Of a stretch of DNA of 37,064 nucleotides, positions 1-37,064 are shown one piece after another. This DNA comes from Candidatus Sungbacteria bacterium RIFCSPLOWO2_02_FULL_51_17. Its GTDB lineage: Bacteria; Patescibacteriota; Minisyncoccia; Sungbacterales; GWA2-42-14. Under the pieces are notes generated by a model. That model was not told the origin of the DNA, did no database searches, and saw nothing but the letters and a program-made list of their open reading frames with translations. How positions within the stretch are numbered: the first letter of the stretch is position 1; each line of letters begins with the position of its first letter. The position numbers and the translations under genes are program-made. Where the stretch lies: NCBI GenBank assembly GCA_001820785.1, contig MHQW01000015.1:1-37064 (forward strand), in the 5' to 3' direction.

Positions 1-1
1 A

Positions 2-334
2 ATAGCAGGTTCCATGGCTTTGCAGGAAGCGTCGCGGCGTGCTACGTTGATATTGCTTGAACCGATCATGAGTGTTGAGGTGGTGACCCCTGAAGGATTC
101 TTAGGAGAGGCAACAGGGGATCTTAACTCAAAACGCGGACGAATTGAGGAAATGTCCGACCGGGGGCTCGGTATCAAGACCATTAAAGCCAAAGTTCCGC
201 TTTCGGAGATGTTCGGGTACGCAACGACCATCCGCTCCATATCACAGGGACGGGCAAGTTACTCAATGGAATTCAGCCATTATGAAGAGGTTCCAGGGAA
301 TATCGCAAAGGAGATCATTGAGGGGAAGAAATAG
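2..334 (+). CDS. fusA: Elongation factor G, C-terminal end (partial)
   Basis: The reading frame is open from base 2 and ends at TAG 332-334; the 5' part lies outside the window. The 110 residues match the C-terminal domain of EF-G: the segment [17 protein letters not shown], then [13 protein letters not shown], and the closing [16 protein letters not shown] are typical of domains IV-V. EF-G is the GTPase that moves tRNA and mRNA through the ribosome after peptide bond formation. Its position before tuf and rpsJ is the usual str-operon order. The G domain cannot be seen here. Confidence 0.96.
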
Positions 335-665
335 CGCTTGCCAAACCCTATTTTCTTACCAAGAGGGCGATCGCTATCCCATCTCTATTTGATAGCCGTT
401 CCGGCACACGTGACTCCCTTTTGGGTTCCAGAATAGGGCCGGGCTCGTTTTACGGCACATTTTCCAGTATCGATTTTGACAAAACTTTCACACGAGCTTC
501 GCAATGCGAATAAGAAAAATTTTAACTCAACCGCGTCAGAACACGGGACTCGTACAGAAAATTTTTCTTGCATTGCTCGTCCGCTTGTCGTTTTGTCGCC
601 AAAACCTCTGCAATGGAAAATTATGCCATAACGCTCGCTTGGAGATTAGAAAAAGAGGGCGCGGA
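335..665. other. 331-bp gap after fusA with no recognised gene
   Basis: I found no convincing gene here. A short perfect hairpin (TTCGC 498-502 with GCGAA 506-510) is followed by a mixed A/T run rather than a clean T tract, so it is a poor terminator. A TTGACA hexamer at 476-481 has no acceptable -10 box 16-18 bases downstream. An open frame begins near 504, but its first 54 codons are low-complexity and unlike protein. Confidence 0.4.
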
Positions 666-989
666 ATGGTGAATCATATGCTAGACAATTTTAAAAATCT
701 TATACGGCGGGGCGATAAGTTCATTTTTGTTGAGGACGGAAAACCGGCCTATGTTGTGATGCATTATGAGGATTATGAGCATATGCTTTCAAGTCGCCGC
801 CCCGAGGATGGAGGCCGCGGAGCAAGGCCAGGAGAGGCGCGACTGAATGCGCCCGAACGTCAGCAAACAGCTCATCAGGGGGCGTTTTCCTCTGGTCACG
901 AGCAGGATTTTAACGCGACTCTTGCTGTGGACGGCTCCCATGTTCCAGAAGATATCAGCAAGATCCGTCTGGAAGACCTGCCGCTCTAG
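666..989 (+). CDS. Phd/YefM-like antitoxin-family protein, no toxin partner
   Basis: This 107-residue protein has an N-terminal part (about residues 8-40) of Phd/YefM antitoxin type: GDKFIFVEDGKPAYVVMHYE resembles the beta-strand region that reads 'NGKPVAVL..YEEYE' in the family. Residues 45-90 are rich in Gly, Arg, Glu and Gln and look disordered, and the end is acidic and hydrophobic (IRLEDLPL). Classical members bind DNA as dimers and neutralise a toxin through their C-terminus. No toxin gene lies beside it; the neighbours are fusA and tuf. It may therefore be a DNA-binding regulator or a domesticated antitoxin (inference). ATG 666 has GAGG upstream; ATG 678 is an alternative start with GGTGA before it. 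Confidence 0.7.
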   Translation: MVNHMLDNFKNLIRRGDKFIFVEDGKPAYVVMHYEDYEHMLSSRRPEDGGRGARPGEARLNAPERQQTAHQGAFSSGHEQDFNATLAVDGSHVPEDISKIRLEDLPL

Positions 990-1025
990 CACCCAGCTGT
1001 CCACATGATTAGCGGTTTACGCCTA

Positions 1026-1054
1026 TTGACTGTTTTTTAGTGATTTGCTACTAT
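1026..1054 (+). promoter_or_regulatory. Promoter upstream of tuf
   Basis: TTGACT (1026-1031), a 17-base spacer and TACTAT (1049-1054) form a near-consensus sigma-70-type promoter. The predicted start near 1061 gives a leader of about 90 nt. Just downstream a small hairpin (TGCCC 1064-1068 with GGGCA 1074-1078) is followed by TTTTAA. It could be a weak terminator for the upstream gene or part of the tuf leader. Confidence 0.72.
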
Positions 1055-1112
1055 ATCTTTTGTTGCCCGTTTTGGGCATTTTAATAGCATAAAAGTGTAT
1101 ATTATTAACTAA

Positions 1113-1141
1113 ACTCCCTGCACTGGCTTAATGGCAGGAGT
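1113..1141 (+). promoter_or_regulatory. Hairpin masking the tuf Shine-Dalgarno
   Basis: Bases 1113-1121 (ACTCCCTGC) can pair with 1134-1141 (GCAGGAGT), giving 8 pairs with one bulged C. The GGAG at 1137-1140 is the only Shine-Dalgarno candidate for tuf (ATG 1151) and lies in the 3' arm. This could lower or regulate tuf translation; the regulatory role is inference. Confidence 0.5.
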
Positions 1142-1150
1142 AACGCAAAA

Positions 1151-2344
1151 ATGGCAGAGAAATTTGATAGGTCAAAGCCGCACGTAAATGTCGGCACCAT
1201 CGGGCACGTTGACCACGGAAAGACGACTCTTACCGCGGCCATTACGAAGGTCCTTTCGCTTAAGGGGTTCAAGGCGCGCGTAGAGAAAGTTGAGGATATT
1301 GATAATGCTCCCGAGGAGAAGGCGCGTGGTATTACAATCGCTCTTCATCACTCCGAGTACGAAACGGGAAAACGGCACTATGCTCACATTGACGCTCCGG
1401 GACACGCCGATTACATCAAGAACATGATCACGGGAGCCGCTCAAATGGACGGCGCTGTTCTTGTTGTTTCCGCCGTTGACGGTCCGATGCCGCAGACCCG
1501 CGAGCACATTCTTCTTGCGCACCAGGTGGGCGTTCCCTCGGTCATCGTCTTTATCAACAAGGTTGATATGGTTGATGACAAGGAGCTTATTGATCTGGTT
1601 GAGGCGGAAGTGCGTGAACTTTTAAAAAAGTATGAATTTCCCGGAGACACCACCCCGGTCATTCGCGGTTCGGCGTTGAAGGCCCTTGAGGCGACATCTG
1701 CCGATGACGAGTGGGCAAAGCCGATCCTTGAACTTGCGAACACTCTTGACACGTACATTCCGGATCCAGTCCGTGAAATTGAAAAACCATTCCTCATGCC
1801 GATTGAAGACGTCTTCTCCATTGAAGGACGCGGCACCGTTGTCACCGGAAGAATTGAGCGCGGAAAAGCGAAGGTGAACGATGATGTAGAAGTTGTCGGT
1901 CTTCGCGATACCCAAAAAACGATCATTACGGGCATTGAAATGTTCAACAAGTCGCTTGACGAAGGAATGGCGGGAGACAACGCGGGAATACTGTTGCGTG
2001 GCTTGAAAAAAGAGGATGTTGAACGCGGACAGGTCATCGTAAAACCGGGCTCTGTTACTCCGCATACCGAATTTGAGTCAGAGGTCTATATTTTGACGAA
2101 AGAGGAGGGTGGACGACACACGCCGTTTTTTGGCGGGTATAAACCCCAATTCTATCTTCGCACGACCGATGTGACGGGTGAGGTGACCCTTCCTGCGGGG
2201 ATTGAGATGGTTATGCCCGGAGACACCATTAAATTTATCGTGAAACTTATTTCTCCCGTTGCCCTTGAAGAGAAACAGCGGTTCGCCATTCGCGAGGGAG
2301 GAAAGACAGTTGGTGCCGGTGTTGTAACGAAGATCAATAAATAA
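1151..2344 (+). CDS. tuf: Elongation factor Tu
   Basis: Full-length EF-Tu (397 aa; family about 395), the GTPase that delivers aminoacyl-tRNA to the ribosomal A site. Visible: P-loop GHVDHGKT (18-25), switch I RGITI, switch II DAPGH, NKVD, then domains II ([16 protein letters not shown]) and III ([20 protein letters not shown]). Two deviations stand out. The DCPGH found in most bacteria is DAPGH. The segment after RGITI reads ALHHSEYET rather than the common NTAHVEYET. I believe both occur in other CPR bacteria, but cannot verify that here. The gene has its own promoter and a GGAG ribosome site 10 bases before the ATG, and rpsJ follows 29 bases later. Confidence 0.99.
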
Positions 2345-2373
2345 TCAGGATAGCAAGTGTTTGCTTGAAAACT

Positions 2374-2703
2374 ATGGCAACGAAGGCCGAACAACATGTT
2401 GAGCAGCGCATCCGCATCAAAGTGCGGGCGTATGACAATAAGATTATTGACTCTTCTGTGAAGCAGATAGTTGATACCGCGCGCCGCCAAGGCGCCGAGG
2501 TTGTCGGCCCCGTGCCTCTGCCAAATCAGATAAACAAATACACCGTCAACCGATCTTCGTTTGTCCATAAAGATGCCAGAGAGCAGTACGAGATGCGGAT
2601 CCACAAGCGCTTGATAGACATCGTAAATCCAACACCGAAAACGATTGACGCGCTTATGAACCTGAATTTGCCTGCTGGCGTGGATATTGAGATAAAGATG
2701 TGA
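2374..2703 (+). CDS. rpsJ: 30S ribosomal protein S10
   Basis: S10 of 109 aa, a 30S head protein that also joins NusG/NusB antitermination complexes. The family signature is clear: [21 protein letters not shown] and [25 protein letters not shown]. The ATG at 2374 matches other S10 starts; a TTG at 2365 would add three residues. AGGA at 2347-2350 lies 23 bases before the ATG, but a small hairpin between them (AGCAA 2352-2356 with TTGCT 2361-2365) would shorten the effective distance to about 9 nt. Unlike the usual order, rplC does not follow directly: two unknown ORFs intervene. Confidence 0.98.
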
Positions 2704-2704
2704 A

Positions 2705-2869
2705 GTTTTGTCTATAATTTTTGAGTTGAAAAATCAAAAATTATAGTTGCAAAACGAAATCCCTCTCCAGTTTTACTGAGGAATTTGTAAGAGCGATTGT
2801 TGAGCTATACAGCTCTATATCACTGACAATTTGTTCGTAAAACTGGGGAAGGATAACACCATAAAAAAT
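2705..2869 (+). promoter_or_regulatory. Structured leader (short type) before the 87-aa ORF
   Basis: Two helices fill the gap between rpsJ and the next ORF. Domain 1: GTTTTGT (2705-2711) pairs with GCAAAAC (2749-2755), then after a TT bulge (2747-2748) an 11-bp perfect stem forms from 2712-2722 with 2736-2746. Domain 2: 2759-2776 pairs with 2837-2854, 18 positions with one mismatch and one G-U, enclosing a 60-nt core. The 3' arm contains GGGGAAGGA (2845-2853), the only Shine-Dalgarno candidate for ATG 2870. The bulged first hairpin matches the elements before rplC, rplB, rplV and rplF, but the final start-codon hairpin is absent. Confidence 0.6.
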
Positions 2870-3133
2870 ATGGGAATGGAAGGACCAAGTAAACAGGAGG
2901 ATTCGCTGGGGCGCTTAAAGGAGTGGCAACTTTTTGAGCAAAAAGTTCATTTGGTAGATGGTAAGCAGCGCACCGTCGGGTTCAATGCGCCTGGTGGCAA
3001 ATGGTATAATCTTGAAGAAGGCGAAGAGTTAGTTTTTAATATGACCCCAGATGGGAAAGATAGAAAAGCATTTATTAGAAAAGGTGGGACGGAAACCCCC
3101 TTTGAACAGTGGAAGGAAAAAAGTAGCAGGTAA
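2870..3133 (+). CDS. Hypothetical protein, 87 aa
   Basis: I do not recognise this protein. It is small, charged and soluble, with no signal or membrane segment. The middle (FEQKVHLVDGKQRTVGF, then a Gly/Trp turn GGKWYNLEEGEELVF) suggests a compact beta-strand domain. A TTG at 2831 would extend the frame upstream but would lie inside the leader helix, so ATG 2870 is chosen; ATG 2876 is possible. Its start (MGMEGPSKQ) resembles that of the next ORF (MGIEKAPEKK). It sits inside a ribosomal operon between rpsJ and rplC, which is unusual. Codon pattern gives confidence that it is coding, not what it does. Confidence 0.65.
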   Translation: MGMEGPSKQEDSLGRLKEWQLFEQKVHLVDGKQRTVGFNAPGGKWYNLEEGEELVFNMTPDGKDRKAFIRKGGTETPFEQWKEKSSR

Positions 3134-3279
3134 TTTCAATTAGCCATTGAATGATTCTTCGTGAGAGGTGTCTCGCGGAGAAGATTGAGTGGCCAAAACC
3201 TACTCACCCCTGTTGTCACTCTTTTGGCAAGCTCAAAAACATTTGTCGGTAACACTAAGTAGGTGTAACTATTAAACAT
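3134..3279 (+). promoter_or_regulatory. Structured leader (short type) before the 262-aa ORF
   Basis: A 5' hairpin runs from GCCAT (3143-3147) to GTGGC (near 3189-3193), with an inner stem GTGAGA/TCTCGC (3161-3176, one G-U). A second helix pairs TGTTGTC (3211-3217) with GGTAACA, and outside it CCTACT with AGTAGG, on both sides of a short core. The GTTG..GTAAC helix next to the core resembles domain 2 of the other leaders. Bases 3138-3219 recur at 4135-4216. No Shine-Dalgarno is visible close to ATG 3280. Confidence 0.5.
3138..3219 (+). repeat. 82-nt direct repeat, copy 1
   Basis: Bases 3138-3219 match 4135-4216 at 80 of 82 positions, with no gaps. The copies flank the 262-aa ORF, so the repeat period is 997 bp. 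The repeated piece is the 5' hairpin plus the first arm of domain 2; the sequence after it diverges completely. Confidence 0.93.
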
Positions 3280-4068
3280 ATGGGAATAGAAAAAGCGCCG
3301 GAGAAAAAAGCAGAAGCGTCCCCATCATTTGAAGAATTTAAAAGGGTTTTTGGTGAATACGCCGAATTACGATGGCAGGCGCATGCGGCTGGTCTTGTCA
3401 CACGAAAAATGATTGCAAATTATGGGTACGCTGACCAGCGGACAGAGTACGCTGGTTCACCAGAGATATGGAAAGACATTCCCGCGATGGCTGATCTCGT
3501 TGCCGAAGAGGTTGACCTTATGGCAAGCGGCGTATCCGAGTCGGAAATGAAGAAGTATTCTACGCTGTATAAACGGGCCTATGAGCGGGCAAAAGATCTT
3601 CAGAGGCGGGGGTATCAGCTTGCGGAGAGCAATCCTTGGGTGTTTCGGGCTGAATATATTGCAGAGCGCCAAGGGAAAGATATCAGATTTTTTAAACAAG
3701 TGTTTGGCGAGGATGACCTCCGCGGTTTCTATGAGGGGGCGATGAAGTGGTGGAAGGATGATACTTTATTGCGCGAAGCAAGAGAGCTTGAGAGTTCTAG
3801 AGAATTTAGAGAGGTGGTGTTGCTCGCAGATATCGCGAAGAGCATGATGGCTCATAAGGCGAGATGGGAGCATGATCAGGAGGACCTCAAGCGAGAAGGA
3901 TTTACTACTCCAGAGGAAAAGTTTGCCGATGCGCTGAAAAAATTAGAGAAGATAAAGGGGGCGGTCGGGGAGAAGAAATATAAAGAGCTTGCAAAGTATC
4001 TCACAGTTGGCTCCTTTCGCAATGTTCATCATGCTGATCTGTTCGGGGCGGATGAAAACGATGAATAG
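3280..4068 (+). CDS. Hypothetical helical protein, 262 aa
   Basis: No family is recognised. The protein is soluble and very rich in charged residues, and nearly all of it looks alpha-helical: FEEFKRVFGEYAELRWQAH near the start, KYSTLYKRAYERAKDLQRR in the middle, and KFADALKKLEKIKGAVGEKK near the end. There is no signal peptide, membrane segment or cysteine cluster. The start at ATG 3280 follows a structured leader, and the N-terminus (MGIEKAPEKK) echoes that of the ORF before it. With that ORF it interrupts the conserved rpsJ-rplC junction. A ribosome-associated role would fit the location, but nothing in the sequence proves it. Confidence 0.75.
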   Translation: MGIEKAPEKKAEASPSFEEFKRVFGEYAELRWQAHAAGLVTRKMIANYGYADQRTEYAGSPEIWKDIPAMADLVAEEVDLMASGVSESEMKKYSTLYKRAYERAKDLQRRGYQLAESNPWVFRAEYIAERQGKDIRFFKQVFGEDDLRGFYEGAMKWWKDDTLLREARELESSREFREVVLLADIAKSMMAHKARWEHDQEDLKREGFTTPEEKFADALKKLEKIKGAVGEKKYKELAKYLTVGSFRNVHHADLFGADENDE

Positions 4069-4134
4069 GGCGATGCGTTTGTTTCGGGCAATACAAATAT
4101 AGTTGAGATATCGGGAACGTTGAGAAACCGCCAA

Positions 4135-4216
4135 AATTAGCCATTGAATGATTCTTCGTGAGAGTTGTCTCGCGGGGAAGATTGAGTGGCCAAAACCTAC
4201 TCACCCCTGTTGTCAC
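4135..4216 (+). repeat. 82-nt direct repeat, copy 2
   Basis: Second copy of the 3138-3219 sequence (two substitutions). Downstream it has a different arrangement: a CCTTTCC/GGAAAGG hairpin around 4216-4235, then GGGGAT able to pair with CACCCCT. It no longer precedes a full gene, only the 12-codon ORF at 4304, so it may be the leader of a lost gene (inference). The bases between the 262-aa ORF and this repeat (4069-4134) show nothing recognisable. Confidence 0.93.
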
Positions 4217-4303
4217 CTTTCCGAGGGCGGAAAGGATGGGGATACTAGTTGCAGTATTAAATTGAATAATGTTCACCTTATATACGTGATATAAGAGGAA
4301 TAT

Positions 4304-4342
4304 ATGGGTCCGCAGAATGTAACTGGGGAACCAGTTTTTTAA
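4304..4342 (+). CDS. 12-codon mini-ORF overlapping a terminator-like hairpin
   Basis: ATG 4304 is preceded by GAGGA (4295-4299) at 4-nt spacing, one of the better ribosome sites in this operon. The frame encodes MGPQNVTGEPVF and stops at TAA 4340-4342. Its last codons run through the hairpin at 4321-4336. It could be a leader peptide whose translation prevents the hairpin from forming, or the remnant of a third 'MG...' ORF like the two before it. Both are inference. Confidence 0.35.
   Translation: MGPQNVTGEPVF
4321..4340 (+). terminator. Short terminator-like hairpin before the rplC leader
   Basis: AACTGG (4321-4326), a GGAA tetraloop and CCAGTT (4331-4336) are followed by six T residues (4335-4340). 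The stem is only 6 bp, so it is a weak intrinsic terminator. It would separate the two unknown ORFs from rplC, or act as an attenuator with the mini-ORF that runs through it. Confidence 0.5.
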
Positions 4343-4581
4343 TTTTTGCCTGCGAGCGTGAGCGAGCAGCTGCAGAAATTTACCCTCGTGAGGGTTACCT
4401 TAAGAAAGGTATGGCATTGTGAGACCGAGCAGAAGCAAAAACAAATCCACCGAAGCTGTAGCGAAGGCGGATGATTGCTAATCGGAAGGAAGATATTTAC
4501 ATTATGGTGTGTCCGCCCTTGCTAAAGCTTCGGCAGGATGCTCATAATTGTAAGCTACATTTCAGAGAAATTTAGACAATT
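4341..4581 (+). promoter_or_regulatory. Structured intercistronic RNA element before rplC (full type)
   Basis: Domain 1: AATTTTTGC (4341-4349) pairs with GCAGAAATT (4372-4380). After a CT bulge (4370-4371), CTGC (4350-4353) pairs with GCAG (4366-4369), topped by tandem G-A mismatches and a GTGA tetraloop. Then come TTACC (4395-4399) and ATGGCATTGT (4411-4420), the latter shared with the rplV element. The core carries an imperfect palindrome (4450-4533). TGCTCA (4539-4544) follows, then a last hairpin AATTGT (4546-4551) with ACAATT (4576-4581) that ends exactly at the rplC ATG. No Shine-Dalgarno is present. Confidence 0.68.
4450..4533. repeat. Imperfect palindrome, 22-nt arms, inside the rplC leader
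   Basis: Bases 4450-4471 and 4512-4533 are inverted copies matching at 19 of 22 positions, with arms of the type TCCGCC-TTGC-TAAAGC-TTCGG. I associate such GC-rich palindromes with Parcubacteria intergenic DNA, from memory. It lies within the core of the leader and looks like an insertion into it. Confidence 0.75.
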
Positions 4582-5196
4582 ATGGCAAAATTCATCCTTG
4601 GAGAAAAACTCGGCATGTCACAGGTATTTGACAAAGAAGGGAACGTAACGCCCGTTACGGTAGTTCATGCTGTTCCGAACATTGTTTTGCAGGCGCGGAC
4701 AAAAGAGAAGGACGGATACGCCGCGGTACAGGTCGGCATGGGAGAGCGAAAGCCGAAAAATATCGCAAAACAGCAGAAGGGGCATTTCGGCGAGTTGGGA
4801 AATTTCCGATGGGTGAGGGAATTTAGAACTGACGACGTAAAAAGTCGCGGAGACAAAGTTGATGTATCGGTGTTTTCGGAGGGTGATGTCATCAGGGTTT
4901 CGGGGATTACCAAAGCGAAAGGATTTCAGGGTGTCATGAAGCGGCACGGTTTTCACGGTAAAGACGCAAGTCACGGAACAAAGCATGCGCACCGCGAGCC
5001 CGGTTCTATCGGTGGAGGCGGGGGACGCGCGGGTGGTCGTGTGGTGAAAGGGAAGAAAATGGCCGGACGCATGGGGGGCGAGCGGCAAACCGTCAAAAAT
5101 TTGAAGGTGGTGAAGGTTGATGCCGAAAACAATCTTATCGCCGTGTTGGGGGCGATCCCGGGACGACGGGGAGCGCTCATTGAAATTCGCGGATAG
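4582..5196 (+). CDS. rplC: 50S ribosomal protein L3
   Basis: L3 (204 aa), an early-assembly 50S protein whose loop reaches towards the peptidyl transferase centre. The family core is obvious: KGFQGVMKRHGFHGKDASHG, then HREPGSIGGGGGRAGGRV and KMAGRMGGERQTVKNL. The start MAKFILGEKLGMSQVF is canonical, and its ATG touches the last hairpin of the upstream element. The Gln within KGFQG is the position methylated by PrmB in other bacteria. Usually rplD follows within a few bases; here 485 bp with an antisense gene separate them. Confidence 0.98.
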   Translation: MAKFILGEKLGMSQVFDKEGNVTPVTVVHAVPNIVLQARTKEKDGYAAVQVGMGERKPKNIAKQQKGHFGELGNFRWVREFRTDDVKSRGDKVDVSVFSEGDVIRVSGITKAKGFQGVMKRHGFHGKDASHGTKHAHREPGSIGGGGGRAGGRVVKGKKMAGRMGGERQTVKNLKVVKVDAENNLIAVLGAIPGRRGALIEIRG

Positions 5197-5208
5197 TAGC
5201 CGGTAGTG

Positions 5209-5296
5209 GTGCGTGAGTGCACGCACGAACACGACACCCTACAGGGGGCACGTTCATGTTCGGGCGTGTGCGCATTCGCTAAAGCGAAGTAAGCAC
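5209..5296. other. Hairpin-rich spacer after rplC
   Basis: Several inverted repeats occur in this spacer: GTGCGTG/CACGCAC near 5209-5226, and TTCGCT/AGCGAA (about 5276-5289) inside a GTGC/GCAC stem. They lack the CT-bulged hairpin and the TGCTCA sequence, so I cannot call this an intact member of the leader family. It may be a degraded copy or the 3' end of the rplC message. Confidence 0.3.
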
Positions 5297-5320
5297 AAAA
5301 AAACTCCGCATGGTGCGGAG
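5297..5320 (-). terminator. Intrinsic terminator of the antisense lipoprotein gene
   Basis: On the minus strand CTCCGCA (5320-5314) and TGCGGAG (5310-5304) form a 7-bp stem with a 3-base loop, followed by seven T residues (5303-5297). This is a clear rho-independent terminator for the minus-strand gene that ends at 5329. Confidence 0.85.
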
Positions 5321-5328
5321 CGGCGAGA

Positions 5329-5598
5329 TCACTTATCAAGTGTTTTGAATCTGATCTCGGAAACGCTTGAAATGGGAATGGTCATCTTATTGTGGTCATC
5401 AACACTTTTTGGCCCCACATAGCAGACGAGAGTCACATTATCAATCTGAAAGCCCTCGGGGCAGGCAATGATGTTCCCGTCAAGAAGTTTTACATCAAGA
5501 GGGCGCTGCTGAATCTCCGGATGGCATCCGCCGAGAAAGGCGACCACTGCGAGAGCGCCCATAAAAGGGAGCAAAAACCTACCGATTTTTGACCGCAT
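5329..5598 (-). CDS. Small predicted lipoprotein, antisense within the S10 operon
   Basis: The 89-residue protein starts with a basic stretch (MRSKIGR), a hydrophobic segment and a lipobox-like LGGC with the lipid-attachment Cys at residue 25, so it should be exported and membrane-anchored. The mature part has two further Cys (ACPEGFQIDNVTLVC), perhaps a disulfide. No family is recognised. The gene has its own promoter (TTGACA-N16-TAATAT) and terminator, and lies antisense between rplC and rplD, which are normally adjacent. Its transcript runs against the operon. The complete transcription unit and signal peptide argue that it is real rather than a chance frame. Confidence 0.8.
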   Translation of the reverse strand: MRSKIGRFLLPFMGALAVVAFLGGCHPEIQQRPLDVKLLDGNIIACPEGFQIDNVTLVCYVGPKSVDDHNKMTIPISSVSEIRFKTLDK

Positions 5599-5630
5599 GA
5601 CGTTTGTATGAGTACATGGGAACTAGCATC

Positions 5631-5658
5631 ATATTACATAAATAAAAAAATTTGTCAA
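5631..5658 (-). promoter_or_regulatory. Promoter of the antisense lipoprotein gene
   Basis: On the minus strand TTGACA (5658-5653), a 16-base spacer and TAATAT (5636-5631) make a strong promoter about 33 bases upstream of the ATG at 5598. It fires away from rplD, whose start (5682) is only 24 bases from the -35 box. A direct repeat AACTAGCAT (5621-5629 and 5664-5672) brackets it and could be an operator (inference). Confidence 0.78.
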
Positions 5659-5681
5659 GTATTAACTAGCATACCGTTAGC

Positions 5682-6317
5682 ATGAAGATCACCGTATACA
5701 ATACTCTTGGAAAAGAAGCCGGAACTGCCGATCTGCCGGATGGTATTTTTGCCTTGCCCTGGAACGCCGATCTTGTCTGGCAGATAGCTACATCACAGGA
5801 GGCGAACATGCGCGGCACATACGCAAAAACGAAGGATCGCGCCGAAGTGCGGGGTGGCGGCAAAAAGCCATGGCGGCAAAAGGGAACCGGAAGGGCGCGC
5901 CACGGCTCCATCCGTTCTCCGTTGTGGAAGGGCGGCGGCAGTACGCACGGTCCGCTTACGGTAAAAAGCTATAAAAAAAAGATCAATAAAAAAATGGCCC
6001 GAAAAGCGCTTTACACGGTATTGTCGGCAAAGGCCCGCGACAACGAACTTGTTGTGCTTGATTTGCTGAAGATGGATATTCCGAAGACCAAAAAAGCCGC
6101 AGAAATATTTTCCGGACTCGCCACGCACTTCAAAGATATCACGGCGTCAAAAAGCAGAGCGTTGGTGCTCCTGCCGCACATGGATGTCAACGCGAAAAGA
6201 GCCGTTCGGAACTTGCCATATGCCGCGGTGGACGAGGCGAGAAATCTTACCGCGTGGCAGGCATTACAGCATAAATATCTTGTGCTTCCAAAAGAAGCGA
6301 TAGCATCATTTACATAA
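5682..6317 (+). CDS. rplD: 50S ribosomal protein L4
   Basis: L4 (211 aa), an early-assembly protein lining the exit tunnel; in Escherichia coli it also represses its own operon. The diagnostic loop is present: GGGKKPWRQKGTGRARHGS followed by SPLWKGGGSTHGP, then KKINKKMARKAL. The start MKITVYNTLGKEAG is typical. No Shine-Dalgarno precedes the ATG. A divergent promoter for the lipoprotein gene sits immediately upstream, and I see no convincing plus-strand promoter here, so transcription probably reads through from rplC. rplW follows after 8 bases. Confidence 0.98.
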   Translation: MKITVYNTLGKEAGTADLPDGIFALPWNADLVWQIATSQEANMRGTYAKTKDRAEVRGGGKKPWRQKGTGRARHGSIRSPLWKGGGSTHGPLTVKSYKKKINKKMARKALYTVLSAKARDNELVVLDLLKMDIPKTKKAAEIFSGLATHFKDITASKSRALVLLPHMDVNAKRAVRNLPYAAVDEARNLTAWQALQHKYLVLPKEAIASFT

Positions 6318-6325
6318 TGTGAACC

Positions 6326-6733
6326 ATGGCATTTTTCAATAGATTTTTATCGTCAAAACGGGGAGAACCCAAGCAGGGGAGGAAGCAGGAGCAAAAGAAA
6401 GCTCCCGTTGCCGAGATTTCCGAAGATGCGCCTCCAAAACCCCAGGCACCGGGGAAGTATTCGGGTGGCGTGCTTTTGGCTTCGCGTGTGACCGAGAAAT
6501 CAACACTTGCAGGTGCTTTGAATAAATATGTGTTTACTGTCGCACGGACATCCACCAAGAAAGAGGTGGCCAAGGCGATAGAGAGAAAATATGGAGTTCA
6601 CGTTTCTGCCGTGAATATCATTAACGCGCCAAGCAAAAAAGTGCGATTGGGAAGGACCATCGGGCACGTCCCCGGCTTTAAAAAGGCCGTAGTCACCCTT
6701 GAGGATGGTCAGCGAATTGAGGTTGGTGTATAA
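6326..6733 (+). CDS. rplW: 50S ribosomal protein L23
   Basis: L23 sits at the tunnel exit, where trigger factor and SRP dock. The conserved domain spans about residues 45-135: VTEKSTLAGALNKYVFTVARTS, KKEVAKAIERKYGVHVSAVNI, then a short GHVPGFKKAVVTL end. At 135 aa it is longer than the usual 95-100 because of an N-terminal extension of about 45 residues rich in Lys, Gln and Pro. A later start is not obvious, as no good ATG precedes the domain. The gene is followed directly by the structured element of rplB. Confidence 0.96.
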   Translation: MAFFNRFLSSKRGEPKQGRKQEQKKAPVAEISEDAPPKPQAPGKYSGGVLLASRVTEKSTLAGALNKYVFTVARTSTKKEVAKAIERKYGVHVSAVNIINAPSKKVRLGRTIGHVPGFKKAVVTLEDGQRIEVGV

Positions 6734-6737
6734 AGTG

Positions 6738-6964
6738 CTTGTCCTGCAGTTTTTGCGGCTCGCAACGGGACGTAAAAACTGCAGCTGACAAAAGTTTACC
6801 CAGCCCCAGTGTTACCGGATATGCTGGAGGGTGGCTGATGGTGCAGATCATAAAAGTGGGACTGAGAAACTAAGTCACCTGTCAGTAACATAAGGGCGGG
6901 GTGCTCACTGTTCTAACATCTCGGCGGCGATCGCAGACGATCGTGCCTCGCTGAGAACATTGGC
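6738..6964 (+). promoter_or_regulatory. Structured intercistronic RNA element before rplB (full type)
   Basis: Domain 1: TTGTC (6739-6743)/GACAA (6787-6791), a CT bulge (6785-6786), and an 11-bp perfect stem CTGCAGTTTTT (6744-6754)/AAAAACTGCAG (6774-6784). Domain 2: TGTTAC (6810-6815)/GTAACA (6885-6890) with outer GCCC/GGGC (6803-6806/6894-6897), enclosing a 69-nt core containing TGCAG-N4-TAAAAGT. TGCTCA is at 6902-6907. Domain 3: TGTT (6909-6912)/AACA (6956-6959) with CTCGGCG (6920-6926)/CGCTGAG (6949-6955) and an inner GCGATCG stem. The rplB ATG is 5 bases further on. Bases 6810-6928 recur before rplF. Confidence 0.8.
6810..6928 (+). repeat. 119-nt repeat, copy 1 (core of the rplB element)
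   Basis: Bases 6810-6928 equal 12691-12809 at 118 of 119 positions (only C 6908 against T 12789). The match covers the inner helix, the core, TGCTCA and the start of domain 3, and stops in the variable stems on either side. Confidence 0.96.
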
Positions 6965-7795
6965 ATGAAAAAATATAAACCAACATCACCGGGAAGGCGG
7001 CAGGGAGAGATCGTTGATCTTTCCGTGCTTACGCGTTCGGAGCCCCACAAGGCCTTGACTTCGGGATTTTGGCGCGCTCGTGGGCGGAATAGTTTCGGGC
7101 GTATTACGACACGGCACAAAGGAGGCGGCGTGAAGCGACTTTTTCGCCAGATAGATTTTATCTATGACAAGCGGGATATTCCGGCGGTTGTAGAATCTGT
7201 TGAATATGATCCGAATCGGTCAAGCTTCATCGCATTATTGAAATATGCTGACGGCGAGAGGCGCTATGTGTTAGCGCCTCAAGGAGTGACCATCGGCTCT
7301 CGGTGCATCACATCAGAGAATGCCCCCATTGAACTCGGGTCGCGAACGGTGCTGAAGCGCATTCCGCCGGGAACATTCGTCTACAATGTTGAGCTTCAGA
7401 AGGGTCAGGGGGCAAAATTTGCCCGTTCTGCGGGTAGCGGCGCCGAGGTACTTGCGCATGATGGCCCCTACTCAAACTTGAAATTGCCTTCCGGTGAGGT
7501 TCGCCGTGTTTTTTCTGAGGGCTTTGCTTCCATAGGAGTTCTCTCAAATCCGGAACATAATCTCATGACCATTGGGAAGGCGGGGCGCAACCGGCGTTTG
7601 GGAATACGCCCGACGGTGCGCGGTTCCGTCATGAATCCCCGGGATCATCCTCATGGAGGAGGCGAGGGCAGGACACAGCTTGGATTGCGGCGGCCGAAGA
7701 CGCCGTGGGGAAAGACCGCGAAGGGAGTAAAGACGAGGAACAGGAAGAAAAAGTCGTGGAAGTTCATCTTGTCAAGAAGGGTAAAGAAGAGTTAG
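6965..7795 (+). CDS. rplB: 50S ribosomal protein L2
   Basis: L2 (276 aa) is a large, highly conserved 50S protein near the peptidyl transferase centre, needed for subunit joining. Landmarks: KKYKPTSPGRR at the start, RNSFGRITTRHKGGGVKRLFR, AGRNRRLGIRPTVRGSVMNP, and DHPHGGGEGRT with the conserved catalytic-site His. Length is normal for the family. The ATG lies 5 bases after the last hairpin of the structured element and no Shine-Dalgarno is present, so initiation may depend on that element (inference). rpsS follows after 82 bases holding an unrelated hairpin. Confidence 0.99.
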   Translation: MKKYKPTSPGRRQGEIVDLSVLTRSEPHKALTSGFWRARGRNSFGRITTRHKGGGVKRLFRQIDFIYDKRDIPAVVESVEYDPNRSSFIALLKYADGERRYVLAPQGVTIGSRCITSENAPIELGSRTVLKRIPPGTFVYNVELQKGQGAKFARSAGSGAEVLAHDGPYSNLKLPSGEVRRVFSEGFASIGVLSNPEHNLMTIGKAGRNRRLGIRPTVRGSVMNPRDHPHGGGEGRTQLGLRRPKTPWGKTAKGVKTRNRKKKSWKFILSRRVKKS

Positions 7796-7817
7796 TTTCA
7801 TTCTTCCTCTCCGACTC

Positions 7818-7841
7818 ACTCGCATATGTGCGAGTCGGCGG
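7818..7841 (+). other. Alternative hairpins before rpsS
   Basis: In the rplB-rpsS spacer CCGACTC can pair with GAGTCGG (7 bp), or the overlapping ACTCGCA can pair with TGCGAGT (7 bp, TATG loop). Both use the same GAGT bases, so the two folds exclude each other. There is no T tract, so it is not a terminator. Unlike the neighbouring leaders it has no CT-bulged stem. Confidence 0.5.
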
Positions 7842-7877
7842 GTAAGCAGATGTATGTAGTTAGCAAGTTATAACACT

Positions 7878-8201
7878 ATGCCAAGAAGTTTAAAGAAAGG
7901 ACCATTTGTCCATCCGTCCATATTGAAGAAATTGGCCAGGACCCGCGTCGGCGACAGGACGGTTATTAAGACGTGGTCCAGGAATTCACAGATCACTCCG
8001 GAAATGGTCGGGTTTACCTTCGGTGTGCATAATGGCAGGAGCTTCATTGAGGTAACGGTGCGCGAAGAGATGGTTGGGCATCGCTTGGGAGAGTTCTCGC
8101 CTACGCGCAAATTCCTCCGGCACGGCGGACGCATGCAAAAGGAATTGGAGCAGAAGGCGGCTGAGGCCGGAAAGGCGACACCCGAGCCCGCGAAAAAGTA
8201 A
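7878..8201 (+). CDS. rpsS: 30S ribosomal protein S19
   Basis: S19 (107 aa) lies in the 30S head and contacts the A-site tRNA region and S13. The sequence is textbook: [51 protein letters not shown], then [15 protein letters not shown]. The C-terminus is extended by about 15 residues rich in Glu, Ala and Lys beyond the common end. No Shine-Dalgarno is visible. The rplV element starts immediately after the stop codon. Confidence 0.98.
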
Positions 8202-8205
8202 TGTT

Positions 8206-8424
8206 TTGGCCCGCAGTTTTTGATCCTTTGCGGGATTAAAAACTGCGGTTGCCAAGAGGTTACCCAGTCGTAGTTTTACCAATGGCATTGTAGAAATGAA
8301 GGGCAGTTGCAGTGGTTAAAAGTAGTGAACAGTAAAATCAGTCATCAGTAAAACTGGGGCCGGGTGTTCATGTGTGTAGCGAAATTTTCATCGCCGCAAC
8401 ATGGGCTTGAAAATTTCGACAACC
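8206..8424 (+). promoter_or_regulatory. Structured intercistronic RNA element before rplV (full type)
   Basis: Domain 1: TTGGC (8206-8210)/GCCAA (8251-8255), TT bulge (8249-8250), 11-bp stem CCGCAGTTTTT (8211-8221)/AAAAACTGCGG (8238-8248). Domain 2: AGTTTTAC (8272-8279)/GTAAAACT (8348-8355) around a 68-nt core with ATGGCATTGT (8282-8291) and TGCAG-N4-TAAAAGT. TGTTCA is at 8365-8370. Two folds are possible at the end: TGTT/AACA closing at 8401 as in the rplB copy, or an 11-bp stem 8380-8390/8408-8418. Compared with the rplB copy several stem positions change in pairs (for example CTGCAG to CCGCAG with CTGCGG), which supports the fold. Confidence 0.78.
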
Positions 8425-8829
8425 ATGACACAAGTAAAAGCATCATTAAAATATCTCCGCATAGCGCCGCGAAAGGTCCGGCTTGTTGCGAATATGATAA
8501 AAGGACTGCCGGTGGCGCGCGCAGAGGAGCAGTTGAAATTCCTGCCGAAGCGTGCCACGCTTCCGGTGCTCAAGTTGCTTCGCTCCGCTATTGCGAATGC
8601 CGAGCATAACTTCCGGCTTTCCAAAAAGAGCTTGCATGTGGCATCCATCATGGTTGACGGAGGCCCCACGCTTAAGCGGGGCCGGCCGCGGGCATTCGGG
8701 CGCTCATTCCTTATCAGAAAGCGGACAAGCCATGTGACGATCATTCTGGAGGGAGTGGCGGAGCGCGCAGGAAAAGCGGAAGAGAAAGACCCAAGTCCAA
8801 AAGAGAAGAAGCAAAAGAAGAAGGCATAA
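8425..8829 (+). CDS. rplV: 50S ribosomal protein L22
   Basis: L22 (134 aa) lines the exit tunnel with L4. Conserved parts: LKYLRIAPRKVRLVANMIKG, LLRSAIANAEHN, VDGGPTLKRGRPRAFGRSFLIRKRTSH. The C-terminal 25 residues (Lys, Glu, Pro-rich) extend beyond the usual end. ATG 8425 is preferred because MTQVKASLKYLR matches other L22 starts; the in-frame ATG 8401 would add eight residues and lies in the loop of an 11-bp hairpin (8380-8390/8408-8418). No Shine-Dalgarno precedes either. rpsC follows after 17 bases. Confidence 0.96.
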   Translation: MTQVKASLKYLRIAPRKVRLVANMIKGLPVARAEEQLKFLPKRATLPVLKLLRSAIANAEHNFRLSKKSLHVASIMVDGGPTLKRGRPRAFGRSFLIRKRTSHVTIILEGVAERAGKAEEKDPSPKEKKQKKKA

Positions 8830-8846
8830 CACCAGTAGCTACATTC

Positions 8847-9557
8847 ATGACACATAGGGTTCATCCATATATATTCCGTATCGGCCAAACCACGAATTGG
8901 AAATCGCGGTGGTTTAACCGGAAAAAATTTCAGGAATATCTCCGGGAAGACACGCTTCTGCGGGAATATTTGCGGAAAAAACTTGCGCCCGCGCACATCG
9001 CAGAAATTGAGATAGAGCGTTCCCCCACGGCAATCAACGTTATTATTAAGACCGCCAAACCCGGCATTTTGATCGGCAGAGGGGGCGAGGGGATGACCCG
9101 ATTGCGCCAAGAAATAGACCGCCAGCTTATAAAAATTTGGAAACGCACGCCTGTTCGCCGGAAGACCATTCTAGAAAAGCGGGAGGTGAAGATCACTGTT
9201 GAAGACATCAAGAACCCGACGTTGAATGCCGCGGTGGTAGCACAGATGATGGTTGATGATATAGAACGGCGCATGCCCTTCCGGCGCGTCATCAAACAAA
9301 CCATTGAGAAGGTAATGGCCAATAAAGAGGTGAAAGGAGTAAAGGTGGCCGTATCGGGACGGCTTGATGGGTCGGAGATGGCCAGGTATGAGTGGTTGAA
9401 AAAGGGCCGCATTCCGTTGCAGACGCTTCGTTCCGATATTGATTATGCCCACCGCGACGCGTTTACGACGTACGGAAATATCGGCGTGAAGGTGTGGATC
9501 TATAAAGGAGATGTGTTTGAGAAAGAAAAATCAGAAGCACGAAATCGGAAGCCCTAA
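8847..9557 (+). CDS. rpsC: 30S ribosomal protein S3
   Basis: S3 (236 aa) forms part of the mRNA entry site with S4 and S5 and has helicase-like activity there. Visible: the N-terminal VHPYIFRIGQTTNWKSRWF, the KH domain with GXXG loop in ILIGRGGEGMTRLRQEI (about residues 73-90), and the C-terminal GVKVAVSGRLDGSEMAR followed by TLRSDIDYAHRDAFTTYGNIGVKVWIY. Length is normal. The stop is followed by a 108-bp spacer with an inverted repeat before rplP. Confidence 0.99.
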   Translation: MTHRVHPYIFRIGQTTNWKSRWFNRKKFQEYLREDTLLREYLRKKLAPAHIAEIEIERSPTAINVIIKTAKPGILIGRGGEGMTRLRQEIDRQLIKIWKRTPVRRKTILEKREVKITVEDIKNPTLNAAVVAQMMVDDIERRMPFRRVIKQTIEKVMANKEVKGVKVAVSGRLDGSEMARYEWLKKGRIPLQTLRSDIDYAHRDAFTTYGNIGVKVWIYKGDVFEKEKSEARNRKP

Positions 9558-9578
9558 ACAAATCCCCATGTCAAAAAT

Positions 9579-9653
9579 TCTAAATCCCGGTGACTTCGGC
9601 CATGTGAATTTTGAGATTTGAAATTCGTTAGAACTTAGAAATTAGGATTTAGA
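9579..9653. repeat. AT-rich 'word' repeat with inverted ends before rplP
   Basis: TCTAAATCC (9579-9587) and GGATTTAGA (9645-9653) are perfect inverted ends. Between them short variants of the same word recur (GAATTTTGAGATTTGAAATTC, AACTTAGAAATTAGG). Similar words appear at 10676-10701. This looks like a low-complexity intergenic repeat rather than a regulated leader: it lacks every landmark of the rplB-type element. Confidence 0.6.
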
Positions 9654-9665
9654 GTTTTACAGCGT

Positions 9666-10076
9666 ATGTTGATGCAACCAAGAAAAGTTAAACACCGAAA
9701 ATGGCAGAAGCGCCCAAAGGGCGGGATTGAGACACGGGGGACCACCCTTGCTTTCGGCTCTTTCGGTCTGAAGGCGCTTGAGCCATCGTGGATCACTGCG
9801 CGACAGTTGGAGGCGGCTCGCAAGGCGATCACGCGGTACATTCAGCGCGGTGGCAAGGTGTGGATACGCATTTTTCCTGATAAGCCCGTGACGAAAAAAC
9901 CGCCGGAGGTGACCCTTGGCGGCGGGAAAGGAGCCGTTTCGCACTATGTGTTTCCCGTGCGACCTGGCAGGGTGATGTTTGAGATGGACGGTGTTACCGA
10001 AGAGCAGGCGCGAGAGGCATTGCGGCTTGCCGCACATAAGCTTCCGGTGAAAACGCGATTTGTAAAAAAACAGTAA
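9666..10076 (+). CDS. rplP: 50S ribosomal protein L16
   Basis: L16 (136 aa) binds near the A-site tRNA elbow and is needed for late 50S assembly. Matches: [60 protein letters not shown], then [16 protein letters not shown]. The start is ATG 9666 (ATG 9672 is possible). rpmC begins 7 bases after the stop, so the two are probably translationally coupled. Confidence 0.98.
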
Positions 10077-10083
10077 AGAGGAT

Positions 10084-10269
10084 ATGAAAGCACTTGATCT
10101 AAAAAAGCGATCCGACAAGGAACTTCACGGCCTTTTGGAAGAGAAGCGCGCCCGTCTTGAAGAGTTGTCATTCCTTATGGCGCAGGGGAAGGTTAAGAAT
10201 GTCAAAGAATCCGCTGCGCTGAAAAAAGATATTGCCCGTATTTTTACCGTGCTGAAGGGTGTTCGGTAA
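10084..10269 (+). CDS. rpmC: 50S ribosomal protein L29
   Basis: L29 (61 aa), a small two-helix protein at the tunnel exit beside L23. The sequence (MKALDLKKRSDKELHGLLEE, then ELSFLMAQGKVKNVKESAAL and KKDIARIFTVLKG) has the family's helical hairpin and length. AGAGG lies directly before the ATG. It sits between rplP and rpsQ, the standard order. Confidence 0.95.
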   Translation: MKALDLKKRSDKELHGLLEEKRARLEELSFLMAQGKVKNVKESAALKKDIARIFTVLKGVR

Positions 10270-10287
10270 TAAGGAGGATGCATATAT

Positions 10288-10623
10288 ATGGAAACCAAGC
10301 AACAAAAAATGAATAGGCGCCTGAAGGGAATAGTCGTCTCAAACAAGATGACGAAGACCGTCGTGGTGAGAGTTGACAGCTTGAAGAAACACCATAAATA
10401 CAAGAAGTATTTTAAGGTATCCAAGCGATATAAAGCGCATGCCGAGGTGCCATATGAGGTTGGCGATATTGTTGTGATCCAGGAAACGCGTCCGCTATCA
10501 AAAGAAAAACGTTGGAAGGTTGCGGAGAGGCTTGGCAGTAACAAGAAGCTTGAGCACACGGAGGAGATGGAAGATGCCGTTGATGTTTCTGCCGATAGCG
10601 GAAAAGACGGAGCGGATTCCTGA
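10288..10623 (+). CDS. rpsQ: 30S ribosomal protein S17
   Basis: S17 (111 aa), an OB-fold protein needed for early 30S assembly. Core: [62 protein letters not shown]. An acidic C-terminal tail of about 25 residues extends past the usual end. The ribosome site is the strongest in the operon: AAGGAGG at 10271-10277, ten bases before ATG 10288. This shows that a consensus Shine-Dalgarno is used here, which makes its absence before rplC, rplB, rplV and rplF easier to notice. Confidence 0.97.
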
Positions 10624-10703
10624 TTTCTATATAGCATACCCGTTGATCACCCATGGATTCCCGCATGAGAAATGAGTAATTTGGAGTTAGAAATTTTAAC
10701 TAT

Positions 10704-11081
10704 ATGGTTCAACTGCGCACAATGTTAAAAGTCACCGATAATACCGGAGCAAAATTGCTCCAGGTGATTAAGGTGCTCGGCGGGAGCCGCCGGCGTTACG
10801 CCGGGATCGGCGATATTGTGGTGTGCTCGGTAAAGATCGCGGAACCGCGAAAACTTGTGAAGAAAAAGGATGTCGTAAAAGCCGTTATCGTGCGGCAGAG
10901 AAAAACCCTTCGGCGTGCCGATGGAACGTATATCCGTTTTGATGATAACGCGGCCGTGCTGGTTGACAAGGCGAAAGACGGCTGGGTTCCCAAGGGCGGG
11001 CGCATTTTAGGGCCGGTCGCCCGCGAGCTTCGCGATAAAGGTTTTATGAAGATTATTTCTCTTGCGCCCGAAGTCGTATAA
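10704..11081 (+). CDS. rplN: 50S ribosomal protein L14
   Basis: L14 (125 aa) contributes to inter-subunit bridges. The family is clear from [39 protein letters not shown], and [45 protein letters not shown]. The 80-base spacer from rpsQ holds AT-rich words (AATTTGGAGTTAGAAATTTTAAC) like those before rplP and no good Shine-Dalgarno. rplX starts 10 bases after the stop. Confidence 0.98.
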
Positions 11082-11091
11082 ATACACTACT

Positions 11092-11400
11092 ATGAAACTG
11101 AAGAAAGGTGACACTGTCACGGTGATATCGGGAAAAGACCGCGGCAAAAGCGGGAAGATTCTTGAGGTGCACGTCTCAAGCGGGCGCATTCGCGTGGAGG
11201 GCGTCAATATGAGAAAAAAGCACCGAAGAGCGCGTCAGCCGGGGAAGAAGGGGGAGGTCGTGAACATGCCGCTTTCTATCCATACATCAAACGTGATGGC
11301 GGTCTGTCCAAAGTGCGGGAAGCCGACTCGCATCGGTTACCGGGTGAATGATGCTATGGCAAAGAGGCGGGTGTGTAAGAAGTGTGAGGCAGAGTTTTAA
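11092..11400 (+). CDS. rplX: 50S ribosomal protein L24, zinc-ribbon type
   Basis: L24 (102 aa) starts 50S assembly. The KOW motif is KKGDTVTVISGKDRGKSGKI (about residues 3-23), followed by VEGVNMRKKHRRARQPGKKG. The C-terminal part has two CxxC pairs (CPKCGK and CKKCEAEF), a likely zinc ribbon seen in many but not all L24 proteins. An upstream in-frame start at 11062 would overlap rplN and adds non-family residues, so ATG 11092 is used. Confidence 0.97.
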   Translation: MKLKKGDTVTVISGKDRGKSGKILEVHVSSGRIRVEGVNMRKKHRRARQPGKKGEVVNMPLSIHTSNVMAVCPKCGKPTRIGYRVNDAMAKRRVCKKCEAEF

Positions 11401-11420
11401 AGGAATAGGCATTTTGTATC

Positions 11421-11960
11421 ATGCATACGTTTCAAGAAAAATATATAAAGGAAGCCTTGCCGCAGTTCATGAAAAAGTTCAATGTGGCAAACCGCATGGC
11501 CGTGCCACGCGTGTTGAAGGTGGCGGTCAATGTTGGCGTAGGGAAGATCAAGGACGAAAAACAACTTCAGGAGATCCTTGCCATGTTGACGCTTATTACC
11601 GGCCAGAAGCCGTCGGCGCGCGCCGCAAAAAAGGCGATCGCGTCGTTTAAGACCCGTCAGGGCCAGATCATCGGATACGCGGTGACCCTTCGCGGAAAAC
11701 GCATGCAGGATTTTCTTGATCGGCTTATTCACATAGCGCTTCCCCGGTCCCGTGATTTTCAGGGTGTTCCCGCGAAGGCGGTTGATCATCACGGAAACTT
11801 GACGATTGGCATAAAAGAGCATATAGTATTTCCTGAAATTATCGGCGAGGATTACAAGGTGCTTTTCGGGTTTGAAATAACGATCGTCACGAATGCCAAG
11901 AACAAGGAGAGGGGGCTTGCGCTTCTAACGCTTCTGGGGATCCCGTTTAAGAAGCAGTAA
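11421..11960 (+). CDS. rplE: 50S ribosomal protein L5
   Basis: L5 (179 aa) anchors 5S rRNA and contacts the P-site tRNA. Typical segments: [93 protein letters not shown], and the end [20 protein letters not shown] occurs 16 or more bases before the ATG. rpsN starts 11 bases after the stop. Confidence 0.98.
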
Positions 11961-11971
11961 CTTTTATCACC

Positions 11972-12157
11972 ATGGCAAAGCAATCGGTCATTGCGCGTTC
12001 GGTCAAAAAGGCGAAGTTCAAATCACGCGTCGTCAGGCGGTGCTTTCGGTGTGGCCGCAAACGGGGATATATGCGTGCGTTTGATCTCTGCCGTATCTGC
12101 TTTCGCGAGCTTGCAAACAAAGGCGAAATTCCCGGAGTCACAAAATCAAGCTGGTAG
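11972..12157 (+). CDS. rpsN: 30S ribosomal protein S14, zinc type
   Basis: S14 (61 aa) of the short zinc-binding class: [25 protein letters not shown] supplies the four cysteines (C-x2-C...C-x2-C) and the end [12 protein letters not shown] is canonical. It is a late-binding protein of the 30S head. The short type is the expected one in a reduced genome. No Shine-Dalgarno precedes the ATG. Confidence 0.97.
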
Positions 12158-12159
12158 CT

Positions 12160-12231
12160 AGTTGTATAGTTTCTAGTTTTCTGGTTCGCTAGATTACAAC
12201 CAGCCGACCAGCAAACTAGCAAACCAAAACT
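12160..12231. repeat. Self-complementary 'word' repeat before rpsH
   Basis: The rpsN-rpsH spacer consists of variants of CTAGTT/AACTAG: GGTTCGCTAG pairs with CTAGCAAACC (9 of 10), and GTTTTCTGGT faces ACCAAAAC. It ends directly at the rpsH ATG. It resembles the AT-rich word spacers elsewhere in the window and differs from the CT-bulged leader family. Confidence 0.55.
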
Positions 12232-12618
12232 ATGGACCCCATAGCAGACATGCTTACGAAAATACGAAACGCCTACAAAGCGGAACACGAAAGTGTTACC
12301 GTTGGTTTCTCCAATATCAAGCTCGCCCTTGCCGAGATCTTGCGGAACAACAAATATCTTTCCGACATTGAGAAGAAAGGCAAAAAAGTCCGGAAGCATC
12401 TTGAGCTGACCCTTGCGTACAACGGAAAGGCCCCGGCATTGCATGGCGCCAGGCGCGTATCAAAAACGGGAAAACGCGTGTACATCGGGAAGGATCAGAT
12501 CTACTCCGTAAAACAAGGATACGGCATGGCCGTGATATCAACCTCAAAAGGCCTTATGACGGATAAAGAGGCGCGAAAGGCAGGCATTGGAGGTGAGGTG
12601 CTTGCCGAGATTTGGTAA
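12232..12618 (+). CDS. rpsH: 30S ribosomal protein S8
   Basis: S8 (128 aa) binds helix 21 of 16S rRNA and in Escherichia coli represses the spc operon. Family features: [22 protein letters not shown] at the start and the conserved C-terminal block [28 protein letters not shown]. Length is normal. The structured element of rplF begins two bases after the stop codon. Confidence 0.98.
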
Positions 12619-12620
12619 GG

Positions 12621-12845
12621 GCTTGTCCTGCAATTTTTGGGCCTCTCATGGGCTCAAACATTGCAGCTGATAAACCTTGCCCCGCCCTTATGTTACCGGA
12701 TATGCTGGAGGGTGGCTGATGGTGCAGATCATAAAAGTGGGACTGAGAAACTAAGTCACCTGTCAGTAACATAAGGGCGGGGTGCTCATTGTTCTAACAT
12801 CTCGGCGGCAGTTGAAGACGTCTGCGCCTCGCTGAGAACATGCAT
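12621..12845 (+). promoter_or_regulatory. Structured intercistronic RNA element before rplF (full type)
   Basis: Domain 1: TTGTC (12623-12627)/GATAA (12669-12673, one G-U), CT bulge (12667-12668), CTGCAAT (12628-12634)/ATTGCAG (12660-12666), and an upper 8-bp stem TTTGGGCC/GGCTCAAA. Domain 2: a perfect 17-bp helix, 12680-12696 with 12766-12782, around the same 69-nt core as the rplB copy. TGCTCA is at 12783-12788, with its first T at 12783. Domain 3: TGTT/AACA and CTCGGCG/CGCTGAG as before, but a different inner stem (GCAG/CTGC). Its last A starts ATG 12840; the rplF ATG at 12846 follows in frame. Confidence 0.8.
12691..12809 (+). repeat. 119-nt repeat, copy 2 (core of the rplF element)
   Basis: Matches 6810-6928 at 118 of 119 positions. 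The lower stems flanking it differ from the rplB copy but keep pairing: CTGCAG/CTGCAG there becomes CTGCAA/TTGCAG here, a G-C to A-T change on both sides. Confidence 0.96.
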
Positions 12846-13391
12846 ATGTCACGAGTAGGAAAAACACCAATTCAATTGCCCTCGGGCGTCACCGTCGTAA
12901 AGAACGGCGGAGTTATCGTTGTGAAAGGCCCGAAAGGGGAGGTGCAAAAGGAACTGATTCCCGAGACCGACATCGCGGTTGACGGAAGCGTCGTGGTGGT
13001 GGTCGCCTCGGCTTCCTCAAAGAGAACCCCTGCGCTATGGGGTCTTGCCAGAGCCCTTTTGCAGAATATGGTCACGGGTGTTACCAGCGGGTTTGAGAAG
13101 AAACTTGAAATTGAGGGTGTGGGATATAAAGTTGCGGCAGAGGGGCCTAACTTGAGCTTTTCACTGGGTCTTTCCCATCCGGTAAAATTTTCCGCGCCGA
13201 AGGGTATCACGTTCTTGATAGAAAAAAGTATTATCACGGTATCCGGCATTGATAAGGAGGTCGTGGGAGAGACGGCTGCGCGGATTCGCCGCCTGAAGCC
13301 ACCGGAGCCCTACAAAGGGAAAGGCATTCATTATGTAGGAGAGGTCATACGCAGGAAGGCGGGCAAAAAGGCAACGGCAACGGCAGCGTAA
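12846..13391 (+). CDS. rplF: 50S ribosomal protein L6
   Basis: L6 (181 aa) lies near the sarcin-ricin loop, where elongation factors bind. MSRVGKTPIQLPSGVTV is the canonical start; ATG 12840 would add Met-His and coincides with the end of the last hairpin of the leader. Further landmarks: LEIEGVGYKVAAEGPNLSFSLGLSHPV and the C-terminal RIRRLKPPEPYKGKGIHYVGE. No Shine-Dalgarno is present. rplR begins 8 bases after the stop. Confidence 0.98.
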   Translation: MSRVGKTPIQLPSGVTVVKNGGVIVVKGPKGEVQKELIPETDIAVDGSVVVVVASASSKRTPALWGLARALLQNMVTGVTSGFEKKLEIEGVGYKVAAEGPNLSFSLGLSHPVKFSAPKGITFLIEKSIITVSGIDKEVVGETAARIRRLKPPEPYKGKGIHYVGEVIRRKAGKKATATAA

Positions 13392-13399
13392 TCCATACT

Positions 13400-13738
13400 A
13401 TGAACAGTTTTAAGACGAAACGAGAAAAAAGAACGAGGCGCCACCGCAGGGTGCGCGCAAAGATCCACGGCACCGCTCTCAGGCCGCGCCTTTCTTTGTT
13501 TCGCTCAAATAAGCATTTGCACGCACAGCTGATAGACGACGATACGGGAAAAACGCTTGCGTCGGCGAGCACCATAAAAACAAAGGGCGATCGGCCGACA
13601 GAACTTGGGAAGGGTATCGCGGTCGGGGCGATCAAGAAGGGTGTTACGGCGATCGTTTTTGATCGTGGCGGATACGCATACCATGGTACCATCAAAAAAG
13701 TGGCGGAAGCCGCACGCGCGGCCGGGTTGAAATTTTAA
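13400..13738 (+). CDS. rplR: 50S ribosomal protein L18
   Basis: L18 (112 aa) binds 5S rRNA together with L5. Family features: RRHRRVRAKIHGTALRPRLSLFRSNKHLHAQLIDDDTGKTLASAST across the first half and VFDRGGYAYHGTIKKVAEAARAAGLKF at the end. Length is normal. The 35-base spacer to rpsE contains AAGCAAAGCACAAAGCACG, another repeated-word spacer. Confidence 0.98.
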   Translation: MNSFKTKREKRTRRHRRVRAKIHGTALRPRLSLFRSNKHLHAQLIDDDTGKTLASASTIKTKGDRPTELGKGIAVGAIKKGVTAIVFDRGGYAYHGTIKKVAEAARAAGLKF

Positions 13739-13773
13739 GAAGCAAAGCACAAAGCACGAATTAACAATATTTC

Positions 13774-14229
13774 ATGCGAGAATTACGACAAAAAAAAGAA
13801 AAATCGGAGTTTGATCAAAAGGTACTTGATATCCGAAGGACTGCCCGTGTTGTTAAAGGTGGCCGCCGGTTCAGTTTTCGGGCAACGGTTGTTATCGGGA
13901 ATCGCACGGGAAGGGTTGGTGTCGGGGTTGGAAAGGGGCCCGATGTGTCATCTGCCGTTGAAAAGGCGGTAAATCAAGCAAAGAAGAACACTATCAAGGT
14001 TGTTATATCAAAACATGCGAGCATTCCCCATGAGGTCATGGCGAAAACGGGAAGCGCGGTTATCTTGCTTAAGCCGGCGCCGGCCGGCTCCGGGATCATT
14101 GCCGGCGGGCCGGTGCGCGTTGTTACCGATCTTGCAGGTATTCAAAATATATCGGCAAAAATACTCTCACGGACGACGAATAAGCTGAACAATGCCCGGG
14201 CGACCATTGAGGCCCTCAAAAAGATCTAG
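13774..14229 (+). CDS. rpsE: 30S ribosomal protein S5
   Basis: S5 (151 aa) shapes the mRNA entrance and affects accuracy. The double-stranded-RNA-binding fold region [41 protein letters not shown] and the C-terminal [22 protein letters not shown] are diagnostic. rpmD (L30), which follows rpsE in most bacteria, is absent here; its loss is a known feature of CPR bacteria. The 135-base spacer to rplO has no clear structure of the rplB type. Confidence 0.98.
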
Positions 14230-14364
14230 CATTCCATTAATATAATTTTGACGTGTTGCCAGGATGAAAAGGTAACTTTTTCTCAAGAGATAGCAATATT
14301 GGTGGGTGCCAGAATTAAGGTAAAGGAGTACTAGCGCAGTAAAACGGATAGGCAAAAAACTACC

Positions 14365-14775
14365 ATGCAATTCCATCATATACACTCTAAAACAAAATTT
14401 CGGTCCGGACAGCGCATCGGTCGCGGCGGGAAACGCGGCACGACCTCGGGACGCGGAACGAAGGGGCAGAAGGCGCGGGCCGGTCATAAGATCCGGCCGG
14501 CCCTCCGTGATATCATCAAGAAACTGCCGAAGTCGCGCGGATATAAATTTAAGTCATTTCAGATAAAGCCGACCATTATTTCCATTGCCACGTTGAATGA
14601 GCACTTCAAAGAGGGTGAGATGGTGTCTCCGAAGACCTTGGTAGCGCGCGGTTTGCTTGATACAATAAAGGGGCACATGCCAAAGGTGAAAGTGCTTGGC
14701 GGGAGCGAGCTGAAGAAAAAACTCATCTTCAAAGATGTGTTGTTCTCCCGTCCCGCGCGTGTTCGGGCGAAATAG
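14365..14775 (+). CDS. rplO: 50S ribosomal protein L15
   Basis: L15 (136 aa) is a late-assembling 50S protein. The glycine- and arginine-rich N-terminal half (RSGQRIGRGGKRGTTSGRGTKGQKAR) and the globular part ending VKVLGGSELKKKLIFKDVLFS fit the family. Usually the N-terminus reads 'L..L.p..gs.k..kRvGRG'; here it is MQFHHIHSKTKFRSGQRIGRG, of similar length. secY follows after 38 bases. Confidence 0.97.
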   Translation: MQFHHIHSKTKFRSGQRIGRGGKRGTTSGRGTKGQKARAGHKIRPALRDIIKKLPKSRGYKFKSFQIKPTIISIATLNEHFKEGEMVSPKTLVARGLLDTIKGHMPKVKVLGGSELKKKLIFKDVLFSRPARVRAK

Positions 14776-14813
14776 CATGGCTCTTCGAAGGTACTGTAAC
14801 GAGCGATACTTTT

Positions 14814-16091
14814 ATGTTTAGCCGTCTTGTCCAAATTCTTAAAATTGCGGATCTTCGGAAAAAGATCTTTTTTGTCTTGGGGCTTATGGTCTTATTCCGG
14901 CTTGCCGCCGCCGTTCCCGTGCCTGGTGCTGACCCAGAGCGCTTGCGGGAGTTTCTTTCCGGAAGCCAATTTTTCGGACTTCTGAACCTTTTTTCAGGAG
15001 GCGCCTTGGATAATCTTTCCATTGTCATGCTCGGCGTTGGCCCCTATATTACGGGTTCTATTATTATGCAGCTTCTTACCATGATATTTCCGAAGCTTAA
15101 GGAGATGTATCAGGAGGATGGAGAGGCGGGGCGGCAGAAATTCAACCAATATTCACGGCTTCTCACGGTTCCGCTCGGACTCTTGCAGGCCTATGGACTT
15201 CTCGTGATCCTTGAGCGCCAGCAAGTGCTTCCGGATCTTACCCTGTTCGGGTATGTAACAAGCATGGTGACCGTTGTTGCGGGGACGGTGTTCCTTATGT
15301 GGCTCGGAGAGTTAATGTCTGAAAAAAATATTGGGAATGGTATTTCGCTGATTATTTTTGCCGGTATTGTATCAAGTATTCCGTCTAGCATCGCGCAAAC
15401 GCTCTTTTCTTTTCGCGATGACGCTTCCCAGCTTCCCATGTATCTTGCGTTTGCCGCGGTCAGCGTGCTGGTGGTGGCGGGCGTGGTTCTTATTTCCGAG
15501 GCACAGCGAAACGTTCCCGTTCAGTACGCAAAGCAGGTGCGAGGACGAAGGGCATATGGCGGGGTCTCTACGCACCTTCCCCTGCGGCTCAACCAGGCGG
15601 GTGTCATTCCGATCATTTTTGCCATTTCCATCATCTTGTTTCCCGGTCTCATCGGCAATTTTCTTGCGATAGCGCCGCCGTCGTATACGACGATCCATCT
15701 TATTTCTGATTTCCTTATCACCATGCTGAATAATCAGTGGGTGTATGGTGCCGTGTATTTCCTTTTGGTCTTCGTGTTCACGTATTTTTACACTGCCGTC
15801 ACGTTTGACCCGCAGGCCATCGCCGATAACGTGCAAAAACATGGTGGGTTTGTATTGGGCATCCGACCGGGCCGTCAGACGGCCGAATTTTTGTATCAGA
15901 TCATCAACCGCATCACGCTTGTCGGTGGCTTTTTCCTCGGTCTCATTGCCATTCTTCCGCTCATTGTTCAGGCGGCGTTCAATATTCAAACGCTTACTAT
16001 CGGCGGAACGTCTGTGCTTATCGTGGTTTCTGTAGTGCTTGAGACGATCAAACAGATCCAGTCGCAGGTGGTGACCTATGAGTACGAATAG
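14814..16091 (+). CDS. secY: Preprotein translocase subunit SecY
   Basis: SecY (425 aa) forms the membrane channel for protein export with SecE and SecG. About ten membrane segments are visible, starting with KIFFVLGLMVLFRLAAAVPV. Conserved parts: FSGGALDNLSIVMLGVGPYITGSIIMQLL, GNGISLIIFAGIVSS, the cytosolic loop RRAYGGVSTHLPLRLNQAGVIPIIFA, and FYTAVTFDPQAIADNVQKHGGFVLGIRPG. Length is typical. This is the standard position at the end of the spc operon, before adk and map. Confidence 0.99.
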   Translation: MFSRLVQILKIADLRKKIFFVLGLMVLFRLAAAVPVPGADPERLREFLSGSQFFGLLNLFSGGALDNLSIVMLGVGPYITGSIIMQLLTMIFPKLKEMYQEDGEAGRQKFNQYSRLLTVPLGLLQAYGLLVILERQQVLPDLTLFGYVTSMVTVVAGTVFLMWLGELMSEKNIGNGISLIIFAGIVSSIPSSIAQTLFSFRDDASQLPMYLAFAAVSVLVVAGVVLISEAQRNVPVQYAKQVRGRRAYGGVSTHLPLRLNQAGVIPIIFAISIILFPGLIGNFLAIAPPSYTTIHLISDFLITMLNNQWVYGAVYFLLVFVFTYFYTAVTFDPQAIADNVQKHGGFVLGIRPGRQTAEFLYQIINRITLVGGFFLGLIAILPLIVQAAFNIQTLTIGGTSVLIVVSVVLETIKQIQSQVVTYEYE

Positions 16092-16132
16092 CCGGTGTCG
16101 GGTTGTATGAGGCGTGTTGCGCGTTCGGGGAC

Positions 16133-16161
16133 TTGCAATCCCGTTTTATTTTTGATACAAT
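16133..16161 (+). promoter_or_regulatory. Internal promoter, leaderless for adk
   Basis: TTGCAA (16133-16138), 17 bases and TACAAT (16156-16161) form a good promoter inside the operon. The expected transcription start, 7-8 bases after the -10 box, coincides with the adk ATG at 16169, so the message would be leaderless. No Shine-Dalgarno precedes adk, which agrees. Confidence 0.6.
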
Positions 16162-16168
16162 TGCGGCG

Positions 16169-16843
16169 ATGCTTCCGAAGGTAATTTTTTTCATGGGCCT
16201 TCCCGGTTCCGGGAAGGGGACACAGGCAGAGATTGTCGTAGACCGGTACGGCTTTTTTCATTTTGACACCGGAAAAGAACTGGAACGCAAATTGCACGAT
16301 CCTGCAGAACAGCACGACCCCTTCATTCAGCGTGAGCGGGAGAATTTTGACACCGGCAAACTCAACACTCCCGAATGGGTCCGAGAGGTCGTAAAGGAGA
16401 AGATACGAGAGTATGCAGGGCAGGGGAAAGAACTTGTGTTCAGTGGTTCTCCGAGGACGCGCGCCGAGGCGGAGGCGTTGTTCCCGGTTTTTGGTGAGAT
16501 CTTTGGTAAGGAGAACTTAGTGGTCTTTTTGCTTGAGGTTAAGGAAGAAACATCACTTTTCAGGAATTCAAATAGGCGCGTATGCGAAAAGTGCCGTATT
16601 CCAGTCGTATGGAATTCCACGACCGAAAAATGGTTTTTTTGTCCGCGATGCGGCGGGGCGCTTGTGCGCAGGACGCTTGATAATCCGGAGGTTATAAAGA
16701 AGCGTTTCCAGGAATTTCATGAGCGCACTGAGCCCGCGATCACCTATCTTGAGGAACAGGGAGCGGTTATTGTGCGTGTTCCGGGAGAGGACCTGCCGGA
16801 GGTTGTCGCCGAGCGCGTACGAATCCACCTTGAGGGTGTATGA
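16169..16843 (+). CDS. adk: Adenylate kinase, zinc-LID type
   Basis: Adenylate kinase (224 aa) converts ATP and AMP to two ADP. P-loop GLPGSGKGT is at residues 10-18. The LID holds four cysteines (139, 142, 158, 161: VCEKC...FCPRC), the zinc-binding type. The usual DGFPR motif reads SGSPRT (92-97), so the Asp is replaced by Ser; the Arg is kept. ATG 16169 is chosen because the extra 22 residues from 16103 do not belong to the family. Its stop overlaps the map start by 4 bases (ATGA). Confidence 0.93.
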   Translation: MLPKVIFFMGLPGSGKGTQAEIVVDRYGFFHFDTGKELERKLHDPAEQHDPFIQRERENFDTGKLNTPEWVREVVKEKIREYAGQGKELVFSGSPRTRAEAEALFPVFGEIFGKENLVVFLLEVKEETSLFRNSNRRVCEKCRIPVVWNSTTEKWFFCPRCGGALVRRTLDNPEVIKKRFQEFHERTEPAITYLEEQGAVIVRVPGEDLPEVVAERVRIHLEGV

Positions 16844-17673
16844 TCATACGGAATAGCGAAGAATTGCATACGCTACGGGAATGCGGGAGGCGGCTCGCGC
16901 ATATTTTGTATGATGTGGAAAAGCTTGTGCGTCCGGGCGTCGCGACGATGGAGCTTGATCGTCGCGCCGAGGCGCGTATCCGGGAGGAGGGAGGCGCTCC
17001 GATCTTCAAGGGCTATAAGACAAAACTTGATCCGCGGCCATACCCGGGGTCCTTGTGCGTTTCAGTAAATGATGAGGTGGTGCATGGCATCCCCTCCGAG
17101 AAGCGCGTATTACGGGATGGTGATATTGTGGGTCTTGATATCGGTATGCGGTGGCCCGCTCGGGCTTCGGAGGACGCATATGCACCTCGTGGGGGATCTG
17201 GAAAAAGGCGCGGTGTCGAAGTTGGACTTATCACCGATATGGCGGTGACGGTCGGCGTAGGAAAAATTTCGTCAGAAGCAGAAAAGCTTTTGCGCGTCAC
17301 CAAAGAATCGCTTGAACGCGCCATAGCGCTCCTTGTGCCCGGTATCCGTCTGGGAGACCTTGGGGCCGAGATCCAGGAGCATCTGGAGAAGAGTGGTTAT
17401 GGGGTGGTGCGAGAGCTTGCAGGGCATGGCGTTGGACGTCTGCTTCATGAGGACCCCTATGTGCCTAATTATGGAAAGCGGGGTCACGGGGCGAAACTTG
17501 CTCTAAATCAGGTCATTGCCATAGAGCCAATGGCAACTGCGGCACATCCCGATCTTGAACTTGCAAAGGATGGTTGGACGTTCAAGACGCATGACGGCGG
17601 GCTTGCCGCGCACTTTGAGCACTCGGTCGTTATTCTTGCCGGCGGGGCGGAGGTATTGACAAAAATTTTATAA
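16840..17673 (+). CDS. map: Methionine aminopeptidase
   Basis: MetAP type I (277 aa) removes the initiator Met from new proteins. Metal ligands Asp100, Asp133, His196, Glu229 and Glu260, and the substrate His82 in EVVHGIPS, are all present. Between the two Asp ligands there is an extra loop of about 20 residues (from RWPARASEDAY to GKRRGV), Arg- and Gly-rich, not found in the standard enzyme. The start overlaps adk by 4 bases. infA, which usually follows in this operon, is absent; a promoter for the next gene overlaps the stop codon. Confidence 0.97.
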   Translation: MIIRNSEELHTLRECGRRLAHILYDVEKLVRPGVATMELDRRAEARIREEGGAPIFKGYKTKLDPRPYPGSLCVSVNDEVVHGIPSEKRVLRDGDIVGLDIGMRWPARASEDAYAPRGGSGKRRGVEVGLITDMAVTVGVGKISSEAEKLLRVTKESLERAIALLVPGIRLGDLGAEIQEHLEKSGYGVVRELAGHGVGRLLHEDPYVPNYGKRGHGAKLALNQVIAIEPMATAAHPDLELAKDGWTFKTHDGGLAAHFEHSVVILAGGAEVLTKIL

Positions 17674-17684
17674 TTTTGTATCAT
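17656..17684 (+). promoter_or_regulatory. Promoter of the 126-aa membrane protein gene
   Basis: TTGACA (17656-17661), 17 bases, TATCAT (17679-17684): near-consensus. It overlaps the last codons of map. The predicted start near 17691 leaves a 34-nt leader before ATG 17725. Confidence 0.75.
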
Positions 17685-17724
17685 ACCTAAGTGATCTGAT
17701 GCGATTGCAAAAGAAAGGTCTTCC

Positions 17725-18105
17725 ATGCCTTTTTCTCGGTGGAATGAGTTTTTTGCAAAGATATTTTATAGGAGTGCATTTGCTGTGAGTATGTGTCTTG
17801 TGGGGGCCCTGCTTGGCATTTCCACCGCCGGATTTCTTTTTGCTCTTCTTTTATTCTTCCTTGATATATCCTTTGGTGTCCCAAAGTACCTCCTTAATCT
17901 TTCCTGGATTCCAACGCTTTTGATCGGGGCTGGCATCATGATGGTGGTGGGATATGCAGGTCAGTTCCTGTTCGGGCTTTCATTTATATCGGTAGATGCC
18001 GTGCGATGGTGGCAGTGGATGCTTTTAGTAGTCGGTGGGTTTACTGGTGAGGTACTGTTGTCAAAGGTTCTTGTCTGGCGTGGAATCAATATTCCACGTT
18101 CGTGA
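17725..18105 (+). CDS. Small integral membrane protein, 126 aa
   Basis: This protein has no family I recognise. Three to four hydrophobic helices are visible: roughly residues 18-48 (SAFAVSMCLVGALLGISTAG and continuing), 60-82 (WIPTLLIGAGIMMVVGYAG) and 95-115. Loops are short and there is no signal cleavage site. AAAGG precedes the ATG by about 8 bases. It stands alone between its own promoter and a strong terminator. Single-gene units of this kind give no hint of function. Confidence 0.8.
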   Translation: MPFSRWNEFFAKIFYRSAFAVSMCLVGALLGISTAGFLFALLLFFLDISFGVPKYLLNLSWIPTLLIGAGIMMVVGYAGQFLFGLSFISVDAVRWWQWMLLVVGGFTGEVLLSKVLVWRGINIPRS

Positions 18106-18107
18106 TA

Positions 18108-18129
18108 AGCGGCGCATGCCGCTTTTTTT
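18108..18129 (+). terminator. Intrinsic terminator
   Basis: AGCGGC (18108-18113), GCAT loop, GCCGCT (18118-18123), then seven T residues. It begins two bases after the stop codon of the membrane protein gene. Confidence 0.9.
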
Positions 18130-18168
18130 ATTATCATTTATGTTTGTGATGTGGCACTATATATGTAT

Positions 18169-18606
18169 ATGAGGTATCTCGGTATTGATTATGGCGCAAA
18201 GCGCATTGGTCTTGCTCTTTCTGATGAGGATGGGCGGCTTGCCTTTCCCCTTGAAGAGCTTGAAAATCGAGGGGGAGCGTTCGTTATGGAGACGATACGA
18301 CGGATAGCAGTTCGCGACAAGGTTGTTGCGGTTATCGTAGGAATTCCGATGACATTTGGGGGGGTCGCCGGATTTCAGGCGCAAGTTGTGGAAAAGTTTG
18401 GCGAAAATCTGAAAAAAACGGTACAATTACCGGTGGTATATGAGAACGAGGTGCTTTCAACAAAACTTGCCGAGCGGGCGCATCATGCGGTACACAACGC
18501 TCTGCGAACGCATCGTACGGGATTGGATCGTCCGGCCCGCATGGTGAACGCATCATCTGCCGCGATTATTTTACAGTCATATCTAGATAAAATAAAACAT
18601 AGTTAA
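18169..18606 (+). CDS. ruvX: RuvX/YqgF-family putative pre-16S rRNA nuclease
   Basis: YqgF family (145 aa), an RNase H-like fold protein implicated in 16S rRNA 5'-end maturation and described earlier as a Holliday junction resolvase. The start MRYLGIDYGAKRIGLALSDE carries the first catalytic Asp; the second acidic block is LPVVYENEVLST, and DRPARMVNASSAAIILQSYL is the typical end. The motif around residues 50-65 reads VAVIVGIPMTFGG in place of the common 'vGlPlnmdG'. A GTG start at 18151 would add six residues; ATG 18169 is the family start. Confidence 0.93.
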   Translation: MRYLGIDYGAKRIGLALSDEDGRLAFPLEELENRGGAFVMETIRRIAVRDKVVAVIVGIPMTFGGVAGFQAQVVEKFGENLKKTVQLPVVYENEVLSTKLAERAHHAVHNALRTHRTGLDRPARMVNASSAAIILQSYLDKIKHS

Positions 18607-18686
18607 TTCCCATGTAGCATGTAGCAATTTTCATTGAGACAATTTTTACACATTGAAAATTGATCATTGAAAATTGACAACGGTGT
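18607..18686. repeat. AT-rich 'word' spacer before the GT2 gene
   Basis: The spacer repeats CATTGAAAATTGA (twice, near 18651-18677) and TTTTCATTGAGACAA, words that are mutual inverted copies. The 11-mer TTGAAAATTGA also occurs, inverted, inside lepA at about 33894-33904. This supports a family of spreading low-complexity repeats. Confidence 0.6.
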
Positions 18687-19424
18687 ATGTATATCAGCTG
18701 GATCATTCCAGTAAAAAATGGCGAGCATCTTATTGAGAAGGGAGTTCGGGAGGTTGATGCCTATCTCCGTGGAAAGAACTTTCCCGGCGGTTTTGAGATC
18801 ATTGTTATGGCCGACTCCACCTCAAAGGATAAGACCGTTGAGATGGCAGAGCGTACAAAAAGCGTCAACTCGGTTATTCGGGTTGTAGCATCTGCCACGG
18901 GCGGAAAGGGCGGAGCCGTTCGCGGAGGCATGCTTGCGGCCTCCGGCGACATCCGGCTTTTTTCCGATGTGGACAACGCAACAAGTCCCGGTCACTTTGA
19001 TAAAATGCTTCCACTTTTTGAAAAAGGGGCGGACGTTGTTATCAGTTCCCGGGATCCGCGAGATGCCGCCGGCGCTTTCATGGAGGTTCCGGAGTCGTTT
19101 GTTCGGCAGCTTGCAGGAAAAACGGGGAATCTTATCATTCAGATATTCGCCGTGTGGGGTATATGGGATACGCAAAATGGGTTTAAGGCGTTTACTAAAC
19201 GGGCCGCAGAAGAGATCTTTTCCCGCGCGAAGATCCAAGGATTTGCCTTTGATATTGAGATGCTGGCTCTTGCGCGCAAGCTTCATTACCGAATCGCGGT
19301 CATTCCGGTTCTGTGGAAACATCAGGAGGAAAGCACGGTGACTCTCAAATCATATATTCAAGTTTTTATTGACGTATTCAAGATCCGCTGGAATATCATA
19401 ATGGGCCATTATAAATTTCCATGA
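18687..19424 (+). CDS. Family 2 glycosyltransferase (dolichyl-phosphate glucosyltransferase-like)
   Basis: GT-A fold enzyme (245 aa) probably moving a sugar from a nucleotide sugar to a polyprenyl phosphate. The order of motifs fits: SWIIPVKNGE at the start, EIIVMADSTSKDKT, GGKGGAVRGGMLAASGDIRLFSDVDNAT with the DxD-type metal site (SDVDN), and TQNGFKAFTKRAAEEIF. There are no obvious C-terminal membrane helices. The stop overlaps the next ATG by 4 bases, so translation is coupled to the galT-like gene. This suggests a joint role in sugar-nucleotide use for surface glycans (inference). Confidence 0.85.
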   Translation: MYISWIIPVKNGEHLIEKGVREVDAYLRGKNFPGGFEIIVMADSTSKDKTVEMAERTKSVNSVIRVVASATGGKGGAVRGGMLAASGDIRLFSDVDNATSPGHFDKMLPLFEKGADVVISSRDPRDAAGAFMEVPESFVRQLAGKTGNLIIQIFAVWGIWDTQNGFKAFTKRAAEEIFSRAKIQGFAFDIEMLALARKLHYRIAVIPVLWKHQEESTVTLKSYIQVFIDVFKIRWNIIMGHYKFP

Positions 19425-20449
19425 GGTCCGTATCAGAACTTCGTAAAGACATTGTGTCGGGGGATTGGGTCGTTATTGCGACCGGCCGCAAACGCCGGCC
19501 GCACGATTTTGCCGTAAATAAAAAACATACATCAACCAAGGCGCAGAGGGTGCTATGCCCATTTGAGAAGCTCCATGGCGAGGCGAGCTATGTGATATTA
19601 AAGAATGGTGAGACGCATCAGCCGTCCGCGAAAAATACACTGCTTCTTGAGAAAGAGTGGGCGGTGCAAGTCATCCCCAATAAGTACCCAGCATTTGGGC
19701 ACGGAAGATGTGCCGTTGTATTCAACCAGGGCCCCTATCAGCTTCAGGATGGGGCGGGGTTTCACGACGTCGTAGTAACTCGGGAGCACGACCGGCCGCT
19801 GGCTCTTATGAGTGTGTCAAACATTTTCTCGGTGCTTTATGCGTATCGTCATCGGTATCAGCAGTTAAAGGATGATGATTGCGTGAAATATGTCTCCATT
19901 TTTCATAATCATGGAGCGGAGGCGGGCGCCTCCATTACTCACCCGCATTCGCAGATTGTCGCGATTCCCGTCGTGCCGCCGGAGGTAGAGCGGAGTATCA
20001 AAGGGTCCGATAGATATTTTGCCAAAGAAAAAAAATGCGTACACTGCGTCATGATCGCTTTTGAGTTGAAAGAGAAAAAACGGCTTGTCTACGAAAACGA
20101 CGACTTTGTGGTATTTGCGCCTTTCGCGTCCCGAACGGCATTTGAGGTCCGGATATTTCCTAAAAAACACTCCCCGATGTTTGAGGCGATTCATAACGAC
20201 CAGATAAAAAGCTTTGCCGATACCATCAAGGAAGCTCTTTCAAAATTATATACAGGTCTCGGGAACCCTTCGTACAATTTTTTCATTCATACATCGCCGG
20301 CATTTTACGTAAAGACATTTGAACATTACCATTGGCATCTTGAGATCATTCCAAAGACCGCCATTTGGGCCGGATTTGAGCTTGGCACCGATATAAACAT
20401 TTCAACGATAACGCCGGAGGCCGCGGCGGCATTTCTCCGCACGCTATAA
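19421..20449 (+). CDS. galT: Galactose-1-phosphate uridylyltransferase-like protein (HIT superfamily)
   Basis: GalT-type nucleotidyltransferase (342 aa). Family features: SELRKDIVSGDWVVIATGRKRRP, then CPFE, VIPNKYPAF, and the active-site block FHNHGAEAGASITHPHSQIV, where the second His of HPH is the nucleophile. The second half has EHYHWHLEIIPK. CPFE and CVHC could be metal ligands. HPHSQ replaces the more common HPHGQ, so the exact substrate (UDP-hexose or ADP-linked) is uncertain. It overlaps its neighbours by 4 and 1 bases, forming one unit with the GT2 and tpiA genes. Confidence 0.85.
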   Translation: MRSVSELRKDIVSGDWVVIATGRKRRPHDFAVNKKHTSTKAQRVLCPFEKLHGEASYVILKNGETHQPSAKNTLLLEKEWAVQVIPNKYPAFGHGRCAVVFNQGPYQLQDGAGFHDVVVTREHDRPLALMSVSNIFSVLYAYRHRYQQLKDDDCVKYVSIFHNHGAEAGASITHPHSQIVAIPVVPPEVERSIKGSDRYFAKEKKCVHCVMIAFELKEKKRLVYENDDFVVFAPFASRTAFEVRIFPKKHSPMFEAIHNDQIKSFADTIKEALSKLYTGLGNPSYNFFIHTSPAFYVKTFEHYHWHLEIIPKTAIWAGFELGTDINISTITPEAAAAFLRTL

Positions 20450-21204
20450 TGAAACCTCTTATTGTCGCAAACTGGAAAATGAACCCACTGAAACGCAAAG
20501 ATGCGGAGGTTCTTTTCCGTCGGGTTTACAAAGGAGTGATGAACGTTAACAACGCCGATGTCGTCATATGTCCGTCCTTTGTGCATCTTCCTATCCTTGG
20601 CGCCCTGGCGCGCGCGACATCCGTCAGGATCGGCGCACAGGATTTTTTTTGGGAAAATGCCGGACCGTTTACGGGGGAGGTGTCTGCCGGTATGCTTCAG
20701 AATTGCGGCGCAACTTTTGTTATTATTGGACATTCCGAGCGGAGGTTATATCTCGGTGAAACGGATACTATGGTCAATAAAAAAGTTCGCATGGCAGTGG
20801 GCTCCGGGCTTATGCCGGTCATATGTGTTGGCGCGCGTATGCGCGGCCGTGAGGCACCCAAGATCATTGCACGACAGCTTCGCGCCGCACTTGCTGGAGT
20901 TGTTCCCGCTCGGGCGCAAAACATCGCGATCGCATATGAGCCGATATGGGCGATCGGTACCGGAGATCCGGAAACGCCGGAAGGTGCTGTGAATGTCCGT
21001 GCTCATATCAAAAAGATCCTTGTATCGCTTTTTGGTGTACAGAAAGGGGGGGTCATCAGGGTTTTGTATGGCGGATCAGTTACTGCGGAAAACGCTGGTT
21101 CATTTACGGGGTCGCATGGCGCAGGGCTTGACGGTCTTTTGGTCGGTGGCGCAAGTTTGAAGTCAAAAGAATTTGCCGATATTGTGCGGGCGATTTTGCG
21201 GTAG
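20449..21204 (+). CDS. tpiA: Triosephosphate isomerase
   Basis: TIM (251 aa) interconverts dihydroxyacetone phosphate and glyceraldehyde 3-phosphate. Visible: VANWKMN (substrate Lys), IIGHSERR (catalytic His), AIAYEPIWAIGTG (catalytic Glu), and the phosphate-binding VLYGGSVTAEN and GLLVGGASLK. Length is normal. The ATG overlaps the galT-like stop (TAATG). pgk lies 2.3 kb away, so lower glycolysis genes cluster loosely here. A bidirectional terminator follows. Confidence 0.98.
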   Translation: MKPLIVANWKMNPLKRKDAEVLFRRVYKGVMNVNNADVVICPSFVHLPILGALARATSVRIGAQDFFWENAGPFTGEVSAGMLQNCGATFVIIGHSERRLYLGETDTMVNKKVRMAVGSGLMPVICVGARMRGREAPKIIARQLRAALAGVVPARAQNIAIAYEPIWAIGTGDPETPEGAVNVRAHIKKILVSLFGVQKGGVIRVLYGGSVTAENAGSFTGSHGAGLDGLLVGGASLKSKEFADIVRAILR

Positions 21205-21226
21205 TGAGCGGTGAGTCAAAAAAGTA

Positions 21227-21254
21227 AAACGCCCCGAGAGGGCGTTTCTTTTTT
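21227..21254. terminator. Bidirectional terminator between tpiA and a minus-strand gene
   Basis: AAACGCCC (21227-21234) and GGGCGTTT (21240-21247) form an 8-bp stem. On the + strand C and six T residues follow; on the - strand TTTTACTTTTTT follows. It can serve both converging genes. Confidence 0.85.
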
Positions 21255-21696
21255 ACCACTTTGTCATTTTTTCCCCGAAGAACCAGCGTCCAAAAATTGC
21301 AGAATAGATGATCCAGATAAATGATGCGTATCCGATCTGCCTCCTTGAGGCGAGCTCAAAAATCATTGTCTTTGAAAACTCCAACGCTTCGGGAAAGTTG
21401 TGTATGGTTCCGGCAACGAGCGCCGATTGGATACCCATGAGGGCCGCGCCCACATAGAGGGTGAGTCCTCCGATCGCAAGGGATACAAGCGCCTGAAACA
21501 CCGCAAGCCCTTCCTTCTTTCTCCCGAAATCAAAAAGAAAGAGCCAGATCATGAGGGAGTATATTCCGGCAATAGCAACGAAAAGAGATGCTAAAAAGGC
21601 AGTTTCCGCATCGCGCCTCCCGGACAGAAAGAAGGATGGGAGATAACCACCCTCGGGTGTTCCTATGAAAAGTGCGAGGCCAGTGCCGAAAAGAAT
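21253..21696 (-). CDS. Membrane protein without an obvious start codon
   Basis: The frame encodes at least four hydrophobic helices and ends FIWIIYSAIFGRWFFGEKMTKW. The first ATG, at 21552, would give 99 aa and start in mid-helix. The frame stays open and protein-like further upstream (ILFGTGLALFIGTPEGGYLP, then FLASLFVAIAGIYSLMIW) to a stop near 21755, but holds no ATG, GTG or TTG. The promoter at 21731-21704 predicts a start near 21697, next to an in-frame ATT at 21696, so a leaderless non-AUG start is one option. A mutated start codon or sequencing error is another. Function unknown. Confidence 0.6.
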   Translation of the reverse strand: MLFGTGLALFIGTPEGGYLPSFFLSGRRDAETAFLASLFVAIAGIYSLMIWLFLFDFGRKKEGLAVFQALVSLAIGGLTLYVGAALMGIQSALVAGTIHNFPEALEFSKTMIFELASRRQIGYASFIWIIYSAIFGRWFFGEKMTKW

Positions 21697-21703
21697 GCTT
21701 AAA

Positions 21704-21731
21704 ATAATATACCGACGCTTTCGCGTGTCAA
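21704..21731 (-). promoter_or_regulatory. Promoter of the minus-strand membrane protein gene
   Basis: TTGACA (21731-21726), 16 bases, TATTAT (21709-21704). A second TTGACA at 21785-21780 has only a weak -10 (TACTCT). Confidence 0.6.
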
Positions 21732-21755
21732 GAGTATGTATGAAGGGTCTTGGTG

Positions 21756-22137
21756 AAGAGTATCACGTGTGATATATTTTGTCAACTATTTTCATAGGTT
21801 ACTCTAAAACGGCAAAAACCGCAGTTAAGCGGTTTTGAAGCCGGAGCCAGCCCTGCACGTATCCCATATATTGCTTTGGTGATAAAGACGTAATACTCTA
21901 AAACCTATCCTCGCACTTATTTACGTTTTGGATCATCGGGAGTTGGGTTTTACCCCTCATTTTTAATGCGAATGATAACGCGAAGACCCAGTCAGTGTTT
22001 AGAGGGCAAAGCTCAATTTTATGAGTAATTCTACCATATTGGTAAAAATTAGCTTATAATCTTCAACCAATTTTGTGGCTCAAAAAACTATATCATATAA
22101 GAAGTTACGTGTTTAGGGGGGTATCCTTCGATGAGTG
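21756..22137. other. 380-bp gap with a possible structured RNA
   Basis: No coding frame is convincing. ATAGGTT (about 21795-21801) can pair with AACCTAT (about 21902-21908). Between them a CGGC...GCCG stem encloses a perfect AAAACCGC/GCGGTTTT hairpin, and TACTCTAAAAC occurs twice, just inside each end. A GGGT-TTT-ACCC hairpin lies further on, and a TATAAT (22055-22060) has no matching -35 box. It could be an unassigned small RNA or the 3' region of the flavoprotein gene. It does not fit tmRNA, SRP RNA or a tRNA as far as I can see. Confidence 0.35.
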
Positions 22138-23382
22138 CTAGCTATCTTTGCTATAGTATCGCAAAATATTCCACCACACCGCAAGGGCCTTGCGAGTGGG
22201 CAGGATGCGTAAGAGATAGGAAAGTTCCACAAGCTGTTTTGCGAACCATCCGGGAAGTCCCCAGAAGCGGAAAAACACCAAATCCGCGATCGCATACCTT
22301 CTGCCGACGGCAAGGATAAAAGGGTATTTTTTTGCGGCAGATATACATTTGGGGGGCTGATGTCTTATTGTGCGGAGGATATTTGTCGCCGCCAGGCGGC
22401 CCTCTTGTTCTGCCACCGGCACATTTCCAGGGAGTGGTTTTCCGGTTTCAGGACTTGTTACCGACGCATTGTCTCCTGCGGCGAAAAGCGATCCACAAAA
22501 CTTTTGAACGCACAAGTGTTCGTCAACGATGAGAACTCCTTTTGGCGATACGGGTAGGCCAAGCGTCTTGTAGAGTGCCGGACCCGTAACACCTCCGGTC
22601 CACAGTAAGATATCATAGGCAATTCTTTCACCCGTTTTTAGGACTATTGATCTTTCTTCCACCGCCATTATGGCGGTGTCCGTGCGTATCGCGATGCCAA
22701 GTTGTTTTAGGCGTTTCTCACCGCGCGTAATGACGGCGGGGTTAAACCCCGGCAGGATGGTCGGGGCGGCTTCCAGCAGGAGAAATTCGGCGTCGCATAT
22801 CTTTTTTTTTGGCAAGATCTCTTTTTGGAGTTCGCACATGAACCCGATGAATTCCGATATCATCTCAACGCCGCTTGCTCCTGCGCCTCCGACAACCACA
22901 CGGAGGTGGTCTTTGCGTTTTGCCACTTCTTCAACGGCGTTCCGAAGCCCTACGCCGTCCATGAATGTTTTTAAAGGAAAGCTCCATTCCTGAAGGCCCG
23001 GAATATTGAAATAGTTCGTTTCGGAGCCGAGCGCAAGAACGAGATATTTATACCGGAGGATGCCTGTTGTACGTAAGCGAAGTTCTTTTGCCGAAGGGGT
23101 AAGACCGACGATCTCATCGGAAATAAATGAAATGGGTTTTCCGTCAACGATGTCTCGTACCGGTATAAGGATGGAGGATTTCAGTGAAGAGTCGGAGACA
23201 AATTCTTTTGGGATGGCGGCTGTTTCGTAGAGTGCCGGTGTGTAGAGTTGGCTTTGATTCCGGTCAATGAGGATGATGGTGTATCCCGGAATCGTTCGGA
23301 TATGTTTTGCAAGGTGAAGGGCTACGCTGATGCCTGCAAACCCCGCTCCGGCAATAATGATGTTTTTTTGTTTTTCCGGCAT
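22138..23382 (-). CDS. Type II NADH dehydrogenase-like FAD-dependent oxidoreductase
   Basis: The 414-aa protein has two dinucleotide-binding folds: NIIIAGAGFAGISVALHL near residue 8 (FAD) and RVVVGGAGASGVEMISEF near residue 160 (NAD(P)H). LFAAGDNASV precedes the C-terminal FAD contact. The last 70 residues have an amphipathic, aromatic stretch (LVFFRFWGLPGWFAKQLVELSYLL), as in NDH-2 enzymes that sit on the membrane. NDH-2 oxidises NADH and reduces quinone without pumping protons. A quinone partner cannot be confirmed from this window. The gene is divergent from pgk, and the 73 bases between them hold TATACT-type -10 boxes in both directions. Confidence 0.88.
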   Translation of the reverse strand: MPEKQKNIIIAGAGFAGISVALHLAKHIRTIPGYTIILIDRNQSQLYTPALYETAAIPKEFVSDSSLKSSILIPVRDIVDGKPISFISDEIVGLTPSAKELRLRTTGILRYKYLVLALGSETNYFNIPGLQEWSFPLKTFMDGVGLRNAVEEVAKRKDHLRVVVGGAGASGVEMISEFIGFMCELQKEILPKKKICDAEFLLLEAAPTILPGFNPAVITRGEKRLKQLGIAIRTDTAIMAVEERSIVLKTGERIAYDILLWTGGVTGPALYKTLGLPVSPKGVLIVDEHLCVQKFCGSLFAAGDNASVTSPETGKPLPGNVPVAEQEGRLAATNILRTIRHQPPKCISAAKKYPFILAVGRRYAIADLVFFRFWGLPGWFAKQLVELSYLLRILPTRKALAVWWNILRYYSKDS

Positions 23383-23482
23383 GGAGAAGTGTGAAAAATC
23401 ACTTTATAGTATACCATATATATCGTAGTATGCAGGAGCAGCGCGTTCAGGGCTTATGGCAACAACACAGGGAATAAAACTT

Positions 23483-24643
23483 ATGACAATACGAGATCTA
23501 CGGATCCGGCGTGCCCGCGTTATTGTGCGGGTTGATTTTAACGAGCCGATCTCCGGTCGGGGGCATCTTTCCGATGATTTTCGCATTCGCGCCGCTATGC
23601 CGACGCTTATGAAGCTTCTTGCCGACGGTAATCAGCTGGTCATTATTTCGCATCTCGGACGGCCGAATGGCAAGAAGCGGAGGACGATGAGCATGAAGCC
23701 GATCGCGCGGCGTCTTTCAGCACTTCTCAAAAGGCGGGTCGTGTTTATCCGGGACCCTTTCAGTGTCCGGTCGCGACGGTTCCTTGCTACTTTTGAAGAG
23801 GGGAGAGTGTGCATGTTGGAAAATATCCGATTTTGGCAGGAGGAGGAGAAGAATAATCTTCAATTTGCTGAAAAGCTTTCCCGCTTCGGCAAGTATTATG
23901 TCAATGACGCATTCGGCGCTTCTCATAGGGCGCATGCGTCTATCGCAGGCATTTCCCGGCTCCTTCCTTCTTGTGCAGGACTTCTCCTTGCGCGCGAGGT
24001 ACGAGCGCTTGATCGCATGTGTCATCACCAGCGGCACCCATTTTTCGTCATTCTTGCCGGAGGAAAGGCATCCGGCAAGATTGAACTTGCAAAGAAATTC
24101 ATTCATGAAGCGGACGGCGTGCTGTTAGGGGGCGCTATCGCAAACTCTGTTCTTATGTCAAGGGGATTTGAGATCGGAAGGTCTGTTGCATACCACGAGA
24201 TGAAAAACATGAAAAAAATGTTCAACGTTTCAAGCCAGAAGCTATACACACCTCTTGATGTGATTGTCTCTCCGCGCATCGCACAGGGAGCTGGTTCGGC
24301 AATAAAATTATATAGCGGGGTCGCCGCCCACGATTATATCGTTGATGTGGGGCCCGCCACGCGCCGTTTTTTCATAAAAATGCTGAAAAACGCCAGAACG
24401 ATTCTCTGGAACGGACCGCTTGGCGTTGTTGAGATTCCCGAGTTTTCGGCGGGGACCCTTGCCATTATCAATGCACTCAAGCGCAGTAAGGCGTACAAGG
24501 TGACCGGCGGAGGGGATACGGTAGCACTTCTTCAGAAGCATCGTCTGGTGGGTGTGTTTGATCACGTGTCTACTGGTGGCGGTGCCATGCTTGAGTACTT
24601 GGCAGGAAAAAAAATGCCTGGGATAGAGGCGCTACGGAAGTGA
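23483..24643 (+). CDS. pgk: Phosphoglycerate kinase
   Basis: PGK (386 aa) makes ATP from 1,3-bisphosphoglycerate. Landmarks: VIVRVDFNEPI and VIISHLGRPNG (substrate site), ENIRFWQEEEKN, NDAFGASHRAHASI, the nucleotide region ILAGGKASGKIELAKKF, and TGGGDTVALL with the end VSTGGGAMLEYLAGKKMPGIEAL. The common GGAKVxDKI reads GGKASGKI, a one-residue shift of the Lys. ATG 23483 fits the family start (MTIRDL) and has AGGGA before it; ATG 23456 would add nine residues. Glycolysis partner of tpiA. Confidence 0.97.
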   Translation: MTIRDLRIRRARVIVRVDFNEPISGRGHLSDDFRIRAAMPTLMKLLADGNQLVIISHLGRPNGKKRRTMSMKPIARRLSALLKRRVVFIRDPFSVRSRRFLATFEEGRVCMLENIRFWQEEEKNNLQFAEKLSRFGKYYVNDAFGASHRAHASIAGISRLLPSCAGLLLAREVRALDRMCHHQRHPFFVILAGGKASGKIELAKKFIHEADGVLLGGAIANSVLMSRGFEIGRSVAYHEMKNMKKMFNVSSQKLYTPLDVIVSPRIAQGAGSAIKLYSGVAAHDYIVDVGPATRRFFIKMLKNARTILWNGPLGVVEIPEFSAGTLAIINALKRSKAYKVTGGGDTVALLQKHRLVGVFDHVSTGGGAMLEYLAGKKMPGIEALRK

Positions 24644-24670
24644 GCGGTCGACAACCTGAAGAAAAAGAAA

Positions 24671-24690
24671 AAAGCGCCGTGTGGCGCTTT
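24671..24690 (-). terminator. Terminator of the secreted-protein gene
   Basis: AAAGCGCC (24671-24678), GTGT and GGCGCTTT (24683-24690) form an 8-bp stem. The long T tract (TTTTTTCTTTTTC) lies on the minus-strand side, so it mainly ends the gene at 24698-25078; it may also slow transcription from pgk. Confidence 0.8.
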
Positions 24691-24697
24691 CCGGTCG

Positions 24698-25078
24698 TTA
24701 CTGGGGATTTTTCTTATTATACTCCTCAATGATATTTTTTGAGTCGTCCAAAAATTTCGCGAGCAATTGCTGATTGGTTCTCGGTTGCTGGGCTCCAAGG
24801 AGTACTTGCGCCGCTCCGACGATCTGGAGAAGGGCGCGACGCTCTTGGAGTGTCATTTCTGATAATACTGTATGGAGTTCATTGAGCGCCCGGGGAACAT
24901 CCTTGGCTGACAAGTTTGCAAAATTCTCTAGTAACTCCAGTGCAAGTTCATTCGCCTGTGCATTGGTAAGGTCGATTGACGTGGTTGGTCGTTCGGTAGC
25001 GTTTCCGGCGCTTATGCCAACGGGCTGGACTGCGGCAAACAGCGCTCCAAGGATGCAAATGCCTCGTCCGATTCTCAT
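24698..25078 (-). CDS. Predicted exported helical protein, 126 aa
   Basis: The N-terminus MRIGRGICILGALFAAVQPVG is a signal peptide, with likely cleavage after the Ala of GISAGNA. The mature part is all-helical and Leu/Ala-rich (NAQANELALELLENFANL, then ERRALLQIVGAAQVLLG), with no Cys. No family is recognised. An in-frame upstream start at 25111 precedes the expected transcription start, so ATG 25078 is used. The gene has its own promoter and terminator. Confidence 0.75.
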   Translation of the reverse strand: MRIGRGICILGALFAAVQPVGISAGNATERPTTSIDLTNAQANELALELLENFANLSAKDVPRALNELHTVLSEMTLQERRALLQIVGAAQVLLGAQQPRTNQQLLAKFLDDSKNIIEEYNKKNPQ

Positions 25079-25111
25079 GCGTCTTTTTGTGTTGTATAAG
25101 AGCACGACCAA

Positions 25112-25140
25112 ATGCTAGTATGTGGGCATTCTCTTGTCAA
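25112..25140 (-). promoter_or_regulatory. Promoter of the exported-protein gene
   Basis: TTGACA (25140-25135), 17 bases, TAGCAT (25117-25112). The predicted start near 25105 gives a leader of about 27 nt before ATG 25078. Confidence 0.65.
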
Positions 25141-25171
25141 TGTTGTATGGCGCTGATGATGGATTTGGTAA

Positions 25172-25196
25172 AAAGAAAAAGCGCTGAAACGCTTTT
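25172..25196 (-). terminator. Intrinsic terminator of the 79-aa membrane protein gene
   Basis: AAAAGCG (25177-25183) and CGCTTTT (25190-25196) form a 7-bp stem. On the minus strand it is followed by TTTTTCTTTTT, just past the stop of the gene at 25203-25442. Confidence 0.8.
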
Positions 25197-25202
25197 ATGT
25201 GT

Positions 25203-25442
25203 CTATTGTTTGCCGGAGAGTACCGCAATGGTCGACGGGCAAAGGATAACGGCGCATATGAGTAAGGCAGTGACGACTGAATAAAAAGAGTGATCCATCA
25301 TATATATCCCAAGGAGTCCTGCCAGGACAACAAGCCATCCCCGCATAACACGTTTCTTTTGAGAGTCGGCTGATATGGCCCAAAGAACGAGCGCGCCCAG
25401 AAGCATGCTATAAAGAATACCTAGGAATAGTAAGATAAGCAT
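25203..25442 (-). CDS. Small membrane protein, 79 aa
   Basis: Three hydrophobic helices fill most of the sequence: LILLFLGILYSMLLGALVLW, WLVVLAGLLGIYMM, and VVTALLICAVILCPSTIAVL, joined by a basic loop (SQKKRVMRGW). No family is recognised. ATG 25442 has a good ribosome site (GAGGA, 5 bases upstream); a TTG at 25463 would place that site inside the gene. It is divergent from recJ with only 47 bases between the two starts, so the promoters must overlap. Confidence 0.75.
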   Translation of the reverse strand: MLILLFLGILYSMLLGALVLWAISADSQKKRVMRGWLVVLAGLLGIYMMDHSFYSVVTALLICAVILCPSTIAVLSGKQ

Positions 25443-25489
25443 TGCGTCCTCTATGTCTGGCAAGGAACTCTCTCATTAGAGAAACAGAT

Positions 25490-27241
25490 ATGAGTATTTT
25501 TGTCAATACATCACAATGGATTGTAAAACCTTCTCCTCCGGAGGAGTTTGTTGCGCTTGTGCGAAAAAATTTTTCCGCCGAAGGCGGATCCGCCCCTGGA
25601 GGACAAGTATCAATTTCCCAATTTCAGCTACTTGCACAACTACTTTGGAGTAGGGGACTGAAAACAGAAGCAGAAGTTGATAAGTTTCTTAACCCCGATT
25701 ATGCCAAACACACCCATGACCCTTTTTTGTTTAAGGGAATGGATAAAGCTGTTGCGCGGCTTATTTCTGCAATTGAGAAAAAGGAAAAGATCATTGTGTT
25801 CGCCGATTATGATGCGGACGGCGTTGATGGAGCCGCTATCCTTTGTGAGTTTCTTAAAAAAGTCGGAGCAGAATATTCAGTTTTCATTCCCGATCGTTTC
25901 AAGGAGGCGTATGGGCTTTCCATGGCGCGGATTGATGAGTTCCACGGGCTCGGAGCAAAAGTCATTGTTACGATTGACTGCGGCGTAACCGATTTTAATG
26001 AAATAGAAAAGGCGAACGAATATGGCACTGATGTTATCGTCTGTGATCACCACCTGGTGCCGCCGCGGTGGCCGAACGCGTACGCCATTATTGATCATAA
26101 GCAGGAGGATGATACCTATCCGGAAAAAGTGCTTTCGGGGGCAGGACTTGCGTTTAAGATCGTAGAGGCGGTCCTGAAGCGCTGGAAGCATCCTGATATT
26201 ATTCCTGGGTGGGAAAAATGGCTTCTTGATTGTGTTGCGATAGCCGCTATTGCTGATATGGTGCCGATTACGGGCGAAAACCGGGTGTATGTAAAGTACG
26301 GCATTGACGTCATGAAAAAAATGCGCCGCCCGGGGCTTCGGGCGCTTCTTCGCGGGCGAGACATACTTCCCGGGCGCATTACCCAAGAGACGATTGGATT
26401 TACGATAGCACCGCGGATCAATGCCGCAAGCCGGATGGACCACGCAAATACCGCCTTTGAACTTTTGATGACCGAGAATATCGCCGAGGCAGAATGGCTT
26501 TCCCGCCGTCTTGAGGAGAAAAATCTTGAGAGGCGCAGCATTGTTGAAAAGATCCTCATAACGCTTGATGAGCGCCTGAAGAACGTTTCGGAGCCGCGCA
26601 TTATTTTTGAGGGGTCATCCGATTGGCCGGCGGGCGTTCTTGGGATCGCCGCAAACAGAATTCTTGAGAAATATCATTGTCCGGTATTTTTATATGCAAT
26701 GCTACCCGGTGTTATCAAAGGGTCATGCAGGGGGCCGGAAGGTATGAATATCGTTGATTTTATGCGAACAGCGGAGGGGCATTTTACCGACTTTGGCGGG
26801 CATGCCCAGGCGGGCGGTTTTTCATTACTTCCGGAAAAAGTATTAGAACTTAAGAGCGTTCTTGAGGCCGGTATTGTCGGCATAGAGTACGATGCGGCGG
26901 CGCCAAAGCATGAGGCGGATGCCGCGCTTTCTATGGAAGAAGTGAATAGAGATACATTCAATATCGTTCAACGCTTACAACCTTTTGGATTCGGAAACTT
27001 GGAGCCGGTTTTTCTTTTTCAGGATGTTGAGATACAGGACATGCGCCATGTCGGTTCTGACGGAACGCATGTAAAAATGAAACTTGGCCCCCAGGGCATT
27101 GGCGCTATATATTTTCGTGCATCGCATAACGGTTTTAAACAGCGAGACCGTCTTGATATGCTCGCCACCCTTCAAGAAAATGAGTGGAACGGAAATTCTA
27201 CAATTGAATTGCGCGTTGTTGATGCAATTAAGAGAGGATGA
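25490..27241 (+). CDS. recJ: Single-stranded-DNA exonuclease RecJ
   Basis: RecJ (583 aa), a 5'-3' exonuclease used in recombination and mismatch repair. DHH-family motifs: FADYDADGVDG (105-114), TIDCGVTD, VCDHHLVP (DHH at 186-188), then the DHHA1 part with FGGHAQAGGFSL. The C-terminal OB domain ends in WNGNSTIELRVVDAIK. Residues 29-35 (SAEGGSA) are encoded by a palindromic repeat (25570-25592) that recurs in the RNase P RNA gene. ATG 25490 fits; the upstream in-frame ATG 25442 overlaps the start of the divergent gene. Confidence 0.96.
   Translation: MSIFVNTSQWIVKPSPPEEFVALVRKNFSAEGGSAPGGQVSISQFQLLAQLLWSRGLKTEAEVDKFLNPDYAKHTHDPFLFKGMDKAVARLISAIEKKEKIIVFADYDADGVDGAAILCEFLKKVGAEYSVFIPDRFKEAYGLSMARIDEFHGLGAKVIVTIDCGVTDFNEIEKANEYGTDVIVCDHHLVPPRWPNAYAIIDHKQEDDTYPEKVLSGAGLAFKIVEAVLKRWKHPDIIPGWEKWLLDCVAIAAIADMVPITGENRVYVKYGIDVMKKMRRPGLRALLRGRDILPGRITQETIGFTIAPRINAASRMDHANTAFELLMTENIAEAEWLSRRLEEKNLERRSIVEKILITLDERLKNVSEPRIIFEGSSDWPAGVLGIAANRILEKYHCPVFLYAMLPGVIKGSCRGPEGMNIVDFMRTAEGHFTDFGGHAQAGGFSLLPEKVLELKSVLEAGIVGIEYDAAAPKHEADAALSMEEVNRDTFNIVQRLQPFGFGNLEPVFLFQDVEIQDMRHVGSDGTHVKMKLGPQGIGAIYFRASHNGFKQRDRLDMLATLQENEWNGNSTIELRVVDAIKRG
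25570..25592. repeat. Palindromic repeat copy inside recJ
   Basis: A run of five T followed by CCGCCGAAGGCGGATCCG (25575-25592), identical over 23 bases to 28206-28228. It holds two overlapping palindromes (CCGCC-GAA-GGCGG and GGCGGATCCGCC) and is read in frame as part of RecJ. Confidence 0.85.
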
Positions 27242-27290
27242 TGTATACTGATAGATGCCGTAGGTGGGGCACTAGCTGTAGCGTTTTAGT

Positions 27291-27887
27291 ATGAAGAAAT
27301 ATTACGCATATTGCATTCCGGAAACCAAAGCATCCGGCATATGTGACAATTGGGAAGAGTGCCGGAAGGCAGTCACAGGGGTAGAGGGCGCTCGGTATCG
27401 GGGATTTTCCACGCGAAGCGATGCCGAGCACTGGATAACGGCGGGCGCGCGGTATGGGACGAAGAAAGAGATGCTCCCCGGCATTTACTTTGATGCGGGG
27501 ACCGGACGCGGCAATGGTGTTGAGGTGAGTGTTACGGATGAGGTGGGGAAAGATTTACTGAGCTTGGTTCTGCCAAAAAAAAAGATCAATAAGCACGGAA
27601 AACATTTGCTTTCTGTTGGTGCTACAAATAATTACGGAGAATTATTGGGATGCCGCTTTGCGCTTGAGGTCGCAGTGAAAAAGGGCATCAAGCGCATCTA
27701 TGGTGACAGCCGGCTAGTCGTTGATTATTGGTCAAAGGGGTATGTCAAGATGGAGGATGTCATGCCGGAGACGATAGAACTTGCGCTTGAAACGGCAACT
27801 CTTCGCAAAGAGTTTCAAAAAAGGGGAGGGACGATAGAACACGTATCTGGTGCCGAAAATCCTGCCGACCTCGGATTCCATCGGTGA
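27291..27887 (+). CDS. Ribonuclease H1-type protein with N-terminal hybrid-binding domain
   Basis: The 198-aa protein has an N-terminal RNase H1 hybrid-binding (viroplasmin-like) domain at residues 1-50 (KYYAYCI...WEECRKAVTGVEGARYRGF). An RNase H fold follows from about 62. Catalytic residues fit: Asp68 (YFDAGTG), Glu117 (NNYGELLG), Asp139 (YGDSRLVV) and Asp193 (NPADLG). It would cut RNA in RNA-DNA hybrids such as R-loops or Okazaki primers. Between strands 1 and 3 the sequence is longer and more basic than usual. It follows recJ by 49 bases, so a joint DNA-maintenance unit is likely. Confidence 0.88.
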   Translation: MKKYYAYCIPETKASGICDNWEECRKAVTGVEGARYRGFSTRSDAEHWITAGARYGTKKEMLPGIYFDAGTGRGNGVEVSVTDEVGKDLLSLVLPKKKINKHGKHLLSVGATNNYGELLGCRFALEVAVKKGIKRIYGDSRLVVDYWSKGYVKMEDVMPETIELALETATLRKEFQKRGGTIEHVSGAENPADLGFHR

Positions 27888-27916
27888 TGCGTGATCGTTA
27901 TCTGCATCGGAAATTT

Positions 27917-27943
27917 CAAAACCCCAGCATCGCTAGGGTTTTG
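27917..27943. terminator. Terminator-like hairpin between the RNase H gene and rnpB
   Basis: CAAAACCCC and GGGTTTTG (about 27917-27943, 9-10 bp with one mismatch or bulge) face each other across GCATCGCTA. The T tract on the minus side is TTTTG then AAATTT, which is weak. It could end both convergent transcripts. Confidence 0.5.
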
Positions 27944-27944
27944 A

Positions 27945-28546
27945 ATGTATGCCTATAAGCCGAGTTCTGTTCCCGCATATCGCGTAAAAAATGTACAAGA
28001 TAGGCGGAAGGTGATCATATGTCTAGCCCTTCAATTACTCTCAGGGTCAAGCGTCTACTCCGCCGATGAGGCGGACTGACTTGCACCGGGTAGGTGTTTT
28101 TCTCTGCATACTGTCGCCAGCATGCACTGTGGGCTTTTACATTTGCCCCGCCGAAGCAGGGCGTATCCCGCACAAAGGCAGGCCCGCTCTTTTCACCTAG
28201 TGCTTTTTTTCCGCCGAAGGCGGATCCGTTTTTAAGCGGACAATGAAAGGACCTTTAGGGTTCTTTCATTGACAATTAGCAGTATGGTCTCTGTGACACC
28301 TCCGATGCACTATCTACGAATAGATAGCGAAGTCGAAGCCCCGATCTGCGTTTTGGCGCATCGGGGTATCCCGTTCATCCCGCTTTTCAGTATAGAAAAT
28401 AATGAAAAAGGAAATTATGGTGGCTGTTAGCCACTACCTCTTTTCCCGCCTCTTGCCCGGTTATCGGGTAGATAGCGGAGGTGCTCGGACTTTCCTCCCC
28501 GAATCCTAGGAAACCCTAGGTGTTGGAGCGATCACCCAGCATACGA
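27945..28546 (-). ncRNA. rnpB: RNase P RNA
   Basis: Read on the minus strand, the universal 5' block GGAGGAAAGTCCGAGC and the 3' block ACAGAACTCGGCTTATAG are present and pair as P4 (CCGAG/CTCGG). Near the middle CACAGAGACCATACTGC matches the conserved CR-I-type segment. P1 is GTATGC/GCATAC (28544-28539 with 27952-27947) and P2 is GGTGATC/GATCACC (28536-28530 with 28016-28010). At about 600 nt it is far longer than the common 350-400 nt. The extra length comes from peripheral stems, one with the CCGCCGAAGGCGG palindrome, and from an extra hairpin between P2 and P4. It processes the 5' ends of tRNAs. Confidence 0.93.
28206..28228. repeat. Palindromic repeat copy inside rnpB
   Basis: Second copy of the 23-base sequence found in recJ (25570-25592). 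Here it forms a stem-loop in a peripheral part of the RNase P RNA. Confidence 0.85.
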
Positions 28547-28619
28547 ACGAAGTGTACTACATTATGTGTATAAAATCAAGGTGTGTATAAAACCCTTTCA
28601 ATCTAGGGCTTTTATGATG

Positions 28620-28625
28620 TATAAT
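28620..28625 (+). promoter_or_regulatory. Possible -10 box upstream of the O-antigen ligase-like gene
   Basis: A perfect TATAAT lies here; the best -35 (TTTCAA, 18 bases upstream) is poor. The following 100-nt leader contains GAGGTGG at 28696-28702, a good Shine-Dalgarno but 28 nt from ATG 28730. Confidence 0.35.
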
Positions 28626-28729
28626 GACGCGTGTCTTTGAGGTTCGGGTTTGGTTCAGGTAACAAGTTCGGAACGCCCGCATTTTCATAGGAGAAGAGGT
28701 GGCAAGCGTTTCTTAATGCTACATGTATT

Positions 28730-31276
28730 ATGAATATTGAAACGGTGACAATGTATGGGGAGGTAGAAGAACCGATGAATGGCGAGGGGAACCAGCTCCC
28801 GGCCGCGGAGCCACGGAACGTCTTTGGAAATCGTATTGCTCGGTGGAGCATGCTTGCGGTCATGTTTCTCGCACCGTTCTTTGTTGTACCGTGGACATTG
28901 CCGGTCGGTTTCGGTAAAGAAACGCTTGTCATGGCGCTTGTTGCCATAGCGCTTATTGGGTGGATAAGCAATTTTTTGTCCATTGGAGTTCTTTCGTACA
29001 AAAAGAGTTTTTTGAATGTTGCGATGCTCTTATTTATTGCGGTGACCGCTGTTTCGGCCGTACTTTCCATGAATACGCTGACAAGCATTGCCGGGCCCGA
29101 TGGCACCGGAGAAAAACTCAGCTCCCTTTTGGTTGCCATGCTTGCCGCGTTCCTGGTTGCCTCACTGTTTAAAAAAGAAGACGGAACTCTTGTGACTTTC
29201 ACGATATTCGCCTCGTTTATGCTGACCGGGCTTCTGACGCTTTTACAACTTTTGGGGGTTCGGGCATTTCTTTTCTCATTTGCCACGGGGCCGGATTTTA
29301 ACCCAATCGGAACGGCGAATAACATGGCCCTCTTGTATGGGATGGTGTTTGTGTTTGCTGTAGGCATTCTTTCTCATCTGAAAAAAGTTCGTCATTACGG
29401 CTCGTTTGCGGATGGATATTTCCCATGGGTGGTGGGGGGGTCTGCGATCCTAATGTTCATCAATATTATTATTGTGGCGCTTCCCCGGACCTATGCGGTT
29501 AATGGTGTTTCCTTTAATTCGGACTTCCGTCTCTTTTGGGCGGCATTGAGCATTTCCGCGATATTTCTTCTTGGCATGTCCTTTCGCGGCATGCTCCCAC
29601 GACAGGACGGCGCCATTCCGCAGCGCGGTATTTCTTTTTATGGACCCCTGTTTCTTCTGATCTTTGCCGTGATGCTCTATTTTTTACGTTCGCCGCTCTT
29701 TGGAACAACGCTTGTCAATTTACCGCTTGAGGTCTCGCCAAGCCATCAGGCGACATATCAGATCGCAAAAAAAGTTTTGAACGAACATATGCTTTTCGGC
29801 TCGGGACCCGCGACATTTCTTTTTGATTATAACTTGTGGCGCGATCCCTCCATTAATCTTACCAATTTTTGGGCAGTGAAGTTTTTGCATGGCTCCTCGT
29901 TCGCCCTCACTCTTCTTGCGACTACCGGTGTGCTCGGAGCGGCGGTTTTTGTTTTGTTCATCCTTTCCACAATGCTTGCGGTCTTCAGAAATCTCTTAAA
30001 ACGGACCGAAGAGGAGAACCCCATTCTCTTTGGGGTCGTGGCGGCTATGGTGTTCACTTTTGTCATGTGGTTTTTGTACTCTTCCAACTACACCGTAAAT
30101 TTCTTGCTTTTTATTCTTCTTGGCGTTTTCTCCTTCATCGCGGCGCGAGGAGGGGCCGAGCGCGCTTCTGTGTTTGATGTGTCGGAGCGATCTCTTATCG
30201 TGGCGTCTCCCGCCGGGCTCTTCGTCTCTTCTCTTGCGGGGATCTTTCTTATTATCGCGTCCGTGGGAGCCATGTATTACGGCATTCAAACATATGTCGC
30301 CGAGACGCATTTTACCAAAGGGGTTGCGGCGCTCAACGCGGGAAACCTGAATGATGCGGAGCAGTATTTTGCCAGGGCATTGGCGGCCGATCAGCGAAAC
30401 GACAGATACTATCGGAATCAGGCGCAAGTACTCTTTTTACGGGTACGAGACGCGCTTTCCGTTGCGGTTGCAAATCCGAACCAGCCGCTTGCCGCGGATT
30501 TTTCCACCCAGCTTGGCCGCGCGATAGATCTTGCGAAGAAAGCCACTGAAGAAAATTCGCATGATCTTCAGAATTGGACGATGCTCGGCAATATTTATGA
30601 AACAGTCATTCCATTCATTCCCAATGCCGATCAGTTTGCGATAAACGCTTATCGGGAGGGCACGAGGGCCGATCCGATAAATCCGAGTGCATTTCTTGAC
30701 GGCGGTCGTGCGGGGCTTGCGGCCATTGATCTTCTCCAGCTTAGGATCAACCAAGCGCGTGAGAAGACCGAGGCCGATGAGTTGGACAAACAGCGGGGAG
30801 CCCTGTTAGAGGGCGCGGTGAGCGATCTTGAGACCGCGATACGCCTGAAGCCCGATTATGCTCCCGCGCACTTTCTTCTCGCGCAGGTGTTTGTGAGAAA
30901 GAATGACTTGGCGGGGGCGATTCGGAAGTTAGAGGATACCAAGATCGTAGCGCTTGCCGACGTGGGTGTTCGTTTTCAGCTTGGGGTGTTGTATTACACC
31001 GGAGCAAAATATGATAATGCCCAGGCAGAATTTGAGGCGGCTGTAGCGTTAAGCGAGGCGTACTCCAACGCACGCTATTTTCTTGGCCTCATCTATGATC
31101 GGAAGGGTGATAAAGCAAGTGCTTTGGCGCAGTTCGTTAGGATCGCGGAACTCAATCCCGGCAATCAGGAAGTTGAGCGCATTATCTCAAATTTGAAAGC
31201 CGGGAAAACCGCCCTTGCCGGGATCGTTCCTCCAAACCCCGCCCCCGAGGCCCGTCGCGAGCTTCCGGTTAAGTAA
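28730..31276 (+). CDS. O-antigen ligase/polymerase-like membrane protein with C-terminal TPR repeats
   Basis: The 848-aa protein has two halves. Residues about 38-510 are polytopic, with ten or more hydrophobic helices beginning WSMLAVMFLAPFFVVPWTLP, and a large loop (GSGPATFLFDYNLWRDPSINL) typical of the Wzy/WaaL O-antigen polymerase-ligase superfamily. Residues about 525-830 are TPR-like helices (LNAGNLNDAEQYFARALAAD, IRLKPDYAPAHFLLAQVFVR, YYTGAKYDNAQAEFEAAV, LIYDRKGDKASALAQFVRI). Such proteins join lipid-linked glycans to an acceptor; the acceptor cannot be told. With murJ next, a cell-envelope role is likely. The ATG lacks a close Shine-Dalgarno. Confidence 0.82.
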   Translation: MNIETVTMYGEVEEPMNGEGNQLPAAEPRNVFGNRIARWSMLAVMFLAPFFVVPWTLPVGFGKETLVMALVAIALIGWISNFLSIGVLSYKKSFLNVAMLLFIAVTAVSAVLSMNTLTSIAGPDGTGEKLSSLLVAMLAAFLVASLFKKEDGTLVTFTIFASFMLTGLLTLLQLLGVRAFLFSFATGPDFNPIGTANNMALLYGMVFVFAVGILSHLKKVRHYGSFADGYFPWVVGGSAILMFINIIIVALPRTYAVNGVSFNSDFRLFWAALSISAIFLLGMSFRGMLPRQDGAIPQRGISFYGPLFLLIFAVMLYFLRSPLFGTTLVNLPLEVSPSHQATYQIAKKVLNEHMLFGSGPATFLFDYNLWRDPSINLTNFWAVKFLHGSSFALTLLATTGVLGAAVFVLFILSTMLAVFRNLLKRTEEENPILFGVVAAMVFTFVMWFLYSSNYTVNFLLFILLGVFSFIAARGGAERASVFDVSERSLIVASPAGLFVSSLAGIFLIIASVGAMYYGIQTYVAETHFTKGVAALNAGNLNDAEQYFARALAADQRNDRYYRNQAQVLFLRVRDALSVAVANPNQPLAADFSTQLGRAIDLAKKATEENSHDLQNWTMLGNIYETVIPFIPNADQFAINAYREGTRADPINPSAFLDGGRAGLAAIDLLQLRINQAREKTEADELDKQRGALLEGAVSDLETAIRLKPDYAPAHFLLAQVFVRKNDLAGAIRKLEDTKIVALADVGVRFQLGVLYYTGAKYDNAQAEFEAAVALSEAYSNARYFLGLIYDRKGDKASALAQFVRIAELNPGNQEVERIISNLKAGKTALAGIVPPNPAPEARRELPVK

Positions 31277-31338
31277 GGGAGGGGTTGGACTTTTGAGCAC
31301 GAATCAGCAAGGACGCGCGGTACCGTTTTCGCGAACCC

Positions 31339-33024
31339 ATGAACTTTCTTAAAAAAGAGATCATCTCCATTAATGCGGCGGCCCTTCTTATCGGGGCCGC
31401 CGGCTTATTATCACGCATTCTCGGGCTTTTTCGAGATCGCTTCCTTGCTGCCGAATTCGGCGCTTCCCGGGAGCTTGACATCTACTACGCGGCATTTCAG
31501 ATACCCGATTTTGTCTTTACCGTGTTTTTGGTGGGCTCCGCGACCGCCGCCATTATCCCCGTGTTCTTAGAGTTTTGGGAGCGCGATAAGAAAGAGGCAG
31601 AACGGCTTATTGAGGGTCTTTTTACTATTTTCCTTTTTGCATCAGCGATCTTCTGCGGCGCGCTTTTTTTTGCTATTCCATTCTTTGTGCGCCTGCTTAC
31701 TCCCGGATTCAGCTATGACGATCAGCAGATGACTGTTCTTCTTGCGCGCATTATGCTGGTAAGTCCGTTTTTTCTTAGTTTATCAAATATTGTTTCGGGT
31801 GTTATTCAGGCGCACCGTCGCTTTGTCACATTCGCTTTGGCACCGATCTTTTACAACGTCGGGATCATATTCGGGATCGTGGTGTTATATCCGCTTATGG
31901 GATTTCAAGGATTGGCGCTTGGCGTTGCCTCGGGGGCGCTTCTTCATTTTCTTGTTCAGGTGCCGGCGTATCGCGGGATGGGGTTTTCATTTCGCCTTGC
32001 CTTCGCATGGCATCCCGGCATGGCGATGATTGTTGCCCTCTCTTTTCCGCGCGTGCTTGCTATAGCGTCGGTATCCGTTTCGGCGCTTATTATCAATGCC
32101 GTTGCTTCAACGCTTACTCCCGGAAGCATTACGGTGTTTCAATTCGCAAAGAACATAGAGTTCATTCCCGTGGGTATCCTGGGGGTCAGTTTTGCCGTTG
32201 CGGCGTTTCCTCGTCTTTCCGCGGCATTTGTTAAAAAAAATGCCTATGATTTTTATGCGGCGTTTTTTGGAACTCTCCGTATCATCGTGTTCTGGCTTGC
32301 TCCCATCTCGGTCCTCTTTTTTGTACTACGGGCTCACATCGTCCGTCTTGCGCTCGGAGCCGGCCTTTTTGATTGGCGCGATACGCGGCTTACCGCGGCA
32401 GTTCTCGGAGCTTTTTCCTTTCTTATTATTGTGGAAAGCATCATGCCGCTTGTGGTCAAATCATTTTATGCGTTGAATAAGACCGCACGACCCCTGATCA
32501 TAAACATCGGCTCCGCTCTTCTTACCATCGCACTCGCCTTTTTTCTTTCAAGGGTTTTCTCCGATCCTACCGGATATTTTCCCGGCGTGCTGGGGCGGGT
32601 ATTGCGGGTGGAGGATATTCGCGAGCTCGGCGTGTTAGGTATCGCGGTTGCCATCGTCATCGGGCAGATGGTTAATTTTGTTGTGCTATGTAAATTTTTT
32701 GTGAGTGAGCTCAAATCATCTTTTGGTGAGTTGCCAAAAAATGGGTTTTTTGGTGCGCTTATCCTTATGGGGTGCACATCGGTTGTGGCGGGTGCTGTGA
32801 CATACGGCATGTTGCGGCTTATCCACATGGCCGTTTCCCTTGATTCATTCGTTGGGGTTCTTATTCAGGGCGGGGGAGCCGGTCTTGCTGGAGCGTTCAC
32901 GTATGCAGTACTTTTATGGGTCTTTGGCAACAAGGAGGTACGCGATGTTGTTGAGGTGTTTCGCCGGAGGATGTTTAGCATCGCCTCTCTTCCGCGTGAG
33001 CTTGATGGAGGGCAGCGGTATTGA
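31339..33024 (+). CDS. murJ: Lipid II flippase MurJ
   Basis: MurJ/MviN (561 aa) moves lipid II across the membrane for peptidoglycan synthesis. Around 14 hydrophobic helices are visible. The N-terminal signature ALLIGAAGLLSRILGLFRDRFLAAEFGAS and TAAIIPVFLEFW are diagnostic. Basic residues in the cavity helices (RILGLFRDR) are kept. Its presence indicates a peptidoglycan wall. It follows the O-antigen ligase-like gene by 62 bases, and the promoter of the next gene overlaps its stop codon. Confidence 0.95.
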   Translation: MNFLKKEIISINAAALLIGAAGLLSRILGLFRDRFLAAEFGASRELDIYYAAFQIPDFVFTVFLVGSATAAIIPVFLEFWERDKKEAERLIEGLFTIFLFASAIFCGALFFAIPFFVRLLTPGFSYDDQQMTVLLARIMLVSPFFLSLSNIVSGVIQAHRRFVTFALAPIFYNVGIIFGIVVLYPLMGFQGLALGVASGALLHFLVQVPAYRGMGFSFRLAFAWHPGMAMIVALSFPRVLAIASVSVSALIINAVASTLTPGSITVFQFAKNIEFIPVGILGVSFAVAAFPRLSAAFVKKNAYDFYAAFFGTLRIIVFWLAPISVLFFVLRAHIVRLALGAGLFDWRDTRLTAAVLGAFSFLIIVESIMPLVVKSFYALNKTARPLIINIGSALLTIALAFFLSRVFSDPTGYFPGVLGRVLRVEDIRELGVLGIAVAIVIGQMVNFVVLCKFFVSELKSSFGELPKNGFFGALILMGCTSVVAGAVTYGMLRLIHMAVSLDSFVGVLIQGGGAGLAGAFTYAVLLWVFGNKEVRDVVEVFRRRMFSIASLPRELDGGQRY

Positions 33025-33050
33025 CAATCTGTCTTGAAATATGCTATTTA
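33021..33050 (+). promoter_or_regulatory. Promoter of the 174-aa protein gene
   Basis: TTGACA (33021-33026), 18 bases, TATTTA (33045-33050) with the extended -10 form TGC-TATTTA. It overlaps the murJ stop codon. Confidence 0.65.
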
Positions 33051-33080
33051 TTGAATAGTTCCTGATATGAGGAGAGACGC

Positions 33081-33605
33081 ATGAGTTTGATATTTCTGAT
33101 AGTTGGGGTGGTGTTGGCGATCATGGGCGGCTGGTATGTCATTAGTGGTGCCTACTACATGCGGAAGGCGGAGGGTCATCTGAAGTGGCTTCGCAATAGG
33201 GCGGGCTGGAGCGTGGAGGAAGCGGGAAAAAGCCGGTACCCTCTTTCAGAGATCTCTTGGGTCATCTATTTGCTCAATCGTGGCGGTTCGTACGATATGG
33301 AGGATCCGACAAATACGGGAATTGCTCCCGAATGGATCGGTTCATCAAAGGCCGAGCTTACGGAGTTATGGAAGAAAGCATACCGATTTCATGCGGAACG
33401 CGCACTGCGGATGCTCCGAGATCACTCTGCTTACGTTAGCGCCTCAGTTCTGAAGATTTATATTGAGGAGGCGGGGTCTTCTCTTGCTGAGTTCGGAACA
33501 TCGGAGGAGGAGATAGACCGGCTAGCCCATGAGAACCATCTCCTGATGCACGATATTCCGGACTGGTTTAAGTGCAGTGACCACTGTAAAAGCAATTTCC
33601 ACTAA
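33081..33605 (+). CDS. Membrane-anchored protein of unknown function, 174 aa
   Basis: One N-terminal membrane helix (SLIFLIVGVVLAIMGGWYVISG) is followed by a soluble, helical and acidic domain with Trp-rich patches (HLKWLRNRAGWSVEEAGKS, IAPEWIGSSKAELTELWKK). No family is recognised. GGAG in GAGGAGAGACGC precedes the ATG. The gene is a single unit between its promoter and a strong terminator. The only two cysteines lie near the C-terminus (KCSDHCKS). Confidence 0.8.
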   Translation: MSLIFLIVGVVLAIMGGWYVISGAYYMRKAEGHLKWLRNRAGWSVEEAGKSRYPLSEISWVIYLLNRGGSYDMEDPTNTGIAPEWIGSSKAELTELWKKAYRFHAERALRMLRDHSAYVSASVLKIYIEEAGSSLAEFGTSEEEIDRLAHENHLLMHDIPDWFKCSDHCKSNFH

Positions 33606-33628
33606 AAGCCCATTGGGCTTTTCTTTTT
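33604..33628 (+). terminator. Intrinsic terminator
   Basis: AAAAGCCC (33604-33611), ATT loop, GGGCTTTT (33615-33622), then CTTTTT. It overlaps the stop codon of the preceding gene. Confidence 0.9.
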
Positions 33629-33668
33629 ACAAGGACGCGGGCATTTGCTAGAGTAAGCATGCTTGTGT

Positions 33669-35525
33669 ATGGACAACATACGGAATTTCGTCATCATCGC
33701 GCATATTGATCACGGCAAGTCCACATTGGCTGACCGCATGTTGGAATTGACCGGAACAGTGGAGAAACGGAAAATGCGCGAGCAATTTCTTGATCAGATG
33801 GATCTTGAGCGGGAAAAAGGCATTACTATAAAAATGCAGCCGGTGCGGATGGTCTGGAAGCCGGATCTCTCAACATTGTCAATCGCCAATTCTCAATTTT
33901 CAAATGGTCCAAAGGAAGGGGCAGATGCAGAATATATTCTTAATTTGATAGATACTCCCGGGCATGTTGATTTTACGTATGAAGTGTCGCGGGCGCTTGC
34001 CTGTGTTGAGGGGGCCATACTGCTTGTGGATGCAAGCCAGGGCGTGCAGGCACAAACCATCGCCAATCTTGCTCTTGCCAGAAAAGAGGACCTCGTCATC
34101 ATTCCCGTAATAAACAAGATAGACCTGCCGGGGGTGCGCATTACCGAGACCGAGGATGAACTCGTGACCCTTCTTGGGTGCGTACGGGAAGAAATCCTAC
34201 ACGTTTCGGGAAAGACCGGCGCCGGAGTAGGCGATCTTCTTTGCGCAGTTATCGCGCGCGTTCCTCCGCCCGCGAATACCGGAAGTGATGCACTTCCTCG
34301 GGCGCTCATATTTGATTCACATTTTGATGCTTTCCGGGGTGTTATTGCGCACGTGCGCGTCGTGGAGGGGGAGTTTCAGACAGGGGAGAAGATCTGGCTT
34401 ATGGCGACAAAAAGCTCTCCCGAGATCATGGAAGAAGGGGTTTTTCTTCCTGCATTGACCGCAAAGGGGCGCATCAGCAGAGGGGAGATAGGATATATCG
34501 CAACGGGCCTCAAGGAGCCCGAGGCGGTCCGTATCGGCGATACGATCACATCGTTTAAGGCGGGAGCAGGGGGGCGCGTCACAGCCCTTGATGGGTATCG
34601 CGAACCGCGGCCCATGGTGTTTGCAAGTTTGTATCCGACCGATGCGGATGACTACGAGCGGCTTCGCGATTCGCTCAAAAAAATAAAGCTGAACGATGCT
34701 GCGATATTTTTTGAGCCCGAGGCATCCGATGCTCTCGGTCGTGGGTTTCGCGTCGGTTTTTTGGGAATGCTTCACATGGAGATCATCGGGGAACGCCTTC
34801 ACCGCGAGTATGCCATTGATCTTATCTTTACTTCGCCGTCTGTTTCATATCTTGTCACAAGTACTCGCGATAAGAGCCGGAAATATGTGTACTCCGCATC
34901 CCGCTTGCCGGATGAGAACGAGATAGAAGAGATACAGGAACCGTGGGTGCGTCTTGAGATCATCACGCCGCAAAAATTTTTGGGGAGTGTTATGAATCTT
35001 TTGAGCGGTACGCGGGGCGTGTATGTGTCACAAGAATATTTGGGAACCGATCGGTTGACGATCATCTACGAGATGCCCCTCAAAGACATCCTTCTTGATT
35101 TTTTTGATAAGCTTAAAAGCGTTACTGAAGGGTACGGTTCCCTCGGGTATGAACTGCTTGATTACCGGGCGGGAGACCTGGTGCGCCTTGATATCCTTGT
35201 CGCAGGAGAACGGGAAGAGGCGTTCTCGCAAGTCATTCCTCGCGGGAATGCGCAAAACGAAGGAAGGATCGTGGTGCAGAAATTGAAAGAACTGCTTCCA
35301 AAACAGCTCTTTGCCGTGTCCTTGCAGGCCGCGGTCTCAAGCAAAATATTTGCGCGCGAGACGATCCCTGCCATGAAAAAAGACGTGACCGGGTACCTCT
35401 ACGGAGGAGACCGCACGAGGAAGATGAAGTTATGGAAAAAACAGAAGCGCGGGAAAGAGCGTCTGAAGGAGTCGGGGCGCGTAGATATACCGCCGGATAT
35501 ATTTTTAAAAATGCTGAAAAGATAA
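33669..35525 (+). CDS. lepA: Elongation factor 4 (LepA)
   Basis: LepA/EF4 (618 aa; family about 600), a ribosome-binding GTPase linked to 30S assembly and back-translocation. Motifs: AHIDHGKST, GITIKMQ, DTPGHVDF and NKIDLPG, then EF-G-like domains with the LepA-specific C-terminus (RETIPAMKKDVTGYLYGGDRTRKMKLWKKQK). Between KMQPVRMVW and YILNLIDTPGH there is an extra segment of about 20 residues (64-88). Its DNA (33869-33904) resembles the AT-rich intergenic words of this genome. ATG 33669 fits; a TTG at 33663 is less likely. Confidence 0.97.
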   Translation: MDNIRNFVIIAHIDHGKSTLADRMLELTGTVEKRKMREQFLDQMDLEREKGITIKMQPVRMVWKPDLSTLSIANSQFSNGPKEGADAEYILNLIDTPGHVDFTYEVSRALACVEGAILLVDASQGVQAQTIANLALARKEDLVIIPVINKIDLPGVRITETEDELVTLLGCVREEILHVSGKTGAGVGDLLCAVIARVPPPANTGSDALPRALIFDSHFDAFRGVIAHVRVVEGEFQTGEKIWLMATKSSPEIMEEGVFLPALTAKGRISRGEIGYIATGLKEPEAVRIGDTITSFKAGAGGRVTALDGYREPRPMVFASLYPTDADDYERLRDSLKKIKLNDAAIFFEPEASDALGRGFRVGFLGMLHMEIIGERLHREYAIDLIFTSPSVSYLVTSTRDKSRKYVYSASRLPDENEIEEIQEPWVRLEIITPQKFLGSVMNLLSGTRGVYVSQEYLGTDRLTIIYEMPLKDILLDFFDKLKSVTEGYGSLGYELLDYRAGDLVRLDILVAGEREEAFSQVIPRGNAQNEGRIVVQKLKELLPKQLFAVSLQAAVSSKIFARETIPAMKKDVTGYLYGGDRTRKMKLWKKQKRGKERLKESGRVDIPPDIFLKMLKR

Positions 35526-35546
35526 AAGCCCCGAAGGGGGGGGGCT
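35524..35546. terminator. Terminator between lepA and the dehydrogenase gene
   Basis: AGCCCC (35527-35532) pairs with GGGGCT (35541-35546). The T-rich side (TTTTATCTTTT) lies on the minus strand, so it mainly serves the minus-strand gene, with weaker action for lepA. Confidence 0.6.
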
Positions 35547-35553
35547 CTTGTGT

Positions 35554-36921
35554 TTATACGGGCTTCCTGCGCTTCATTGCGAATATCGGAAGCACGCGCT
35601 TCATGGCATATAGGTAGCTTGCCAGGCGATATGTCACCTTTTTATCGCCAGGATTAAGCGCTCTGTGAAGATCAATAATACCTTTCCCATTCCGCGAAAA
35701 CGCACTCTGGAGTGCTGCGAATACAAGACCCTCTTCCCGCTCTTTCGGCGGCTTGAGGGCCGGGTCAAACGGCTGGATGTGCGTGTCTTGCTCCCACTCA
35801 AAGTACGAAACGGTGACGCCTCCGGCGTTGGCATAAATGTCGGGGATCACGAGGACGCCCCTATCCTCAAGGATCGGATCCGACTCGGGAAGCGTCGGAC
35901 CATTCGCGCCCTCCAGAAGGACCTTCGGCCCGAACTTCTCGGCGACCTTTGCGGGAATCGCTTCTTCCATTGCCGCGGGAAGACCGATATCGGCTTTGCG
36001 CGAGAAAAGCTCCTCGGCAGTGGCAATGGGGTCTCCCTTACAGATCTCATGGAATCCAGCGACTGTCTTTCGCGGGTTGTTGTCCACGTACTCAAAAAGG
36101 GTTTTGAGATCAAAGTTTGGGTGATAAAACCCGCCATATTGATCCTGTACTCCTACGATCTTGATGCCGAATTCTGGAGCGAGTTTTGCAAAGTAGTAGC
36201 CGACGTTTCCGAACCCCTGCAGAACTACCGTGGGCTCATTGGAGAGTTTAAGTTTCAACTCCTTTCGGAATGTTTGGAGAGCGTAATGGAGGCCCCGTCC
36301 TGTCGCCTCGCGCCGTCCCGGCATCCCGCCGAACTCAACGGGCTTACCGGTAAACGCCGCCGCCGGTTGCGGAGTGCCACGCTTGCGCATTTCATAGGCG
36401 TAGTGGTCCTGCGCCCACTTCATGATCTTCTCGTTCGTGTTCACGTCCGGCGCCCAGCGGTCAATATAGGGCCCGAGGATATTCTCTTCTATCGCCTCGG
36501 AGACGATCTTCAGGACGATCGCAATGAGATCCTTTTCCGAAACACTTCGGGGGTCAAACGCCGCCCCGCCCTTTGAGCCGCCATGGGGGATGCCGAAGAT
36601 CCAATCCTTGAAGGACATTTCAATCGCATGCGACTCCATCTGTGAAAGCGTCACATCGGGATGAAAGCGCTCACCGCCGCCCGTGACCCAGCGGTTGTCC
36701 GGGGTGCGATGCTGTACGCGCACTACCTTGATCGCCTGCGCCTTCGTCTTCGTCGGATCGGCCGGGTCAGTGAGATCAACGATCATATCCGTTGACCAGC
36801 GGCGCTTAAAGCCGGTCAGTTCCAGGACATACCAGTCGGGAAGCTTTCCTATCTCGCCGGCAAGTTCAATGCGTGTGCGGATGTTCTTCAGAAGGTCGGT
36901 TGCCATGTTTTCAAAGGGCAT
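35554..36921 (-). CDS. gdhA: Glu/Leu/Phe/Val dehydrogenase (glutamate dehydrogenase-like)
   Basis: The 455-aa protein is a GDH-family enzyme that reversibly deaminates glutamate with NAD(P). The N-terminal domain has MSFKDWIFGIPHGGSKGGAAFDP with the substrate Lys105 and catalytic Lys117. The Rossmann domain has PTVVLQGFGNVGYYFAKL, and the later LLEGANGPTLPESD and VIPDIYANAGGVTVSYFEW are characteristic. ATG 36921 has a good ribosome site (GGAGGTG, about 8 bases upstream); an upstream frame to 36987 is non-family. Codons end in C or G more often than in nearby genes (many ATC, GTC, CGC), suggesting high expression or transfer. Glutamate specificity is likely, not certain. Confidence 0.92.
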   Translation of the reverse strand: MPFENMATDLLKNIRTRIELAGEIGKLPDWYVLELTGFKRRWSTDMIVDLTDPADPTKTKAQAIKVVRVQHRTPDNRWVTGGGERFHPDVTLSQMESHAIEMSFKDWIFGIPHGGSKGGAAFDPRSVSEKDLIAIVLKIVSEAIEENILGPYIDRWAPDVNTNEKIMKWAQDHYAYEMRKRGTPQPAAAFTGKPVEFGGMPGRREATGRGLHYALQTFRKELKLKLSNEPTVVLQGFGNVGYYFAKLAPEFGIKIVGVQDQYGGFYHPNFDLKTLFEYVDNNPRKTVAGFHEICKGDPIATAEELFSRKADIGLPAAMEEAIPAKVAEKFGPKVLLEGANGPTLPESDPILEDRGVLVIPDIYANAGGVTVSYFEWEQDTHIQPFDPALKPPKEREEGLVFAALQSAFSRNGKGIIDLHRALNPGDKKVTYRLASYLYAMKRVLPIFAMKRRKPV

Positions 36922-37029
36922 GAAAGTGCACCTCCACTGGTACCAGGAAACCCTCAAAATGGCAAGTATTTGTATAATGCAACCCAATTCTGGACTCCAG
37001 GGGCATTTTTACGACATTCGCCTCCGACC

Positions 37030-37057
37030 ATTGTAACAGAAATTGAATAGGCGACAA
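37030..37057 (-). promoter_or_regulatory. Candidate promoter of the dehydrogenase gene
   Basis: On the minus strand TTGTCG (37057-37052), 16 bases, TACAAT (37035-37030). A second -10 candidate, TATACA, lies nearer the gene but lacks a good -35. Confidence 0.5.
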
Positions 37058-37064
37058 TTTGTTT

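Follow-up and report, generated by a model that had tools for sequence, protein, structure and literature searches.

The rpsJ-rplC junction and its direct repeats

The window analysed here is a 37,064-nucleotide stretch of DNA, contig C15 in the assembly of Candidatus Sungbacteria bacterium RIFCSPLOWO2_02_FULL_51_17. It carries, in order, tuf, rpsJ, an 87-aa ORF, copy 1 of an 82-nt direct repeat, a 262-aa gene, copy 2 of the repeat, rplC and rplD (Table 1). A repeat search of the window shows that the copies are identical at 80 of 82 positions (98%) and spaced 997 bp apart, reproducing the repeat pair and period described in the initial annotation; the differences between them are G31T and A42G in repeat numbering. 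The chance expectation of such matches in 37 kb is approximately 1e-36, assuming equal base frequencies. Gapped alignment lengthens the match to only ~87 nt (about 5 bases more), and the flanks beyond it are unrelated. Sequence and covariance-model searches of the whole genome (1.24 Mb in 49 contigs) reveal no third copy. The repeat search of the window found no inverted repeat pair bounding 3138-4216, and the segment thus lacks the terminal inverted repeats expected of a transposon or MITE.

Table 1. Features of the rpsJ-rplC junction and the adjoining genes, in window coordinates
Feature	Coordinates	Strand	Basis
rpsJ (S10), upstream edge of the junction	2374..2703	+	Pfam Ribosomal_S10, E 5.8e-36
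Conserved RNA region E0/E1, two hairpins directly after rpsJ, separate from the repeat	2705..2852	+	Alignment with G002 and G003
87-aa ORF, begins MGMEG, no family match	2870..3133	+	
Copy 1 of the rplC-leader core (P1, P2 and 5' half of P3), putative insertion scar	3138..3219	+	
262-aa cassette gene	3280..4068	+	
Copy 2 of the core, probable ancestral place in front of rplC	4135..4216	+	
Helix P1 of copy 2	4140..4190	+	Covariation on alignment A1
Alternative hairpin P2, 4184-4189 with 4197-4202, uses the 3' strand of P1	4184..4202	+	
Hairpin P3, CCCC 4204-4207 with GGGG 4238-4241; conserved GUUGUC 4209-4214; inserted hairpin 4216-4235	4204..4241	+	By inspection
Hairpin P4, AGUUG-type loop	4242..4257	+	Inspection of the order's leaders
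Intrinsic terminator, AACTGG-GGAA-CCAGTT-TTTT, within the 12-codon ORF	4321..4340	+	
rplC (L3), the gene that the leader belongs to	4582..5196	+	Pfam Ribosomal_L3
rplD (L4), follows rplC	5682..6317	+	Pfam Ribosomal_L4

The 12-codon ORF that the initial annotation placed after copy 2 (4304-4342) is probably not a gene, as an intrinsic terminator lies inside it. The E0/E1 region has 47 predicted pairs, 11 of which are changed on both sides, in a comparison of only three sequences (the window, G002 = L058 and G003 = L009). Farther downstream, the rplC-rplD spacer (5197-5681) is 485 nt long and contains, at 5303-5321, a minus-strand hairpin that resembles a terminator.

A structured RNA in front of rplC

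The repeat is the core of a structured RNA that lies immediately before rplC in Candidatus Sungbacteria (Patescibacteria). The relatives compared are genomes of the same order from outside the window's genus. In two of them, G003 and G005, sequence searches identified a single, partly matching element, in each case a short way before rplC, and the rplC loci from 22 order genomes show a related element in most rpsJ-rplC spacers. A covariance model constructed from alignment A1, whose 12 sequences include both copies from the window, finds the core at E<=0.1 in 16 of 23 order genomes, always at the rpsJ-rplC junction; the matches at E<=0.01 in the order and class searches all lie at this junction too, with one per genome except in the window, which alone among the genomes with the core carries two separate copies. 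The core is unmatched in the other seven order genomes, one of which is also without an rplC match, and no match was found outside the order in a 286-genome sample of the class, searched with stricter filters under which weak matches can be lost. A core-pattern scan of named genomes returned three records at the junction (L051-L053, apparently G021, G005 and G003); a further match in L054, labelled Chthoniobacterales, reads as transporter coding sequence and was taken as chance. The leader is a new family in both sequence and structure, absent from Rfam 15 at the gathering score: the whole window has no match at that score, and a permissive search of 2700-4600 yielded chance-level matches only.

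Two core matches reported in G014 correspond to the overlapping ends of two contigs. The end of its contig C15 and the start of C29 share exactly 141 nt of the leader, the kind of overlap that assemblers leave at a branch; a second copy may have been collapsed here, or strains may vary.

In the alignment P1 covaries, and P2 also pairs. For P1, 82% of cells are paired compared with at most 63% in slid versions, and 25 cells are changed on both sides against a shuffle mean of 10.7, a count reached in none of 500 shuffles. For P2, 91.7% of cells are paired against at most 56% when slid, and its covariation score is attained in 11 of 500 shuffles. P2 joins the 3' strand of P1 to a downstream ACUC-type strand, and because the two share a strand they are mutually exclusive, which suggests a two-state switch. 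P3 and P4 are based on inspection only: relatives show P3 stems of CCCC/GGGG, UCCC/GGGA and CCUC/GAGG by eye, and in the window, where P3 spans the inserted hairpin, it was not recovered by a script based on pairing length. The leader would thus be composed of a long helix P1, a competing hairpin P2, a P3 with the GUUGUC loop, a small P4 and an intrinsic terminator, followed by rplC.

All 21 of the order genomes tested carry an intrinsic terminator on the stretch from the core to rplC, no more than 300 nt before the gene; the corresponding figures are 11% of dinucleotide shuffles and one of 21 in the 300 nt downstream of rplC. In several genomes (G008, G015, G018, G010 and G014) only 15-23 nt separate the end of the terminator from the rplC ATG; a promoter would not fit there, and rplC transcripts in these genomes must therefore read through the terminator. 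Of 27 genomes without the core from other orders of the class (L066-L092), 20 carry a terminator in the rpsJ-rplC spacer, within 60 nt of the rplC ATG in 16 of the 20, and the terminator therefore appears to be more widely distributed than the core.

This wider occurrence speaks for another reading, in which leader and terminator lie where one transcription unit (tuf-rpsJ) ends and the next (rplC onward) begins, or form a site of RNase processing, and are not a regulated attenuator. We regard this as rather improbable, given that P1 and P2 are conserved upstream of the terminator within the Sungbacteria order and that terminators ending 8-23 nt before the rplC ATG in several genomes leave no space for a promoter of a second unit.

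Cassette genes and local repeats

The gene content of the junction is not fixed across relatives, so that the invariant arrangement named in the initial annotation as grounds for refutation is not seen. In G005 rpsJ and rplC have no gene between them, an empty site; G003 has two other small genes in the spacer; and the spacers of G001 and G002 hold longer arrays, among them DUF4258-like, DUF2283-like, RelBE-like and coiled-coil genes, as judged from translations read by eye. No recombinase gene was recognised by eye among the inserts. Small coiled-coil genes with related sequences recur in the rpsJ-rplC spacers of G002, G009, G010, G013 and G017.

NCBIfam and PDB returned nothing for the 262-aa protein, Pfam and PHROGs gave weak matches only, with no family reaching a curated cut-off (Pfam Exo5 at 16.6 bits, with a cut-off of 25), and no relative was found in viral contigs. 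A single-sequence structure prediction is all-helical with a mean pLDDT of 48.6, and was set aside as poor. A short motif (AxGVSxxExxxYSxL) recurs in the protein, in genes of the G001 and G003 cassettes and in a gene elsewhere in G002; the junction genes that have it are a 129-aa gene in G003 and a 110-aa gene in G001, the latter from alignment only.

Repeats of neighbouring sequence, 39-82 nt long, flank the cassettes, and they belong to the rplC leader or to rpsJ. At the G001 junction, 49 nt of the 5' half of the leader are repeated at 94% identity, extending to the ATG of the cassette gene, as are 49 nt of the rpsJ end at 88%; this second rpsJ end matches the genome's own rpsJ at 43 of 49 positions and the window's at 42 of 49. 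G002 has fragments of the leader 5' half in front of its coiled-coil cassettes. Self-comparison of the junctions shows such leader or rpsJ-end repeats to be absent from the order genomes scanned other than the window, G001 and G002, and the junction repeats in G009 and G006 involve neither the leader nor the rpsJ end. In G001 (L057, reverse strand, ~604-1028) the 49-nt rpsJ-end repeat follows a small cassette gene, forming another repeat-flanked insertion.

Copy 1 itself could have been co-opted and now regulate the 262-aa gene, or else read-through into the cassette, with one signal serving cassette and ribosomal genes. That it is 80/82 identical to copy 2 while the flanks are unrelated is compatible with selection or with gene conversion, and both differences leave P1 intact, but 59% of random substitutions would too, so that two neutral changes mean little. 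Copy 1 also lacks the partner strand of P3 and a terminator, and we consider co-option unlikely.

Less probable still, with the relatives having largely refuted it already, is the proposal in the initial annotation that the 262-aa gene has the 82-nt element as its leader, the two moving together as a cassette, with the second copy a remnant of a lost gene. Copy 1 does lie 60 nt before the 262-aa start, and the junction is variable, but the element stands in front of rplC in every relative that has it, and in G003 no core leader precedes the gene of the protein's weak homologue. Moreover, copy 1 breaks off inside P3, and there is no terminator between it and the 262-aa start, which points to an insertion scar in the leader region and not to a leader owned by the cassette. 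There is no need to invoke a tandem gain of leader and gene with later loss of the second gene, since the relatives place copy 2 in its ancestral position directly before rplC. What is supported is that cassettes are gained and lost at this junction, and direct local repeats also flank those of G001 and G002; no support was obtained for a leader that travels together with the 262-aa gene. That the second copy arose by a chimeric join in a metagenome-assembled genome is very improbable: this is a 49-contig draft and G014 breaks exactly at the element with its contig overlap, but two differences separate the copies, their flanks are unrelated, and G001 and G002 independently show analogous repeats.

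Probable attenuation and cassette insertion in the S10 operon

We favour, with a probability of roughly 0.7, a reading in which the element is an attenuator leader of rplC, with copy 2 ancestral and copy 1 left behind by insertion of the 262-aa gene. Polymerase arriving from tuf-rpsJ would either terminate before rplC or read through, depending on how the leader folds, and the leader would thereby govern rplC, L4 and the following genes of the S10 operon. The choice of fold probably depends on one of the operon's own ribosomal proteins, L4 or L3, which would make the control autogenous. Comparison of four leader motifs with the genome's own 23S rRNA locus found no likeness beyond shuffles at the level of primary sequence, and binding of L4 or L3 thus gains no support from primary-sequence mimicry. 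The 23S rRNA match itself (G000:C4:15323-19974) spans 4.65 kb compared with a 2.9-kb model, and the gene probably contains a large insertion such as an intron. Copy 2 would be the ancestral leader, and copy 1 would have been left when DNA with the 262-aa gene entered the leader region by a repeat-generating recombination, perhaps a tandem duplication or an insertion assisted by homology.

Among known systems, the closest is the S10-operon leader of E. coli, which acts by L4-dependent attenuation and translational repression, with L4 promoting termination (PMC10931766). Both are long structured leaders with an intrinsic terminator in the S10 operon, the terminator being present in 21 of 21 Sungbacteria order genomes, but the E. 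coli leader precedes rpsJ (PMC2704228), whereas the Sungbacteria leader lies between rpsJ and rplC and has no Rfam match. Ribosomal-protein leaders, for which conservation across phyla is often lacking, have been noted to have narrow distributions (PMC10931766, PMC4647458), and this one is likewise an order-restricted cis-acting RNA before a ribosomal-protein gene. Like a transcription attenuator, it has a terminator in the 5' UTR. Upstream of the terminator P1 and P2 share a strand and both pair, and they would supply the mutually exclusive structure of an attenuator if the choice between them were coupled to termination; we predict that the leader works in this manner. The local direct repeats around the cassettes resemble those of gene insertions generated by tandem duplication or homology-assisted insertion, although here, unlike in such insertions, the repeats involve the leader of an essential operon.

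A broader version of this reading, possible but tentative, is that the leaders constitute a new family of P1-versus-P2 switches in Patescibacteria that set read-through into L3-L4, with their copies serving as recombination anchors for repeated insertion of small genes, such that the inserts may come to share the control. The literature accounts of ribosomal-protein operon control that we found concern E. coli and a few other bacteria, with none for Patescibacteria. A conserved terminator-bearing leader before rplC in a reduced genome provides a testable case, at a junction where small genes enter a ribosomal operon again and again and leave copies of the control RNA behind.
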